A program made the translations under genes and the position numbers. Below the pieces are notes generated by a model. The model worked only from the letters and a program-made list of their open reading frames with translations, was not told the origin of the DNA and searched no databases. From assembly GCA_012518215.1 (NCBI GenBank), contig JAAYSV010000003.1, positions 1-64,000 of the forward strand: 64,000 nucleotides of DNA. Direction: 5' to 3'. Positions 1-64,000 of the stretch are shown in pieces (the stretch's first letter is position 1; each line of letters starts with the position of its first letter). The stretch comes from Bacillota bacterium. Lineage in GTDB: Bacteria; Bacillota; Dethiobacteria; DTU022; PWGO01.

Positions 1-388
1 CTTTTCCCCGTACGGATATGTTGGCGTCAGCGACATAGAGTGAATGGTTGCCATAGCCGGTGAAGGCGAGGAAGCGAAACGGGACTGCCGACGTGATGTG
101 ACAGTGTATTACCTGTCATTCTGAGGGAGCCCTTTTTTTTGGGGCGACCGAAGAATCCCCTAGTCGACTCCACATTCCCTGAACCGTTCTTTATGCTATG
201 GCCCATGAACGGCCCAGTCGCCAAGCCAACATATAAAAAAAAGAAGGGGTTAAAGTCAGGCGGCCAATGAAACCTGCATCAATACCACTTACTCAGGGGA
301 GAAGCTATTTCCTGGTTTTTATCTTTTCGCATACCCACAAAAGAGAGCTTCAGTTCCCGAAGAATCCCCTCCTCGATCACACCTTGCT
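1..388 (-). repeat. Left arm of a ~380-bp inverted repeat
   Basis: The reverse complement of this stretch matches 15766-16140 almost base for base by eye, including the start GAGGAGGGGATTCTTC, the middle TATATGTTGGCTTGGCGACT and the end CGCTGTCGCCAACATATC (one base differs in the last). The differences I see are scattered substitutions and small indels. The copy may continue beyond the left edge of the window. Short open frames inside it recur in the other copy and are not genes. It lies 45 bp beyond the 3' end of feoB. Confidence 0.85.
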
Positions 389-432
389 TTCGCCATAACC
401 TTCCCAATATATCGAGCAAGAAACACGGAACA

Positions 433-2643
433 TCATAAAAAACCCAGAAGCCGGGCAAAGCATGCCCACAGGAAACAGGCGGCAAGCCCTGTTATCGTGG
501 GCACCAGGAACGAGGCCACCGTCCAGCGCCAACTCTGCGTTTCTTTACGAATGGTCAACAAAGTGGTTCCGCAGGGGTAATGCATCAGGGTGAGCAGCAT
601 GACCGAAATTCCGGTAACCCATGTCCAACCGTGGGAGACAAAGAGTTCCCTCAGCCCTTCAAGGCTTTCCGGCTCGGCCAGGGTTCCCGTGGCGGCATAG
701 CACATGACCAGGACGGGGATGATGAGTTCGTTGGCGGGAAAGGCCAGGATGAAAGCTACGAGGATAAACCCATCCAGGCCAAACAGTCTGGCAAAGGGGG
801 TCAGAAGGAGAATTAGATGAGAAAGCAGAGTCATGCCACCGCTTTCAATGCTGGTCAGGCACCAGATGAGGAGACCGGCCGGAGCAGCCACGATTAGCGC
901 TCTTCCCAGAACAAAAAGGGTGCGGTCAAGGATGGAACGGATTATTATTTGCCCCAACCGGGGTTTGCGGTAGGGGGGGAGTTCAAGGGTAAAGGAGGAG
1001 GGCAGGCCCTTGAGAATTGTCCGGGAAAGAATCTTCGATACTGTCAGGGTGATTATTATCCCCAGGACCACCGTGGCGACGATGGCCAGCACCGCCCCTG
1101 ACTGACGGAGAATGCCCGCGCTGGCCGATCCGCCGATAAACAGGGTGGCGATAGCGATAAGAACAGGAAAACGGCCGTTGCAGGGAACAAAATTGTTGGT
1201 GATGATGGCGATAAGTTTCTCCCGGGGAGAATCTATGATGCGGCAGCCAATCACTGCCGCCGCATTGCAGCCAAATCCCATGCACATGGTCAACGCCTGT
1301 TTGCCGTGTGCGGCGGCCTTCCTGAAAAAGTTGTCAAGGTTGAAAGCAACCCGGGGCAGGTAACCCAGGTCCTCGAGCAGGGTGAAGAGGGGGAAGAAGA
1401 TGGCCATGGGGGGTAGCATTACCGCCACCACCCAGGCGATCGTGCGGTAAACTCCCCGGAGCATCACATCCCCGAGCAGAAAGGGCAGCCCGCACCATGA
1501 TAGGAGGGCTTCCAGTATTTTTTCCACTTTGAACAATAAAGTGGCCAGGAGGGCGGACGGATAATTGGCTCCGACAAGTGTGATCCAGAATATTGCCGCA
1601 AGCAGGGCGAGCATGATGGGTATTCCAAATGTTTTTGAAGTCAAGAGGCGGTCGATACGCCGGTCGGTGCGGGTATAATGCTTGTCGGCAAAGGTAACCG
1701 AGTCCCGGCAAATATTTTCCGCCATCAGCACGATTCTTGATGCCAGGTGGTCACGGAATTGCTCGGGACCGATCCCGTTTTCGGTCAGATGGGCCATGGC
1801 TTTCTCCAACCCCTCACCCAGGTCACGGTCCGTATCGGCGTTCACTGTCCCCGTGTATTCATGGATGGCGCGTATCATTGAAGGGTCCCCTTCGATCAGT
1901 TTGAGTGAGGTCCATCGGCTGTCGAGCGGGGGGCGGCCTTCCAGCAGTTTTCGGACGCGGGGCTCGATCATGGCGACAGCTTCCTCGATGGGGTGGCTGT
2001 AACGTATATGCATGGGGTGCAAACCCGTCGTCGCGGTGCTTGCGACCCGGTGGACTGCTTTCATCAGTTTTTTCAATCCTTGCTTATCCCTGGCGTTGGT
2101 GGCTACGACGGGAATGTTCAGGGCAACAGAAAGTTTTTCCAGATCGATACTTATTTTTTTGCGGTTGGCCTCGTCGATAAGATTGACACAGAGAACGACC
2201 CTTCCGGTTATCTCCAGGGTTTGCAGAACAAGAATAAGGTTTCTTTCCAGGCAGGTGGCATCGGCAACGATGATCGTGGCCGCCGGTTGACCGAAACAGA
2301 TGTAATCGCGGGCGACCTCCTCATCGCCCGAGGCGGATATGAGGGAATAGATGCCGGGAGTGTCCACCAGGGTACAGGTTTTACCTCCGTGGCGGCATTC
2401 TCCCGTGGCAACAAGAACGGTTTTGCCGGGCCAGTTGCCGGTATGCTGCCGGAGGCCGGTAAGACTGTTGAAGAGTGTGCTCTTGCCCACGTTTGGATTG
2501 CCGGCCAGGGCCACATCCGGGGTTTCAGTGCCGTCCGGCATCCATGTTTTTCCCGTCGGATATTTTCTCCGTGGAGATACAATTCCACCGGGTTTGTTTC
2601 TGAAACTGAAAAACATTTTCCACCGCCATTTTTTTCTTTTCAA
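433..2643 (-). CDS. feoB: Ferrous iron transport protein B (FeoB)
   Basis: FeoB is the membrane GTPase-coupled permease that imports Fe2+ under anaerobic conditions. The 736-residue protein has an N-terminal G domain with G1 GNPNVGKS at about residues 48-55, G3 DTPG at 94-97 and G4 NLID at 154-157, then a helical GDI-like region. A large membrane half follows with the two Gate segments and the conserved CNGRFP and GFGCNAAAV stretches. Length is normal for the family. The listed start is a TTG; an in-frame ATG nine codons later (2616) is equally possible because neither has a well-spaced ribosome site. feoA lies 72 bp upstream on the same strand, and a DtxR/MntR-type regulator is divergent, so iron-dependent control is likely. 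Confidence 0.96.
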   Translation of the reverse strand: MKRKKWRWKMFFSFRNKPGGIVSPRRKYPTGKTWMPDGTETPDVALAGNPNVGKSTLFNSLTGLRQHTGNWPGKTVLVATGECRHGGKTCTLVDTPGIYSLISASGDEEVARDYICFGQPAATIIVADATCLERNLILVLQTLEITGRVVLCVNLIDEANRKKISIDLEKLSVALNIPVVATNARDKQGLKKLMKAVHRVASTATTGLHPMHIRYSHPIEEAVAMIEPRVRKLLEGRPPLDSRWTSLKLIEGDPSMIRAIHEYTGTVNADTDRDLGEGLEKAMAHLTENGIGPEQFRDHLASRIVLMAENICRDSVTFADKHYTRTDRRIDRLLTSKTFGIPIMLALLAAIFWITLVGANYPSALLATLLFKVEKILEALLSWCGLPFLLGDVMLRGVYRTIAWVVAVMLPPMAIFFPLFTLLEDLGYLPRVAFNLDNFFRKAAAHGKQALTMCMGFGCNAAAVIGCRIIDSPREKLIAIITNNFVPCNGRFPVLIAIATLFIGGSASAGILRQSGAVLAIVATVVLGIIITLTVSKILSRTILKGLPSSFTLELPPYRKPRLGQIIIRSILDRTLFVLGRALIVAAPAGLLIWCLTSIESGGMTLLSHLILLLTPFARLFGLDGFILVAFILAFPANELIIPVLVMCYAATGTLAEPESLEGLRELFVSHGWTWVTGISVMLLTLMHYPCGTTLLTIRKETQSWRWTVASFLVPTITGLAACFLWACFARLLGFL

Positions 2644-2715
2644 GGTTGTAAAAATTGTAGCCTTGCAAAAAGGTATGATAAGATTGTGCCGGAGGCTGTC
2701 ATTACCGCCTGACGG

Positions 2716-2958
2716 TTACATCGATATTCCTACCATGATCTGGGAGGCTACGTCTGCGCGGAGAGCAATCACTGCTCCCCGGATAAAGTATGCCGAAGGG
2801 TCACCGGAGGGGCTTCTCATCAGTAGTTCTATTTCTGTTCCATGGACAATCCCCAGATCCAGCATCCGGCGGCGGATTTTTCCGCGGCAATTCATTATTT
2901 TTACCCTGGCTTTCTCACCAGGTGGTAACTGATGCATGGGGAGCAAGGTGTATTTCAT
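2716..2958 (-). CDS. feoA: Ferrous iron transport protein A (FeoA)
   Basis: This 80-residue protein has the SH3-like FeoA fold: an N-terminal LPPGEKARV element, the central RRRMLDLGIVHGTEIELL and a C-terminal strand before DVASQIMV. FeoA is a small cytoplasmic partner needed for full FeoB activity. It is the first gene of a feoA-feoB pair on the minus strand. Size and motif order match the family throughout and nothing appears truncated. Confidence 0.94.
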   Translation of the reverse strand: MKYTLLPMHQLPPGEKARVKIMNCRGKIRRRMLDLGIVHGTEIELLMRSPSGDPSAYFIRGAVIALRADVASQIMVGISM

Positions 2959-3269
2959 TGAAAAACCCCTCTTCCGGGATCAATAATTTGTGAAATATTT
3001 TATTTTTGCCACCCTAGCGGCGGGAAAACAAGTTTTCCTAAACCAATATATGGCCTTTTTTGACAAGTGTTACATCGCCGGTAGCAAACATCTCGCATTT
3101 TCACGGGGCAGGGCATTAAACGGGGTGTATCTTGAATATAGGTTAACAGGGGGAAATGTAATTGTCGGGGTATGGTTTATCCGGGTTGCGGAACTGATGG
3201 CCATGACCGGGGAGGACAGGGATGCCATATTTTGTTTCTGTCCATCAAGGGTAGATTGGAAGGGGCGGA
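2959..3269. other. Divergent intergenic region feoA / metalloregulator
   Basis: 311 bp between the divergent feoA and the DtxR-family gene. It should hold both promoters and a metal-responsive operator. Two short related strings, CCTAAACC near 3038 and TAGGTTAA near 3139, face each other, but neither forms a convincing DtxR/MntR palindrome by eye. An open frame crosses it (2990-3322 +) but has no protein-family look. Confidence 0.4.
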
Positions 3270-3773
3270 ATGAAGAAGAAAAAAAAGCGGGATTTTTATA
3301 CCGTGCGAGGCTACGAACTTAAAGATCAGGAGGAGAAAACTTTGACCCCGGCGATGGAAGATTATCTGGAAATGATCTATCGTGGTATCCTCGAGCGGGA
3401 TCATGTACGGATCAATGCTCTTGCAGAAAGATTGAATGTGAAACCGTCGTCGGCTTCCAGGATGGTGCAAAAACTTGCGGACATGGGTTTTTTAAAATAT
3501 GAAAAATACGGTATTATTTTTCTGACCGAACAGGGAAGCAGGATCGGAGAATTCTTGTTGCAGCGCCATCGCATCATCGAAGAGTTCATGGCGGTGTTGA
3601 GCGATGAGGATAGTCTGTTGAAAGAGACGGAGATGATCGAACACCATGTGAGCCCGGCCACGTTGCAGAATATGCATATGTTGAATCTTTTTCTGAGAAT
3701 GAACCCCGATGTAATCCGCCGTTTTAACAGCTTCAAACAGAGTCATGAACTTGCATGGAAAAAGAATGAATAA
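3270..3773 (+). CDS. DtxR/MntR-family metal-dependent transcriptional regulator
   Basis: The 167-residue protein starts, after a basic leader, with the DtxR signature TPAMEDYLEMIY. A winged helix follows (INALAERLNVKPSSASRMVQKL), then the metal-binding/dimerisation domain with RHRIIEEF and ETEMIEHHVS, where the E/H ligands of MntR-type proteins sit. There is no C-terminal SH3-like domain, as in MntR. It is divergent from feoAB, so it is the obvious candidate to repress iron uptake when Fe2+ or Mn2+ is plentiful. The ATG is preceded by GGGGCGGA. Whether iron or manganese is the co-repressor cannot be read from the sequence. Confidence 0.88.
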   Translation: MKKKKKRDFYTVRGYELKDQEEKTLTPAMEDYLEMIYRGILERDHVRINALAERLNVKPSSASRMVQKLADMGFLKYEKYGIIFLTEQGSRIGEFLLQRHRIIEEFMAVLSDEDSLLKETEMIEHHVSPATLQNMHMLNLFLRMNPDVIRRFNSFKQSHELAWKKNE

Positions 3774-4013
3774 TTCAGTTGCAATGTTGCTTTCTGCGGC
3801 ACACTCGTTCTCTTTTCACCTGTTTTTCCGTTCCGCCCCTGCCCCGTGTCCCGTGGCACGGAAGATGTGTAGCCCACCCACGCTCATGACCGTTCCTTTA
3901 CCCCGGCCGGTCCGGGGGGAAATGATGCCGCTATTGTTCAAAGATTTTTATCTTTCTTGCACGGGAAAACATCATATTTGTTGGGGGTAACAGGTGACCG
4001 CATCGCCATTATA

Positions 4014-4022
4014 TGCTAAAAT
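4014..4022 (+). promoter_or_regulatory. Candidate extended -10 promoter upstream of the DUF362 gene
   Basis: TGCTAAAAT has the TG-N-TAAAAT form of an extended -10. It lies about 70 bp before the DUF362 start, and no good -35 precedes it. The rest of the 318-bp gap (3774-4091) shows no gene, only a GC-rich stretch with CCGGCCGGTCCGG near 3902 that could fold. Confidence 0.4.
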
Positions 4023-4091
4023 TGAATCGTTCGCATCGTGGGACAGGTTGGCTGACCGGTACGCGTTTGTATGAAGGAGGTCTGCTGTTTC

Positions 4092-5420
4092 ATGGACAAG
4101 TATCTGGTTTCGATCGTGCGTTATGAAAAGCCTTATGAATCGGTACGTGAAGTGGTTTCAAGCTGCAAGGGCCTTGATCACATGCCTGCCAATGCCCGCG
4201 TTTTTATCAAGCCCAATATCGTGTTCTGGACGAAAGCCTGCGCCTTCCCCAAGTGGGGGGTCATCACCACCTCACGGATCATCGAGGATGTGGTCGTTCT
4301 TCTGAAGGAACATGGAATAGATCATATAACCATCGGCGAGGGGATCGTCGTTGATCGCAAGGATACGGAGACCCCCGAGCATGCATTCAACACTCTTGGG
4401 TACGAGAACCTCCGCCGGAAATACGGTGTAAAATATATCAATGTCATGACCCGCCCTTTCACATCGGTTGATCTGGGAGATGGCATCAACCTGAAATTCA
4501 ACGAGGATATCATCAATAGCGATTTCGTGGTCAGTGTCCCGGTGTTGAAGTCCCACAACCAGACCGTGGTCAGCCTGGGGATCAAGAACCTGAAAGGAAC
4601 CATCGATATCTCTTCCCGGAAAAAATGCCACAGCGCCGATCCGCAAAAAGATCTTCACTTCCATGTTTCCCGGTTGGCCGATCGGATGCCGCCCATGCTC
4701 ACCGTGATCGACGGGATCTATTCGCTGGAAAGGGGGCCTTCCTTTGACGGTAGGATGAGGCGGAGCAATCTTCTGGTAGCTTCCCCCGATCCTCTTTCCG
4801 CCGATCTGGTGGGAGCCAGGCTGCTGGGCCATGAACCGGGGAAGGTTCCATATCTGGCACTGGCAGCACGGAACAGAGGAAGAGCCACTGATCTATCAGA
4901 TATCGATGTGGTGGGGGAAAGTGTGGAGGAAGTTTCCTCGTATCATCCCCACGATTTTGAGTATGTCAAGAATGAAGAGGGGGAGATGCCTGCTGCCCTG
5001 GCGCGTCAGGGGATCTCGGGTCTTTTTTATCGCAAGTTCGATCTGACCATGTGCACTTACTGTTCTGCCTACAACGGGCTGGTTCTCAATGCTATCCGCT
5101 ATGCATGGAAGGGGGAACCCTGGAAGAAGATCGAAGTTTTGACCGGTAAATCCATGGAGCCGTCCGAGGGTATGGGGGCGACCATCCTGCTGGGCCAGTG
5201 CATGTACAACGCTCACAAGGATAATCCGAAAATCAACCGCATGATAGCTGTCAAGGGCTGTCCCCCAGCGGCCGAGGATGTACTGGCGGCACTGCACGAG
5301 GCGGGGATAGATGCCGATCCGTTCCTCTTTGAACAGATCGATACCCTGCCCGGGCTTTTCATGGCTCGCTATGATGATAAACCGGAGTTTGACGAGTCAT
5401 TTTTCCGGGTCGAGGAGTAG
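4092..5420 (+). CDS. DUF362 domain protein
   Basis: The 442-residue protein belongs to the DUF362 family (opening PNIVFWTKACAFPKWGVITT; conserved later part DFVVSVPVLKSHNQTVVSLGIKNLKG). Members are cytoplasmic proteins of unknown activity, some fused to ferredoxin domains. Here there is no CxxCxxC ferredoxin motif, only MCTYC near residue 322 and a late KGCPPA. The start was set at 4092 because AAGGAGGT (4074-4081) is correctly placed for that ATG, whereas the earlier ATG at 4071 overlaps this ribosome site. It is the first gene of a same-strand run with rocD, a serC-like gene and the glycosyltransferase-FapA fusion. Function unknown. Confidence 0.8.
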   Translation: MDKYLVSIVRYEKPYESVREVVSSCKGLDHMPANARVFIKPNIVFWTKACAFPKWGVITTSRIIEDVVVLLKEHGIDHITIGEGIVVDRKDTETPEHAFNTLGYENLRRKYGVKYINVMTRPFTSVDLGDGINLKFNEDIINSDFVVSVPVLKSHNQTVVSLGIKNLKGTIDISSRKKCHSADPQKDLHFHVSRLADRMPPMLTVIDGIYSLERGPSFDGRMRRSNLLVASPDPLSADLVGARLLGHEPGKVPYLALAARNRGRATDLSDIDVVGESVEEVSSYHPHDFEYVKNEEGEMPAALARQGISGLFYRKFDLTMCTYCSAYNGLVLNAIRYAWKGEPWKKIEVLTGKSMEPSEGMGATILLGQCMYNAHKDNPKINRMIAVKGCPPAAEDVLAALHEAGIDADPFLFEQIDTLPGLFMARYDDKPEFDESFFRVEE

Positions 5421-5494
5421 CGGTGCGGTTCCGAAGGCACTATATTTCCCAAAACATATAATACCAGAAACAGTATTTTTGAGGAGGATTCATC

Positions 5495-6718
5495 ATGGAG
5501 AAAATTGGAAACAACACCGATTATTTTATCAGACTGGAGGATCAGTACGGTGCCCGCAATTATATGCCACTGGACGTGGTCATCAACAGGGGCAAGGGTA
5601 TCTGGGTCTATGATGTCGAGGGGCGCAAATATCTCGATTGCCTGGCGGCATATTCGGCGCTCAACCAGGGGCATTGCCATCCACGAATCAAAAAGGCGAT
5701 GATCGATCAACTGGAAAAGCTGACCATTACTTCTCGTGCATTCCGCAATGACCAGCTGCCCCTCTTTTACAAAGAAATTTGTGAGATGACCCGTTCTCAC
5801 AAGGTTCTGCCCATGAACAGCGGCGCCGAGGCGGTTGAAACGGTAATCAAGGCGGTGAGGAAGTGGGGGTACCGGGAAAAAGGCATCCCCGACGGCAAGG
5901 CGGAGGTTATCGTTGCCGAAAACAATTTCCACGGGCGTACCCTGGCTATCGTCGGCTTCAGCACCGAGGAAAGCTATCGCGACGGATTCGGCCCCTTTGC
6001 CCCCGGTTTTGTAAGCATTCCTTTTGGTGACAGTGAAGCCCTGGAGAGGGCCATCACCCCGAATACGGTTGCGTTCCTTGTCGAACCGATCCAGGGAGAA
6101 GCCGGGGTAATCATACCTCCCGATGGGTATTTGAAGGAAGTGAGGGAGATCTGTGACCGGCACGGAATTGCCCTCGTCCTGGACGAGATACAGACCGGGC
6201 TGGGCAGGACAGGAAAGATGCTGGCCGAGGAACACGAGGGGATCGAGGCTGATGCCACCCTGATCGGCAAGGCACTTTCGGGCGGTTTTTATCCGGTTTC
6301 AGCTGTCCTCTCCAACAATGATATTCTGGGTGTTTTTCTCCCCGGGGATCACGGCAGCACTTTCGGGGGCAACCCACTGGCCTGCGCCGTGGCCCGTGAG
6401 GCGCTCCGGGTGATCATCGAGGAATGCCTCATAGAAAATGCGGCGGCCATCGGCGATTACTTCATGCGTTGCCTGCGAGGGATGAACAGCCCCCGGATCA
6501 AGGAGATAAGGGGGCGGGGACTGCTCATCGCCCTCGAGATCGAGAAAGATAGGGGCAATGCTCGCCAACTCTGTGTAGCTTTGAAGGAGAAGGGTATTCT
6601 ATGCAAGGAGACCCATGATAACGTCATCCGCTTTGCCCCCCCGCTGATCATCAAAAAAGAGGAGATAGATTGGGCCATGGAAAGAATCGAGGCGGTGATG
6701 TGTCAGGATGCTCCCTGA
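5495..6718 (+). CDS. rocD: Ornithine aminotransferase (class III PLP aminotransferase)
   Basis: The 407-residue protein matches RocD-type ornithine-oxo-acid transaminases: [13 protein letters not shown] near the N-terminus, [18 protein letters not shown], the PLP pocket [15 protein letters not shown], the Schiff-base lysine in LIGKALSGG and the late [11 protein letters not shown]. RocD converts ornithine plus 2-oxoglutarate to glutamate-5-semialdehyde and glutamate, linking arginine breakdown to proline and glutamate. GAGGAGGA precedes the ATG. The gene follows the DUF362 gene by 74 bp, and the serC-like gene follows by 44 bp. A paralogous acetylornithine transaminase role is less likely given the RocD-like N-terminus. 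Confidence 0.88.
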
Positions 6719-6762
6719 TCATCCCTGTAAAATAAACAGCGACAAGGAGAGATCTTTATAAA

Positions 6763-7890
6763 ATGGCAGTATCGAGACCGATGCTCAAACCGCGCAACCC
6801 GCGTTTTTCTTCCGGCCCCTGTCCCAAATTTCCCGGCTACAGCCTGGAAAAGCTGGACAGGAGCCTTCTGGGCAGGTCGCACCGCAGTGTCCCGGGGAAA
6901 GCGCGGCTACACAAATCAATCGAAAAAACAAAGGAAATTCTGGGTATTCCCGCCGGCTATCTTCTCGGAATAGTTCCCGCCTCGGACACGGGTGCGATGG
7001 AGATGGCACTGTGGAACCTTCTGGGAGAAAGGCCGGTGGATGTGATATGCTTCGAGGCTTTTGGCATGAATTGGGCCAGGGATATAGAGAAACAGTTGCA
7101 GCTTGACGGGGTTCGTATCTACTCTGCAGATTACGGTTTTTTACCCGAGCTGGGCGATGTCGACTTCGATCACGACGTGGTTTTTACCTGGAATGGAACG
7201 ACCAGCGGCGTGAAAATTCCAAACGGTGATTTCATAGCGGAAACGCGCGAAGGTTTGACCATCTGTGATGCGACCTCTGCCGTTTTTGCCATGGAGATTC
7301 CCTGGGAGAAACTTGATGTCGTGACCTTCTCATGGCAGAAAGTGCTGGGAGGCGAAGCTGCTCACGGCATGCTGGTGCTTTCCCCCCATGCGGTAAACCG
7401 TATCGAGGGATATACACCGCCATGGCCCATGCCGCGTATTTTCCAGCTCAAAGAAGGAGGAAAGCTGGCTGCGGAAATTTTCGAGGGATCCACGATCAAT
7501 ACCCCCTCCATGCTCTGCAACGAGGATTATCTGGCTGCCCTCGGATGGACGGAATCCATCGGCGGACTGCCGGCCCTGATAAAGCGCAGCCAGGACAATT
7601 TGCAGGTCGTGGAAGAGTTCGTGGCAGTTCATCCCTGGGTTGATTTCCTGGTTTCCGATCCGGCGATAAGGTCAAACACCAGTGTCTGCTTGAAACTGGA
7701 CTTGCCCAGGGAGAAAGTCAAGCAGCTGGTGAAATTGTTGGAAAAAGAAGATGTTGCGTTTGACATCGCTTCATACCGGAAAGCCCCGCCGGGGTTGCGT
7801 TTCTGGTGCGGTGCCACCGTGGAGAAAGAGGATCTTGAGATTGTTATGCAGTGGCTGGAGTGGGCTTACGAACAGGTAAGACATGAGTAA
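6763..7890 (+). CDS. serC: Phosphoserine aminotransferase, Methanosarcina type
   Basis: The 375-residue class V PLP aminotransferase opens with [18 protein letters not shown] and has the Schiff-base lysine in [15 protein letters not shown]. The overall pattern ([35 protein letters not shown]) fits the archaeal/Methanosarcina-type SerC subfamily, which makes phosphoserine from 3-phosphohydroxypyruvate and glutamate. No serA or serB neighbours are present. It sits between rocD and the GT4-FapA fusion on one strand with short gaps (44 and 72 bp), so co-transcription is likely. An aminotransferase acting on another 2-oxo acid cannot be excluded. Confidence 0.82.
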
Positions 7891-7962
7891 AACTGGCAGG
7901 AAGATTCCGCCCCATTATAGAATAAAATGTAAGAGGACTTCCAAACAAGGGAGATTATGTCA

Positions 7963-10926
7963 ATGGAAAAAAGAATGGCGATGATCAATCTTGGAGAGGA
8001 CGGGGGATCCGCACGGGCGGAATACGTCCGGAGTCTGGCAGTTTCCCTGGCGCGACAGGGACGTCGAAAGGTCGACATCTTTACCGGAAACCATGGCAAA
8101 GAGAAGAAGGTGGAACAGGTAAATGAAGATGTACAAATTGTTTATTTACCTGCGCCGCCCTGGACCGAGGATACGGAGGATCTGTTGCCGGTGCTGGATT
8201 CGGTTGCCGATGGGATTCTCGGCTACATTCATGAGCGGGAAATAGACTATGAATTCTTTCATTCTCATGGCTGGGAAGCAGGATATGCAGCCATTAAAAT
8301 TGTGGAACGGTCAGGCTCCTGGTTCATGCATACGCCCCATTCCCTTGCCCTGCAGGGGGGCGATGGGGGAGACTTTCCGGAACTGGATTCCGAGCGGCGA
8401 CATCAGAGAAAACTTGTCGAGCTGGAAAAGAATATTTTCAAGAAAGCCCGTGGAATCATAGCCTTGAAAAACACGGAACGGGCCGATTACCGGGACTCCT
8501 ACAGATATGAAGGGGAGAACGTCGCCGTGATCCCCCCGGGTGTGGATACCGGCATCTTCTTTCCGGCATTGAAAGGGGAAGAGAAAGATGATGTCGGTTT
8601 GCCAGAGCGTTATGTTCTGACCATGGCTCGCAACAACCTTCATCATGGTCTGGACAGGCTCATTCATGTTTTTGCCGCGTTGGCCGGAAAACACCCCCAT
8701 CTCTTTCTGATCATCGGTACATACGGAAAGACCACCGACCGCCGGGATGCACTCCAGAAAGATAAACTGGCGAAAATCGCCCAGGATTACGGTCTGGAAG
8801 AACGTATCATGTTCCCCCGGATTACCGACCGGGAACTGCTTGTTTCCTATTACCGCCGCGCCGGAGCATATATCGATCTTACCCTTTCGGGGCGCCACGA
8901 CCCGGCGTTGATGGAAGCCATGGCCTGCGGAGCCCCGGTGGTAGTTTCGGCGGCATCCCCCGCAAGAGTCTTTCTGAGCAACAACCGGGATGCCCTGATT
9001 GTCAATCCCAGGAGCAATGATGATATACGGCTGGCCGTTGAAAGAATATTGGGCACGGAGCCCCTTCGCCGTAGCCTGGCTCTCAATGCTGTGAAGACGG
9101 TCGGTGAAAAGTTTTCGTGGGCGGCGGTGGCGAAGGAGCATCTGAACCTTGCAATGGACGGCCTGGTCTGGATCAAGGATGGGAAGATAGGGGTATTGAG
9201 CCCCTACGGCCTGGGGGATCCGGCTAGCCTGGAGCCTTGCGAGGGAGTGGAAGTGATCATCAACGGCGAACTGGTCGAGCGCGGGAAAAATGTGTATGCA
9301 GAGGACGGGATCGTTCTCAAACCTGTTGATGAAACAGTGCCGGCCCGGATAGATCTTTCCATCGCCAGGGATGAATTGAGCGCCGAGGTGGAGGCTGCTC
9401 CCCAGATGCGGATCACCTACACACTGCTGGACCAGAAACCATCCAACCATCTGAAGCTTCAGGCGGAGCGGACGGAGAAGGTTCACCGCAGGGTTCTGAG
9501 AGAAGAGATCCTGGCTGTCCTGAAAGAAAATGGGGTTGTTTACGGCATTGATGGCGAGGCCCTGGAGGAACTCTCCGCTTCGGACATCCCCTTGAACAAG
9601 GTTGTTGCCCGGGGAGACCCGGTGCAGAACGGGGTAGATGGGTATGTGGAATATCTGGTCTCCACCGAGAAAGAAAAGGTGGTCTACGACGAGGAAGTGG
9701 CCAGGGTAAATTATCGTGAACGCTACATTATCCCCCAGGTGAACGAAGGCGATTTCCTGGGGGTCATTCATCCCCCGGTGGAAGGGGAGGCCGGCCGTAG
9801 TGTCAGGGGCCATGAACTGCCTCCTCCGCCGGTGAAGGAAGCCAGCGTTATCTGCCGGGACGGTGTTGCCTTGAATGAGGATCGGACCATGGTGATCGCG
9901 GAGGCAAAAGGGCGGCCCGTGATCAGGAAAGGACGCGAGGCGGCCTTCAAGATCGATCCATATTATGTCCATTACGGCAATGTGAGCATGAATACGGGAA
10001 ATGTCAGTTTCAAGGGGCATCTCAGGGTCGAAGGTTTTGTTGACGAGGGCATGGGTGTCAGTGCCGATGGGGATCTCCATATCACCGAGAACACCACCGG
10101 GGCATACATTTCCGCGGGCGGCAACGTGAACATTGGCGGCAACTGCATCAATAGCGATGTCATGGCCGGGGGGTTGTCGCTGCTCTGCCGGGAATTGCGA
10201 GAGAATCTGAATTTCCTGAAGACATCCATGGGGGCTGCCGTGGAAAACTACAAACAGATCGTGGAAGTCATGACCGAAAAACGCAAGCTCTACACCGGCG
10301 ATTTTCCCCGGATATTGAACCGTATTTTGCAGGTAAAATTTCCCGAGGTATTCGATCTGGCAGAAAGAATCGAGAAGCTGCTTCTGGAGAGAACCCGGTT
10401 TCCCATCCCCGACACGGCGGCCAGAATACTGAATGAACTGATCTTATTTTTCCTGAAAGAGGGGTTGTTGGAGGCCAGGGATGAGCAGTCCCTGAAAAGG
10501 GTTCATCGCCTGATCAGTGAAGCCATCAACATCCTTGCTCCGCTGGCAGCTAAAAAACAAGATATCATCGGACGTTATGCACAGAATAGCAAGCTGGAAT
10601 GCACCGGCGACATCATTATTGATGGTCCCGGGGTTTACAATTCCACTTTTGAATGTGGCGGGAAGGTGATCGTGCAGCGATTATTCCGCGGTGGTCATAT
10701 CAAGGCCGGCGGGGATATTTTCGTCGGGGAACTGGGCAGCCCGGGAACGTCGATTGCACAGGGGCTGGTGCAGGTCCCGGACGGGAACGCGATCAAACTG
10801 GGGAAGGTATATGAAGGTACAAGGATAAAGATTGGAGATAGCGCCTTCATGCTCGCTTCCACATACAACAGAGTTATCATCCATTATGACGAAGCGGAGA
10901 ACAAAGTAAAGGTATCATACTGGTAG
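7963..10926 (+). CDS. GT4 glycosyltransferase - FapA (DUF342) fusion protein
   Basis: The 987-residue protein has two halves. Residues ~1-400 form a GT-B glycosyltransferase of the sucrose-synthase/GT4 kind: N-terminal EDGGSARAEYVRSLAVSLAR, IPPGVDTGIF near 192 and the nucleotide-sugar site ALMEAMACGAPVVV near 317. Residues ~403-987 form a full-length FapA/DUF342 protein: an N-terminal FapA domain, then the beta-helix with VSMNTGNVSFKGHLRVEG and ISAGGNVNIGGNC, a helical insert, and a second strand set (CTGDIIIDGPGVYNSTFEC). FapA proteins are polarity or assembly factors of unclear biochemistry, and I know of no standard fusion to a glycosyltransferase. The frame is continuous. The ATG at 7963 sits nine bases after AAGGGAG; another ATG lies two codons earlier. 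Confidence 0.85.
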   Translation: MEKRMAMINLGEDGGSARAEYVRSLAVSLARQGRRKVDIFTGNHGKEKKVEQVNEDVQIVYLPAPPWTEDTEDLLPVLDSVADGILGYIHEREIDYEFFHSHGWEAGYAAIKIVERSGSWFMHTPHSLALQGGDGGDFPELDSERRHQRKLVELEKNIFKKARGIIALKNTERADYRDSYRYEGENVAVIPPGVDTGIFFPALKGEEKDDVGLPERYVLTMARNNLHHGLDRLIHVFAALAGKHPHLFLIIGTYGKTTDRRDALQKDKLAKIAQDYGLEERIMFPRITDRELLVSYYRRAGAYIDLTLSGRHDPALMEAMACGAPVVVSAASPARVFLSNNRDALIVNPRSNDDIRLAVERILGTEPLRRSLALNAVKTVGEKFSWAAVAKEHLNLAMDGLVWIKDGKIGVLSPYGLGDPASLEPCEGVEVIINGELVERGKNVYAEDGIVLKPVDETVPARIDLSIARDELSAEVEAAPQMRITYTLLDQKPSNHLKLQAERTEKVHRRVLREEILAVLKENGVVYGIDGEALEELSASDIPLNKVVARGDPVQNGVDGYVEYLVSTEKEKVVYDEEVARVNYRERYIIPQVNEGDFLGVIHPPVEGEAGRSVRGHELPPPPVKEASVICRDGVALNEDRTMVIAEAKGRPVIRKGREAAFKIDPYYVHYGNVSMNTGNVSFKGHLRVEGFVDEGMGVSADGDLHITENTTGAYISAGGNVNIGGNCINSDVMAGGLSLLCRELRENLNFLKTSMGAAVENYKQIVEVMTEKRKLYTGDFPRILNRILQVKFPEVFDLAERIEKLLLERTRFPIPDTAARILNELILFFLKEGLLEARDEQSLKRVHRLISEAINILAPLAAKKQDIIGRYAQNSKLECTGDIIIDGPGVYNSTFECGGKVIVQRLFRGGHIKAGGDIFVGELGSPGTSIAQGLVQVPDGNAIKLGKVYEGTRIKIGDSAFMLASTYNRVIIHYDEAENKVKVSYW

Positions 10927-11131
10927 GAACGTTTTTCCATGAATGCTCTCTGATGGAAGAGGTCTGGCATTCGCCGTGGCCGACGACGAAGTTATTGTAA
11001 AATGGGGAATACACCAGGGCCATTGAAGACGAGACAATTGGTCAGCAACAATCAACATTCTTGATCTGCATTATCTCATCACAGCGACTATCCCTTCAAC
11101 ATTATCAGAACACAGATATCATGAATTATCT

Positions 11132-11145
11132 ATGTGCAATCACAT
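11132..11145. promoter_or_regulatory. Short palindrome ATGTG-CAAT-CACAT
   Basis: Perfect 5-bp arms separated by four bases, about 50 bp upstream of the candidate -35 of the activase gene. With its TGTG and CACA arms it resembles half-sites of the CRP/FNR superfamily, but the spacing is shorter than usual. Confidence 0.3.
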
Positions 11146-11191
11146 CAGATAGAACAATTGCAATCGTTGTCCATGTGAACAAAAGTGTCGA

Positions 11192-11220
11192 TTGACTTCA
11201 TGAATATAATTTAATATCAT
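11192..11220 (+). promoter_or_regulatory. Sigma-A-type promoter for the activase gene
   Basis: TTGACT (11192-11197), 17-bp spacer and TATCAT (11215-11220). Predicted transcription start is about 11227, giving a leader of roughly 100 bases. Confidence 0.5.
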
Positions 11221-11240
11221 GGACGGGATGAGTTGGCAAG

Positions 11241-11257
11241 TGTGATTGAATGTCACA
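11241..11257. promoter_or_regulatory. CRP/FNR-like inverted repeat TGTGA-N7-TCACA
   Basis: A perfect 5-bp-arm palindrome about 14 bases downstream of the predicted transcription start of the activase gene, placed where a bound protein would block transcription. The spacer is seven bases, one longer than the classic CRP site. Confidence 0.4.
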
Positions 11258-11330
11258 ATATGTGTTAGATTGGTGCAGTGGAAAAACCATAAACAAGGAG
11301 TGAATTGCTATCGGCCGTGATACGGGTGAA

Positions 11331-14300
11331 ATGGAGGTTGCTACGGGGCTGGGACTTGATGTCGGAGTCTTTGCCGTTAAAAGTGTGTTATGGGATGAAG
11401 AGAGCGGAAAAATAATCAAAAAATTGTATATACCCACCGCCGGCGACCCTGCTGCGGCAGCACGAGAATCGTTGGAACGCATGTTGGATGAAATGGAGCC
11501 GGGGGAGGTAAAGATAGGGGTAACAGGCAACAATGCGAACTTGATTGCTGACAACATGAACATAAAACCGATCCTCGAAGTGAAAGCTCTGCAGGCAGGG
11601 CTTCATGCGCGGAAAATCAAGGCCAGATCCGTGCTGGCATTGGGCCACGAGAATATGTACTACCTTGAACTCGGGCCGGAGGACACCGTTACTTTCTTCA
11701 ACCGCAACGGGCAATGTGCCGCGGGAAGCGGTTCATTCTGGTACCAGCAGGCTACACGGATGGGCTACAATGATCGGGAACTGGCGGAGGTGGCATTGCA
11801 ATCGGGGACGGCGGTGAAGATTTCGGGCCGTTGCGCTGTCTTTGCCAAATCGGATATGACCCATGCCATCAACGAAGGAGCTTCACAGGCGGCGGTGGCT
11901 GCCGGGATGGCGAAAGCGTTGGTGGATCTGGTGGTAGCGGGGGTAGCCCAGAACCGGATCACCGGGCCCGGAACCCTGGTCGTGGTAGGGGGCGTGGCCA
12001 ACAATCCTGCGATCATCAAGTGCCTGGAAGAATACTGCCAGGAGCGTGATGTGCAGATTGAAGTTCCACCCGACCATGAGTATGTCAATGCTATCGGGGC
12101 AGCCGTAGGTGGGACGGTGTTGCCGTTGTCGGCAATAAATCCGGGGCTTCGGGGGCTGGAAATTTACACTCCCGAAAATCCGCTTCCTGCCCTTGATCCC
12201 GGGAAGGTTTTCTACGGAAGTGACGCGGAGGCAGAGGAATCCTTTGATCTCTCCACCGTCTATCTGGGGGTGGATTGTGGCTCGGTATCTACCAAATGTG
12301 CCCTGATTGACGGCAGCGGGCGTTTTGTCGGCGGGATCTATCTGCCCACTGCCGGGCGTCCCGCACTCCAGGTGCTGGAACTGATGAAGGAACTCGACCA
12401 GCAGTACGGCGGCCTTCTGAAGGAAGATACGGTACTGGTGTCCTGCACTACCGGGTCGGGGCGTTTCCTGGCCCAGAAAATTCTTGATGCCGATTATGCC
12501 GTGGACGAGATCACCTGCCAGGCGGAGGGGGTGAAATCGCTTTACGACGATCATACCCTCTCCATCATCGAGATCGGAGGCGAGGATTCCAAGTTCGTGC
12601 AGATCAAGGACGGCCTCCTGAGCGACTACAACATGAATCCGGTGTGCGCCGCGGGCACGGGAACCTTTCTGGAGAACCTGGCCGAGTTGCTAGGTGTAAG
12701 TATCAAGGAAGAGTTTTCCCGGAAAGCATTTCAAGCAGATTTCGCCATCGATCTGGGGGATACCTGCACGCTTCTTTCCCAGACAACGTTGGTTTCGGCA
12801 GCCGCCAGGGGGCTGCCCCTGGAGGCCCAGTTGGCCAGCCTGGCCTACTCTTCGGCCTGCAATTATCTGAGCAAAACCGTGGAAAACAGGATGATCGAGG
12901 GAAGACTGATCTTCACGGGAGCGACGGCCAAGAACCACGCCCTGGCTGCTGCATTTGCAGAGAAGTGCGAGAAAGAAGTCTTCGTTCCCCCGCGTCCGGA
13001 GTTGACCGGGGCACTGGGAGCGGCACTGGTTGCCAGGTCATTTTATATCGAGGAAGGAATGCCTGCCAGGCCACCTCATACATTGAAGCATCTCAATGAT
13101 TACACGTTGGAAAAGAGGCCTTGTCGGGCTTCATGCCCCCATGAACATAACTGCCGCCTGGACATAATCAGGTTCAAGGATGGTTCCAAATTTATCTACG
13201 GCGACCGTTGCGGGCGTTATTCCGAGCTGGAGCGTAAAAAGGGAAGTGTCGATTTTCCCGATTACCTGAAAATCAGGGAGAAAATATTTTACGAGAGTGC
13301 CGGCCAACCCCTGTCGGAGGGCGTGGAGGTGGGCATTGCCTGCAGCGGACTTTTCCATGAACTATATCCGTTCTGGGCGGCTTTCTTCCGCACCCTGGGA
13401 GCCAGGGTTGTCCTGAGCGGCCGATCGGGTGAAGAGTTGCTGGAACATGGCAAGAATAGCCTGGCGGCGGATATGTGTTACCCGGTCGAGGTGTTGGTTG
13501 GCCATTATCATCAACTGGTCAAGGATGATCCCGATTTTATCTTCATCCCGGAGATTGTCGATCTTGAACCCCTACCCTGGGCCGGGACATGGCCGCGTCA
13601 ACTGGCCTGTCCCTTGCTGATGATGGTCCGGGGCTATACCGTGCATTCCCTGAAGATCGCGGATGAAAAGGTATTGCATGCACAGCTCAATTTCCGCGCC
13701 GGTTCTGCACATATAGCCGCACAGCTGAGGCCCCTGGCCGCCAAATTGCTTGGAAACAGATATTCTCCCTCACTTTTTCGGCGTGCACTCAAGGACGCTT
13801 ACAAGGCCCAGGGAAATTTTCAGCGGCTGATCGAATTGGAAGCATGCCAGGTCATCGAAGGGCTTCGGGAGAAACCGGAACTGGTGGTGGCTCTTACTCT
13901 GGGACGCTCCTACACCCTCTATGACACATTTGTATCCAAGGATCTGATGTCACATGCAGCCAAACGGGGGCTGATCGCCTTGCCGCAAGATTTTCTCCTT
14001 GAATATCTGCGTGGATGGTACGAAGGCAGGATTCGTTCATCTTTCCTCGAGCCTCTCCGCGCTGATTTCCGGCGCTATCTGAAGGAGAAGATCGGGGATA
14101 TGGACAACATCTATGCAGCCCAGGCCCAGAGCATGATTTCAGGGGCCCTGGCAGCGCAATTTTTGAATGAACATGCGGCGAAAACGGGCCTACCCCAGTT
14201 TCATCTGGTGCTGCAGGATCCTTTCCGGTGCGGGCCCAACTCCATGCTTCGCCATTTCCTGGACAACATCGGTGGATACCTGCGCCTCACCCTGGATGAA

Positions 14301-15668
14301 CATACTGCCCCGGCGGGGATGATCACCCGCCTGGAAGCTTTCAAGAATACCTGCCGTTCGCGCAAAAAAAGTGTCAGCGTTCCTTTTTACTCGCCCCGGA
14401 CAACCCCGGCCAATGACCGCAGCTGGAAGAAGATCTTGATTCCCAACCCTTCCCGTCATTCGGGGGTTTTTGCTGCCCTCTTCAAAAATTATGGGCTGGA
14501 GACAGCGGATCTTTTGCGCAGTGAAGACCGGGATCTGACCCTGGCCCGGCGCTACACCAACGGTGATGAATGCCTGCCGTTCATCCAGAACATGCAGGAC
14601 TACCTTGAATACGCGCAAAACAATCCCGGCGAGATCGAAGAAGATGACCTCGTTTTATTCCAGGGTTGGGCTTGCGGGCCTTGCCGCTACGGGCTGTATG
14701 CCTCGGCACAATCCATGCTCATGGACCGCGCCGGGTATGGCCCCCGCAAGGTTTGTGCGGTGAAGACTAACGAGCTCATCGGCAGGTTTGGCCCTGCCTT
14801 CGTGGTGGCTGTTTATGATGGCATGTTGGCCATTGACCTGCTCTACAAGATGGCACATGTCACACGGCCCTATGAACTTGAAGCCGGTACAACTGATGCT
14901 CTCTTCAACGAATATGTGGAAAAAGTTTATGCCATCCTGCGCACCCATCGTTTCAATTTGTTTCAGCTGCTCGGTGGGAGTCACCTTGCCCCCCTGGAGA
15001 AGGTGATTGCGGAGGCAGCATCACGTTTTGCAGCCATTCCCCGCAACAATGGTGATCCCCGCCCGCGCATTCTGATTTCCGGGGAATTCTATGTGCGTAT
15101 CGATGACCGCAATAACCAGGACATCATCAGGCGGGTCGAGGCTGCCGGGGGGGAAGTTTATTTTGCTCCGGCGACCGAATTTTTCATCTACACGACTTAC
15201 ACCAACTACCGCAAAGCCAAGTTGGATCACTCACTGGTTGGCGGCCCCTTCCGCTATTTCAACAAGTTGGGCTACAAGGGTATTCACTGGCTGGCCTTGC
15301 GTGACGAGCATCTTCTGGATCAGGCAGCGGCTTCGTTGCTCCATGGGCTGGAGGAGCCTTCGCCCCGGGAAATAAGAATGAAATCAACCAAATATATTCC
15401 GGAACATACCGCCGGGGAACCGCCGATGACCATGGGAAGAACGGCGGCACTGGCCGGTAGGGAGAGGGTGGCCGGGGCAATTTTTGTGGGTCCATTCACC
15501 TGCATGCCGGCCTCTACCTGCGAGGCACAACAGGGATTTCTGAGCGAGGAGATCGGCATACCCATCATCTCTGTTTATTATGATGGGCGGGACAATGCCA
15601 ACCGCGACGAATTTATCAACAGCCTTGTCTTCCAGGCTCAGCAGAATATGATGTCAAGGGGAGTGTAA
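11331..15668 (+). CDS. Tandem acyl-CoA dehydratase activase / 2-hydroxyacyl-CoA dehydratase-like fusion
   Basis: The 1445-residue protein joins two BadF/HgdC-type ATPase (ASKHA) modules to DUF2229 and dehydratase-subunit-like regions. Module 1 (~1-290) has GLGLDVGVFAVKS, QCAAGSGSF and GRCAVFAKSD. Module 2 (~305-590) has YLGVDCGSVSTKCALID, VCAAGTGTFLE and GDTCTLLSQ. In each module the two cysteines match those that hold the bridging [4Fe-4S] cluster in HgdC dimers, so one chain could form an internal pseudo-dimer. The C-terminal half (from ~620) is the COG3580/3581-like part. Family activases deliver ATP-driven electrons to radical dehydratases. No separate dehydratase gene is nearby. Long proteins of this build are known in Clostridia, but their substrates are not. 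The ATG at 11331 is the first in frame, without a clear ribosome site. Confidence 0.85.
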   Translation: MEVATGLGLDVGVFAVKSVLWDEESGKIIKKLYIPTAGDPAAAARESLERMLDEMEPGEVKIGVTGNNANLIADNMNIKPILEVKALQAGLHARKIKARSVLALGHENMYYLELGPEDTVTFFNRNGQCAAGSGSFWYQQATRMGYNDRELAEVALQSGTAVKISGRCAVFAKSDMTHAINEGASQAAVAAGMAKALVDLVVAGVAQNRITGPGTLVVVGGVANNPAIIKCLEEYCQERDVQIEVPPDHEYVNAIGAAVGGTVLPLSAINPGLRGLEIYTPENPLPALDPGKVFYGSDAEAEESFDLSTVYLGVDCGSVSTKCALIDGSGRFVGGIYLPTAGRPALQVLELMKELDQQYGGLLKEDTVLVSCTTGSGRFLAQKILDADYAVDEITCQAEGVKSLYDDHTLSIIEIGGEDSKFVQIKDGLLSDYNMNPVCAAGTGTFLENLAELLGVSIKEEFSRKAFQADFAIDLGDTCTLLSQTTLVSAAARGLPLEAQLASLAYSSACNYLSKTVENRMIEGRLIFTGATAKNHALAAAFAEKCEKEVFVPPRPELTGALGAALVARSFYIEEGMPARPPHTLKHLNDYTLEKRPCRASCPHEHNCRLDIIRFKDGSKFIYGDRCGRYSELERKKGSVDFPDYLKIREKIFYESAGQPLSEGVEVGIACSGLFHELYPFWAAFFRTLGARVVLSGRSGEELLEHGKNSLAADMCYPVEVLVGHYHQLVKDDPDFIFIPEIVDLEPLPWAGTWPRQLACPLLMMVRGYTVHSLKIADEKVLHAQLNFRAGSAHIAAQLRPLAAKLLGNRYSPSLFRRALKDAYKAQGNFQRLIELEACQVIEGLREKPELVVALTLGRSYTLYDTFVSKDLMSHAAKRGLIALPQDFLLEYLRGWYEGRIRSSFLEPLRADFRRYLKEKIGDMDNIYAAQAQSMISGALAAQFLNEHAAKTGLPQFHLVLQDPFRCGPNSMLRHFLDNIGGYLRLTLDEHTAPAGMITRLEAFKNTCRSRKKSVSVPFYSPRTTPANDRSWKKILIPNPSRHSGVFAALFKNYGLETADLLRSEDRDLTLARRYTNGDECLPFIQNMQDYLEYAQNNPGEIEEDDLVLFQGWACGPCRYGLYASAQSMLMDRAGYGPRKVCAVKTNELIGRFGPAFVVAVYDGMLAIDLLYKMAHVTRPYELEAGTTDALFNEYVEKVYAILRTHRFNLFQLLGGSHLAPLEKVIAEAASRFAAIPRNNGDPRPRILISGEFYVRIDDRNNQDIIRRVEAAGGEVYFAPATEFFIYTTYTNYRKAKLDHSLVGGPFRYFNKLGYKGIHWLALRDEHLLDQAAASLLHGLEEPSPREIRMKSTKYIPEHTAGEPPMTMGRTAALAGRERVAGAIFVGPFTCMPASTCEAQQGFLSEEIGIPIISVYYDGRDNANRDEFINSLVFQAQQNMMSRGV

Positions 15669-15689
15669 ACCGAGGGCCATTTCTCCATG

Positions 15690-15765
15690 TTGCTGTCGCC
15701 AACATATCGGTACGGTGGAAAGATAAAATCCAGGAACCAGTTTATGCCGGTAGTGAGTGGTGTAC
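15690..15765 (+). repeat. Partial dispersed repeat unit (type 1)
   Basis: Begins GCTGTCGCCAACATATCGG and runs through CCAGGAACCAGTTTATGCC to GAGGAGGGGATTC. The same series recurs at about 16107-16200 and 16490-16580. It starts about 20 bp after the activase stop codon and leads directly into the right arm of the long inverted repeat. Confidence 0.7.
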
Positions 15766-16140
15766 GAGGAGGGGATTCTTCAGGAATTGAAGCCCTCTTT
15801 TTGTGGGTATGCGAAAAGATAAAAACCAGGAAATAGCTTCTCCCCCGAGTAAGTGGTATTGACATGGGTTCCATTGGCTGCCTGACTTTAACTCTTTCTT
15901 TTTTTATATGTTGGCTTGGCGACTTGGCCGTTCATGGGCCATAGCATAAAGAACGGTTCAGGGAGTGAGTGTGGTCAACCAGGGGATTCTTCGGTCGCCC
16001 CAAAAGCAGGGCTCCCTCAGAATGACAGGTACTACACTGTCACATCACGTCGGCAGTCCCGTTTCGCTTCCTCGCCTTCACCGGCTATGGCAACCATTCA
16101 CTCTATGTCGCTGTCGCCAACATATCGGTACGGGGGAAAG
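15766..16140 (+). repeat. Right arm of the ~380-bp inverted repeat
   Basis: Nearly identical to the reverse complement of 1-388. It includes a stretch CGGTCGCCCC...GGGCTCCCTCAGAATGACAGG whose ends recur in the neighbouring units. The two arms enclose about 15.4 kb (feoB to the activase gene). Confidence 0.85.
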
Positions 16141-16299
16141 AGAGAAGCCTAGGAACCAGTTTATAGCGATGGTAGGCTGTGTACGAGGAGGGGATTCTTC
16201 GGTCGCGGCAAATAACGCCGCTCCCTCAGAATGACAGGTTGTACCTTTTTTTTCTCTGGCAGTAGGGTTCCTCGGTCGCCTGCGGCGACCTCCCCCCCT
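16141..16299 (+). repeat. Type 1 repeat unit, second copy
   Basis: Continues from the CGCTGTCGCCAACATATCGG end of the long arm through AGGAACCAGTTTATAGCG and GAGGAGGGGATTCTTCGG to CTCCCTCAGAATGACAGG. It is the same series as 15690-15780 and 16490-16620. Confidence 0.65.
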
Positions 16300-16406
16300 G
16301 TCATTCCGAGCAAGCGGTCTTAACAAGAACGCTAACATAAAGCAACAGTGAAAAATGATGTAGAAATGATAACACTGGAGTAAAAGAATAGCGCCGCGAG
16401 GAATCT
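16300..16406 (+). repeat. Type 2 repeat, diverged copy
   Basis: Starts GTCATTCCGAGCAAGCGGT and ends CGAGGAATCT, the same ends as the copies at 16696 and 16886, but with a different middle. It follows a GGTCGCCTGCGGCGACC palindrome. Confidence 0.55.
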
Positions 16407-16625
16407 GACAGGTAATACACTGTCACATCACGTCGGCAGTCCCGTTTCGCTTCCTCGCCTTCACCGGCTATGGCAATCATTCACTCTATGTCGCTGTCGC
16501 CAACATATCGGTACGGGGAAAAGATAAAAGCCAGGAACCAGTTTATGCCGGCAGTGAGTGGTGTTCGAGGAGGGGATTCTTCGGTCGCGGTAAAAAAAGC
16601 CGCTCCCTCAGAATGACAGGTTGTG
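16407..16625 (+). repeat. Type 1 repeat, third copy
   Basis: Repeats the 3' part of the long arm (ACACTGTCACATCACGTCGG, CTATGTCGCTGTCGCCAACA) and the following unit (GAGGAGGGGATTCTTCGG, CTCCCTCAGAATGACAGG) as a direct copy about 380 bp after the first. Confidence 0.75.
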
Positions 16626-16695
16626 CTTCTTTCTTTATCCGGCAGTGGGTGAATTGACCGGGGGGTCTTTGGCCGCCTGCGGCGCCCTCCCCCAT

Positions 16696-16812
16696 GTCAT
16701 TCCGAGCAAGTGGTGTTTTGCACTACGCAGACGTTGTGTTCGGATAATGGTGTTGGCAGAAATGACGCTTTTTGCTGGCAAGGATAGCGCAGCGTGGAAT
16801 CTCGGGCAATAG
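16696..16812 (+). repeat. Type 2 repeat, copy A
   Basis: 117 bp, from GTCATTCCGAGCAAGTGGT to GCGTGGAATCTCGGGCAATAG. Matches 16886-17003 at nearly every position (ACGCAGACGTTGTGTTC, ATGGTGTTGGCAGAAATGA, GGATAGCGCAGCGTGGAATC). Confidence 0.8.
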
Positions 16813-16885
16813 GGCGATGTTATGCTTGATGAATGCGATGTTGACTGTCGCATCAGTTTATTCCAGCGTGCAGGGCTTTTACGTT

Positions 16886-17003
16886 GTCATTCAGAGCAAG
16901 CGGTGTTTCGCATTACGCAGACGTTGTGTTCCGGGTAATGGTGTTGGCAGAAATGATGCTTTTTGATGGTAAGGATAGCGCAGCGTGGAATCTCGGGTAA
17001 AGG
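16886..17003 (+). repeat. Type 2 repeat, copy B
   Basis: Direct copy of 16696-16812 with about a dozen substitutions and no protein-coding pattern. The remaining 120 bp up to the FGGY gene hold a short TGCGGCTCC remnant and a T-rich stretch. Confidence 0.8.
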
Positions 17004-17123
17004 CAAACGCTGTGCCTGGCTTCAGTCGCCTGCGGCTCCCTTTGAATGACAGTACAACAATAGGAAAGGTTGTATTTTTCTATTGTCCCTTTTGTTCTCT
17101 CATTTTTCTGCCACCTTGATGTT

Positions 17124-18725
17124 TTATTCATTCAGGAGCTTGAAATTTTTCCGGTTGCTGTTGTACAGATTTTTGAACACGGCATAATTGCGATCATAGA
17201 TCTCCTTGTTGCCGGAATCGGGATGAAATGTTCTGGTCACAGGGATATGTTTCTTGGCCTCTTCAAAGGAGGAGAACACTCCCAGGCCGACGGCAATCAC
17301 CACCGCTGCACCGACTGTCCCCACATTCTGGGGGCTATCCACCGTCTCCACTTTCCGGCCCAGGACATCGGCAAGAATCTGGCAGGTGACATCTGACAGG
17401 GCGCCTCCGCCCACGAAACGGACTGTCGGTGATATCCTTATTTTTTTCTCCTGAGCTTCTAGCATCCAGGCCAGATGAAAACAGATGCCTTCCAGTACGG
17501 AGCGGATCAGTTCTGTTTTCCCCGTTTCCAGGCTGATGTTGAAGAACGTTCCACGTGCGTTGGGATCTTCAAAAGGACAGCGGTTGCCGTGCAACCACGG
17601 TGTGAAGACTACACCGCTGCTGCCGGCGGGGATACTGTCGACCACGTGGGAGAGATAATCATAAAGACTTTTGTATATCTGTTCTGCAGATTCATCGATC
17701 GTCTTTTTCTGGAGATAGATCCCGATCTCGTCCAGCGCCAGATGATCCTTCACCCACTCAAAACATTTACCGGCAGTCTCCAGTTCGGCAAAATAGTTGA
17801 ATTTACCGTGCTGCGCTCCGACGATCGCGGCAATCATGGCAAAGGGATCGACAATGGATCTGTCAACAACCGTGGAGACCCATCCGGATGTACCCGCGTA
17901 TATATGGGTGTCGCCGAGGGCAACGGAGCCGGCACCCACGCCGATCAGGGAGGCGTCACCGCCACCGCCGAAGACAGCCGTTCCGGGCAGGAGCCCCAGC
18001 TCGGCCGCCGCCTCCGCAGTCACTTCGCCGACCTTGTCGGTTGATTTTCTGATTTCTGCCAGATGGTTCATATTCACACCCAGCATCCTGCATATTTTTT
18101 CGCTCCACCCTTTTTTCCCTTCACGTATATTGTAAAGCAAGGAGGCGAAGGCGGAGTCCTCGGTCATGATGAACTGCCCCGTACAGCGGGCGATCAGATA
18201 CTCTTTTACATCGAGCCACTTGTAGACTTTGCGGAAGATCTCGGGCTCGTTGTTTTCTACCCATTTGTATTTCCATACGGGATCCTTCACACTGGCCGAA
18301 ACTGCGCCCGTTTCCCGTAGCGATTGGATCAATTTGAAGACGTTGACACCGGAAACCATCAGGCCATGCCCCAGCCCTTCCTGCAGTTCCTTTCTGGCAC
18401 GTTGATCCATGTAGCTCATCAGTCGCCGGAGGGGCTTGCCATTCTGATCAACAAGAACCACCCCTTGCATCTGGGAACAGAAAGAGATACCGGCAATATC
18501 CCGGGGATCAATCCCGCTGCCGGTGAGGATGCCCCGTGTTGTCGTACACATCGCTTCCCACAATTCTTCCGGGTCCTGTTCGGCGCCCCCATCCTCCAGA
18601 ATGAAGAGTTCATATGTGGAGTATTCCGAACTCAGCAATTCAATCTCATTACCGATCTCCAGCAGGGAAGTTTTGACCCCCGAAGTTCCTACATCGTAAG
18701 TGATAACACGGATGGGTTCCTGCAA
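17124..18725 (-). CDS. FGGY-family carbohydrate kinase (xylulokinase-like)
   Basis: A 533-residue two-domain ASKHA sugar kinase. The N-terminal phosphate-1 motif is DVGTSGVKTSLLE; GISFCSQMQGVVLVD and MSYMDQRA follow; the adenosine region has FVGGGALSDVTCQILADVLG near the C-terminus. FGGY kinases phosphorylate ketoses, polyols or related compounds; the substrate here is not evident. The TTG at 18725 was chosen because AGGAGGG (18738-18732) sits six bases upstream; the frame is open slightly further. It follows the TetR gene by 18 bp on the same strand and is divergent from an aminotransferase and an aldolase, which suggests kinase and aldolase steps of one pathway. Confidence 0.87.
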   Translation of the reverse strand: MQEPIRVITYDVGTSGVKTSLLEIGNEIELLSSEYSTYELFILEDGGAEQDPEELWEAMCTTTRGILTGSGIDPRDIAGISFCSQMQGVVLVDQNGKPLRRLMSYMDQRARKELQEGLGHGLMVSGVNVFKLIQSLRETGAVSASVKDPVWKYKWVENNEPEIFRKVYKWLDVKEYLIARCTGQFIMTEDSAFASLLYNIREGKKGWSEKICRMLGVNMNHLAEIRKSTDKVGEVTAEAAAELGLLPGTAVFGGGGDASLIGVGAGSVALGDTHIYAGTSGWVSTVVDRSIVDPFAMIAAIVGAQHGKFNYFAELETAGKCFEWVKDHLALDEIGIYLQKKTIDESAEQIYKSLYDYLSHVVDSIPAGSSGVVFTPWLHGNRCPFEDPNARGTFFNISLETGKTELIRSVLEGICFHLAWMLEAQEKKIRISPTVRFVGGGALSDVTCQILADVLGRKVETVDSPQNVGTVGAAVVIAVGLGVFSSFEEAKKHIPVTRTFHPDSGNKEIYDRNYAVFKNLYNSNRKNFKLLNE

Positions 18726-18743
18726 AAATATCCCTCCTAACAA

Positions 18744-19403
18744 TCAATTTGTGGAACCTTTGAAAGCTGCTTTGATAAAATTCATGAACTGTTCGAGCAA
18801 GAGGTCATCATCATCCAATATCTCTTCTCCCGCATATATCTCGAAACGTTTGCGGTAATATTCGCAGGAATAGGCAAACTGCAGCATTACAAAAAGGTTA
18901 TCCAGAAAGAAAGCCAGGAATTGAGAGAGGATATCTTCCCGGACTACACCGGCTTCTTGCGCCTGCCCGATCAGAAAAGTATATACCTTGGCCGAGATGG
19001 ACTCCATCTGGGAAGCAGCTTCCCAGGTGAGTTCTACATTGCTTTCCGAGGTCATCTCGTTGTAAAGGATGGTCAGATTCCGATGGGAGCGAGAGAAAGA
19101 CTGGATCGTGCGCACGATCTTCTCGATTTTAACGAAGATGTCATCGTTGGAGATCAGAATATCATTCATCACTTTCTCCAGGGTATCGATCCCCAGATTC
19201 ACGCAGGTCAGAAAAAGATCTTTCTTGGTATCAAAATACTTGTAGATGGATCCCACACTTATACCTGCTTCCGCGGCGATATCATTGATATTGGCGTTGT
19301 CAAAACCCTTGCAGGCAAATTCCCTGGCAGCCACATCGAGCAAGTTGTTGCGTTTTTCTTCAGAAATTCCTTCAAATGTTTTCTTGTGATATATTTTTCT
19401 CAT
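18744..19403 (-). CDS. TetR/AcrR-family transcriptional regulator
   Basis: The 219-residue protein has an N-terminal TetR helix-turn-helix (AAREFACKGFDNANINDIAA then ISVGSIYKYFDTKKDLFL, residues ~20-65) and a variable all-helical ligand domain. It is encoded just upstream of the FGGY kinase, with 18 bp between its stop and the kinase start, and divergent from the aminotransferase-aldolase pair. Inverted repeats of the form GTGAG...CTCAC lie just downstream of both candidate promoters in the 289-bp divergent gap, so it very likely represses both transcripts and itself until an inducer, probably a pathway substrate or intermediate, binds. Confidence 0.9.
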   Translation of the reverse strand: MRKIYHKKTFEGISEEKRNNLLDVAAREFACKGFDNANINDIAAEAGISVGSIYKYFDTKKDLFLTCVNLGIDTLEKVMNDILISNDDIFVKIEKIVRTIQSFSRSHRNLTILYNEMTSESNVELTWEAASQMESISAKVYTFLIGQAQEAGVVREDILSQFLAFFLDNLFVMLQFAYSCEYYRKRFEIYAGEEILDDDDLLLEQFMNFIKAAFKGSTN

Positions 19404-19446
19404 ACTGCCTCCATTTGCTTCGTCTACTTACTTCGATTTGCCAAAA

Positions 19447-19462
19447 GTGAGTGAATACTCAC
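19447..19462. promoter_or_regulatory. Candidate TetR operator 1 (GTGAGT-GAAT-ACTCAC)
   Basis: Perfect 6-bp arms with a 4-bp centre, 44 bp upstream of the TetR start. It lies just downstream of the candidate minus-strand promoter, where binding would block the regulator-kinase transcript. Its AGTGAG/CTCAC halves recur in operator 2. Confidence 0.65.
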
Positions 19463-19476
19463 CTATTTTATACTTT

Positions 19477-19505
19477 ATTATACATGAATATGTTTTGAAA
19501 CACAA
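19477..19505 (-). promoter_or_regulatory. Promoter for the TetR-kinase transcript
   Basis: On the minus strand TTGTGT (19505-19500), 17-bp spacer and a perfect TATAAT (19482-19477). The -35 is weak. Predicted start is about 19470, just before operator 1. Confidence 0.5.
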
Positions 19506-19593
19506 TATGGACACAAATTAATTATCAGTTAATATCGGTTGATAATCCAAGGAATAGGGAGAAAAAAACACAAAAAGATGTCATTACATTTTG

Positions 19594-19622
19594 TTGACAA
19601 ATGACGATTAATGCCATATAAT
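19594..19622 (+). promoter_or_regulatory. Perfect consensus sigma-A promoter for the aminotransferase-aldolase transcript
   Basis: TTGACA (19594-19599), exactly 17 bp, TATAAT (19617-19622). Such a strong promoter implies that tight repression is needed; operator 2 covers the expected transcription start at about 19629-19635. Confidence 0.8.
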
Positions 19623-19632
19623 TTTATTGGTA

Positions 19633-19646
19633 AGTGAGAGCTCACT
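19633..19646. promoter_or_regulatory. Candidate TetR operator 2 (AGTGAG-AG-CTCACT)
   Basis: Perfect 6-bp arms with a 2-bp centre, 10 bp downstream of the TATAAT. It shares the GTGAG/CTCAC halves of operator 1, but the arms are closer together, so the two sites may differ in affinity. Confidence 0.65.
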
Positions 19647-19692
19647 CGCTTGCAGATTTCGGATCATCAATTTCTACGGGGGAGGAACGCAG

Positions 19693-21171
19693 ATGGATCG
19701 AAGATTTGCCATATCGAAGTATCATGACGCTGCAGCAGTAACCAGACAGCTTGATGAACTGATCAGGAAACCGATCTATACCATCAAGCCGGAGGCATTG
19801 GAACGTTATGAACGAGAATATTATGGAAAGAAGTGCAAGAAATCCAAGGCTATAATTGACCAGGCCATTGATTATATTCCTGGCGGTGTTCAGCATAACC
19901 TGGCTTTCAACCATCCGTTTCCACTGGTTTTTACCAAAGCTGAAGGTCCTTACCTGTATGATATTGATGGCAACAAGTATTACGATTTTTTGCAGGCAGG
20001 AGGCCCCACCGTGCTCGGTTCCAACCCACCTGAAGTAAGGGAGAAGGTAATGGAGCTGCTCAACGAATGCGGACCTTCAACCGGCTTGTTTCATGAATAT
20101 GAGTACAAATTGGCCCGTAAAATAGCGGAACTTTTCCCCGCGGTGGAGATGTTTCGCATGCTGAATTCCGGCTCCGAGAGCTGCATGGCTGCTCTCCGGA
20201 TAGCGCGGCTGGCAACCAAAAAGAAACATATCCTGAAGATGGGCGGAGCCTACCACGGATGGAGTGACCAGCTTGCCTACGGTATTCGTGTCCCGGGCTC
20301 AAGATTCACCCAGGCGCCCGGTATCCCCCTGCATATCTTTGCTCTTACCCAGGAGTTTTTCCCCAATGACCTGGATGATCTGGAAAAAAAGCTGGAGATA
20401 AACAAGTACCGCGGCGGAACTGCAGCGGTGCTGATGGAACCGGTGGGGCCGGAGAGTGGCACCAGGCCCCTGGATTATGATTTCAACAAAGGGGTGGAGA
20501 AACTCTGTCGCAAACACGGCGCCCTGCTGATCTTCGACGAGGTGGTTACCGCTTTCAGAATCGGCCTTTCCGGAGCCCAGGGCTATTTCGGTGTCTCGCC
20601 GGACCTGACCATCTTCGGAAAAGTTGTTGCCGGGGGCTATCCGAGTGCCGGTGGTATCGGAGGCAAGAGGGAATACATGAAATACCTTGCCGCCGGGATC
20701 AAGGGCGGTGACAAACACAAGAAGGCACTCGTAGGTGGCACGTTGGCGGCCAACCCCCTGAGTTGCGTGGCCGGATACTACACCATCTGTGAAATGGAGC
20801 GGACCAACGCGGCGCAGAAAGCCGGTCAGATGGGCGACCGTCTCACCGAGGGGCTGCAGGAACTTATCAAAAAATATAATCTGCCTTTTGTGGCCTTCAA
20901 CCAGGGGTCAATCGTTCATCTGGAAACGGTGGGAACGATGCATTTCACTATCAACATGATGAAACCATGGACCATACCCGGCGTTATCAAGGCTACTTCT
21001 GAACGAAAAACGGAGATGGAGCACATGGGGGCTGCCTACATGGCCGAGGGGCTGGTCACCCTTGCCGGCAGCAGGCTCTATACCAGTGCCGCATATGATG
21101 AAGAGATGATCGATGATGCGCTGACACGCTTTGACAGGGTCTTTGCCAATGTAGCCATGAAAGAAAAATAG
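19693..21171 (+). CDS. Class III aminotransferase, glutamate-1-semialdehyde aminomutase-like
   Basis: The 492-residue PLP enzyme resembles HemL-type proteins: FPLVFTKAEGPYLYDIDGNK, MLNSGSESCMAALRIARL, LLIFDEVVTAFRIG and the Schiff-base lysine in TIFGKVVAGGYPSAGG. No haem genes are near and the protein is longer than HemL (~430), so a catabolic aminotransferase or aminomutase acting on an amino-sugar or amino-alcohol compound is more likely than porphyrin synthesis. The ATG at 19693 follows GGGGGAGGAAC. The open frame extends back to a TTG at 19627, which would lie at the predicted transcription start and in the operator, so it is rejected. The aldolase gene follows by 17 bp. Confidence 0.85.
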   Translation: MDRRFAISKYHDAAAVTRQLDELIRKPIYTIKPEALERYEREYYGKKCKKSKAIIDQAIDYIPGGVQHNLAFNHPFPLVFTKAEGPYLYDIDGNKYYDFLQAGGPTVLGSNPPEVREKVMELLNECGPSTGLFHEYEYKLARKIAELFPAVEMFRMLNSGSESCMAALRIARLATKKKHILKMGGAYHGWSDQLAYGIRVPGSRFTQAPGIPLHIFALTQEFFPNDLDDLEKKLEINKYRGGTAAVLMEPVGPESGTRPLDYDFNKGVEKLCRKHGALLIFDEVVTAFRIGLSGAQGYFGVSPDLTIFGKVVAGGYPSAGGIGGKREYMKYLAAGIKGGDKHKKALVGGTLAANPLSCVAGYYTICEMERTNAAQKAGQMGDRLTEGLQELIKKYNLPFVAFNQGSIVHLETVGTMHFTINMMKPWTIPGVIKATSERKTEMEHMGAAYMAEGLVTLAGSRLYTSAAYDEEMIDDALTRFDRVFANVAMKEK

Positions 21172-21188
21172 GCTGACGAGGTGTAAAA

Positions 21189-22427
21189 ATGAACTTGCGC
21201 GAAGCCAGAAAGATTGTCATTCATGCCGGCAAACAATTGCTCGAATCGGGGTTGATTGCCCGGACATGGGGTAATGTGAGCTGCCGTATCAGTGAGACCC
21301 AGTTTGTAATTACCCCCAGCGGAAGGGCGTATGAAACGTTGACGCCCGATGAGATAGTCCTTGTCAATATCGAAGATTGCAACTATGTGGGCGACCTGAA
21401 ACCATCTTCCGAGAAAGGGATCCATGCGGAGGTGTACAAACGGCGGCACGATGTAAATTTTGTCATCCACACGCATCAGGCCAATGCTTCCATGGTCAGC
21501 CCGTTGCAGATAGGCATTGATGTCACCGACCCGGAAATGGCGGCGATAATTGGACCGCGGGTTCCCACCGCTGCATACGGGCTCCCCGGGACAAAAAAAT
21601 TGGCGAAGGGTGTGGCCGAAGCGCTCATGCCGAACAGCCAGGCGGTCATCATGGCTTATCACGGAGCACTCTGCATGGGGCAGGATTACGAGGAAGCGTT
21701 TCGCGTAGCCTCCACGCTGGAAAAAGCCTGTGCCGATTTTGTCAAGGAACGTTACCTCGTTTTGAGCGGGGATGAGGTATTTGACGAGACGGCCTTGAGG
21801 GAACAATTCGTGGTTTCGGCGACAAACAATACTGCCACACCGGATGTTGCTCCACGGCACCTGTACAACAGTGTCCGCGAGGGAAATGTTTTCAACCTCT
21901 ATCCGGAGGCGGATGCAAAGATCGGGTTTCCCGAGGATAAGAACAGCGGTATTGAAGTGGGGCTTTATGATACATGGTCACGGGAAGGTATCCCCGATGA
22001 GGCCGATCTGCATCGGCAGATCTACCTGAAAAACAAGGGGGCCACGGCTATCATCCATGCCATGTCACCGGACATCTTTACCGTTTCCCGTCTGAAAAAA
22101 ACAATCTATCCCCTGCTGGATGATTTTGCCCAGATCGTCGGAGTCAGTGTTCCGGCACTCGTTTATGACCGGACGATAGAAGCGGCGGAAAGAATAGGCT
22201 GGCTGATGAAAGGGCGCAATGCCGTTTTGATTGAAAATAACGGTGCTCTGTGTTGCGGGCCAAGCAAGAGCGATGCCGCCGCAGTGGCCATGATCATGGA
22301 GAAGGGGTGCAGGACCATTATCGGCTCGAGCCTGTTTGGAAAGGTCAAGCCGATCAGCCCCCTTGAATCTCTCCTGATGCGGTTTGTCTATCTGACCAGA
22401 TATTCAAAGAAAGCAGCGGAAAAATGA
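21189..22427 (+). CDS. Two-domain class II aldolase/adducin family protein
   Basis: The 412-residue protein contains two class II aldolase-like domains. The first (~1-215) keeps the fuculose-phosphate-aldolase features: TWGNVSCRI, TPSGRAYETLTPDEIVLV, the acidic residue in SSEKGIHAEVY, the zinc pair HTH in VIHTHQA and a third histidine in AYHGALCMG. The second (~255-400) has the same layout (DLHRQIYLKNKGATAIIHAM, IENNGALCCG) but has lost most zinc ligands and is probably structural or regulatory. Retro-aldol cleavage of a phosphorylated sugar or polyol would fit the neighbouring FGGY kinase. It is the last gene of the TetR-controlled plus-strand transcript. Confidence 0.83.
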   Translation: MNLREARKIVIHAGKQLLESGLIARTWGNVSCRISETQFVITPSGRAYETLTPDEIVLVNIEDCNYVGDLKPSSEKGIHAEVYKRRHDVNFVIHTHQANASMVSPLQIGIDVTDPEMAAIIGPRVPTAAYGLPGTKKLAKGVAEALMPNSQAVIMAYHGALCMGQDYEEAFRVASTLEKACADFVKERYLVLSGDEVFDETALREQFVVSATNNTATPDVAPRHLYNSVREGNVFNLYPEADAKIGFPEDKNSGIEVGLYDTWSREGIPDEADLHRQIYLKNKGATAIIHAMSPDIFTVSRLKKTIYPLLDDFAQIVGVSVPALVYDRTIEAAERIGWLMKGRNAVLIENNGALCCGPSKSDAAAVAMIMEKGCRTIIGSSLFGKVKPISPLESLLMRFVYLTRYSKKAAEK

Positions 22428-22466
22428 TGATGGAGGCGATTATCAAAAAATAATATTGGAGACGGA

Positions 22467-22745
22467 TTGCCTGGAACACGGGCATCGGAAGAAAAAACTA
22501 TCGTGGAAGGTGTACAGGCAATGCAGGTCTTCTATTCAATCAGCCATGAAATATTCATGCCAGCACCATTCAACACAATTGTATGCGCTACCGGATACAG
22601 CATGGGAACCACAACAGAACTTGACATCATCCACGGACAGAATACAAGCAGCCAGGAATGAGCATCCTTCATAGCAACAGAATTCACACCGATAGAGCAT
22701 GAGAACCAGACTGGACCGAGCAACATCAAAGCAGAATACGATTGA
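22467..22745 (+). pseudogene. Small unknown ORF interrupted by an in-frame TGA
   Basis: From a TTG with GGAG five bases upstream, 64 codons read open (including EIFMPAPFNTIVCATGYSMG) to a TGA at 22659-22661. The same frame then continues another 27 codons (ASFIATEFTPIEHE...) to a second TGA. Codons favour A- and C-ending forms (ACA, ATA, CCA), unlike the G/C-rich neighbours. I do not recognise the protein. It could be a decayed gene piece or chance; no selenocysteine-type hairpin is visible right after the TGA. Confidence 0.3.
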
Positions 22746-22767
22746 CCGGAATCCGTCTCCTGTTTCA

Positions 22768-22804
22768 CAGGGGCAGGCCAACCGGAAGGAACGGCCTGCC
22801 CCTG
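22768..22804. terminator. 12-bp stem hairpin after the aldolase operon
   Basis: CAGGGGCAGGCC pairs perfectly with GGCCTGCCCCTG across a 13-base loop. No T-run follows, so it may be a transcript-end stabiliser or the remains of a repeat rather than a classic terminator. Confidence 0.5.
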
Positions 22805-22908
22805 TCTATTCGGTGTAAGGGCAGATATTGTCAGAAACCCCCGATGGACCGGCGCAAATCTGACCCGGGCCGGGGTTCCGGTACAGAAAATATGCTTGGC
22901 GATGACGA

Positions 22909-22951
22909 AAGCCCAACTGTTGCCGTTTGTCAACAGTTGGGCTTCTATTTT
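22909..22951. terminator. Strong bidirectional rho-independent terminator
   Basis: A perfect 14-bp stem (AAGCCCAACTGTTG / CAACAGTTGGGCTT) with an 8-base loop and CTATTTT after it. It separates the plus-strand aldolase transcript from the convergent 1656-aa secreted protein gene ending 20 bp away. Confidence 0.85.
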
Positions 22952-22971
22952 CGAGTTGGGTGCAACTCTTC

Positions 22972-25900
22972 TTATTTTTTCGCGGCAGGGAACTCATCTA
23001 TCAACCCCACGATATATCTGAGAATCGATATGGCATCGGCTACGGTCAGGGTTTCATTGCCTTCCACCCTGGCTCTGATCATGGCTTCCGGGCCATATTT
23101 TTCTTCTATATCGATCAGTTCCACTATATGCCTGAGAACGATGATGGCATCCTGAACCGATACATCACCGCTTCCCGTGATATCGCCGAATTCAAATTCG
23201 ATTTCGATATAGGTGGCTGTAACTGTTAAATCTTCGGTTACATTCGTGAAATCCCTGTCCCATCCGGTGAAGTTGTAGCCCTCCCTTTCAGGAGCTTCCG
23301 GGGCGGTGGCATCGGCGCCATGATTCACCTCTTCTTCTTTGAGCACCGTTCCGTCATGATCGACGAAGGTAACAGTGTAGGTCTTGATAGTATAGGTGGC
23401 TGTAACCGTCAGATCATTGGTCACGTTCGTGAATGATTTATCCCACCCGGCGAAGTTGTAGCCCTCCCTCCCGGGAACTGCCGGGGCGGTGGCATCGGCG
23501 CCATGATTCACCTCTTCTTCTTTGAGCACCGTTCCGTCATGATCGACGAAGGTAACGGTGTAGGTGTGCGGTTCATATTGAGCAAAGATATATAGATCCG
23601 TGGTTACATTTGTGAATTCCCTGTCCCATCCGGTGAAGGTATGGCCAACCCTTTCCGGAGCCGGTGGGGCGGTGGCATCGGCGCCATGATCCACCTCTTC
23701 TTCCTTGATTATCGACCAATCATGATCGACGAATGAAACGGTGTAGGTTTTGATACTGTAGGTGGCTGTAACCGTCAGGTCGTTGGTCACGTTTGTGAAT
23801 GATTTATCCCATCCGGCGAAGTTGTAGCCAACCCTTTCAGGGGCCGGCGGGGCGGTGGCACTGCCGCCTTGTCGCACGGTTTCCGTCTTGAGCACCGTTC
23901 CGTCATGATCGACGAAGGTAACGGTATGGGACTGATAACATGTGATGATGAATAGTACCGTTGTCCGGTTGCCATGTGTATCCCTGGCTGCAAGATAGAT
24001 TTCATGAATACCGGGGAGGTTGGCTTCCCAGCGAAGCTCTCCGCTGTTATCGCCGAATTCTTCCAGCAGAAGGCCATGGTCGAGCAGGCTGCTTGTAACC
24101 TCCATCTCTATATCATCGCCGTCGGGATCGCTTACCTCGTAAGGAATAACCACCTCATCGCCGATAGCCACATCGTCGATATGAGTCTCGTATTCATCCG
24201 GCTCCAGAAATTCGGGAGCGCTGTTTTCTTCGCTCAGAGAAATCGTGAAGTCATGGCCGCTGCTTTCTCTTTCCAGGCCGCTGACCGGGTCTTTCAGCGA
24301 GATGGTTACCCCGTAATCACCGGGAGCCAGCTCATCGGTTTTCCAGAAGAAATAGTAAGCACCGGGGTTGTAGATGCAGCCTTCCATTTCCGCGCCGTCT
24401 TCGAGCATTTCACCGCCCACCTTTTCGATGGACACCGCCGCTTCCAGGCCGCTGTGATTGGCGTAAACAGCAATGTCAACAGGGATGCCGGGCGGGTGTT
24501 CTCCGCCCGAGGCGGGGGTTGTCTGGAGATGAACGATTTCCGGTGCCGTGCGCTCCTCCCCGTAAATCACTTTCAGAGCGATATTCTTGCAGGGAGCTGC
24601 AGGATCATTGGTTTGTATCTCCAGGACCGTTTCCAGATCTGTCTCCGGAGGCTCGTCGGGCAGTGATAGCGGGATAGTTGCCAGAGTCTCCTGGCCGTCG
24701 TAGAGATTTATCTCTTCTGCCGGGGTGAGGGCCCAGTCTGCTTCCGAGTCAATTTCCACGGTGAGCAACCCGGTCCCGCTGTTTTTGATCAGAAAACGGG
24801 CGGTGGCTTCGGTCTCGCCGGGGGGCACTTCAACCTCGATGTCCGCATCATCCATCTCCAGAACGGGCAGAGACACGAACCCATCGATTGCAAATACCGC
24901 GGATGAGACAGCTTCCGTGAAGTGCAATTCATTGCTGACCCTGACCTTGAAACGGTAATTATCACCGGCAGGGAAGGCACCGGCATAAAGGGTGTGTGAA
25001 TATGTTCCGGGGCCATCGTGGGGGATATCCGCCTCGATGACCTGCCAGTTTTCGTCATCATCGCTGACGAAGATGGTGGAATACAGTGTGCCGTTTCCCG
25101 TCGCTTCCCAGGTCAGATCGAATTCCCCCGAGAGCGGACCGGATTCAGGGGCGATCAATGTTACCCCCGGGTAATCATCCGAATACTCATAGCGAACGGG
25201 ATCAACAAGGATGTCGGACCATGAATAAAGTAGCTTTCCTATCTCAATGGCTGCTTTCTCGGGATGGTCGGGCAGGCCCAGCGAAAATGAAGAGGTTCCG
25301 GCGGGGATCGCCACGGATTGCAGCATGTTCTCGGCAGCGCTGCTGCCGATGAAGCCCCTTTCCAGTATATTCCCGTCTCCATCGAGGAGGTGAACGGCGT
25401 ATTCGGCGTTTGAACGTTCGACACCAAAATTGGCCTTGCCCCTGTAGGGGAAGACCGGGTCCAGAAAGATTTCTGTTTCACCGGAATCGGTATCGATTAT
25501 TTCACCCGACACAAGCAGCAGATCCTTCTCCTCGTCTTCCTCCCCTTCCATGGTTGAGATCCCATGGGAATGCACAACGGATCCCAGTTCAACGGGCGAG
25601 GGTGCGAAGGAAGTGCGTTCGGTGGTTGCGTAGGCGAGCATGGCGTTGTATTCTTCGGTGGTTGGCCAGGGCAGAGCCGCATGGTCGTACATGATGGCTT
25701 CATACAGCGGTTCAAAATACTCATATCTGCCATTGTCCATATATTCGCAGTTGTTTATGGGCCTGTGTCTGTAACCGTTTGCCGAGGCGGGCCGCCACCC
25801 TTTCCTGAAGTCGTGCCATACCTCATCGGAGGGATATACATCAACAAAGCCCAGAGTATGAATGAATTCATGGATTAGCGTGTGATGCTTATCTTTCCCT

Positions 25901-27942
25901 TCGATGGCACCGGGATCAAGAAGGACTGCGCCTTTCACACCATCCATGGAAAGCCCCGCTGCGCCCATGAAGCCCGGGGGAACAATACCCACCATGAGGT
26001 CGCACACACTTGACATCTTCTGTATCCTTTCCAATTGGCGGAATATCTTGCTCAGATATAACCCCTGGGTAAAGTGATAGAAGTTTCTCGTAATTGGCAA
26101 GGAGAGTTCGACAATACTGTAGTCCAGGTGTACGGGGAAGACCTCGCGGGCATATTCCATCTGCTCGCGGATCACGTGTGGTTTATGAGCATTTCCCCAG
26201 GTTGTGGCCCATTCATTGTTATCACTCCAGGCTCCAACGCGCAGAGGCACAAAAATAAAGTTGAAGCTGTTCTTCCTGGGTACATGAATGTCCCGTGTCG
26301 GTGCAGGGTCGGTGATGGTTCCGAGTACCAGCGGGTTGCCGCGGTCTCCTGCATCCGGGCTCTTGGTTACCGCCCTGATACCGATTTTGTGATTCTCCAG
26401 GAGTGATGGGCTTATCTCCAGATACAGACGGTGCCTCCCCGAACGGATTTCGGCGTTGGAATACTCTTCCGAGAATGATGACGATTTGCTTCTGGCGATA
26501 ACCCTGTCGGGATCGTCGATATCATAAACTTCGATTCCAACATTCTTCAGCTTGAAATCGGAATTCTGGAAGGAGCCGCTTCGCACGCTGATCTTCGGCG
26601 ACAGATACAGGGGGGCTGCCCCTCTGCCATCGACAATATTGGCAGGGTTATCAATGGTCTGGGTGAGGTTCCATTCCAGATCCACGGGTGGGAAGGCTGT
26701 CATGATAAGGGATTCCGTCTTGCCGCTGTTGCCGAAAGTTATGATTGCTTTCCCTTCACTGTCTGTGGAGACTGATCTATTGAATAACCCCAGGAGACCT
26801 CCCCAGAAGACCAGCTGCTTGCCTTGCACGGGATTGCCTTCGGGATCCTGCATATGGACGGTAAGCGTGCCGTCGAATTCGCTCAAATGGGGAAAGGTGT
26901 AGTTTTGGTCGCCAATCACATTGTTCCTGAGCCTGGCATAAACAGCCTCTGAAGGTGCGGTGCAGCGATAGGAATCATCGGTATAATCCGTCACCAGGCC
27001 CCCCCCGAATTCGGGGGAGAGCTCCACAATGCCCGAATCATCACTTGTCTTCCATTCGGTCAGGTAGTATACGCGGTCAAAAGAGCCAAAAGCGTAGGCA
27101 ATGCGGGTTTTCAAATTTGCACGCGGAACTCTTTCACCGGAGTCCTCATCCGATACAGTGGTCAGCTTGAGGCGGATGCTGCCGTAGAAGGGGTAGGTGA
27201 TTCCTTCCCAGGTCCAGCCTGTTCCAACCACCAACTGCCGCACTACTTCTTCCCCGATCACGCTGCCACCATCATTGCCGAACTCAACCCTGGTCATTCC
27301 GTGGTCGATGTAGCAGAGCTCCAGTTGATAACCATAACCAAAACTCCAGGTCCAGTCCGGACTATTATTGTCTTTGTAGTGGTGGTCAAAATTTATAAGA
27401 CTGCCAGATATTTTGATTTCAAGATCTCCGACAAACTGGAAGGGGCCTGTTTCGACAACATCGGTTATGCTGAAAATATTATGAAGATTGTCTGCGGAGA
27501 GATCGATCAGATTCCCGTCGAGATACATTTTTATCGGGCTACCGGGATCGGGCGACACCATGAACGGATATCCGGTATTGATTTGCACGGCAAAACCCAG
27601 CTCGCCGGCATCGGGTACGTATCCCTGCCCGGGGGGATAAGTTCCATAGGACCGTTTGGTTTGCGGAAGTGTGTATGTAGTGCCTATATGCCAGCCATTT
27701 TCGATGCTGGCTATTCTACGGCTGCCCCCTTCGCTTGCCAAAACCGTGCCACTGACCTCACCATCTTCCAGAAGGGGGAATGGGGGCGATTCCTCCATAT
27801 TTTCCAGGCCGGTTTCCGGATAGGGGAATTCCACTTCCCCCGCCGACACGCCATCAAAATGATATGCACCGATCACATGTTCGACCGGAAAACCGGCAAA
27901 CAACAATCCCAGAATCAGTATGGCAATGATTTTTTTTCTCAT
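22972..27942 (-). CDS. Giant secreted metzincin-like protein with InlB repeats and dockerin-like tail
   Basis: The 1656-residue protein starts with a signal peptide (MRKKIIAILILGLLFAGFP, cleavage near residue 25). A long beta-rich N-terminal region is followed at residues 691-701 by HEFIHTLGFVD. This fits the metzincin zinc motif HExxHxxGxx(H/D), with Asp as third ligand as in snapalysin-type proteases. Ig/cadherin-like domains come next. Then come four ~62-residue InlB (Listeria-Bacteroides type) repeats, each with TFVDHDG- and GWD-type motifs. The end is a dockerin-like pair of helices at ~1586-1656 (SVQDAIIVLRHIV and TVADAISILRYIV). It likely acts outside the cell in adhesion or protein breakdown. 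No sortase motif is seen, and the dockerin-like loops lack several calcium ligands. Confidence 0.85.
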   Translation of the reverse strand: MRKKIIAILILGLLFAGFPVEHVIGAYHFDGVSAGEVEFPYPETGLENMEESPPFPLLEDGEVSGTVLASEGGSRRIASIENGWHIGTTYTLPQTKRSYGTYPPGQGYVPDAGELGFAVQINTGYPFMVSPDPGSPIKMYLDGNLIDLSADNLHNIFSITDVVETGPFQFVGDLEIKISGSLINFDHHYKDNNSPDWTWSFGYGYQLELCYIDHGMTRVEFGNDGGSVIGEEVVRQLVVGTGWTWEGITYPFYGSIRLKLTTVSDEDSGERVPRANLKTRIAYAFGSFDRVYYLTEWKTSDDSGIVELSPEFGGGLVTDYTDDSYRCTAPSEAVYARLRNNVIGDQNYTFPHLSEFDGTLTVHMQDPEGNPVQGKQLVFWGGLLGLFNRSVSTDSEGKAIITFGNSGKTESLIMTAFPPVDLEWNLTQTIDNPANIVDGRGAAPLYLSPKISVRSGSFQNSDFKLKNVGIEVYDIDDPDRVIARSKSSSFSEEYSNAEIRSGRHRLYLEISPSLLENHKIGIRAVTKSPDAGDRGNPLVLGTITDPAPTRDIHVPRKNSFNFIFVPLRVGAWSDNNEWATTWGNAHKPHVIREQMEYAREVFPVHLDYSIVELSLPITRNFYHFTQGLYLSKIFRQLERIQKMSSVCDLMVGIVPPGFMGAAGLSMDGVKGAVLLDPGAIEGKDKHHTLIHEFIHTLGFVDVYPSDEVWHDFRKGWRPASANGYRHRPINNCEYMDNGRYEYFEPLYEAIMYDHAALPWPTTEEYNAMLAYATTERTSFAPSPVELGSVVHSHGISTMEGEEDEEKDLLLVSGEIIDTDSGETEIFLDPVFPYRGKANFGVERSNAEYAVHLLDGDGNILERGFIGSSAAENMLQSVAIPAGTSSFSLGLPDHPEKAAIEIGKLLYSWSDILVDPVRYEYSDDYPGVTLIAPESGPLSGEFDLTWEATGNGTLYSTIFVSDDDENWQVIEADIPHDGPGTYSHTLYAGAFPAGDNYRFKVRVSNELHFTEAVSSAVFAIDGFVSLPVLEMDDADIEVEVPPGETEATARFLIKNSGTGLLTVEIDSEADWALTPAEEINLYDGQETLATIPLSLPDEPPETDLETVLEIQTNDPAAPCKNIALKVIYGEERTAPEIVHLQTTPASGGEHPPGIPVDIAVYANHSGLEAAVSIEKVGGEMLEDGAEMEGCIYNPGAYYFFWKTDELAPGDYGVTISLKDPVSGLERESSGHDFTISLSEENSAPEFLEPDEYETHIDDVAIGDEVVIPYEVSDPDGDDIEMEVTSSLLDHGLLLEEFGDNSGELRWEANLPGIHEIYLAARDTHGNRTTVLFIITCYQSHTVTFVDHDGTVLKTETVRQGGSATAPPAPERVGYNFAGWDKSFTNVTNDLTVTATYSIKTYTVSFVDHDWSIIKEEEVDHGADATAPPAPERVGHTFTGWDREFTNVTTDLYIFAQYEPHTYTVTFVDHDGTVLKEEEVNHGADATAPAVPGREGYNFAGWDKSFTNVTNDLTVTATYTIKTYTVTFVDHDGTVLKEEEVNHGADATAPEAPEREGYNFTGWDRDFTNVTEDLTVTATYIEIEFEFGDITGSGDVSVQDAIIVLRHIVELIDIEEKYGPEAMIRARVEGNETLTVADAISILRYIVGLIDEFPAAKK
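23200..23935 (-). repeat. Four tandem ~185-bp repeats inside the secreted protein gene
   Basis: They encode the InlB repeats. The DNA is also highly conserved: GTTCCGTCATGATCGACGAA occurs three times (near 23348, 23531 and 23898) and GGGGCGGTGGCATCGGCGCC three times. Repeat 2 is the most diverged (VDHDW instead of VDHDG). This suggests recent duplication or gene conversion and possible length variation between strains. Confidence 0.85.
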
Positions 27943-28033
27943 GGCTGCAAAAACCTCCGTTAAATGAATTTTGCAAAAGTTTTGCTGTCTTGGATATCTT
28001 CAAATAATTTTAAGTCAGTCCTGTAAAAATAAC

Positions 28034-28055
28034 ATCACCCTTTGGGGTGATTTTT
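28034..28055. terminator. Short hairpin flanked by A- and T-runs
   Basis: ATCACCC / GGGTGAT with a TTTG loop, A-rich before and TTTT after, so it reads as a small terminator in both directions. It lies between the two divergent genes that start at 27942 and 28295, where a terminator is unexpected; an attenuator of a leader RNA is one reading. The rest of the 352-bp gap holds GGAGG (28066-28070) before a 17-codon TTG frame at 28076-28129 that I cannot support as a gene. Confidence 0.5.
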
Positions 28056-28221
28056 GATCCATGAAGGAGGCAAGTTTGAATCATTGTCTCTATTTTTCCC
28101 TGGAAAACTTCCGAATCTTCAATATGTAAAAACAATCGAACTATTCCAATTTCATAAATACATTCTGGAGGGGAAGATATCGATCGATAACAACCGGCCC
28201 GCCCTGCTGCCCCCTGGATTC

Positions 28222-28250
28222 TTTACGCTGCATGAAGAATGTGTTATAGT
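28222..28250 (+). promoter_or_regulatory. Sigma-A-type promoter for the lipoprotein metallohydrolase
   Basis: TTTACG (28222-28227), 17-bp spacer, TATAGT (28245-28250). The predicted start near 28257 rules out the ATG at 28256 as start of translation. Confidence 0.6.
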
Positions 28251-28294
28251 AAAATATGGGATTTCAAGATCTTATCATGAAGGGAGGTTTCGAG

Positions 28295-29149
28295 TTGCAG
28301 AGCAGAAAGAAAATAATGGTGTTGGCCCTGCTGATGGTTCTGGCGCTCACGCTATTTGCCCTGCTTTGTTGCGGGTGTTCCCCGGCAGAGGAACCTGACG
28401 GAGGCCCGGGCAGTGGCGATGCCTCCCCGGCGGGTGATGAAAAAAAGGACGAGGAAGAAGACGATGAGGCGGTGAGCCTTACCTACCTGGGACATGCAAC
28501 CTTTGTTCTGGAAAACGAGGATGGGAAGGTGCTTATCGACCCCTACAATCCCCAGTTTGGCACTTACGGGCGCATAGATATGGAAGCCGATGTGGTGACC
28601 ATCTCGCATGAACATGATGATCATAATTATGCGGCGGGTGGCGGTGACGATGCCGTGGTTTTGCGAGGACTTACCTCGGGCGGCGATTGGAACGAGGTTG
28701 AATATCATCTCGGGGAGACCCGTATCTACAATGTCGGCGGGACCCTGCACGGCCGGGGTCTGGGCAGAAACAGCATCTTCGTCTTTGACACACCCTCATT
28801 GCGTCTTGTACATCTGGGCGACCTCGGGCATCTGCTTACCGATGACCAGATCAACTTCATCGGCAACGTCGATGTATTGATGATTCCGGTGGACGGATAT
28901 TACACGATTCCGCGGCGGGAAATCATCGAATTGATCACCCGGATATCACCATCCGTGGTCATTCCCATTCATTACCTCACCGTCGATAATGAAGATTCCA
29001 ATCTTGCGACACTGGATGATTTCCTCTCCGAGGAAATCCCCTATTCCGTAAAGAAAAAGGGCAGCACGCTTACATTGTCAGCCATGCAATTGCCCGGTCG
29101 GACCGAGGTCTGGACGATGGATTATACCAGACCCCGAGGTGCAGATTGA
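28295..29149 (+). CDS. Metallo-beta-lactamase-fold lipoprotein
   Basis: The 284-residue protein has a basic N-terminus, a hydrophobic stretch and a lipobox ending ...ALLCCGC, so it is probably a membrane-anchored lipoprotein. An acidic linker follows (KKDEEEDDEAV). The catalytic domain starts LTYLGHATFVLE and carries HEHDDH (the HxHxDH zinc motif), later LVHLGDLGH and PIHYLT. This pattern matches the UlaG-like/L-ascorbate lactonase-type branch of MBL-fold hydrolases, whose substrates vary; I cannot assign one. The TTG at 28295 was chosen because GGGAGG (28282-28287) precedes it by seven bases and the promoter lies only 45 bp upstream. Confidence 0.82.
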   Translation: MQSRKKIMVLALLMVLALTLFALLCCGCSPAEEPDGGPGSGDASPAGDEKKDEEEDDEAVSLTYLGHATFVLENEDGKVLIDPYNPQFGTYGRIDMEADVVTISHEHDDHNYAAGGGDDAVVLRGLTSGGDWNEVEYHLGETRIYNVGGTLHGRGLGRNSIFVFDTPSLRLVHLGDLGHLLTDDQINFIGNVDVLMIPVDGYYTIPRREIIELITRISPSVVIPIHYLTVDNEDSNLATLDDFLSEEIPYSVKKKGSTLTLSAMQLPGRTEVWTMDYTRPRGAD

Positions 29150-29343
29150 ACAAGGAAACGTATTGCATGGGGGTACCGCCTGCTGGCAGGGCCCCCATCG
29201 ATTTGATTGGCCCCCAACGTAAATATCTGTTCGAGGCAGGCGCGGGAACTTGAAGCATGAAGCAGTTGTTTGCCATCTGCGGGAAGAACGCGGGTTGCAA
29301 CGAAAGGTAAATTATCTGCTGGACATGGTCGCAACAAAAAAGA

Positions 29344-29408
29344 GGGGACGGATTCCTGCTTGACTGCCATTTTCCCTTTTCTTCAGGGCTGATCTGGAAC
29401 CCGTCCCC
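29344..29408. repeat. REP-like imperfect palindrome
   Basis: GGGGACGGATTCC (29344-29356) faces GGAACCCGTCCCC (29396-29408), with one mismatch, across 39 bases. It sits between the convergent ends of the MBL and deacetylase genes. It could serve as a terminator or be a mobile REP-type repeat; no RAYT transposase gene is nearby. The 190 bp before it show no gene. Confidence 0.5.
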
Positions 29409-29413
29409 GTGGT

Positions 29414-30211
29414 TCAATCTTTCTTTTGTTTTTTTATCCGCCTCTGTGCGCCGTTAACAGGGTCTATCTCATAGTCTTTCCAGTAAATCAGTTCCGAAAT
29501 GGGAACGATCGTATAACCGTTCCTGGTATAGAACTCGATGATTTCAGGGAGGGCGGCCGGCGTGTGCAGCCCATCATTATGGAAAAGGATGATGGCGCCA
29601 TTCTGCGGGTTGGAGGTGACCCTCTCGATAATTGCTTCCTTGTTAAGGTTTCTCCAGTCCAGGGAGTCGATACTCCACTGCACGGGGATATAGCCAAGCG
29701 AGGTAACAGTTTTGATCACGTTGCTGTTGTATTCCCCAAAAGGAGGGCGGAACAATTTGGGTCGTTTTCCGGTAAGCTTGTGGATCATCTCATCCACCTT
29801 TTCCATCTCTTCCTTGATCTGCTGGCTGCTAAGCTGGTTCATGTGCGGATGTGTCGCGGTATGATTGCCAATCTCATGGCCCTCTTCCGCTATCTGCTTG
29901 ACGCGATCGGGATATGCTTTTATCCATATACCGGTAACAAAAAAGGTCGATTTGAGATCATGTTCCCTGAGTATTTCCAGGATTTTGGGGGTGCGTTCCG
30001 CCCCCCAACTGGCGTCGAAGGAGATGGCGATTTTCTTCTCCGGTGTCTCCACGTAATAGATGGGCAGATGGTTTTCTTCGGGCTGAAACACCGGGGCAAG
30101 CTTTTTGTGTACACCGAAAAAATAGGGTAGGCTGATCAGAAGCCCCACAATCACGATCCCTATCGCTATTTTTACCCACTTTGACCGTAGATTGATAATA
30201 ACCGTAAACAC
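29414..30211 (-). CDS. Polysaccharide deacetylase (PdaB/YlxY-like)
   Basis: The 265-residue protein has an N-terminal membrane anchor (KIAIGIVIVGLLISLPYFF) and a NodB-homology CE4 domain. The motifs are in order: KIAISFDASWG (motif 1; the usual second Asp is replaced by the SW region), HEIGNHTATHPHM (zinc histidines), FRPPFGEYN, QWSIDSLDW and ILFHNDG. CE4 enzymes remove acetyl groups from peptidoglycan or chitin-like polymers. The FDASWG form is typical of sporulation-associated deacetylases (PdaB type), which fits a spore former. It begins with GTG after GGGGTGAT. Its substrate is probably cell-wall or cortex glycan. Confidence 0.87.
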   Translation of the reverse strand: MFTVIINLRSKWVKIAIGIVIVGLLISLPYFFGVHKKLAPVFQPEENHLPIYYVETPEKKIAISFDASWGAERTPKILEILREHDLKSTFFVTGIWIKAYPDRVKQIAEEGHEIGNHTATHPHMNQLSSQQIKEEMEKVDEMIHKLTGKRPKLFRPPFGEYNSNVIKTVTSLGYIPVQWSIDSLDWRNLNKEAIIERVTSNPQNGAIILFHNDGLHTPAALPEIIEFYTRNGYTIVPISELIYWKDYEIDPVNGAQRRIKKQKKD

Positions 30212-30319
30212 GGAATATCACCCCATGTAGAGATATATTCCGCGATTACGGTCTTTATGCTTGCTTGATGAATACAGTTTCCCTGGGGCATTTGGAAGCA
30301 GCGGAAGGCAGGGTTTTCT

Positions 30320-31954
30320 CTAATGCAAGGCACGGTAAAGGGAATGCAGCAAAACCCGGTCGGGGTCGTGGCTCAGCTCCCAGATCATGGCTCCGGCCAG
30401 CCCCCGGGATTTTATATAGTCGGCCTTGTGTCCTATCGATTCTTCATCCTCGTAACTGATGAAGGTTGTGCCGTTGTAGATCCAGGGCACCCTGGACTGC
30501 GGATGGAAGTGGCGCTGATAGCCCGGAGCGTTGAGAAAATTGTCGGAGATGCTCTTGTAACTGATGTAAACCCCTTCCGTGAAATTTTGGTAAAGGCCGT
30601 TGTTGGCATCTGTTACGGTCCGGTAACGGTAGCCGTAAAAGGGAATTCCCAGCACCAGTTTGTGCAGGGGGAAACCGGCATTTTGCCAGGCCTTGACTGC
30701 CTCGTCAGCACTCCATTTATTCTGGGGAGAAGGATCGGTGTTGCTGTACAGGGGGGCGTTGAAATCGGTGTAGCTATCCCAGTGGGCGTGGATGTCGTAG
30801 GTCATGATCTGGGCATAGTCAAGATATCTGTGCAGTATACCCGGTTCCGTATTCTTCACGTACCAGCTGCCGGATCCTCCGGCGATGGTCAGCAGGTATT
30901 CCCGCCCGTCAACGGCACTGCGGGCATCAAACGTTTCCCGTATTTTCTTCAACAGCAGGGTAAAATTCTGTTTATCCGATGCACGGGTTATATTCCCGGG
31001 CAGCCCGCCGGTGACCGGGTATTCCCAATCCAGGTCCAGGCCGTCAAATCCGTATTGCAGAATGAATTGCAGACAACTATCGGCGAATGCCGTCCTTGAT
31101 GAATCGGTCAGTGCGGCATCGGAGAAGCGTCCTGACCAGGTCCAGCCTCCCACCGAGATAAGCGTTTTGAGATGGGGGTGCCTGCGTTTCAACTCATCCA
31201 GTTTTTTGAAATTGGCGATATCAACATCCGCATCCCCGAGGGCTATTTTCAGGTCGCTGCCGATATTGGCGAATGCATAGTTGAGATGGGTCAGCTTCGA
31301 AGCATCCACCCGGTCGGGTAAAAATCCCTGGTAGGCACCCCAGGAGGGATAATAGCCGACCATTTTGTAGGAACCGTTACCGGTACAGGTGGAGGGGGCC
31401 GGTTTTACCTCCGGGGCTGGTTTTGCTTCAGGGGCCGGTTTTTCTTCCGGGGTTGGTTTTTCTCCCGGGGTGGGGTCGGGCGCGGGTGCGCTGGCAGCAA
31501 CGGTTTTTTCTCCGGGGGCGGCATCGGTTTTCGGCGAAGGATTGTCCTGCATCGGGGGGAGAGTTCTTTTTCCGGCTGTCCTCAAGGTGACCGCTGGCGA
31601 AGGCGGCGAGACATTTCCAGCCCGGTCGGCCGTCCTGACCTCGAATAGATAACTGGTGGAGGGGGATAACTTTCCGGCCGTGTATGTAACGGCATCGGTC
31701 TCCCCTGCGAGCTGCCCATCGATATAGATCAGATACCTGGCTGCCTCGTATTTCCCCCCGGTAGCTTCCCAGCACAGGGTCGCCTCCGTGTCTGTAAAGG
31801 AATCAACCTGAAAATTTTCCGGCGGAACGGGGAGGGGGGTCCCGGTGCAGACGGTGCCGATAAAGGAGATCAGGGTGACGAAGATGATGAGAAGAAAAAT
31901 GGTTCTTTCGTGACCTGTCCATTCTGAACCTGCGTGAAGGGCTTTGTTTAACAT
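30320..31954 (-). CDS. Secreted glycoside hydrolase family 18 (chitinase-like) with FN3 domain
   Basis: In this 544-residue protein a hydrophobic N-terminal segment (FLLIIFVTLISFIGTVC, ~20-36) works as signal or anchor. A fibronectin III domain (~42-126) comes next, then a Pro/Glu/Lys-rich linker with PAPEAKPAPEVKPAPS (~140-188). The GH18 barrel (~195-544) carries LISVGGWTWSGRFSDA and the catalytic FDGLDLDWE with the acid Glu311. It should cleave chitin-like or N-acetylglucosamine-containing polymers outside the cell. The start has GGGGGGAG seven bases upstream. A consensus promoter and a 20-bp palindrome precede it, so it is probably individually regulated. Confidence 0.9.
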   Translation of the reverse strand: MLNKALHAGSEWTGHERTIFLLIIFVTLISFIGTVCTGTPLPVPPENFQVDSFTDTEATLCWEATGGKYEAARYLIYIDGQLAGETDAVTYTAGKLSPSTSYLFEVRTADRAGNVSPPSPAVTLRTAGKRTLPPMQDNPSPKTDAAPGEKTVAASAPAPDPTPGEKPTPEEKPAPEAKPAPEVKPAPSTCTGNGSYKMVGYYPSWGAYQGFLPDRVDASKLTHLNYAFANIGSDLKIALGDADVDIANFKKLDELKRRHPHLKTLISVGGWTWSGRFSDAALTDSSRTAFADSCLQFILQYGFDGLDLDWEYPVTGGLPGNITRASDKQNFTLLLKKIRETFDARSAVDGREYLLTIAGGSGSWYVKNTEPGILHRYLDYAQIMTYDIHAHWDSYTDFNAPLYSNTDPSPQNKWSADEAVKAWQNAGFPLHKLVLGIPFYGYRYRTVTDANNGLYQNFTEGVYISYKSISDNFLNAPGYQRHFHPQSRVPWIYNGTTFISYEDEESIGHKADYIKSRGLAGAMIWELSHDPDRVLLHSLYRALH

Positions 31955-31991
31955 ATGTAAACTCCCCCCAATAGTTTCAATTGCTTAAAAC

Positions 31992-32011
31992 ATGTTGTGA
32001 TATCATAACAT
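31992..32011. promoter_or_regulatory. 20-bp near-perfect palindrome, operator of the GH18 gene
   Basis: ATGTTGTGATATCATAACAT is symmetric apart from one mismatched pair. It lies 6-25 bases downstream of the predicted GH18 transcription start, a typical repressor position. The regulator is unknown and is not encoded next door. Confidence 0.6.
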
Positions 32012-32023
32012 ATAGTGTTTTTG

Positions 32024-32052
32024 ACTATACAAGACGATTAATATTATGTCAA
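32024..32052 (-). promoter_or_regulatory. Sigma-A promoter of the GH18 gene
   Basis: On the minus strand TTGACA (32052-32047), 17-bp spacer, TATAGT (32029-32024). Transcription should start near 32017, about 63 bases before the start codon. Confidence 0.75.
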
Positions 32053-32083
32053 CAGTCAGATGAAGGTAATATACGCCATTAAC

Positions 32084-32113
32084 TTGCAGCGATTCTTTCT
32101 TTCTTGGTATAAT
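32084..32113 (+). promoter_or_regulatory. Promoter of hisC
   Basis: TTGCAG (32084-32089), 18-bp spacer and a perfect TATAAT (32108-32113), about 30 bases before the hisC start codon, followed by GGAGGGG. Confidence 0.6.
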
Positions 32114-32143
32114 GATTGACGAAAGAGAGAACGGAGGGGAATG

Positions 32144-33259
32144 ATGTTGAAACTTCCGCGAAGAAGGACTTGCCTTGACCGGATCAAGCCCTATGTTCCC
32201 GGTAAACCTGTTGAAGAAGTCAAGAGGGAGCTGGGCCTGGATGATGTTATCAAGCTGGCCTCGAACGAGAACCCGCTGGGCCCGTCACCCATGGCATTGG
32301 AAGCACTGAAAGAGGCACTGCCTGCATTGAATTATTATCCCGATGGCTCCTGTTTTCTGCTGAAGGAAGCGCTGGCCTCCAGACTGGATCTGCAAGGAGA
32401 CCAGCTGATCTTCGGCAACGGTTCGGATGAGGTTTTGAAGTTGCTGGCGGAAGCCTACCTGGAGCCGGGGGACGAGGTGATCGTACCCACCCCGTCATTT
32501 TCGGAATACGAATTTGTGACCCGTATCATGGGCGGGGAGGTCAAATATGCTCCCTTGAAACCCGATTTCAGCTACGATCTGGAAACCATGCTGGACATGG
32601 TCACCAACCTCACCCGCCTGATTTTTGTCTGCAGCCCCAACAATCCCACCGGAACCATCGTTACCGGTAAAGATCTGGATGATTTTATGCGGAGGCTGCC
32701 GCAAGGGGTAATTGTGGTAATCGACGAGGCCTATGCCGAATATGTTACCACCCCGGAGTATCCGCAGAGCCTGAAATATGTTCGGCAGGGTGCGCCTGTC
32801 ATCGTGTTGCGGACTTTCTCCAAGATACACGGATTGGCCGGGCTGCGCATCGGCTACGGGGCGGCTCCGGCAGAACTGATTGCCGACCTGGACAGGGTAT
32901 GTGAACCGTTCAATGTCAACCAGGCTGCACAGGTCGCAGCTCTGGCGGCGCTTGATGATGAGGAACACCTGCGGCGTAGCATTGCCCTGGTCGAGGAAGG
33001 CCGTGTCCGGATGGCACGGGGTTTGCAGGATATCGGTCTTCAACCGGTTCCCTCCCAGGCCAATTTTTACTTCGTGGATACCGGGTTTGATGCACGGCAG
33101 GTTTTTGACCGTCTGCTGCGGCGAGGGGTTATCGTGCGTTCGGGAGATATCTTCGGGTTTCCCACCTTTATCAGGGTCAACTTCGGCCTGCCCGAGGAGA
33201 ATGTACGGTTTCTGAAGGCTCTCGAGGAAGTGTTGGGTGAGTTGAAAGGCAATTCATAG
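32144..33259 (+). CDS. hisC: Histidinol-phosphate aminotransferase
   Basis: The 371-residue class I/II PLP aminotransferase is of HisC type: IKPYVPGKPVEEVKRELG at the N-terminus, KLASNENPLGPSPMALEAL, YYPDGSCFLLKEAL, SPNNPTG, VVIDEAYAEY and the Schiff-base lysine in TFSKIHGLAGLRIGYG. It converts imidazole-acetol phosphate to histidinol phosphate. No other his genes are present, so in this stand-alone setting it may also serve aromatic amino-acid transamination, as HisC of some Firmicutes does. Two ATGs are adjacent; the second (32144) has the better ribosome-site distance. The Lnt-like gene follows by 31 bp. Confidence 0.9.
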   Translation: MLKLPRRRTCLDRIKPYVPGKPVEEVKRELGLDDVIKLASNENPLGPSPMALEALKEALPALNYYPDGSCFLLKEALASRLDLQGDQLIFGNGSDEVLKLLAEAYLEPGDEVIVPTPSFSEYEFVTRIMGGEVKYAPLKPDFSYDLETMLDMVTNLTRLIFVCSPNNPTGTIVTGKDLDDFMRRLPQGVIVVIDEAYAEYVTTPEYPQSLKYVRQGAPVIVLRTFSKIHGLAGLRIGYGAAPAELIADLDRVCEPFNVNQAAQVAALAALDDEEHLRRSIALVEEGRVRMARGLQDIGLQPVPSQANFYFVDTGFDARQVFDRLLRRGVIVRSGDIFGFPTFIRVNFGLPEENVRFLKALEEVLGELKGNS

Positions 33260-33290
33260 AAAACGCGGTGGGGAAAAGAGAGGGCTGTTG

Positions 33291-34898
33291 ATGGTCAGGA
33301 AGAAAGAGAAGGATGCCGACGGGCGGAAGGGAAATAGCGCCGACAAGCCCGGTATGTTCATGCTGGTGCTGGTGTTTTTCGCCAGGGCATCTGCCGGCCT
33401 GGTCCTGGCGGCCGGCGGGGCGGTGCTGGTTTTGCTGGCTTTCCCACCTTACAGGATCTGGCCGCTCGTTTTCTGCGGGCTGGTGCCGATCCTGGTTTCC
33501 GTGCATCGTGTCATGCCCCACCGCATTGCGGGCCTGGCCATGGGGCTGGGGGTGGGAGGTTTCTTCTGGGGGTTTTTTCGTGAAGGGATAGACATCGGTG
33601 CGTGGCCCGCATTCCTGGAATATCTTCCATACATAGTCGGTTTTATCGCCCTGCTTGTCGGTTCACGGCAGAGAATTTTTCATTCCCGCACGCATTACCG
33701 CTGGTTTGTCATAGAAGGCGCGGTTACCTGGGTCACGTTTGAACTGGCCAGGGCCAGTCTTTCCCCCCTCGGGACCTCGGCGTTTCTCGCCAATCCACTT
33801 TATGAACAGTACTGGCTCATCCAGCCCGTCAGCATTTTCAGCATTTACGGGATGAGCTTTATCATCATTCTTGTCAATCTGGTACTGGCCCAGAAGATAT
33901 TTGCCCTGATAGATAGCCGCTGGGAACCGCCTGAAGAAAGAGAAGCGGTCAGCAATGTCGGTTCGCAGCTATGGTTGTATGTGGTTATCCTGCTTTTTCT
34001 TCTCTGGGTCGGTTACAGCATGGCTCTATTTGAAGAGCTCCCGTCGGCAGTGCGCGTAGCCGTCATCCAACCGGGGTATTATCAGCATCATCCCGAGGTC
34101 GATGGGGAGACAATGGAGGTGACCAGGGAGGGGGTCGAATTCCAGGAAGACCTGGAGCAGTTGCTGGATATCACGCGCGAAGCGGTGGAAAGCGGCGCCC
34201 GCCTGGTGGTCTGGAATGAGGGGGTGTTGCCCTTCAATCCCCAGCATAAAGGGATGGAGATGTTTCAGGATTTTGCCCGGGAGATGGATGCTTTCCTGGT
34301 GATCGGTTACCATGATTCCGAAGAAGAGGCGGATGAAGCCGTGATTCTCTCCTCGGATGGAGTTTTCCTGGGGAAAACTGGCGAGACATTGATCGGCAAC
34401 CTGGGGACCATCGCTGCCCGGGAAATAAATTTCACGGAGGGGGTGCGCGAGATGACGCGGGAGAAGACGCTCCTCCTTGCTGTACCCTCGAATGAATCCC
34501 CCGAAATGGCTGTCAGGCACCTGCCACATTACATATTCAGGGCCATGGAAAACCGCATTCCGATCCTCAAAGCCGATGCCCGGCATGCTTCGGTTATCGT
34601 TGATCCTTACGGCAGAATCATACGCTCTTCTTTTTCGGCAGAACCCCGAAGAGAAATACTTGTGTCCGATATTCCCGTCGGCACCGGCGACACACCGGTG
34701 GTTGTCTGGGGCGACTGGTTCGGTTGGTTCTGCCTCGCGGGGATGGCACTCTTTGTCGTGGCAGACATTGGAGTTTCATTTTATGAGTGGCGAAAACGAA
34801 AGAAAGCCCGTGAAGAGGAGAAGGAGAAGGACAGAAAGAAGAAGCCGGGGGACAGAAAGTACACACCGGGACGCCACCATTTCAAGGCCCGTTCCTGA
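33291..34898 (+). CDS. Apolipoprotein N-acyltransferase-like protein lacking the catalytic cysteine
   Basis: The 535-residue protein has six or so N-terminal membrane segments (~24-245), a CN-hydrolase domain (~252-460), a final membrane segment (~475-500) and a very basic tail. This is the architecture of Lnt, which N-acylates lipoproteins in Gram-negatives. The Glu of the triad is Glu310 (LVVWNEG), the Lys is probably Lys362 (FLGKTGE). The position expected for the nucleophile reads TIAARE (Ala376) where Lnt has ICYE, and no cysteine occurs anywhere in the CN-hydrolase domain. The family fold is clear; N-acyltransferase activity by the usual mechanism is doubtful. It follows hisC on the same strand. 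Confidence 0.8.
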   Translation: MVRKKEKDADGRKGNSADKPGMFMLVLVFFARASAGLVLAAGGAVLVLLAFPPYRIWPLVFCGLVPILVSVHRVMPHRIAGLAMGLGVGGFFWGFFREGIDIGAWPAFLEYLPYIVGFIALLVGSRQRIFHSRTHYRWFVIEGAVTWVTFELARASLSPLGTSAFLANPLYEQYWLIQPVSIFSIYGMSFIIILVNLVLAQKIFALIDSRWEPPEEREAVSNVGSQLWLYVVILLFLLWVGYSMALFEELPSAVRVAVIQPGYYQHHPEVDGETMEVTREGVEFQEDLEQLLDITREAVESGARLVVWNEGVLPFNPQHKGMEMFQDFAREMDAFLVIGYHDSEEEADEAVILSSDGVFLGKTGETLIGNLGTIAAREINFTEGVREMTREKTLLLAVPSNESPEMAVRHLPHYIFRAMENRIPILKADARHASVIVDPYGRIIRSSFSAEPRREILVSDIPVGTGDTPVVVWGDWFGWFCLAGMALFVVADIGVSFYEWRKRKKAREEEKEKDRKKKPGDRKYTPGRHHFKARS

Positions 34899-34924
34899 TC
34901 ACGGCTCGATCACGGTGCCGCTTC

Positions 34925-36970
34925 CTATCCTCTTTGTTTTTTATTGCTCAGATCGGGAAACATGGAGATACGCAATCGTGCACAGCCGTAGGGAATCAAG
35001 GTTATTTTTTCCATATCTGTTTCAGCGGCAGCGGGTTCCCGGGGCAGCGGGGCGGCATTGAGCCCGGACAGCAACGAATTCTGCCGCGACCACGAGGGAA
35101 CGCGCGCAGCGGTTGCCTGCAGTTTCAAGGGTGCATTTTCCGGGGTCCAGGGAGTAACAGATTCACCGGGGCCCGTGTCACTGTCTCTACTTTCATCCCC
35201 GGAGAACCCCGCCGGATTGTCTCCCTTCACCTTCAGGTCGGCGGTCTCCCTGTCCAGCCCATAATTCCAGCGCGGAGTTTCTCCGAAAGTCCAGGAACCC
35301 CTTTTCTTCTGCGGTTTCTCCGCGGCGGGAAGCACTTCAAAGGTGGGGAAAAGAGCCTGGTCATCGAGGGGAATCCACATTTCTTCCGGGTTCAGGGCGA
35401 AGAGCAGCGCCCCCCGCCTCACGGAGAGGGCTCCACGATCAGCGAAGATGGCCCGTGGTTCGGCCGGCAGATCAAGAAGGATCTGATCGCCATCCCGCCA
35501 GTCACGCCTTATGACCACGTAGGAGCCGTTGCTGCCCCTGTAAATATCTTCCCCGACCACGGCAGTTCCCTCTGCACACCACCCGGGTATGCGAAGCAGG
35601 AGGGCGCAGCCGAGCGGTTCTTCACAGTGAAAGGTGATCAGAACCCGGTCGCCGAAAGGGTAGGCGGTCTCCTCTGTGAGCCGCACCTTCACCCCCTTGA
35701 TGCGGGTCTCGACCACGCAGGGCCCGTAAGCGGTCTTGGCCAGGCCGTCATGACCATAACTCATCCACAAACTTGAGACCAGCAGTGGCCAGCCCATGTG
35801 CATGTTGTAGAAACAGCATTGATAACCGGAGGGGGCCCCGAAGGTCAGGGCATCGTGGTACCATCCGGATTTGCCGAAAATATCCAGGTTGTTGACAGAG
35901 AAACCATGCCGGCCGACGGTGCAGTAAATCTGGTTCGGTTGCGAGAAGTACTGGTGCGAACGGAAATCGGGGGCGATGGCTGCAGGAAGGGCGTTGTAAG
36001 CAAGCAGTTCAAGGGCATCACTGTATTCCGGCGAACCGAATACACTCAGGTAGGTCTCGTATGTCCTCATCAACTCCACGATCGTGCACAGTTCTGTCCC
36101 CCGTGTAGCACCCTTGCCATGTGTGATCTCATCGCCGCTGATGGAACCGTTCACCTGTTCATGCTGATACCTGACCTTGCGCAGTCCCATCTTCACGGCT
36201 CTTGTCAGCTGGTCATCGGGCCACAGCCGGTACTGGACAGCCGGTTTGCGCAGGCCGTGCGCCAGGTTCACCGCATGGGTGAAGATCCTGTTTTTGTCGA
36301 GAAAGAAATCTTCCCAGGGAAAAGTCTGCTTGTTGACAAGGCGGGCCAGTTTCAGTAGATTGCGATCCTCTGTCAGTGCGTAGAACCATGAAAGTGTGTC
36401 AAGATTGTCTCCCCCTCGCAGCGCGGCCCAGCTTTTCCATTCAGGAATGTAGCGTATATTCCGGGACAGGGGGTGCCTCGGAAGATGTTTTTGCTGAAAA
36501 TTGAAGAAGCGTTGCAGAAAGGTGATACTGCGCATATCTCCCGTGGCTTCGTAGTAAAAACGGATCGCATCAAGGATGAGCATCCGCGGCCACCACTCGT
36601 AATCGCTCACGCCGCGGGCCCGGAGGCGGCCGTCATCTTCCTGCCGTTCGAACCAGTAATCGAGCCAATTCAAAGCCTTGCCGACAAGAAAATCATCCTG
36701 CAGGACAAAGGCCAGTGCTACCAGGCCGCGGACATAATAGGGGGCTCGCTCCGAGCGGACGAGCAGGAGCGGAAAATCGCGGCCGCTGCTACCGCCCCGC
36801 CACACGCTTTCCTCTGTGACGGGGTTGGAACTGAACCCCCGCCGCGGCGGCACCGTGTCAAGGAGTCCGGTCAGGCCGGCGGCCTGTGCTTTCAAGGTTG
36901 ACTTCAGCCACCCCGCGGGCCTTATGGCACCCAGGGGCAGAGGCTGAAAATGATTGTAGACGATCTTCAT
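34925..36970 (-). CDS. Glycoside hydrolase family 127 (beta-L-arabinofuranosidase-like, DUF1680)
   Basis: The 681-residue protein opens with GAIRPAGWLKSTLKAQAAGL and has the DUF1680 landmarks GKALNWLDYWFERQEDDGRL, TRGTELCTIVELMRTYE (holding the Glu and Cys region of GH127) and GYQCCFYNMHMGWPLLVSSLWM (conserved paired cysteines). It lacks a signal peptide, so it probably works in the cytoplasm on imported sugars. GH127 enzymes release beta-L-arabinofuranose from plant glycoproteins, and many relatives have other specificities. No sugar transporter is adjacent. It lies 108 bp downstream of the leuB-like gene on the same strand and is preceded by GGGAGG. Its end converges with the Lnt-like gene. 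Confidence 0.87.
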   Translation of the reverse strand: MKIVYNHFQPLPLGAIRPAGWLKSTLKAQAAGLTGLLDTVPPRRGFSSNPVTEESVWRGGSSGRDFPLLLVRSERAPYYVRGLVALAFVLQDDFLVGKALNWLDYWFERQEDDGRLRARGVSDYEWWPRMLILDAIRFYYEATGDMRSITFLQRFFNFQQKHLPRHPLSRNIRYIPEWKSWAALRGGDNLDTLSWFYALTEDRNLLKLARLVNKQTFPWEDFFLDKNRIFTHAVNLAHGLRKPAVQYRLWPDDQLTRAVKMGLRKVRYQHEQVNGSISGDEITHGKGATRGTELCTIVELMRTYETYLSVFGSPEYSDALELLAYNALPAAIAPDFRSHQYFSQPNQIYCTVGRHGFSVNNLDIFGKSGWYHDALTFGAPSGYQCCFYNMHMGWPLLVSSLWMSYGHDGLAKTAYGPCVVETRIKGVKVRLTEETAYPFGDRVLITFHCEEPLGCALLLRIPGWCAEGTAVVGEDIYRGSNGSYVVIRRDWRDGDQILLDLPAEPRAIFADRGALSVRRGALLFALNPEEMWIPLDDQALFPTFEVLPAAEKPQKKRGSWTFGETPRWNYGLDRETADLKVKGDNPAGFSGDESRDSDTGPGESVTPWTPENAPLKLQATAARVPSWSRQNSLLSGLNAAPLPREPAAAETDMEKITLIPYGCARLRISMFPDLSNKKQRG

Positions 36971-37078
36971 TCATGACCTCCCGGGTCGGAAACGATGGAT
37001 CTTGCCACCGGGTTGCAAACAATGGCACCGAAGACTGCATGAGGATGTTTTTCCCGCGGCAGTCCCGCCGTCGGGCAT

Positions 37079-38134
37079 CTACCCTGCGCAGATGGAGGCA
37101 ACGAGGTCCCCCACGGCAGAGGTGGAGAAACCCATCTCTCCCGCATTGAGACTTTTCAAGTGTTTCTCGCAAGCCGTGGCCACCGCCGACTCGACAGTTC
37201 CGGCAGCCCTGGCCTCGCCCAGAAATTCAAGCATCATCGCCACCGCGCATATGGCAGCAAGCGGATTGATCACATTTTTACCCGTGTATTTGGGGGCCGA
37301 CCCTCCGATGGGTTCGAACATGGAAACCTTGCCCGGATGAAGGTTCCCGCCGGCAGCGATTCCCATTCCCCCCTGTATTATCGCTCCCAGATCGGTGATG
37401 ATATCGCCGAACATGTTATCGGTAACGATGACGTCGAACCATTCCGGGTTTTTTACCATCCACATGCAGATCGCATCCACATGGGCATAATCTCTTCTGA
37501 TCTCGGGATATTCCTCACCAACTTCATGGAAAACCCGTTCCCAGAGATCAAAGGCATAGGTGAGGACATTGGTCTTGCCGCAGAGGGTCAGTTGACGGCG
37601 CGGGCGGAGCCGTCTGGCGTGATCGAAGGCATAGCGTATACAACGTTCCACCCCTTTGCGGGTGTTGATCGACTCCTGGACGGCCACCTCATCGGCGGTG
37701 CCGTGGCGCAGAAAACCCCCGCCTCCGCAATAAAGCCCCTCGGTATTTTCACGCACGACGACAAAATCTATGTCCTGCGGCCCTTTTTCCTTGAGCGGCG
37801 TGTAAACACCGGGGTAGAGTTTCACGGGGCGCAGGTTGATGTAGAGATCAAGCTCGAAGCGCAATTTCAGGAGCAGGCCCCTTTCCAGGATACCCGGTTT
37901 CACTTCGGGATCACCGATAGCACCCAGCAGGATGGCATCAAACTGTTTCAGCTCCTCCAGGACACTGTCCGGCAGGGCTTCACCGGTCCGTCGGTAAAAC
38001 TTGCCGCCCAGGTCATATTCCTCCGTCTCATATTTGAAACCATGCCTGGAGGCGGCTGCCGCCAGCACTTTCAGGGCCTCGTTGATCTGCTCCGGCCCGG
38101 TGCCATCCCCGGGAATAACAGCAATTTTGTACAT
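37079..38134 (-). CDS. Isocitrate/isopropylmalate dehydrogenase family protein (probable 3-isopropylmalate dehydrogenase)
   Basis: The 351-residue beta-decarboxylating dehydrogenase has [18 protein letters not shown], the substrate loop with [32 protein letters not shown], the catalytic Lys in CGKTNVLTY and the metal/cofactor part [15 protein letters not shown] and [17 protein letters not shown] use is likely. leuA, leuC and leuD are absent here, and the substrate loop resembles the LeuB/tartrate dehydrogenase branch, so leucine synthesis is the first guess and another malate-type substrate is possible. GAAGGAGAG stands before the ATG. The GH127 gene follows on the same strand. Confidence 0.83.
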
Positions 38135-38179
38135 ATCAAGACTCTCCTTCTGGTGTGAATATTGTTCCTGAACAGCAAC

Positions 38180-38208
38180 TTTACACTGTATTATTTATAA
38201 CCTATAAT
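38180..38208 (+). promoter_or_regulatory. Promoter of the yqeG-like gene
   Basis: TTTACA (38180-38185), 17 bp, TATAAT (38203-38208), about 100 bases before the start codon in the divergent gap with the leuB-like gene. Confidence 0.65.
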
Positions 38209-38306
38209 GATATAGATCTCAACATGTTTCGGCCCTGACCACCTTTTTTTGCCGGGAAAACATGGATAACTGTTTCGGGGTACCGAAGCCTGAAAGGAGT
38301 TACGAC

Positions 38307-38843
38307 ATGTGGGAAAGGTTGTATCCCGACATCATCTTGCAGAGCATCCACGATCTGGATACTGACTACCTTAAACAGGAAGGGATCTCCGGCATCATCC
38401 TGGATCTGGACAATACCCTTGTCCCCCTGGGGGACCGGGATGTCTCCCCACGGGTCTGCCGCTGGGTTGACAATCTCAAGGAAGAAGGGTTCAAGCTGTA
38501 CATTGTCTCCAACAGTACGCCGGGCAAGGGCGAAAAATTGGCGCAACAGGTGGGCGTTTCTGCCATCTGGCTGGCAGTCAAACCCCGGCGCCGTGCTTTC
38601 CGCCTGGCACTGCAGAGGATGGGCCTGGAGGCGGGTGAGGTTGCGGTGATCGGCGACCAGGTCGTCACCGACGTTCTGGGTGGCAACCGCCTGGGATTGA
38701 TGACCATTCTCGTCAGGCGTTCGGGGAGGGACATGCCTTTTACGAGGATAACCCGCATGCTGGAGAGGCGGGTTCTGAAGAAGATGGAGGAAGAAGGCCT
38801 TTTCCCGGCAGACCGCTACCGGAAAGAAGATGTTGCCGACTGA
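38307..38843 (+). CDS. YqeG-family HAD-type phosphatase
   Basis: The 178-residue protein has HAD motif 1 LDLDNTLVPLGDRD, motif 2 around YIVSNSTPG, a Lys in AVKPRRRAF and motif 4 IGDQVVTDVLGGNRLG. The N-terminus MWERLYPDIILQSI is typical of the YqeG (TIGR01668) group, small HAD phosphatases (PgpP-like in plants, phosphatidylglycerophosphate phosphatase candidates). The start at 38307 was chosen for AAAGGAG seven bases upstream, not the earlier in-frame ATG at 38262. It precedes aroE in the usual clostridial order. Confidence 0.9.
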   Translation: MWERLYPDIILQSIHDLDTDYLKQEGISGIILDLDNTLVPLGDRDVSPRVCRWVDNLKEEGFKLYIVSNSTPGKGEKLAQQVGVSAIWLAVKPRRRAFRLALQRMGLEAGEVAVIGDQVVTDVLGGNRLGLMTILVRRSGRDMPFTRITRMLERRVLKKMEEEGLFPADRYRKEDVAD

Positions 38844-39240
38844 ATCTGTCGGGTGTCAGAACCGGCAACCGGCAAAGCTGCAAAATACGGAGAAAAAGAA
38901 GGTTTTTCATGGCAAGATAGTTATCTCGTCCGGATCATTTTCCGCGGATCACAGCTTTCAGAACTCCATACTTCCGGGACCATGCCATTCGTTGTTTTCA
39001 TCTTCGGCTGACGGGACTGCAAAATAGGCGGTGAAAGGGACTGCCCGGCATGGCCGATAAATTTATAAATTGTTGACATCTGTTGCTTTTTCTTTTAAAA
39101 TCAGAAACACGACAATCTTGCAAATATTACCTTAATCGACATAATCAGGAATCTTGCTTGCCCGGTGGCTGCCGTCCCGCATTCTGTGAACCGTGGAAAG
39201 CAAGGAAGGATGTGGCCGGAAAATGGACAAGGATATCCAC
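38844..39240. other. Intergenic region upstream of the aroE-pilus block
   Basis: 397 bp without a gene. It contains the consensus-like promoter at 39073-39101 and AT-rich flanks; no terminator-like hairpin after yqeG is evident. Confidence 0.5.
39073..39101 (+). promoter_or_regulatory. Sigma-A promoter driving aroE and the pilus genes
   Basis: TTGACA (39073-39078), 17 bp, TAAAAT (39096-39101). No other promoter of this quality is seen before 46246, so it probably drives aroE-pilB-pilT-pilC and onward. Confidence 0.7.
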
Positions 39241-40122
39241 ATGCACATGATCGATGCGAGGACCACGATGTATGCCCTGCTGGGAAGCCCGGTCAGGCAT
39301 TCACTTTCACCGATCATGCACAATGCCGCATTCCGGGCTCTGGGAATAAACGCTGCTTACATGGCTTGCGAGGTTGCCCCGGGCGAACTTGCCGATGCGA
39401 TTGAAGGAGCTCGTGCACTTTCTTTTGGCGGCCTCAACATTACCAGCCCCTACAAAGAAGCGGTGATCGAAAACATAGATATCGTTTCTCCGGCGGCGGC
39501 CCTGATCAGATCCGTGAATACCGTCGTCAGGGAAGGGGATGCCTGGCGCGGCTACAGCACCGATGGCGCGGGGTTATGTCGATTCCTGCAGGGAGACAGC
39601 GGTGCCGCGGCCGCAGACCCTACCGGCCGGCGTGTCCTCATTGTCGGTGCCGGCGGCGCCGCCAGGGCCGTAGCCTTTGCTCTGGCGCAGGAAGGCGTGA
39701 AATCCTTGACAGTGGCCAACCGCACACCGGCTCATGCCGAGGAACTGAAGGAATTGATTTCCGTGCACACTTCTTTTCACGCTACGCGTACCATCCCCCT
39801 GGAGGAAGAACCGTTGTCCGAGGAACTGGACAGATCATCACTGATCATCTACTGCCTGGCCTTCGATCATGATGTTTTGAAGGAAATTCTTTCTGCCCGT
39901 CGCGAGGAAGAAGGGATTTTGAGCGGACGCACTCTCGTGGATCTGCGCTATGTTCCGGCGGAAACAGAAACGATGCGATTATTCCGCCTTTCCGGAGGAG
40001 AGGCGTTCAATGGAAAGGGCATGTTGCTCTGGCAGGGTGTCCTTGCTTTCGAACTTTTCATGGCGAAGGCCAAAATGGGCGCTCCCGTGGAGGCCATGCG
40101 CCGGGCTATCGAACTTCAATAA
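39241..40122 (+). CDS. aroE: Shikimate dehydrogenase
   Basis: This 293-residue enzyme reduces 3-dehydroshikimate to shikimate with NADPH. Visible features: the substrate-binding YALLGSPVRHSLSPIMHN, ITSPYKEAVIE with the catalytic Lys, STDGAG with the catalytic Asp, the dinucleotide loop VLIVGAGGAARAVAFAL, NRTPAHAEEL and a C-terminal GKGMLLWQGVLAFELF. The ATG at 39241 has AAGGA seven bases upstream and gives the normal family N-terminus; an ATG at 39223 and a GTG at 39193 are alternatives. aroK and aroQ follow beyond the pilus genes, so the shikimate and pilus sets are interleaved. Confidence 0.93.
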   Translation: MHMIDARTTMYALLGSPVRHSLSPIMHNAAFRALGINAAYMACEVAPGELADAIEGARALSFGGLNITSPYKEAVIENIDIVSPAAALIRSVNTVVREGDAWRGYSTDGAGLCRFLQGDSGAAAADPTGRRVLIVGAGGAARAVAFALAQEGVKSLTVANRTPAHAEELKELISVHTSFHATRTIPLEEEPLSEELDRSSLIIYCLAFDHDVLKEILSARREEEGILSGRTLVDLRYVPAETETMRLFRLSGGEAFNGKGMLLWQGVLAFELFMAKAKMGAPVEAMRRAIELQ

Positions 40123-40219
40123 AATCTGGCAATATTTCCGGTACCGATCCGCTGTATCTGCTTTCCATCATTGACCATGCAAGCCCGAAAACAAAACAGG
40201 AATGGAGCATTGTCTCGGT

Positions 40220-41878
40220 ATGGTTAAATCCAGGATAAGTCTGCTGGGCGAAATTCTGGTTGAAGCCGGGGTGCTGAATTTCCGGCAGCTTGAAGAGGCT
40301 TTGAGCAAGGCCGAAGATTCCGGCAAGAGCTTCTACCGTGTCATTGCCGAGGAAAGGTATCTTCCCGATCAGGCACTGGTAGAGATTTTGCAGGAGAGGC
40401 TCGGACTCCGTTTTGTTGATCTGGAGAAGCACGAGCCGGATCCAGACGCTGTCGCCGCTGTTCCCGAGGAGCTGGCCCGGCGCCATCATCTTATCCCTGT
40501 CGGCAGGGAAGGGCGCCGTCTCCTTCTGGCCATGGCCGACCCCACGGATGGTGCCGCCATCGAAGATGTTTCCGTCGTTACTGCGGCAGAAATTGAGCCG
40601 GTGATCGCCCCGGAACGGGCTATCCACGATGCCCTGGATCGTTTTTTCGGTTCATCAGGCCGGGAACAGGAGGAAATTCCGGCAACACCGGCAACGGCTT
40701 TCTTGCCCGATGATGATTCCATCGTGGCGGTGGTCAACTCCATCATCTGGAAGGCAGTCTCCGAGGGAGCCAGCGACATCCACATCGAGCCCACGGGGAA
40801 GGGCCTGCGCGTGCGACTGCGCATAGATGGCTTTCTTCATGATTATCTCTTTCCCCCCGAGGGAAGCCATGCCCGGGTTGTCTCCCGCATCAAGGTCATG
40901 GCCCAGATGAACATTGCCGAAAAACGGCTGCCCCAGGATGGCCAGATTGAATTGCGGCGCGGGCACCGGATCGTGAATATCAGGGTATCGACCTTGCCTA
41001 CCATCCATGGCGAGAAGATGGTGCTGCGCCTCCTTGAAAAAGAAAGGATCATCCTCTCCCTGGAGAAGATAGGTTTTTCCCGGCGGAACAAAGAATTTTT
41101 CATGGAATTCATCCGTCATTCCCATGGCATCATACTGCTGTCCGGGCCGACGGGGTGCGGCAAGACCACCACCCTCTACTCTGCATTGAGTTATTTGAAC
41201 AACCCTGCTTGCAACATCGTTACCGTGGAGGATCCCGTGGAATTCCGCCTTGACGGTGTCAACCAGGTGCAGGTTAACAGGAAGATAGATCTTACTTTTG
41301 CGGCTTCGTTGCGCACCATTCTGCGCCAGGATCCGGACATCATCATGATCGGCGAGATGCGCGACCTGGAGACGGCGGAGGTGGGCATGAGAGCTTCACT
41401 GACCGGGCATCTGGTCTTCAGCACCCTGCATACCAACAACGCTTCACAGGCGGTGACGAGGCTGGTTGATATGGGGGTGCCTCCATTCCTGGTCTCCTCC
41501 ACCCTGGTGGGCGTGGTGGCGCAGAGGCTGGTGCGCAAGATCTGCCCGTATTGCCGGGAAGGATACCCACCGGGCGATGAGGATAAAGAACTTTACCGTG
41601 TTCTGGGCGGGGGGATGGAGCTGCCGCCCGTTCTTTACCGGGGAAAGGGATGCCGGCGGTGCAACGATGGGTATCGCGGGCGGACGGCGATCCACGAGAT
41701 TCAGCCGATCACGACGGAGATGCGCACCCTGATCATGGAGGGGGCCACCCCGGCCCTGTTGCAGGAGAAGGCGCTGGCAATGGGATGCCGCACCTTGTTT
41801 CAGGATGGATTGTTGAAAGCGGAGGAAGGAATCTCCACGCTGGATGAGATAAAAAGGGTGGCTCTGGGCGAGTTTTGA
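40220..41878 (+). CDS. pilB: Type IV pilus assembly ATPase PilB (GspE family)
   Basis: In this 552-residue motor protein the N-terminal GspE domain starts ISLLGEILVEAGVLNFRQLEEAL. The core has the Walker A GPTGCGKTTTLYSAL, the Asp box RQDPDIIMIGEMRD and the His box TGHLVFSTLHTNNA. The zinc-binding CPYC...CRRC pair lies near residue 450. PilB powers pilin polymerisation at the inner face of the membrane. An in-frame ATG 18 bases earlier lacks a usable ribosome site. It follows aroE by about 100 bp and precedes pilT by 19 bp. Confidence 0.95.
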   Translation: MVKSRISLLGEILVEAGVLNFRQLEEALSKAEDSGKSFYRVIAEERYLPDQALVEILQERLGLRFVDLEKHEPDPDAVAAVPEELARRHHLIPVGREGRRLLLAMADPTDGAAIEDVSVVTAAEIEPVIAPERAIHDALDRFFGSSGREQEEIPATPATAFLPDDDSIVAVVNSIIWKAVSEGASDIHIEPTGKGLRVRLRIDGFLHDYLFPPEGSHARVVSRIKVMAQMNIAEKRLPQDGQIELRRGHRIVNIRVSTLPTIHGEKMVLRLLEKERIILSLEKIGFSRRNKEFFMEFIRHSHGIILLSGPTGCGKTTTLYSALSYLNNPACNIVTVEDPVEFRLDGVNQVQVNRKIDLTFAASLRTILRQDPDIIMIGEMRDLETAEVGMRASLTGHLVFSTLHTNNASQAVTRLVDMGVPPFLVSSTLVGVVAQRLVRKICPYCREGYPPGDEDKELYRVLGGGMELPPVLYRGKGCRRCNDGYRGRTAIHEIQPITTEMRTLIMEGATPALLQEKALAMGCRTLFQDGLLKAEEGISTLDEIKRVALGEF

Positions 41879-41897
41879 ACCCGGGGGAGGTGCACGG

Positions 41898-43025
41898 ATG
41901 GAGAAACATGTTCCCGATATTGACCTGCTCTTGCAGAAAAGTGCGGCAGTAGGGGCTTCCGATCTGCACCTTACCACCGGGTTGCCACCCATGATCCGCC
42001 TTTGTGGGGAACTGCGCCCGCTCGGCGGAGCGGTGCCGGGGCGGACATCCGGCAACGGAGGCAGTATCCTGACAGCGGAAGATACCTCCCTGCTGGCGGA
42101 GCAGATGATGGGAGAGGCTGAAAAAGCGGCCTTCTGCAACGCGGGTGAGGTTGATTTTTCCCATGTTTCCGCAGGCGGAATACGTGTGCGGGTAAATGTT
42201 TACCGGCAGAGAGGGGATACGGCGGCTGCCCTGCGCATCATCCCGGAGACGGTTCCGGAGATCGGTGAATTGGGCCTTCCCGCCGCCATCAGCGGGATAT
42301 GCGGTTGTCGGAAAGGCCTGTTTCTGGTTACGGGCCCGGCCGGCTGTGGTAAATCTACAACACTTGCGGCCATGATCGGGTGCATCAACAGCAAGTTTCG
42401 CCGCCATATCATCACCCTGGAAGACCCCATCGAATATATTCACGAGGCGCGAAAAAGCATGATCAACCAGCGGGAGATCGGCCTGGACAGCGCCTCATTT
42501 TCCGCTGCCCTGAGGGCGGCGCTGCGGCAAGATCCGGATGTGATCATGGTCGGCGAGATGCGTGACCTGGAGACGATCTCGGTGGCTGTCACGGCGGCGG
42601 AGACAGGCCATCTGGTTCTTGCCAGCATGCATACCGTGGATGCCCCGCAGACGATCGAGCGCATCATCGATGTTTTTCCTCCATACCAGCAGCAGCAGAT
42701 CAGGGTTCAGCTGGCCGGAACGTTGCTGGGGGTTGTCGCCCAGAAATTGCTTCGGCGCAGGGACGGAGGGGGCCTGGTCGTTGCTGCGGAGATGCTCGTC
42801 GCCAATACGGCCATCAGAAACCATATCCGCGAAGGGAAGATATTTCAGATCTACTCCATGATCCAGACCGGTGGGCGCCAGGGGATGCAGTTGCTGGATG
42901 CCGATCTGTTGAAGCTCTACGAGCAGGGAAAAATCTCGTCGGATACGGCAGTTGAAAATGCTGCCGATCCCGAGGGGATCATGGCCCGCATGCAGGCGTT
43001 ATCCGATGGCTGCACGGGGCTTTGA
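41898..43025 (+). CDS. pilT: Twitching motility ATPase PilT
   Basis: The 375-residue hexameric retraction ATPase has LLQKSAAVGASDLHLTTGLP at the N-terminus, Walker A GPAGCGKSTTLAAMIG, the Asp box RQDPDVIMVGEMRDLETISV, the His box TGHLVLASMHTVDAPQTIER and the PilT signature around FPPYQQQQIRVQLA. It takes pili apart and pulls the cell forward. A normal GGGGGAGG precedes the ATG. A dedicated PilT implies retractable pili rather than a plain competence pseudopilus. Confidence 0.95.
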   Translation: MEKHVPDIDLLLQKSAAVGASDLHLTTGLPPMIRLCGELRPLGGAVPGRTSGNGGSILTAEDTSLLAEQMMGEAEKAAFCNAGEVDFSHVSAGGIRVRVNVYRQRGDTAAALRIIPETVPEIGELGLPAAISGICGCRKGLFLVTGPAGCGKSTTLAAMIGCINSKFRRHIITLEDPIEYIHEARKSMINQREIGLDSASFSAALRAALRQDPDVIMVGEMRDLETISVAVTAAETGHLVLASMHTVDAPQTIERIIDVFPPYQQQQIRVQLAGTLLGVVAQKLLRRRDGGGLVVAAEMLVANTAIRNHIREGKIFQIYSMIQTGGRQGMQLLDADLLKLYEQGKISSDTAVENAADPEGIMARMQALSDGCTGL

Positions 43026-43060
43026 TCATGATGATATGAAGCGGCGGCGGGAGGGTGAGA

Positions 43061-44278
43061 ATGCCGATCTATATCTACCGGGCCAGGGATTGGCAGGGCC
43101 GGACACACAAGGGTTTTCATCATGCCGAGGGTTTGCATGAGGCCATCAATTATCTGCGCCGACGGAAATTGGTCATCATTGATATAAGGGAACGTTCGTC
43201 GATGATTCCCGTTACGGGCTCATGGACGAAGGGCCTTTCATGGAGAAGGATCGGGCCGCGCGATTACATGCTCTTCTGCCGCCACTTTGCCACGATGATC
43301 TCCGCCGGCCTGACCGTCGTCAGAAGCTTGCAGATACTGCGCGATGGGGAGGGCAACGGAACTTTGAAACGGACGATCGGGGCACTGGTTCCACACATCG
43401 AGAGCGGGAGTACCCTGGCCGGGGCGATGGGGGATTACCCGGAGGTATTTCCCACCATGATGGTCAAGACGATAGCTGCCGCAGAGGCCGGCGGTATTCT
43501 GGGCGAGGTGCTGGAGCGCCTGGCCGTGCATTACGAGAAGCAGAGCAGCCTTGAGGAAAAGGTTCGCGGGGCGATGATCTACCCCCTTGTTGTGGCTTTC
43601 GTGGCCCTTCTGGTCATGGCGACGATGTTCCTCTATATCCTGCCAGCCTTCGGCAGCATGTTCTCCAACATGAACATCGAGCTGCCGTTGATCACGCGGG
43701 CAGTCATGGGGGTGGGTGATTTTCTGGGCTACCACCGCTATCCCATCCTGGCCCTGGTGGTTGCTGTGGCATTGTCCTTTCTCGTGTCACTGAAGACCGA
43801 GCGGGGAAAGGAGCTTGCGGCCTTCCTTAAATTGAAGACACCCATCTTTGCTCCCAACTACAAAAGGATGATCTGGGCCCGTTTTGCACGGACCATGAGC
43901 AGCTTGCTTGGTAGCGGAATGAACATCATCACCGCCCTGGAGATGGGTAAAGAGATAATCGGCAATCGTATCCACGGCCGCGCACTGGAAAGGGTTGGCC
44001 GGGACATTGCCGCCGGTTGCACACTGGCCGAATCGCTGGAGAGGAGCGGCCTCTTTCCGGCGATGATGGTGGAGATGGTCCGGATTGGGGAGGAAACTGG
44101 CAATCTGGAAAAGATGCTTGCGCACGCGGCCGATCTGCTGGAACGCGAATTGATCTACACCATGGATCGCCTGACGACGATAATCGAACCGGCCATCATT
44201 GTTTTCGTGGGTTTCTTCGTGGGGCTGATGGTCTTTGCGATCATCCTGCCACTCTTCAGTATCTACGAGGGGATTTGA
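43061..44278 (+). CDS. pilC: Type IV pilus inner-membrane platform protein PilC (GspF family)
   Basis: The 405-residue protein has two GspF repeats: DYMLFCRHFATMISAGLTVV near 65 and RMIWARFARTMSSLLGSGMN near 270. Membrane segments follow each (VVAFVALLVMATMFLYILP and a C-terminal IIVFVGFFVGLMVFAIILP). PilC links the ATPases PilB and PilT to the growing pilus. The ATG at 43061 has GGAGG six bases upstream. Confidence 0.94.
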   Translation: MPIYIYRARDWQGRTHKGFHHAEGLHEAINYLRRRKLVIIDIRERSSMIPVTGSWTKGLSWRRIGPRDYMLFCRHFATMISAGLTVVRSLQILRDGEGNGTLKRTIGALVPHIESGSTLAGAMGDYPEVFPTMMVKTIAAAEAGGILGEVLERLAVHYEKQSSLEEKVRGAMIYPLVVAFVALLVMATMFLYILPAFGSMFSNMNIELPLITRAVMGVGDFLGYHRYPILALVVAVALSFLVSLKTERGKELAAFLKLKTPIFAPNYKRMIWARFARTMSSLLGSGMNIITALEMGKEIIGNRIHGRALERVGRDIAAGCTLAESLERSGLFPAMMVEMVRIGEETGNLEKMLAHAADLLERELIYTMDRLTTIIEPAIIVFVGFFVGLMVFAIILPLFSIYEGI

Positions 44279-44293
44279 GAATAATCAGGGGAG

Positions 44294-44659
44294 GTGTTGG
44301 GTATCAGAAGAAAGAAAATTGTTGCCGGGGAGAAGGGTTTCACCCTGGTAGAGTTGCTGATTGTGCTGGGGATCATAGCCGTCCTGGCCACGGTGGCGAT
44401 GTTGTCTTTCGGGGGGCGCGTCGATGAAGCTCGTCAGAGCGTGGAGAAGGTCAACATTACCGTTATCCAGGGGGCAGTGGATCTTTACTATCATGACCAG
44501 AAAAAGTATCCGGAAACACTGGAAGATCTCTACGATGCGAATCAGAACGGGGGGCCCTACATACGGACTCCGCTGGAAGATCTTCAAGAAGGCGGCGTGG
44601 AATACGTGATCAACCAGTTGACTGGCAAAGTAACGGTCAAACCGGTTGAAAGCGGCTAG
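44294..44659 (+). CDS. Major pseudopilin (type II secretion GspG / type IV pilin-like)
   Basis: The 121-residue protein carries a class III signal with cleavage before Phe in EKGFTLVELLIVLGIIAVLA, a helical spine and a short C-terminal part with ALDLYYHDQ-like GspG features (IQGAVDLYYHDQKKYPETLE), PYIRTPLEDL and VKP at the end. This resembles GspG/ComGC-like major pilins. GTG (44294) or the adjacent TTG (44297) is the start; both overlap the GGGGAGG ribosome site closely, so the start is uncertain. It should be processed by the prepilin peptidase encoded next. Confidence 0.85.
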   Translation: MLGIRRKKIVAGEKGFTLVELLIVLGIIAVLATVAMLSFGGRVDEARQSVEKVNITVIQGAVDLYYHDQKKYPETLEDLYDANQNGGPYIRTPLEDLQEGGVEYVINQLTGKVTVKPVESG

Positions 44660-44825
44660 CATGGCCTGACGGGGCGGCGGCGATTTCCATTCCCGATCGA
44701 GGCGTTCCATGCGATCATGATGGCATCGAAAGCCACAGGGCGATTTTCTTCCGTCCCTGCTGCAGGTGGATGGTGTATAATATCAAGCGTGAGCCGGATC
44801 GTTTTTCAATTCACGAAATGAGAGA

Positions 44826-45599
44826 ATGAGGATGTTCTACTTCTACACGGCAGTTTGGTTCATCGTGGGCCTGGCAGTCGGCAGTTTTGCCAACGTGGTG
44901 ATCTACCGCTTTCCTCGCGGGATCTCCCTGGTCAAAACCCGTTCCTGCTGCCCGTCCTGTAAGAACCGCCTGGTTGCCCGGGAATTGATCCCCCTGCTGG
45001 GTTATCTGCTCTGCCGTGGCCGTTGTCGGCACTGCCGGGCCAGAATCAGTCCGCGCTATTTTCTGATCGAACTGGCCACCGGCCTCCTGTTCGTGGCCGT
45101 TGTTCACCGTACCGGCGCCAACCCGGAGGCGCTGGGGCTCCTTTTTTTGCTCTGCCTGTTGCTGATCATTTCCTTCATCGATATCGATTTCCAGCGCATC
45201 CCCAATGTTCTTCTGGGTATCGGGCTGGCAGCAGGGATCATCTTCAAACTCCTTGACCCCGCCGGACGCACATTGCCCTCGTGGATCGAGGCCGGATGGG
45301 GGATGCTGCTGGGCGGCGGAATCATGCTGCTCATCTACATCGGGGCACGCGGCGCGATAGGGGCCGGTGATCTGAAACTGATGATCATGATCGGTTTCTT
45401 CGTGGGGAAAATCGGAGTCCTGGCGGCGATGATGATGGGTTTTATCCTCGGCGGTGCTTACGGGCTGGTGATGATCGCGTTGCGCCGGCTTGACAGAAAG
45501 GATATGATCCCCTTCGGCCCTTTTCTCTCCCTGGGGGCGGCCATCCAGGTATTTTTCGGGGAGCAGATATTGCAATGGCTGGGGTTGAATTATTTTTAA
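44826..45599 (+). CDS. pilD: Prepilin peptidase (PilD/GspO)
   Basis: The 257-residue membrane Asp protease has the N-terminal methyltransferase-like part with two zinc pairs CPSC and CRHC, and the peptidase part with catalytic Asp residues in FIDIDFQRIPN and GAGDLKLM. Eight or so membrane segments are visible. It cuts and N-methylates the pilins of this locus. A GAGA precedes the ATG. A lone TATAAT at 44776-44781 lies in the 166-bp gap before it, without a -35. Confidence 0.94.
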   Translation: MRMFYFYTAVWFIVGLAVGSFANVVIYRFPRGISLVKTRSCCPSCKNRLVARELIPLLGYLLCRGRCRHCRARISPRYFLIELATGLLFVAVVHRTGANPEALGLLFLLCLLLIISFIDIDFQRIPNVLLGIGLAAGIIFKLLDPAGRTLPSWIEAGWGMLLGGGIMLLIYIGARGAIGAGDLKLMIMIGFFVGKIGVLAAMMMGFILGGAYGLVMIALRRLDRKDMIPFGPFLSLGAAIQVFFGEQILQWLGLNYF

Positions 45600-45626
45600 A
45601 CCGTGAAGCGGGATGTGGTGAGAGTG

Positions 45627-46091
45627 ATGGCGGTCAAAAAAGATTTCCGTCGGCTATGCCGGGCCATTGCCGATGCACGGGGATTCTCTCTGGTGGAGGC
45701 TCTTGTGGCGCTGGCGGTGCTCGGGATCCTGGCCCCCGCCGTTGTCGGCATTTTCGTGGGGGGCAACAGTTTTCTGCACACTGCCGCTGATCGGACTGCA
45801 GCCGTCAAAATAGCGCAGGAACGGATTGAAGAGATCAAAAGCGAAGGTTTCGCTGCCATTGATACGGGGATGCTGGCCACGGGGGAACTGATATCCGAGG
45901 ATTACGGCTGCATCGATGGGTACGCCGGCTACAGGAGAACGACGATGATCAGCCCGGAGGAGATGAACTTGCCGGGTGTGGACATATCATTGACCGGAGT
46001 CCGTATCACGGTCACCGTTTACTGGAATGGGCGGGAGGACCCCCGGGAGGAGAGGGCTATCGAACAGCAGGCACGGATGGCCCGTCGATGA
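45627..46091 (+). CDS. Prepilin-type minor pilin (PilV/GspI-like)
   Basis: A 154-residue protein with the class III signal RGFSLVEALVALAVLGILAP and a small globular C-terminus. The SLVEALVALAVLGI form is typical of GspI/PilV minor pilins that prime assembly. The ATG at 45627 gives a natural leader; the frame extends back to a GTG at 45603. It lies 27 bp after pilD. Confidence 0.8.
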   Translation: MAVKKDFRRLCRAIADARGFSLVEALVALAVLGILAPAVVGIFVGGNSFLHTAADRTAAVKIAQERIEEIKSEGFAAIDTGMLATGELISEDYGCIDGYAGYRRTTMISPEEMNLPGVDISLTGVRITVTVYWNGREDPREERAIEQQARMARR

Positions 46092-46245
46092 CCGCCCCGT
46101 GATACGGGGGCGGAATGAACCGCGGGAAAACGGGCCTCCGCACTTCACGATGGCGGGCGGTGGAGGGGGGCAACATGCTGCAAACACGACCTGCCAATCC
46201 CACCGCGCTTTTTTTGCTGATTGACCCTGCAGTAACCGCCGTCAA

Positions 46246-46274
46246 TTGACATTATTTTTGGCCTGCAATATAAT
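46246..46274 (+). promoter_or_regulatory. Perfect consensus sigma-A promoter inside the pilus block
   Basis: TTGACA (46246-46251), exactly 17 bp, TATAAT (46269-46274). It would drive the second half of the locus, from the PilW-like pilin through pilM-pilN-pilO and probably aroK-aroQ. Confidence 0.8.
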
Positions 46275-46283
46275 TACTGCAGG
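46262..46283. promoter_or_regulatory. Inverted repeat bracketing the -10 (CCTGCA-N10-TGCAGG)
   Basis: Perfect 6-bp arms enclose the TATAAT of the promoter above, so a protein bound here would shut it off. No regulator gene lies in the locus. Confidence 0.55.
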
Positions 46284-46366
46284 AAAAAAATGCCCGATAT
46301 GTTACAAATAGGCAGAACATGCGTTGTTGAAAACTGCAGCAATATGTTTCATGCGGCGGTGGATCG

Positions 46367-46972
46367 ATGACTGGATACAAAAAGAAAATGTGGCAACGTA
46401 TTGTTGACGAACGGGCCCTGACCATGGTCGAGCTTCTCATTGCCATGGCCCTCACCGGATTGATTGCGGCAGGCGCCTACTCCCTGTATTTCATGGGTAT
46501 CGTGAGTTGGGAAAGGGGTGTGGAGGCCAGGGAGAATCTGCAGAGCGTGCGCATGGCCTTGAGGGAGATAGAGCAGGACCTCCGCCATGCGGAATGGGTC
46601 TGGATCGGTGAAGGATGGGAAGAGGCCTGGCACCTGGAAGATTGTCTGCAGCCGGGTAGTGGCGATCAGGTTCATTACGGTTTCTACGGGGACCTCTACG
46701 CGGGTGAATACCGACCCCACTTTACCTTCTATACCGTACGGCTTTGGAACGACACCCTTTATCTGCACAAGAATGCCGTATTGACGGAGTTGAGGGATAT
46801 CTACCCCATTTACAAAGCCCCTTTACCGTTGGCCGACAACATCATGGAGATCAGCTTCCGTTACGGTGACGAGAGGGAAAACAGGATTCTCATTTCTATC
46901 ACCGCTGCCAGGGGTGGCGGCCGCACCGTTACGCTTACAGGCAATATCCTTAGACGAAACATGTTGCACTGA
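46367..46972 (+). CDS. Prepilin-type minor pilin (PilW/GspJ-like)
   Basis: In this 201-residue protein the class III signal reads RALTMVELLIAMALTGLIAA, with M in place of the usual L before VELL. The helix and QSVRMALREIEQDLRHAEWVW are typical of PilW/GspJ minor pilins, followed by a beta-rich domain. It is the first gene after the internal promoter. Confidence 0.82.
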   Translation: MTGYKKKMWQRIVDERALTMVELLIAMALTGLIAAGAYSLYFMGIVSWERGVEARENLQSVRMALREIEQDLRHAEWVWIGEGWEEAWHLEDCLQPGSGDQVHYGFYGDLYAGEYRPHFTFYTVRLWNDTLYLHKNAVLTELRDIYPIYKAPLPLADNIMEISFRYGDERENRILISITAARGGGRTVTLTGNILRRNMLH

Positions 46973-46996
46973 CAATGGGGTCGGGGGCAAAGGGAC

Positions 46997-48514
46997 GTGT
47001 GCATTTTGTGTAAAAAGAATCACGGAGAAAGAAAGGGAAGCCCGAACCTCGAAAATGGAGCGGTGCTGGCCCTGACCCTGATCATCGGGGCGGCGGCAGC
47101 ACTTGTGGGATTGGCCCTGATGCAATATGCGCTTGCCGAAATGCGCACGGCACAGGAATTTGCCGCTGCCCAGGATCTATTCTACGTGGCAGAAGCGGGA
47201 ATAGAGAACGGGATGGCCGTGCTGCAGGGGGATCCCCACCGCCGTGAACCGATCAGCGCGTATGCGGACCCGGCCCGTCCCGGACAGGGATCGTTCCAGG
47301 TTATCTTCCTGCGCCAGGACAGTAGCTACGACGGGTATTTACCACGTGGCTACAGTAGCCTTTCCCAGCTCACGGACGAACAGGTCCTGATCCGTTCCCG
47401 GGGGATCATCAAGAAAAAAAAACAGGAAAGGACTTTTGATCTGTGGGTGCTGGCGGAGAGGGAACCTCTTTACACCAAGGCCCTTTTTGCCCGGGACATG
47501 CTGCACCTCAAGGGGGTGTCCCCGGAGGAAGGGGGCGGCCCGGGAACGGCGGGAATTCATGGCAACGTGCACATTGACAGGCGGCTTCATCTGGAGCATG
47601 CCGATTGGACAGATGTGATATTGTTCAGAAAGGCATCGCCCACGCAGGCCGCCGGGCCTTCCCTGTCTTACAGTTCGGGCGTTACCATTCCTCGCAGGGT
47701 CAATTGGGACACGGGCGGGGGGGAGTTGCATGTCCATGTGGAAGCGGACGGGCCAGCACAGGGAAATATATTTCTGCCCGGCGGGGGCTCTGGAGGCGAG
47801 GGGGCGTACTACCGTGTTTACTCTCCCCCGACGTCGTACCGAAGGCACATTCCCGAGAGTGTCGGTTTTGGGCCGGTACCCCGCCTGGATTTCCCATGTG
47901 AAGATTTCAAAAAATCTTTTCTGGAAAAGATGGAGGCTTCTTCCGGCGGCGGAATGGATCCGATCATCGAGCGCCCGGGAGGGGAAGTCTGGAACAACGA
48001 CAACATTCATTTCTACAACGGGAAGGTGACCCACGTAGACGGCGACCTGACCATTGAAAATACCATTGGCAGCGATGGCTGTCCCGTCAATCCACTTTCC
48101 TTCGATGGGGTTATCTTTGTCGATGGCCTGCTCACCCTTCGTCATTACCGTGCTGCCGGTATTCCCGAAGGCAGCGAGCAGCTTGTCGGGGGTATCATCC
48201 ATGCCCGTGAGATAAGGTGCCTCCACGATGCGGAGATACCCCCCGATGCGGGGGACACATTTCTGGAGATAAGGGGCCTTTGCATTGCCGAGGATATTTT
48301 CAGCATGGCATCTGCCCCCCGGGGGGAGGGCGGGGCTGTCGATTACCGGAAGGTTCACGGGACGGTTGTGGCCGGGGAAATATTCTTGCAGGGTCCGCAT
48401 ACCGCCGTTTGCCAGGGGGATCTTCATGAACTGATCCCTGATTACAGATCCTGCCTTCCACCGGATCGATATGTTGTTCGCCAGTGGTTCAAGCCCTATC
48501 TGATGGAAGATTGA
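46997..48514 (+). CDS. PilX-like minor pilin with large C-terminal domain
   Basis: The 505-residue protein has a short N-terminal leader, a membrane segment (VLALTLIIGAAAALVGLALM, ~24-43) and the PilX-like stretch EFAAAQDLFYVAEAGIENGM. It lacks the canonical G-F-T-L-V-E cleavage site. Residues ~60-505 form a long beta-rich exported domain with GIHGNVHIDRRLHLEHA and VDGLLTLRHYRAAG. Position and N-terminus suggest a pilus-tip or adhesin-like component, comparable in size and place to PilX/PilY-type proteins; no known adhesin domain is recognised. It starts with GTG, whose ribosome site is unclear. Confidence 0.7.
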   Translation: MCILCKKNHGERKGSPNLENGAVLALTLIIGAAAALVGLALMQYALAEMRTAQEFAAAQDLFYVAEAGIENGMAVLQGDPHRREPISAYADPARPGQGSFQVIFLRQDSSYDGYLPRGYSSLSQLTDEQVLIRSRGIIKKKKQERTFDLWVLAEREPLYTKALFARDMLHLKGVSPEEGGGPGTAGIHGNVHIDRRLHLEHADWTDVILFRKASPTQAAGPSLSYSSGVTIPRRVNWDTGGGELHVHVEADGPAQGNIFLPGGGSGGEGAYYRVYSPPTSYRRHIPESVGFGPVPRLDFPCEDFKKSFLEKMEASSGGGMDPIIERPGGEVWNNDNIHFYNGKVTHVDGDLTIENTIGSDGCPVNPLSFDGVIFVDGLLTLRHYRAAGIPEGSEQLVGGIIHAREIRCLHDAEIPPDAGDTFLEIRGLCIAEDIFSMASAPRGEGGAVDYRKVHGTVVAGEIFLQGPHTAVCQGDLHELIPDYRSCLPPDRYVVRQWFKPYLMED

Positions 48515-48615
48515 ACCCGATGGCGTTGGCATTCACGGTATAGATTGTCGGGAAATCCCGGTTTCCGGCGTGAGGATGCCAGCAAGGCCGACTGCATTTC
48601 AGGGGTGATCGAAGG

Positions 48616-49659
48616 ATGTTGCGTTGGAGTTCCCGTTTCGGGAAAAATTTTTCTCCCGTGGGCCTGGACCTGGGGACGGTGCAGATAAAATTGATCCAAT
48701 TCCGCCTGGAGAGGGGACGCATCGCGGTTCATCGGCGGGGTGTTTTTCCCCTGAAGGAAGGTGTCATCGTTCATGGGCGGGTTGCCGACGGCGTTGCTCT
48801 CCGACATCAGTTGCGGCAGATCTTTGCGGAGATGAGATTGAAAAGAAGGGACTCATTTCTCTGTATCGGGAATGATACGGTCATTGTCCGTTCCTTCACC
48901 TTGCCGGCAATGCCCGCGGCGGAAATCCCCGCCGCGGTGCGCTGGGAGGCATTGAAATATCATCCAAACCCCGCGGCGATGACCACCGATTACATCGTGA
49001 CGGGGAAAAAAAAGTTGGATGGTAAGCGCATCATCGAGACCAGGATCATTTCCGTGCCCCGGGAGATCGTGGATGGCTACCTCGGTGCGGTCAGGGATGC
49101 GGGTTTCAATCCTGTCGGCGTGGAGATCGAACCGCTGGCCCTCTGCCGGGCTGTTCGTTTCTTCAATGCCAACGGAAAGGGCAGGAAGTTGCTGCTTGAT
49201 ATTGGCGGAGAGAAGAGCATGCTGGTCATGATGGAGAACGGCTGCTATCTTTATTCACGGATATTGAAAATCGGGGCGCGGGATATGCATGCCCCCGTTA
49301 CTGATTGCCGCAGCGCCACGGTGGAGAAAGTGGCGGAAGGGGGCATGCCCTATGGCGTTGGGGAAGAACCGCCCGGCAGCCTGGCGGCGCGGGTTTATCA
49401 TGCCCTGGAGTATTATCATTACCGGATGCCGGAGAGGGACGATGGCAAGATCGGGGAGTTGTTGCTATTTGGCGGCGGTGCGGTCAGGGCCCGCGCTTCC
49501 TTTGTTGGTGATGAAAGGATACCTTCGCCGACCGTTTTCACCTTTCGCAAGGATGGCGGCCTGTTGCATGAATCCGGTTTCTCCGGCGGGGATGACCATC
49601 TGTTCGGCGTGGCCGGTGGCCTGGCTCTCAGGGGGTGGGTAGATGAAAAAGGATATTGA
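48616..49659 (+). CDS. pilM: Type IV pilus assembly protein PilM
   Basis: The 347-residue actin-like cytoplasmic protein has VGLDLGTVQIKLIQF, FLCIGNDTVIVRSFTLPAMP, the central LLLDIGGEKSMLVMM and the late LLLFGGGAVRA. PilM binds the cytoplasmic tail of PilN to form the alignment ring that connects the motor to the membrane. Its end overlaps pilN by 17 bases. Confidence 0.92.
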   Translation: MLRWSSRFGKNFSPVGLDLGTVQIKLIQFRLERGRIAVHRRGVFPLKEGVIVHGRVADGVALRHQLRQIFAEMRLKRRDSFLCIGNDTVIVRSFTLPAMPAAEIPAAVRWEALKYHPNPAAMTTDYIVTGKKKLDGKRIIETRIISVPREIVDGYLGAVRDAGFNPVGVEIEPLALCRAVRFFNANGKGRKLLLDIGGEKSMLVMMENGCYLYSRILKIGARDMHAPVTDCRSATVEKVAEGGMPYGVGEEPPGSLAARVYHALEYYHYRMPERDDGKIGELLLFGGGAVRARASFVGDERIPSPTVFTFRKDGGLLHESGFSGGDDHLFGVAGGLALRGWVDEKGY

Positions 49660-50242
49660 TCTGGCAAAAGGAGTGTTGCCAGCGCCGACCGGATGGAAAC
49701 GTTTTCTCCCGGTGGCAACTTCTTTGCTTCTGCTCCTGTTGCTCATGGTCGCTATATATCATTATCTCTCGTTGTACCGGGTGGAACTGGCGGAAAGGAC
49801 GTCTGCTGCCGCGGCGGAGAATGAAAAGCTGTTTCAGAAGGCCGAGCCGCTGATCATGGCCGAGATGGAAATAGAAAAAAACATGGCGGAGCTAGCTTTC
49901 ATTGAAGAATTGAACGGGAAGAAAACCGGCTGGAGCAAACTGTTTGAAGATATCCACGCTACGGCTTCCGGGATAACGGAAGTTGACCTGTTTACCGTGA
50001 CCGAGGGGGAAAGAATGATCATCGAGGGGCGCGCTCCCTCCCTGGAGGCGGTGGCTGAATTGATAAATTTGCTACAGGAACAGTTGCCCTGCCTGCATGA
50101 TCTTCGGCTTGAAAATGCGGGGCACGGGGCCGGGGGAGGCGGGGAACAGCGCCTGTTTATTTATCCGGATGAGGAAACTTCGGATGTATACAGGTTCAGA
50201 TTGTCTTGCGAAATGGGTGAGGGGGGGGGCAGGGGGCGTTGA
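49643..50242 (+). CDS. pilN: Type IV pilus assembly protein PilN
   Basis: The 199-residue bitopic protein starts MKKDIDLAKGVLPAPTGWKR, has one membrane segment (FLPVATSLLLLLLLMVAIYHYLS without gaps) and a coiled-coil then ferredoxin-like periplasmic-side domain. In family members the N-terminal tail binds PilM. It overlaps pilM upstream and pilO downstream, typical of the pilMNO set. Confidence 0.85.
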   Translation: MKKDIDLAKGVLPAPTGWKRFLPVATSLLLLLLLMVAIYHYLSLYRVELAERTSAAAAENEKLFQKAEPLIMAEMEIEKNMAELAFIEELNGKKTGWSKLFEDIHATASGITEVDLFTVTEGERMIIEGRAPSLEAVAELINLLQEQLPCLHDLRLENAGHGAGGGGEQRLFIYPDEETSDVYRFRLSCEMGEGGGRGR

Positions 50243-50871
50243 TGCCGATTCTCCGGCCGGGCGGGAAAGTGGCCACCCTGGTTTTTATCGCGGGCACCGT
50301 GCTGATACTGATTGTCGGAGCATGGTTCTTCCGGCCGCTGGTCGTTGACCTGAAGGAACTTCTTGCCGAGGAGTCCTTGCTGGAAGAGCGGCGTCTTGAA
50401 CTCGAGTGCCGCCTTCCGGATGCGGAGGAAATCGAAAGACGGCATGCCGAGAACAGCGAGAAACTGGCAAATCTTTCAGCCAGGATTGCGGATGAGGACA
50501 ACCTTTCTGACCTTTTTTCCCGTTTTGACAGGACTCTCTCCTCTTCCGACATCACTGTTTCCCGGGTAAAAATTACTTTTTCGGAAGGTAAGGGCGCGGG
50601 AAGTTTTGACTCCTATGATGTTGAATTGTCTGCCACCGCGGCGTTGGAAATGACCTTGCTTGAGCTGCTGAAAGAGATCGAAGATTTTCCCTATCTGTCC
50701 CTTGTCCGGAATATATCTCTTCGGGGCGGCCAACCTCCGGATGGGGTTGAGAGGGGCGAGGGGGCTTTTTCGGATTCCCGTCCTCGCTTGCAGGTGCTCT
50801 TCTCCCTGGTTGCCTCGCTACCGGAACAATCATCCTCAACGGAGGCGGATGACGATGAACACGGGCCATGA
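50242..50871 (+). CDS. pilO: PilO-like pilus assembly protein
   Basis: This 209-residue protein has a short basic N-terminus, one membrane segment ([18 protein letters not shown]), a coiled coil (ESLLEERRLELECRLPDAEE) and an alpha/beta domain. Family, size and place right after pilN support PilO. A TTG directly before the ATG is an alternative start. Monoderm cells have no PilP/PilQ, and none is seen here. Confidence 0.8.
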   Translation: MPILRPGGKVATLVFIAGTVLILIVGAWFFRPLVVDLKELLAEESLLEERRLELECRLPDAEEIERRHAENSEKLANLSARIADEDNLSDLFSRFDRTLSSSDITVSRVKITFSEGKGAGSFDSYDVELSATAALEMTLLELLKEIEDFPYLSLVRNISLRGGQPPDGVERGEGAFSDSRPRLQVLFSLVASLPEQSSSTEADDDEHGP

Positions 50872-51361
50872 TCATTCCCCGCAGTTGCAGTGCGAAAATG
50901 ACGGCGGTTTCACCCTGGTGGAACTTCTCATCGTGGTTTTCATCATCGGGCTGGTTGGCCTGATCGTTCTTCCCTCGCCCGGACAGTCACATGGGCAGCG
51001 GGAATTGGATCGGGCGGCGCGCCTTCTGGTTGCAGATATGACCATGGTTCAGCAGGCGGCTATCGCCCACGGAAAGACCTGCCGCATGGAATTTTCCACG
51101 GGGACGCAGAACCGATATACGATCTGCATACCGGGAGAAAATACAACAAAGAGGTTGCCGGAGGGGATCAAAATCTGCGCCAACAATTTCCCCATCACCG
51201 AACCGGGCGCCTACCGCCTGCTCTCTTTCAATCGACGGGGCGCTCCCAATCGTGCCGGGACCGTTGCCCTGGAAGATGAACGCGGCAGCTGTCTTTACAT
51301 CATCGTTTTCCTCTCCACGGGGAGGATCCGCATTTCGGAAGATCCTCCCGAAAATTGGTAG
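50855..51361 (+). CDS. Prepilin-type minor pseudopilin (GspH/FimT-like)
   Basis: In this 168-residue protein the class III signal is GGFTLVELLIVVFIIGLVGL, then a FimT/GspH-type domain (ELDRAARLLVADMTMVQQAA). The start at 50855 was chosen because GGAGG (50841-50845) precedes it by nine bases; the frame is open much further upstream inside pilO and would overlap it by 170 bases, so the long form is rejected. It overlaps the end of pilO by 17 bases. Confidence 0.85.
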   Translation: MNTGHDHSPQLQCENDGGFTLVELLIVVFIIGLVGLIVLPSPGQSHGQRELDRAARLLVADMTMVQQAAIAHGKTCRMEFSTGTQNRYTICIPGENTTKRLPEGIKICANNFPITEPGAYRLLSFNRRGAPNRAGTVALEDERGSCLYIIVFLSTGRIRISEDPPENW

Positions 51362-51434
51362 AGGAAAAAGCATATCTTTCCAGAATAAATAAAATAAGGA
51401 CCGGAACATTTTACCCATGGAGAGGTACATGAAT

Positions 51435-51980
51435 ATGATCATTGCCAACAGGGACATCATATTGACAGGTTTTATGGGAACGGGAAAGAGTGCGGTTGGA
51501 AAAAGCCTCGCCGATCTGATGGGTCGCACTTTTTTGGATACAGATACCGAGGTGGAACGTGTTGCCCGGAAAACGATAGCTGCCCTCTTTGCCGAGGACG
51601 GAGAAAATCATTTCCGCCGTCTGGAGACCAGGGCCATCGAGGAATTGGAGCGTTACCCGCGCGGCGAACTGGTCATTGCAACCGGCGGCGGGGCTATCCT
51701 GCTGGAAAGAAACCGCCGCCTTCTACAGGCGCGGGGGCCGGTTGTTCTCCTGCGTGCCACGCCGGAGGAGATATATCGGCGAATATACGGGGCGGGAGAT
51801 GGACCGGAACGGCCGCTTCTTGATGTGGATGATCCCCGGGAGCGCATCGAGGAACTGCTGTCCCGGCGCGAGCCTCTGTACATGAACCTTGCCACCGTGA
51901 CCATTTTGACCGATGGGAAGACGCCCGGGGAGTCTGCCCGGGAGATATGTGCAGCGCTGGAGATCGATTTCCCGGAATAA
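51435..51980 (+). CDS. aroK: Shikimate kinase
   Basis: The 181-residue P-loop kinase has [20 protein letters not shown] (Walker A), DTDTEVER with the shikimate-binding Asp, [29 protein letters not shown] and [17 protein letters not shown] in the lid region. It makes shikimate-3-phosphate. Three close ATGs exist (51417, 51429, 51435); the last is best spaced from AGAGG. It belongs with aroE and aroQ. Confidence 0.93.
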
Positions 51981-52011
51981 CATAATTCATAGAAACAGGA
52001 GGGTGCACAGA

Positions 52012-52443
52012 TTGAACAGGATCATGGTTTTGCACGGGCCCAACCTCAATCTGCTGGGTAGGCGCGAACCTGAAATCTACGGCCGCGTGACTCTGGAAGA
52101 GATAAACGCGTCGCTCAACAAGTTGGCGGCAGAGATAGGCGTGGTTCTTTCCATCCATCAGTCCAACCATGAGGGGGAATTGATCGATCTCATCCAGGGG
52201 GCGGCGACGGAGGCCAGGGGGATCCTTATCAACCCGGCAGCACTGAGCCATTACAGCATAGGGTTGCATGATGCACTGAAGGCGGTGGACCTTCCCGTGG
52301 TGGAGGTTCACCTTTCCAACATTTACGGGCGAGAATCTTTCCGCAGCAGATCGGTCGTCTCCCCGGCGGCCAATGGTGTGATCAGCGGCTTCGGAAAGGA
52401 GAGCTATCTCATGGGCCTGCGGGCCCTGAGTGCCCTGATTTGA
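52012..52443 (+). CDS. aroQ: 3-dehydroquinate dehydratase, type II
   Basis: The 143-residue protein has all type II marks: [19 protein letters not shown] with the catalytic Tyr and Arg loop, [30 protein letters not shown] and [17 protein letters not shown] with the catalytic His. It works between DHQ synthase and AroE in the shikimate path and forms dodecamers. The start is a TTG at 52012 with GGAGG nine bases before it. Confidence 0.94.
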
Positions 52444-52465
52444 CCACGCGGGGATCTACCGGGCA

Positions 52466-53569
52466 TTGTTCCGAGGGGGGAGAAAGATCAAAAAGCCCAA
52501 CTACAAATTGCGTATAGAACGATTGAGAGAGCAAATGGCCCACCTGCAGCTTGACGCTTTCCTGATCTCATCCCCGGCCAACTGTTTTTATCTGAGCGGG
52601 TTTGAAGGTTCCAGGGGCTATCTGCTGATCAGTGCAGACAGTTCATTTCTGTTGACCGACTTCCGTTACCTCGAGCAGGCAGGAATCCAGGCGCCGCATA
52701 TGGAGCTGGTCACCCTTGATAAACACTTCAGCGAGGTTGTAGCCGCGCTGATCGAGGACGAGGGGTGGAGCGACCTGGGGGTGGAGAGCGAGCGGATCAC
52801 CTACAAGGAATACTGCTGGTTGAAAGAAAGAGTCAACGTTCCCCTCAAAGCGCAGCAACAGCTTGTTGAAGAACTTCGGGCGGTGAAGGATGAGGTCGAG
52901 ATTGCTATCATCAGGGAGGCCGCACGCATAACGGACGAGGCTCTTGAAGAAATCGTTCCCCTGATCCGGCCGGGGATCAGGGAGAAGGATCTGGCCCTGG
53001 AGCTTGAATATGTCCTGAGGAAGAAGGGTGGGTCGGGCCCGGCCTTTGATTTCATCGTCGCCTCCGGTCGCCGCAGCGCATGGCCCCACGGGAGGGCCAC
53101 GGACAAAAAGCTGGCGGCGGACGAACTTGTGACCATCGATTTTGGCGTCAAACTGAACGGCTATGCCTCCGACATGACACGAACGTTTTATCTGGGTACC
53201 CCCGGAAAGAAACATGAAGAGATCTGGAACCTGTTGCTGGAAGCGCAGCGGGCAGCGATGGAAGGTGTGAGGCAAGGGGTAACGGGGCAGGAGGTTGATC
53301 GGCTGGCGCGGGAGATGATCACCCGGGCCGGTTACGGCCAGTACTTTGGCCACGGGCTGGGGCACGGTGTGGGGCTGGAGCCGCACGAGCAGCCCACGTT
53401 ATCCACAAAAGGGAAGGAGATACTGGCTCCCGGCATGGTCATAACCATAGAGCCGGGAATATATATTGGCGGTTGGGGAGGGGCCCGCATCGAGGATATG
53501 GTGCTGGTGACCGGGGAGGGAGCCGAGACCCTGACGCATAGTTCCCGCAATCTGACATTGCAGATATAA
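52466..53569 (+). CDS. pepP: Xaa-Pro aminopeptidase (M24 family)
   Basis: The 367-residue metalloprotease has a creatinase-like N-terminal domain (LQLDAFLISSPANCFYLSGF) and the pita-bread domain with metal ligands in TIDFGVKLNGYASDMTRTFY, GHGLGHGVGLEPHE, ITIEPGIYI and ARIEDMVLV. It removes N-terminal residues before proline. The listed start is TTG; the strong GGGGGGAG sits a few codons in, so a rare start just after it cannot be excluded. It has its usual place before efp. Confidence 0.9.
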   Translation: MFRGGRKIKKPNYKLRIERLREQMAHLQLDAFLISSPANCFYLSGFEGSRGYLLISADSSFLLTDFRYLEQAGIQAPHMELVTLDKHFSEVVAALIEDEGWSDLGVESERITYKEYCWLKERVNVPLKAQQQLVEELRAVKDEVEIAIIREAARITDEALEEIVPLIRPGIREKDLALELEYVLRKKGGSGPAFDFIVASGRRSAWPHGRATDKKLAADELVTIDFGVKLNGYASDMTRTFYLGTPGKKHEEIWNLLLEAQRAAMEGVRQGVTGQEVDRLAREMITRAGYGQYFGHGLGHGVGLEPHEQPTLSTKGKEILAPGMVITIEPGIYIGGWGGARIEDMVLVTGEGAETLTHSSRNLTLQI

Positions 53570-53617
53570 TTGATGTGATTTTGTACAGAATAATTGAAGC
53601 AAGGAGTGAAGCTGACG

Positions 53618-54175
53618 ATGATTTCCACCAATGATTTTCATACCGGCCTTTCCATCGATATCGATGGGGAGATCTATACCGTGATCGAATTTCAACATGT
53701 CAAGCCGGGGAAGGGGGCCGCGTTTGTACGCTCCAAGTTGAGAAATTTACGCACCGGGGCGACGACAGAGAAGACTTTTCGTGCTGGCGAGAAGGTAAGC
53801 AGGGCTCATCTGGAGCGCAAGGAAATGCAATTTCTCTACCGGGATGGCGATGACTATTATGTGATGGACACGGAGACATACGAACAGATCTCCATCAACG
53901 CGGAGCAGATCGGCGAGAAGACGATGTACATCAAGGAGAACGATAACATCTTCCTGGTCATTTACGGCGAGGAGGTCATCGAGGTGGAAGTGGCCACAAC
54001 CGTGGAACTCAAGGTTGTCAAGACCGACCCGGGGGTCCGGGGTGACACCGCTTCCGGAGGAAGCAAGCCGGCCACGCTGGAGACAGGCCTGGTGGTGCAG
54101 GTGCCTTTTTTCATCAATGAGGGCGATATTTTAAGAATCGACACACGTACGGGTAATTATCTGGAGCGGGCCTGA
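53618..54175 (+). CDS. efp: Elongation factor P
   Basis: The 185-residue, three-domain protein rescues ribosomes at polyproline stretches. [35 protein letters not shown] (the lysine loop reaching the peptidyl-transferase site), [19 protein letters not shown] and the C-terminal [16 protein letters not shown] follow the family exactly. AAGGAG lies 11 bases before this ATG; an in-frame ATG at 53594 lies upstream of it and is not used. Confidence 0.97.
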
Positions 54176-54221
54176 TTTCTGACGGGCTGCTTGCCAGTTT
54201 GTTACGTTTTTTTCCATCATA

Positions 54222-54250
54222 TTGATTATCGTTACCGGTTCTGTTATCAT
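54222..54250 (+). promoter_or_regulatory. Promoter upstream of the CD1247-like gene
   Basis: TTGATT (54222-54227), 17 bp, TATCAT (54245-54250), leaving a leader of about 140 bases before the GGGAGGAAGG ribosome site. Confidence 0.5.
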
Positions 54251-54396
54251 ACTTAAGACAGACGGTTGCCGGAAGGCAGAAGAAGTCTGCCGGGGTAAAG
54301 GATGCTGTCAGTATATGTAGTCATTTTGGTGAAATAATATAGTTGTGCTGTGCCTGTCGGGTGCCGATATCATTCCAAGATGGGAGGAAGGTCCAA

Positions 54397-54852
54397 ATGC
54401 ATGAAATAAAGACAAAGGTGGGTTACATCCGGGGTTTGATTGATGGTCTGGGGCTTGATGAGTCCAAAAAAGAGGGGCGCGTCATGGTTCATATCGCCGA
54501 TGCCCTGGAACAGATCTCCGACAAATTGCTGGATCTGGAAGCGGGGTACGATGATCTGGTGGATTACCTGGAGGCTGTTGACGAAGACCTCATGGAACTG
54601 GAAGATGATTATTATGAAGAAGATGATGAATACACCGATGAGGTCCTGTCGGACGGGTTTCATTTCGAGTGCCCCAACTGCGGTGAGATGATTTTTGTCC
54701 ATGACGATGTCCTCGATGAAGAAGATGATCTTGAAATATTATGCCCCAATTGCGGGGAAGTTGTTCTTATCAACGAGTGGGATGATGACTTTGATGAGGA
54801 GGAAAATGGGGAGATCACTTTTGATGAAGAAATAATCGATGAAAACGAATAA
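54397..54852 (+). CDS. CD1247-type N-terminal domain protein with zinc ribbon
   Basis: The 151-residue, very acidic protein has an N-terminal helical domain (EIKTKVGYIRGLIDGLGLDE) known from the CD1247 family of Clostridia. A coiled stretch follows (LLDLEAGYDDLVDYLEAVDE), then two zinc-knuckle pairs in FECPNCGEMIF and ILCPNCGEVVLI. Function is unknown; it is usually found between efp and spoIIIAA, as here. GGGAGGAAGG precedes the ATG. Confidence 0.8.
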   Translation: MHEIKTKVGYIRGLIDGLGLDESKKEGRVMVHIADALEQISDKLLDLEAGYDDLVDYLEAVDEDLMELEDDYYEEDDEYTDEVLSDGFHFECPNCGEMIFVHDDVLDEEDDLEILCPNCGEVVLINEWDDDFDEEENGEITFDEEIIDENE

Positions 54853-55204
54853 ATGGAATCACTGACATCATGAAGTCAAGCATATTGCATGTTCCCATGA
54901 CCGGAATCCCCCGTTTGCGGGGGATTCTGTTATCCTGATCTGCATGTGGCCCATGGCCCTTTGTTTTCGTTCAGCGGGCGGCTGCCGGCAAACTGGCGGG
55001 AATAATGGCGAAAAAAATCAGCCCATCGGGCTTCTTCCGCTGCCGGGAATGGAATTGGCCGCTGTCCTTTTCTTGTGGCGGGCATTATTTTGTATCTGCA
55101 TCCGCGGGGGTGAAATGCACACCCGCTTCCTTCGTTTCAATTCTACATGATCCTTTCTTTTCTGCTTTCTTCCAAAGCATAAATGGCAGCTGGATAGAAT
55201 ATTT
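54853..55204. other. Intergenic region before the spoIIIA operon
   Basis: 352 bp. It holds a terminator (listed separately) and a second hairpin-like GCGGGGGTG...GCACACCCGC (55105-55127) that could mark a regulatory leader. I looked for a sigma-E-type promoter just upstream of spoIIIAA and saw no clear one. Confidence 0.5.
54904..54927 (+). terminator. Terminator after the CD1247-like gene
   Basis: GAATCCCCCG pairs perfectly with CGGGGGATTC across a TTTG loop, followed by TGTTATCC. The T-run is poor, but the 10-bp GC-rich stem and position 50 bp after the stop fit. Confidence 0.7.
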
Positions 55205-56272
55205 ATGAAAAAAAGAGTGAGGCAGAAGATGTTCCGAAAAGTGGTTGCCGAGCAGCTTATTCCGCTGCTGTCACCTTCCTTGCGGGATCTCCTTGCCGGA
55301 GTGGAGCCGATCCTGTGGAACAGGGTTGAGGAAATCCGCCTGCGTGAGAGGCGGCCGCTGGCTTTGAACTGGAGCGGGGGGGAGGCCTTGCTGGAAAAGA
55401 GCGGCCGGGCAGTTTCCCCCGACGAAGCCGAAAAAGCTTACATTGTCAGCCGCAGCGACATGGAGAAGACGCTGCAGTTGATCAGCAAGTGTTCGCTATA
55501 TGCTTTCGAGGAGGAGCTACGGCGGGGCTACCTGACCGTTCCGGGAGGCCACCGTATCGGGCTATGCGGACAGGCGGTGATGGAACGGGGACAGATCAAA
55601 TTTCTTCACTATATAGGGAGCCTCAATTTCCGTATTGCCCGGCAGATCAGGGGGGTGGGTATGAAGGTGATCCCCTTTCTGATGGACAGGGTGCCTGCCG
55701 ACTCCATGGCACGGGGAAGCGGGAAAAGTTACGGACAGGCGGGGGCGGATGGCAGGGCCGCGGTACATCATACATTGATCATCTCCCCTCCGCAAGGGGG
55801 GAAGACCACCTTGTTGCGCGATCTGGCCCGCTGTTTGAGCAGCGGCTTGCCGGAAAAAGGCCTGACGGGGTACAAGATCGGGCTGGTGGATGAACGTTCA
55901 GAAATTGCGGGATGTTACGAGGGGGTCCCTCAGATGGATGTGGGGGCCAGAACCGATGTCCTTGACAGCGCTCCGAAAGCCGAGGGAATGATGTTACTGC
56001 TGCGGTCCATGTCTCCGGAAATAATCATCACCGATGAAATCGGACGGGAAGAGGACGCGGAAGCAATCGAGGAAGTTATCAATGCCGGTATAACGGTGAT
56101 TACCTCCGCCCATGCGGCTCATCCCGGGGAACTTTCAAGGCGGCCAAGCCTGCAGCGGATGCTCGGGCAGGGTGTTTTTCGCCGCATCGTGGTCCTGGGA
56201 AGAAGTTGTGGTGTGGGAACGGTGGAGAAAATCATTGATCCGGTTACGGACAGGGTGGTTTTCAGGCAATGA
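55205..56272 (+). CDS. spoIIIAA: Stage III sporulation protein AA (ATPase)
   Basis: The 355-residue P-loop ATPase has an N-terminal domain with EEIRLRERRPLALNWSGGEA and the core with Walker A PPQGGKTTLLRDLARCLS, DERSEIAG and the Walker B-like EIIITDEIGR. It energises the SpoIIIA-SpoIIQ channel between mother cell and forespore. It is the first of a complete eight-gene operon; its stop overlaps the spoIIIAB start (ATGA). Confidence 0.95.
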   Translation: MKKRVRQKMFRKVVAEQLIPLLSPSLRDLLAGVEPILWNRVEEIRLRERRPLALNWSGGEALLEKSGRAVSPDEAEKAYIVSRSDMEKTLQLISKCSLYAFEEELRRGYLTVPGGHRIGLCGQAVMERGQIKFLHYIGSLNFRIARQIRGVGMKVIPFLMDRVPADSMARGSGKSYGQAGADGRAAVHHTLIISPPQGGKTTLLRDLARCLSSGLPEKGLTGYKIGLVDERSEIAGCYEGVPQMDVGARTDVLDSAPKAEGMMLLLRSMSPEIIITDEIGREEDAEAIEEVINAGITVITSAHAAHPGELSRRPSLQRMLGQGVFRRIVVLGRSCGVGTVEKIIDPVTDRVVFRQ

Positions 56273-56799
56273 GCGGATGGATCTTCAAACTGTGTGGCGC
56301 GCTGTGCGTTGTGTCGGCATGCTACCTTTGGGGCGAATTCAAGGCGAGAAGCTTTACCGTGCACCTGCAACAGTTGCAACAATTTCGCCAGGCGTTCAAT
56401 CTGCTCTCGGCCGAGATTTCATATACGGGCACGCCGCTGCCGGCCGCCTTCAAAAATATCAGTGCGCGGATCGGCGGGGCGGTGGGGAATATTTTCGAGG
56501 AGGCAGCAGAACGGATTCTTGCCGGGGGAGACGTCAGCGCCGGGGAAGCATGGCGGGAAGCTGTCAGTGATACTTTTCCCCGTCTGTCCATCAGTCAGGA
56601 TGATCGGCGCATCATCGGGCAGCTGGGGGCTTCGCTGGGGATGGTGGACAGGGAGGGGCAGATCAAGCAGATCGGTTTGGTCCTCAGCCTCCTGGAAGAT
56701 GCCTTGCAAGATGCACATGAAAAACGTCAGCGCAACGAGCGAATGTGGCGTTACCTGGGCCTGCTGGGTGGATTGATGCTGGTGATCATTTTTATTTAA
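56269..56799 (+). CDS. spoIIIAB: Stage III sporulation protein AB
   Basis: The 176-residue membrane protein has one segment at the N-terminus and one at the C-terminus (YLGLLGGLMLVIIFI), with a GspF-like helical core (TPLPAAFKNISARIGGAVGN, DRRIIGQLGASLGMVDREGQ). It recruits the ATPase SpoIIIAA. It overlaps spoIIIAA by four bases. Confidence 0.93.
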   Translation: MSGWIFKLCGALCVVSACYLWGEFKARSFTVHLQQLQQFRQAFNLLSAEISYTGTPLPAAFKNISARIGGAVGNIFEEAAERILAGGDVSAGEAWREAVSDTFPRLSISQDDRRIIGQLGASLGMVDREGQIKQIGLVLSLLEDALQDAHEKRQRNERMWRYLGLLGGLMLVIIFI

Positions 56800-56833
56800 G
56801 GTGGGAACGGGATCTCTTTCGAGGAGGGGAAAC

Positions 56834-57040
56834 ATGGGAGGAGTCAATATTGATCTGTTGTTCAGGATAGCGGGTATCGGGATTTTCATCTCCGTTTTGA
56901 ACATTGTCCTGAAGCAGGCCGAGAAACAGGAACAGGCTCAGATGTTGACCCTGGTGGGAGTGGTCATCGTTTTGCTCATGGTTCTGCAACTGATCAACGA
57001 GCTTTTTCAGACGATGAAGACCATATTCAACCTTTTCTGA
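56834..57040 (+). CDS. spoIIIAC: Stage III sporulation protein AC
   Basis: The 68-residue protein has two membrane helices (IAGIGIFISVLNIVLKQAEK and LTLVGVVIVLLMVLQLINEL). Its size is standard for the family. The ATG at 56834 follows GAGGAGGGG; the frame's earlier ATG at 56801 gives an unlikely extension. Confidence 0.93.
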   Translation: MGGVNIDLLFRIAGIGIFISVLNIVLKQAEKQEQAQMLTLVGVVIVLLMVLQLINELFQTMKTIFNLF

Positions 57041-57054
57041 GAGTGTGAAAGATC

Positions 57055-57441
57055 ATGGAAATAGTACAAGTAGTCGGGTTGGGCCTGCTGACCATGGTTC
57101 TGGTTGTCATCATCAGGGAATACCGGCCGGAAATAGCCATCCAGGTTGCCATAGCCGGAAGCCTGATCATTATCTTGCTCGTCATCATGCAGGTAGCTTC
57201 CATTGTCCAGGTTATCACCGATATTTCGGTGGGGGCGGGGATGAATCTCATCTATCTTCAGTCGCTGCTGCGGATCATAGGCATTGCCTTTATCGCCGAA
57301 TTTGGCGCCCAGGTTTGCCGCGATGCCGGTGCCGCGAGCATCGCTTCCAAGATAGATTTTGCCGCCAAGGTGATCATTCTGGTTATCGCTATCCCCATCG
57401 TGCTGGCGGTAATTGAAAGTATCATGTTGCTGGTGCCCTAG
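57055..57441 (+). CDS. spoIIIAD: Stage III sporulation protein AD
   Basis: The 128-residue protein has several membrane helices: VVGLGLLTMVLVVIIREYRP, then IAGSLIIILLVIMQVASIVQ and a third, AKVIILVIAIPIVLAVIESI. The conserved GIAFIAEFGAQVCRDAG is present. It forms the membrane base of the SpoIIIA complex together with AC and AE. Confidence 0.94.
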   Translation: MEIVQVVGLGLLTMVLVVIIREYRPEIAIQVAIAGSLIIILLVIMQVASIVQVITDISVGAGMNLIYLQSLLRIIGIAFIAEFGAQVCRDAGAASIASKIDFAAKVIILVIAIPIVLAVIESIMLLVP

Positions 57442-57523
57442 GTTCCTGAAGCCGGCAAAGGGGACGGCAGCGGTGCGATGACCGGCGGAAACTATTTTTC
57501 TCAAGGAAAGGAGGTTTTGCCGG

Positions 57524-58726
57524 GTGCATCACGAGAGGGAAAACCGCTTGCGGTCATTCTTGCTGATCGGCTTCATGGTTCTCGTTATTGCGGCCCTGGT
57601 ATTTTTCCCCTTGCGCACCCGGGCACAGGAGGAGATCGGCGGGGAAATGGAAGAACGCGCCGGGGTTGTCGACCTTGAATTCATGGGAGATTACTGGAGG
57701 GAGGTGGAACAGGAGGCAGGGGAATATTTTCCGGAAATCCACTGGTACGATGCTCTTGCATGGTTCAAACCCGGGGGCGGCGGGCCTGATCTGCGTGAGA
57801 TCCCCGGCGGCCTGATGCGTTTTCTGTTCAAGGAGGTTTTGCTGAATGTCCAATTTTTGGGCAAACTGCTGGTTCTGGCTGTCGGCGCTGCTTTTCTCAA
57901 AAATCTTGAAACTGCCTTTGAGAGCAGAAACGTGGCCTGGGTAACCAGAGGGGTAATCCTGCTGGTGTTGATTGCACTGATCTTGCCCGGTTTCATGGCG
58001 GCGATGGAGCTGGCCAGAGATACGGTCAACAATATGGTTGATTTCATCCTCTCCCTGGTTCCGGTGCTGATTGTTCTGCTCTCCTCCCTGGGAAGTTTTT
58101 CGGCAGCGAAACTTTTCCAGCCGGCGGTGATATTCGGCGTCAACTTTTTCAGTGCGGCGATCAGAAATTTTGTCTTCCCGTTGATATTTTTCAGCACCGT
58201 TCTGGCACTGGTGCACACCATTTCGCCCCGGTTGAGGGTGGATGGGCTGGCCAAATTTTTTCGCGATATCTGTTCCTGGGCTCTGGGATTGATATTGGTT
58301 CTATTTATCACCCTTGTATGTGTGAAGGGGTTGACCGGTATGGTGGGCGATGCCGTCACGCTCAAAACGGCCAAATACCTTAGCAGCACGTTCATTCCGG
58401 TCATCGGCAAGGTCCTTTCCGATGCTGCCGAGACAGTGGTGGGGACAACGCTTCTTTTCAAGAACAGCGCTGCCCTGTCGGGCATCATCATCCTGATCAT
58501 GCTGGCCCTGTTCCCTCTCCTGAAAATGTTTGTTCTTTTTTTTATTTATCGGATGGCGGCGGTAATGGTGCAGATCGTCGGGGAATCGAACCTGGGTGAC
58601 TGTCTGAACGCCATGGGCGATGGCCTGATGCTCGTCATCGCCTCGCTGGCCGGGGCCACACTGGTTTTTTTCATCGCGGTTGTGGTCATCGTTGCCGCCG
58701 GCAATCTGAGCATCGTGATGAGATAA
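57524..58726 (+). CDS. spoIIIAE: Stage III sporulation protein AE
   Basis: The 400-residue polytopic membrane protein has a cleaved N-terminal signal (FLLIGFMVLVIAALVFF) and about seven later membrane helices, with conserved ISPRLRVDGLAKFFRDICSW and LKTAKYLSSTFIPVIGKVLS. It is thought to form the channel's membrane core. The start is GTG with AAAGGAGG nine bases upstream. Confidence 0.94.
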   Translation: MHHERENRLRSFLLIGFMVLVIAALVFFPLRTRAQEEIGGEMEERAGVVDLEFMGDYWREVEQEAGEYFPEIHWYDALAWFKPGGGGPDLREIPGGLMRFLFKEVLLNVQFLGKLLVLAVGAAFLKNLETAFESRNVAWVTRGVILLVLIALILPGFMAAMELARDTVNNMVDFILSLVPVLIVLLSSLGSFSAAKLFQPAVIFGVNFFSAAIRNFVFPLIFFSTVLALVHTISPRLRVDGLAKFFRDICSWALGLILVLFITLVCVKGLTGMVGDAVTLKTAKYLSSTFIPVIGKVLSDAAETVVGTTLLFKNSAALSGIIILIMLALFPLLKMFVLFFIYRMAAVMVQIVGESNLGDCLNAMGDGLMLVIASLAGATLVFFIAVVVIVAAGNLSIVMR

Positions 58727-58813
58727 GCCGGGACATGACGGTGGCATGTGGGCGTGGCAAATCATCTTGCCGGGGCGGGCATTGTCCGGCGGGATGGAGT
58801 GAGGGCGGAATTC

Positions 58814-59515
58814 ATGCTGGAAATAATGGGAGATCTGGTCAGAACGCTGGTCCTTATCGCCATGGTCGGCATCGTCCTTGACATGCTTGTTCCGGAGGAC
58901 GATTATCGCCGTTACCTGAGAATGGTGATCGGCCTGCTCATCCTGCTCATGGTTATCAAGGCCATATCCGGGTTTCTCGGCCGGGATTTCAGCGATGTTT
59001 TTGCATCGGCGAAATGGAATGTAGCCGACAACGAGGTGGAAGCAGTGGCCGAGCAGGGGCAGCTTCTGCTGGAGGAGAACAGGCGGATAGCGGTGCGTGA
59101 ATGTCAGAAGATGCTGTGCGATTACCTGAGAGAACAGGTTGCCGATTGGGAGGGCTGGGAATTGGCCGATCTGGAAATTGTCTTTGATCAAAATGCGGCG
59201 AAGGAAAGATGGCCCCACCGCCAGCCCCAGAACATTTTCGAACAGTTTGAAAATATCAGCCTGGTCAAGGTTTTTTTGACCGTGCCGGGCGCCGATGATG
59301 GACGGGTGGAAGATGTGAATGGCGGGATCAGGATCGAGGCGATACCGCCTGTCATTATCGGTGGAGGGCCAGAAGAAGACGTTGTTTCCGCGGAACCGGC
59401 CGACGACGATGCGGCCGTTGTCACACTGCAACCTTTGCAGAAACGCATCGCCGATTTGTTGCAAATCTCGCCGGCAAAGGTGGAGATCGTGACAACTGAC
59501 CGGAACGACGGGTAG
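58814..59515 (+). CDS. spoIIIAF: Stage III sporulation protein AF
   Basis: The 233-residue protein has two N-terminal membrane helices (DLVRTLVLIAMVGIVLDMLV and MVIGLLILLMVIKAIS) and an intermembrane ring-building-type domain that ends in LQISPAKVEIV. The ATG at 58814 was chosen over an upstream GTG because GAGGGCGGA precedes it. It lies 87 bp after spoIIIAE. Confidence 0.9.
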   Translation: MLEIMGDLVRTLVLIAMVGIVLDMLVPEDDYRRYLRMVIGLLILLMVIKAISGFLGRDFSDVFASAKWNVADNEVEAVAEQGQLLLEENRRIAVRECQKMLCDYLREQVADWEGWELADLEIVFDQNAAKERWPHRQPQNIFEQFENISLVKVFLTVPGADDGRVEDVNGGIRIEAIPPVIIGGGPEEDVVSAEPADDDAAVVTLQPLQKRIADLLQISPAKVEIVTTDRNDG

Positions 59516-59562
59516 CTTTCGATCTGATTTTCGATCTTTGATCACGGAGAGGGGTGAACGCG

Positions 59563-60156
59563 ATGAACATCGGTCAGCGGATCCGGGCAGCTTTTTTTAT
59601 CGAGGGTGACGGGATGAAAAAGAAATTGAACAGAGGGCTGCTTATCCTTCTGGTCGTCGGTATCGGCATTTTACTTTTTGGTTCTTTCTTCAAATCTTCG
59701 CATGGAACCGGAAAAACTTCTTCGGAGAGCCGGACCCGCGAAGCGGCTGCTGTCCCGGGGCCGGGTGGGGTTGGGATCGAGCGGGAGATAGCCAATATTC
59801 TCAACAAAATAGAAGGGATCAGCCATGCTGCTGTCTTTCTGACCATGGAATCGGGGCCGGAGTTGGTCCTTGCAGATTATCGCGAAGGTTCCGAACGTGA
59901 GACCAGCGAAGAGGACAGCGATGGCGGATCGCGTGAAATCAGCGAAAAAAATTGGAAGGATGATTATGTTATCTTGCAAGAGGCGGGAGGTGGGGAGAGG
60001 CCGCTGGTGATACTTGAACGGAAGGAACAATATCGGGGGGCGCTGGTCGTGGCCCGGGGGGTGGAGGATACGCGCCTGAAGGCCCAGGTAACCGAGGCCA
60101 TGAGCTCCTTGTTGGGGTTGCCGTCACATCGAATCGTGGTTCTACCGCATGATTGA
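59563..60156 (+). CDS. spoIIIAG: Stage III sporulation protein AG
   Basis: The 197-residue protein has one membrane helix (GLLILLVVGIGILLFGSFF) and a ring-building domain with IEREIANILNKIEGISHAAV and TEAMSSLLGLPSHRIVVL. AG builds the large ring of the mother cell-forespore channel. The start has GGAGAGGGG eight bases upstream. Confidence 0.93.
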   Translation: MNIGQRIRAAFFIEGDGMKKKLNRGLLILLVVGIGILLFGSFFKSSHGTGKTSSESRTREAAAVPGPGGVGIEREIANILNKIEGISHAAVFLTMESGPELVLADYREGSERETSEEDSDGGSREISEKNWKDDYVILQEAGGGERPLVILERKEQYRGALVVARGVEDTRLKAQVTEAMSSLLGLPSHRIVVLPHD

Positions 60157-60279
60157 CCATTTCCGGATAGAAGGTTTTTGAATAATTCAGGCATGTGGGT
60201 GCATATCAATTAAGTGGCCGGGCCTGTCCCGTCCCGGAAAGGATCGTAACAAAACCATTACCCCAAGGAGTTGATAACC

Positions 60280-60819
60280 TTGAAAAAAGCCCTATGGATC
60301 GTCGCCCTGATAGTTCTGGCCGGAATCACCTATGTTGTGGTTTCCGGACTGCATCTGGAGATGAAAAACATTGAAGTTATCGGGGGCGAGCAGGAGAAAG
60401 AGGTTGAGAAGGAGGATATGGATCTGCTTTCAAAATTGGAGGAGAATGTTGATCCGGAGATCGATGATACCGCCGCCTTTTTTGCCGAATATCGCATGGA
60501 GCGGGGCAGGGTGCGGGCACAGGAAAAAGAGCTGCTGGAAGAATTGATCAACAATGTCAAGGCCAGTGAAAATTCACGTCGTGAGGCGGAAGAAAGATTG
60601 CTTGCCCTTGCGGAGCTGATGGAGAAGGAACTGCTGCTGGAAAACATGGTCAAGGCTCAGGGGTTTGATGATGCGCTCTTTTTTTACCGTGACGGCAGGG
60701 CTACGGTAATGGTCAGAAGCGAAGGAATGAGCGAAATAGAGACTGCTCTTGTTGTTGATGCCGCTTCCGGCGTGGTGGGTGTGGAGCCCGAAGCCGTGCA
60801 GGTGTTGATGAGGTACTGA
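60280..60819 (+). CDS. spoIIIAH: Stage III sporulation protein AH
   Basis: The 179-residue protein has an N-terminal membrane helix (ALWIVALIVLAGITYVVV), a Glu-rich coiled stretch and a ring-building domain (LLENMVKAQGFDDALFFYRD, ending VVGVEPEAVQVLMRY). AH binds SpoIIQ across the intermembrane space. The start is TTG with AAGGAG nine bases upstream. It is the last gene of the operon and the last gene of the long plus-strand block. Confidence 0.92.
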   Translation: MKKALWIVALIVLAGITYVVVSGLHLEMKNIEVIGGEQEKEVEKEDMDLLSKLEENVDPEIDDTAAFFAEYRMERGRVRAQEKELLEELINNVKASENSRREAEERLLALAELMEKELLLENMVKAQGFDDALFFYRDGRATVMVRSEGMSEIETALVVDAASGVVGVEPEAVQVLMRY

Positions 60820-60837
60820 GCAGGCCTGTCCCGGGAT

Positions 60838-61077
60838 TCTTTGGTCGCCTCCGGCTTTCTCCCCATCCCTGTTGTTCCAGGCAAGCGGTTTTTTAGGAAT
60901 TTTCTAGCCTTATGCCTGGTGGGAAAAGAAATGCCAAAACGCCAACGCTGTTGGTAAGCACAGCGCAGCGAGGAATCTCGGGTACTGGCAAGCACTACTC
61001 TTGATGATGGCGATGGTGGGTGGTGTCGTGCAGCACTGCCCCCAATAGCAAGGTAAGTGGTATTCACGTGGGCTTCA
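60838..61077 (+). repeat. Type 2 / type 1 repeat remnant after spoIIIAH
   Basis: Contains TTGGTCGCCTCCGGC..., GGCAAGCGGT and GCGCAGCGAGGAATCTCGGG, matching the ends of the type 2 repeats at 16300, 16696 and 16886. It then has AAGTGGTATTCACGTGGGC, matching AAGTGGTATTGACATGGGT at about 15850 in the long inverted repeat. It fills the gap between the plus-strand block and the convergent minus-strand genes. Confidence 0.6.
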
Positions 61078-61109
61078 TTGCCCGCAGGACAGCTCCCCGC
61101 CCCTTTGCT

Positions 61110-62984
61110 TTATCTCCCCGAGATAATTTCCACGGCGCTGAATTTGTCAGGGCAGACATCCATGCAGATCCCGCATCGGGTGCATAAATCAGTGTCTATT
61201 GCATGCGGTTCCTTTTTTTCGCCGCTGATTGCCCCCACCGGGCAAGCCCGCAGGCAGATCCCGCACCCCCGGCACTTTTCTTCATTGATATGGTAGGTGA
61301 TCAGATCCTTGCAGACAAGTGCCGGGCATCGCTTCTCCCTGATATGCGCCTCATATTCATCACGAAAATATTTGATCGTGCTCAGTACGGGGTTGGAAGC
61401 CGTCTTGCCCAGACCGCAGATTGAAGTGCGGGTGATCGTTTCAGCCAGAAGTTCAAGAAGCTCGATATCCCCCTCTTTGCCCCTTCCGGCGCAGATGTCG
61501 GTCAGAATGCGGAGCATCTGTTTTGTGCCTTCCCGGCAGGGGACGCATTGCCCGCAGGATTCATATACCGTAAAACCCAAAAAGTAACGGGCCACATCAA
61601 CCATACAACTGTCTTCATCAAGGACAACCATACCGCCGGAACCCATCATCGCCCCGGCATCCAGCAGGGAATCAAAGTCCACGGGAAGATCAAGCAGACG
61701 TTCGGGGAGACATCCACCCGAGGGGCCGCCGATCTGAACCGCTTTGAATTTCTTGCCATCAACGATTCCGCCGCCAATCTCGTAAATGATCTTCCGCAGG
61801 GCGATACCCATGGGCACTTCAACCAGTCCGCTACGCCTGATCTTGCCAGTCAGGGCAAAAACAGCCGTCCCCTTGCTGTTTTCTGAACCGATGCTGTTAA
61901 ACCAGGCAGTACCATTCAGAAGGATACGGGGAACGAAAGCGAAGGTTTTGACATTGTTCAATAGCGTCGGCCGATCATGCAGGCCGACCTCGGTCGTGCG
62001 TGGACGCGGTAAGGGCTTGGGCATACCCCGCCCCCCCTCTATGGACATGACCAGCGCCGTCGATTCACCGCATACAAAAGCCCCGGCACCCTGGAATATC
62101 TTCAGATCAAAGTTGAAGCCGCTACCCAGGATATCATCCCCGAGCAAATTTCTTTCGCGGGCCTGCGATATTGCTTTCCGCAGACGGGAAACCGCCAACG
62201 GATATTCTGCGCGCACATATAAATATCCCGTATCAGCCCCGATTGTACAAGCAGCGATGGCCATCCCTTCCAGGACAGCATGAGGATCGCCCTCCAGTAC
62301 AGATCTGTCCATGAATGCCCCCGGATCACCTTCATCGGCATTGCAGATCACATATTTGGGTCCTGCAAGCTTGAGGCAGGAATCCCATTTCCTGCCGACA
62401 GGAAAACCGGCGCCGCCGCGCCCTCTCAGCCCGGAAGCGGTGATCCTGGCAATGATATCTTCAGGTTTGCTTTCCAGGGCAATGGCCAGGGCATGGTATC
62501 CGTCCCCGGCAATGTATTCATCGATATCCTCGGGGTTGATATCGCCGCAATTTTTCAGGATCACCTTCTGCTGTTCAGCCTGTGCAGGATCATCATTGAA
62601 ATCGGGAATGTCCCTGAAATCTCCTTCACCATCTATTTTCCCCAGAGCAAGATCGGGTCTTGGATTACCCCCTACCAGATAATCCTTGACCAGATCGTTT
62701 GCTTTCTCGGGGGTGACATGGCCATACCTTATACGCGGGCATCCCGGCCGGATGATATCAACCAGGACCTCGGAGTGGCAGAGGCCGGCACATCCCACTG
62801 GCCGGATATCAGCATCGATTCCCTGCTCGTCCAGCGTCTCCCTGAATGCTTCTATTACCTCCTGCGCTCCGGAAGCCAATCCGCATGTCGCCGTCCCCAC
62901 CAGTATCTGCACCCTGTCATGGGCGTTCCTCTGCTTTATTTTTTCCAGGGACTTTGCCCTCACAGTTTCGTACTTTTGCAGCAT
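61110..62984 (-). CDS. NADH-binding flavoprotein of NuoF/HndC type
   Basis: The 624-residue iron-sulfur flavoprotein has an N-terminal thioredoxin-like [2Fe-2S] domain (TATCGLASGAQEV..., CAGLCHSEV), an NADH/FMN domain with GRGGAGFPVGRKW and ADEGDPGAFMDRS, an SLBB domain, the [4Fe-4S] site ESCGQCVPCREGTKQM and a C-terminal double ferredoxin (CRGCGICLRACP, CTRCGICMDVCP). The same build occurs in electron-bifurcating [FeFe]-hydrogenase HydB/HndC and formate dehydrogenase partners. No HydA, HydC or NuoE gene is adjacent, so its partner is unknown. GAGGAGGTGA stands nine bases before the ATG and TATAAT (63026-63021) about 37 bases further upstream. Confidence 0.9.
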   Translation of the reverse strand: MLQKYETVRAKSLEKIKQRNAHDRVQILVGTATCGLASGAQEVIEAFRETLDEQGIDADIRPVGCAGLCHSEVLVDIIRPGCPRIRYGHVTPEKANDLVKDYLVGGNPRPDLALGKIDGEGDFRDIPDFNDDPAQAEQQKVILKNCGDINPEDIDEYIAGDGYHALAIALESKPEDIIARITASGLRGRGGAGFPVGRKWDSCLKLAGPKYVICNADEGDPGAFMDRSVLEGDPHAVLEGMAIAACTIGADTGYLYVRAEYPLAVSRLRKAISQARERNLLGDDILGSGFNFDLKIFQGAGAFVCGESTALVMSIEGGRGMPKPLPRPRTTEVGLHDRPTLLNNVKTFAFVPRILLNGTAWFNSIGSENSKGTAVFALTGKIRRSGLVEVPMGIALRKIIYEIGGGIVDGKKFKAVQIGGPSGGCLPERLLDLPVDFDSLLDAGAMMGSGGMVVLDEDSCMVDVARYFLGFTVYESCGQCVPCREGTKQMLRILTDICAGRGKEGDIELLELLAETITRTSICGLGKTASNPVLSTIKYFRDEYEAHIREKRCPALVCKDLITYHINEEKCRGCGICLRACPVGAISGEKKEPHAIDTDLCTRCGICMDVCPDKFSAVEIISGR

Positions 62985-63020
62985 GTATGGACGTCACCTC
63001 CTCAAGATATAACATCATTC

Positions 63021-63026
63021 ATTATA
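63021..63026 (-). promoter_or_regulatory. Perfect -10 of the NuoF/HndC-like gene
   Basis: TATAAT on the minus strand, 37 bases upstream of the start codon. No -35 close to consensus lies at 17 bp. Confidence 0.5.
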
Positions 63027-63151
63027 CCCCAAATCATGCGAATCAGACCAAAAAGAAACAATTTCTTTCCAACCCGGATGAAATAAAGTTGTAATGAAAA
63101 TAATCGCAAGTGCTGATAGCATGGAAAAATCTCGTCAAATTTGACCTATAT

Positions 63152-63571
63152 TCATGTATTCTTGCTTGAAGATTGAAATTTCGAGGCAATCCTGTCCAGG
63201 ACACCATTCAAAAAAGCAACCGAGGCCTGTTCACCATATTTGTGCGTCAGTTCCAGGGCCTCGTCTATGGAAACGGATGCAGGGATATCGGAACGGTATA
63301 TTATCTCGTAAACGGCCATGCGCAGCAGGCTGCGGTCCACCGAAGCAATACGTTCCAGTGTCCAGTTCACCAGGCAGGAAGTGATATGGGCATCGATCTC
63401 ATTTTTATTTTTCAGGGTACCACTGAACAGGTCCCCGGCAAAGTCGATCTCCTCCGGGGACAGAAGCAATCCGTCCAGTGCATATTTCATGGCCGCGCCG
63501 GGTTGCGCCCGGCCCACATCAACCTGAAACAATGCCTTGAATGCAGCTTCTCGTGCCAATCTTCTGCTCAA
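63152..63571 (-). CDS. nusB: Transcription antitermination protein NusB
   Basis: The 139-residue all-helical protein has SRRLAREAAFKALFQVDVG, LVNWTLERIASVDRSLLRMA and ISIDEALELTHKYGEQASV-like (PASVSIDEALELTHKYG) with GVLDRIASKF at the end. It joins NusE to process ribosomal transcripts. The amaP gene lies upstream on the same strand, the usual companion, but both run opposite to spoIIIA. Confidence 0.95.
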   Translation of the reverse strand: MSRRLAREAAFKALFQVDVGRAQPGAAMKYALDGLLLSPEEIDFAGDLFSGTLKNKNEIDAHITSCLVNWTLERIASVDRSLLRMAVYEIIYRSDIPASVSIDEALELTHKYGEQASVAFLNGVLDRIASKFQSSSKNT

Positions 63572-63729
63572 TCAACAGACCCCCAATCCATCGGCCCCTG
63601 TCAACCCGCCACCCCTGAAATCCCGGCACCTGCCGGCAGCAACCGGATGTCTTTCACGCAAACAACCTGAATCATCCACATTTTCATGGATTGCAGGGGA
63701 TGTACCCGGTTGCATCGGAAAGGCGCCCA

Positions 63730-64000
63730 TCAAGTTGACCGGGAAGGAGCCTTTTCTTTGACGATATTATCAACCGAGACCCGGACCTCCCTGATCATAA
63801 TGCCGGTCATGCTCTCCACATACTCCTTGACCCTGTTCTGCAAGACAGACGAAATCTGGGGAATTTCCAGATCGGGCAGCACCTTGATGCGCAGATTGAT
63901 GATCGTTCCCTGCTTCGTGTCATTCACCCCGGCTTCAATATCGCGGATGCCCTCTATGTCACGGGAGACCCGCAAAGCCATGTTTTCAATAGCACTGTAA
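63730..64000 (-). CDS. amaP: Alkaline shock response membrane anchor protein AmaP, C-terminal part
   Basis: The gene runs off the right edge: the frame is open through the last base, and the ATG at 63981 is probably internal. The visible 90 residues (AIENMALRVSRDIEGIRDIE; VKEYVESMTGIMIREVRVSV) match the Asp23-like domain at the end of AmaP. AmaP is a small membrane protein that anchors Asp23/Gls24 at the cell envelope. The membrane segments would lie outside the window. Asp23 itself is a less likely alternative. Confidence 0.75.
   Translation of the reverse strand, partial: YSAIENMALRVSRDIEGIRDIEAGVNDTKQGTIINLRIKVLPDLEIPQISSVLQNRVKEYVESMTGIMIREVRVSVDNIVKEKAPSRST

Follow-up and report, generated by a model that had tools for sequence, protein, structure and literature searches.

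One open reading frame in the 64,000-nucleotide stretch of DNA analysed here (the window), which comes from a Bacillota bacterium, was found to join a glycosyltransferase (GT) domain of the GT4 type to a full-length FapA protein, and this GT-FapA fusion is real in the assembly. The encoded protein is best explained, with a probability that we place at about 0.6, as a lineage-specific duplicate of FapA bearing an N-terminal pseudo-glycosyltransferase, the role of which is probably binding or structural. By this account a FapA gene would have been duplicated within the lineage and a duplicate of a sucrose-phosphate-synthase (SPS)-like GT4 gene would have been fused to the N-terminus of the FapA duplicate, with the GT half keeping its GT-B fold and losing most of its donor-site residues. 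The protein then probably acts as a FapA-type scaffold. Its pseudo-GT would have a structural role or would bind something, for which a sugar phosphate, a nucleotide and a partner protein are candidates. Both the FapA and the GT4 families are known; it is the fusion of a GT half onto FapA that appears to be new, and no GT-FapA fusion was described in the literature searched, where a search on GT-B pseudoenzymes also gave nothing.

The fusion gene and its FapA half

The frame is unbroken from position 7957 to 10926 on the forward strand and encodes 989 aa when counted from the first ATG. However, the ATG at 7963 is the likelier start, since the AAGGGAG sequence sits 9 nt before it (Table 1). 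In the 989-codon frame the GT-B/GT4 region occupies residues 1-398 and the full FapA occupies residues 400-989. Two GT4 domains were identified by Pfam in the first half (PF13439 at 23-198 and PF00534 at 216-378), and the second half contains FapA_N at 493-658 (125.8 bits, cut-off 27) followed by the FapA beta-solenoid from residue 669 (97 bits, cut-off 31). The codon log-likelihood prefers the fusion frame in 19 of the 19 windows tested along the frame, and both halves are similar to their gene neighbours in GC3 and codon use. The frame therefore gives no sign of a frameshift artefact or of a long-dead pseudogene. The unbroken 987-aa frame from 7963 given in the preliminary description is thus confirmed by the open reading frame, the Pfam matches and the codon signal. 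An open frame of 589 codons (8311-10080, reverse strand) runs antisense to the fusion gene and probably just reflects the codon use of that gene.

The FapA half retains 49 of the 54 family-invariant FapA positions which, together with the Pfam scores above the cut-offs, bears out its description as full-length. A sequence search for solved-structure relatives of FapA found none. The model of the whole protein reached a pTM of 0.48 and was poor over the C-terminal half of the GT, so the predicted domain arrangement was set aside.

Table 1. Features of the fusion gene (positions in the window)
Feature	Position	Strand	Remarks
Shine-Dalgarno-like AAGGGAG	7947..7953	+	From the sequence; 9 nt before ATG 7963, only 3 nt before ATG 7957
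Fusion gene, GT4-like domain + FapA	7963..10926	+	987 aa; 989 aa if ATG 7957 is used
Gly-rich donor/acceptor loop, altered	7990..8028	+	LGEDGGSARAEYV vs LGATDTGGQVVYV; from alignments
His128, retained	8338..8340	+	Equivalent to catalytic His158 of TeSPS
Phosphate-binding segment RNNLHHG	8629..8649	+	Arg225 kept (TeSPS R249); His230 in place of the conserved Lys
EX7E loop	8878..8916	+	LTLSGRHDPALME in place of SSRFEPFGMTxIE
Junction EHLNLAMDG	9139..9165	+	Terminal helix of the GT-B domain abuts the FapA start
FapA half	9154..10923	+	N-terminal beta domain, FapA_N (9433-9930), beta-solenoid with inserted helical hairpins

The glycosyltransferase half and its donor site

The GT half belongs to the SPS-like GT4 subfamily of the host's order. 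Its model (pLDDT 81, pTM 0.82) shows the two-Rossmann GT-B fold expected of it from the earlier assignment, and Foldseek superposes the model on TeSPS (6kih) with a TM of 0.76 and on MshA (3c4q) with 0.74, the range over these two and HoSPS (2r60) being 0.69-0.76. The PPGVD and EAMACG sites reported before are present, together with an HSH motif, and the GT-B core positions are still conserved in the alignment. The GT cannot, however, be called complete as first proposed: compared to its paralogs it lacks several donor-site residues and a ten-residue N-terminal segment, HGYFDPxPx, deleted just before the altered Gly-rich loop. In a phmmer search of the PDB, the match to TeSPS scored 95 bits for the fused half compared to 190 bits for the stand-alone paralog.

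The residues were mapped to TeSPS through the 6kih alignment, with an offset of +3 from chain index to the numbering of the paper (PMC7264703). The Gly-Gly loop is replaced by Ser18-Ala19 in the alignments, with a GG occurring two residues earlier. The first Glu of the EX7E loop (TeSPS E331) corresponds to G312 in the ungapped 12-row alignment, where the 11 other rows all keep Glu; in an alternative, gapped alignment its position is occupied by D315 with the three residues FGM deleted, and Asp315 could there stand in for the lost Glu. The E331A mutant of TeSPS is inactive, and the equivalent residue is also essential in AceA and muscle glycogen synthase (PMC7264703). The active-site Lys of the diphosphate site, which none of the 11 aligned relatives lacks, is His230 in the GT half (H229/H230 for TeSPS R253/K254), TeSPS R105 is substituted by T73, and R178 by L153, or by K152 under another alignment. 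The second EX7E Glu, the ribose Glu (E339 in TeSPS), is kept as E320. Altogether, 86 of the 148 positions invariant in five relatives are kept in the GT half, and each standard GT member keeps 92-96% of the invariant positions in a leave-one-out comparison. The possibility that a frameshift produced the altered EX7E loop was considered and rejected, as the PFG seen by inspection in another frame is displaced from the register by about 10 nt.

The GT tree places the fused half in a clade with the stand-alone GT of its own genome (contig C50) and those of G002, G028, G020 and G019, where the 100/100 support refers to membership of the clade and not to placement inside it, the G019 branch also being long (1.16) and the program warning that long branches meet. 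The branch of the fused half measures 1.6, about ten times longer than the 0.09-0.16 of the four standard members. Signs of degeneration are also seen in the stand-alone SPS-like GT of G019 (L027:4467-5702), from another family of the order, its catalytic His being changed to Cys, the phosphate Arg to Ala and Gly-Gly to Met-Gly, with the EX7E Glu kept. Standard SPS-like GT genes were observed in a conserved cluster together with a gene for a PRK/uridine-kinase-like protein (L022:1652-5995, L024:3638-8511, L025:4336-6320 and L026:4272-6231), and the first two of these clusters additionally hold an HD/YfbR-like and a small SCP2-like protein.

Judging from these substitutions, the GT half has probably lost its donor-substrate chemistry and with it, most likely, all catalysis. 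It may nevertheless still bind nucleotides or have some activity, because it keeps the catalytic His, the phosphate Arg and the ribose Glu. The retention of His128, Arg225 and Glu320, the well-modelled GT-B fold and the existence of pseudo-glycosyltransferases with new chemistry (PMC3441724, PMC12041759) would all suit a GT half that is still an enzyme, one that uses another donor or acceptor or carries out a different reaction in the manner of VldE and ValL, and that is positioned by FapA. We consider this unlikely, as the Gly-Gly loop, the EPFGM loop, the first EX7E Glu and the active-site Lys were all lost together, the GT branch is very long and sugar or glycan genes are absent alongside.

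The genes surrounding the fusion gene are metabolic, coding for a DUF362 protein, an ornithine aminotransferase, a phosphoserine aminotransferase (serC) and a CoA-dehydratase activase, and no glycan, sugar or flagellar genes were found among these neighbours. The relatives of the GT half resemble TeSPS, an enzyme that makes a soluble phosphorylated disaccharide rather than polymerising a glycan. A working link between FapA and glycan synthesis, which the preliminary description had drawn from the fusion, is thus not supported by either the neighbours or the relatives.

Distribution, origin and the junction

The fused protein was searched in genome sets of the order (60), the class (98), the phylum (399) and two further classes (17 and 22), amounting to 491 distinct genomes, and the host's fusion was the only one found among them. 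FapA matches begin at query position ~340-425 or later, with the exception of G486 (start at 317, in a 700-codon open frame), and GT matches stop at ~398 or earlier and sit in separate frames. The relatives encode FapA or the SPS-like GT as separate genes, and conservation of the fusion, the check suggested in the preliminary description, was seen in no genome searched. A first scan of a named-genome collection gave no relative; a second gave 79 FapA loci, and this GT was found at none of them. Among the named relatives are Syntrophomonadaceae MAGs and Dethiobacter.

The host genome also carries a stand-alone FapA on contig C6, 52-53% identical to the fused FapA half, and its stand-alone GT on C50 is 41% identical to the fused GT half. 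The FapA tree pairs the fused copy with the C6 FapA as sisters (99/96) and puts G001 outside the pair (97/99), which places a FapA duplication in the lineage of this family. Two FapA genes lying close together on one contig were observed in three genomes of family f5 (G049, G035 and G023; L011, L017 and G023:C72).

Like the fusion gene, the C6 paralog lies away from flagellar genes. The host probably makes flagella, since its genome contains FlhA. Elsewhere in the window, 22972-27942 (reverse strand) encodes a protein of 1656 aa that carries Listeria-Bacteroides repeat domains (Flg_new) and is likely to lie at the cell surface, and 40202-41878 (forward strand), about 29 kb from the fusion gene, encodes a Type II/IV secretion ATPase with an MshEN domain that suggests a type IV pilus or secretion cluster.

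The two halves are joined at residues ~398-401 (window ~9150-9158), the point where the stand-alone GTs of the family end and the stand-alone FapAs begin, and the junction sequence EHLNL-AMDGLVWI leaves a linker of a couple of residues at most. An in-frame ATG at 9154 falls on the FapA boundary, preceded by AAGGAG at 9133-9138. Such an arrangement, along with the occurrence of the fusion in one genome only among those searched, would suit a neutral read-through in which FapA is the useful product, made partly from the internal ATG, and the GT half is a passive, decaying cargo. This seems unlikely, and somewhat less probable than a surviving enzyme: separate initiation of FapA looks weak because the 15 nt between the AAGGAG and the ATG are more than efficient initiation would allow, and some 400 GT codons are still open with a coding-like signal and with the GT-B core positions conserved. 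Loss of a stop codon between two neighbouring genes through an assembly or consensus error is highly improbable. In its favour, this is one draft assembly of 61 contigs, no other assembly of this species turned up, and the join coincides with natural gene ends; against it, the frame is continuous with a uniform coding signal and without an indel signature, GT and FapA genes are adjacent in none of the relatives' loci read, where a precursor of the fusion might have been seen, and a consensus substitution exactly at the join is unlikely.

Implications for FapA and comparison with known systems

The role of FapA in flagellar polarity and assembly is known from Vibrio (work cited in PMC6877527), and as regards FapA chemistry, any domain that is naturally tethered to FapA serves as a lead. 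The lead provided by the fusion points to sugar or nucleotide binding and away from catalysis, which would fit the binding of Vibrio FapA by dephosphorylated EIIA-Glc, a sugar-transport protein, as reported in the same source. On this analogy, the pseudo-GT might be a sugar-nucleotide or sugar-phosphate sensor that reports the sugar state of the cell to FapA, a built-in counterpart of the Vibrio FapA-EIIA-Glc pair; we regard this special case of the pseudo-glycosyltransferase reading as plausible in principle though rather doubtful. As the fusion occurs in one lineage and is not conserved, it says little about FapA proteins generally. The proposals that it reveals the biochemistry of FapA, or that FapA positions glycan synthesis, find no support in this restricted distribution and the probable loss of donor chemistry in the GT half, and the earlier interpretation as a whole is only partly supported.

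VldE and ValL, GT-B proteins whose chemistry is not ordinary glycosyl transfer, offer a parallel to the GT half, although they are active coupling enzymes encoded in antibiotic clusters and the fusion gene has no such context. Members of the FapA family (Pfam PF20250 and PF03961, formerly DUF342) share with the fusion a complete FapA_N and beta-solenoid but are without its N-terminal GT-B domain, and in a Pfam scan of long FapAs the only N-terminal extension to receive a name was Jag_N. Five proteobacterial FapAs (L102, L106, L108, L116 and L117) have in common a long N-terminal extension with a motif like LSYIAxxFxIRV, for which no Pfam match was obtained in the three scanned (L102, L106 and L116), and a 987-aa FapA of Candidatus Marispirochaeta (L105:2474-5434) contains four FapA_N stretches followed by one solenoid. 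The FapA gene of family f3 adjoins FlgM- and FlgK-like genes (named by inspection of the translations), whereas the fusion gene is not part of a flagellar cluster. Finally, the GT half has in common with the retaining GT4 enzymes of the SPS/MshA type (TeSPS 6kih, HoSPS 2r60 and MshA 3c4q) the fold, the HSH, PPGVD and EAMACG motifs and the equivalents of His158, R249 and E339, whereas the Gly-Gly loop, the EPFGL loop and the equivalents of E331, K254, R253 and R105 are changed or lost, and the fusion differs further from these enzymes by its added C-terminal FapA.
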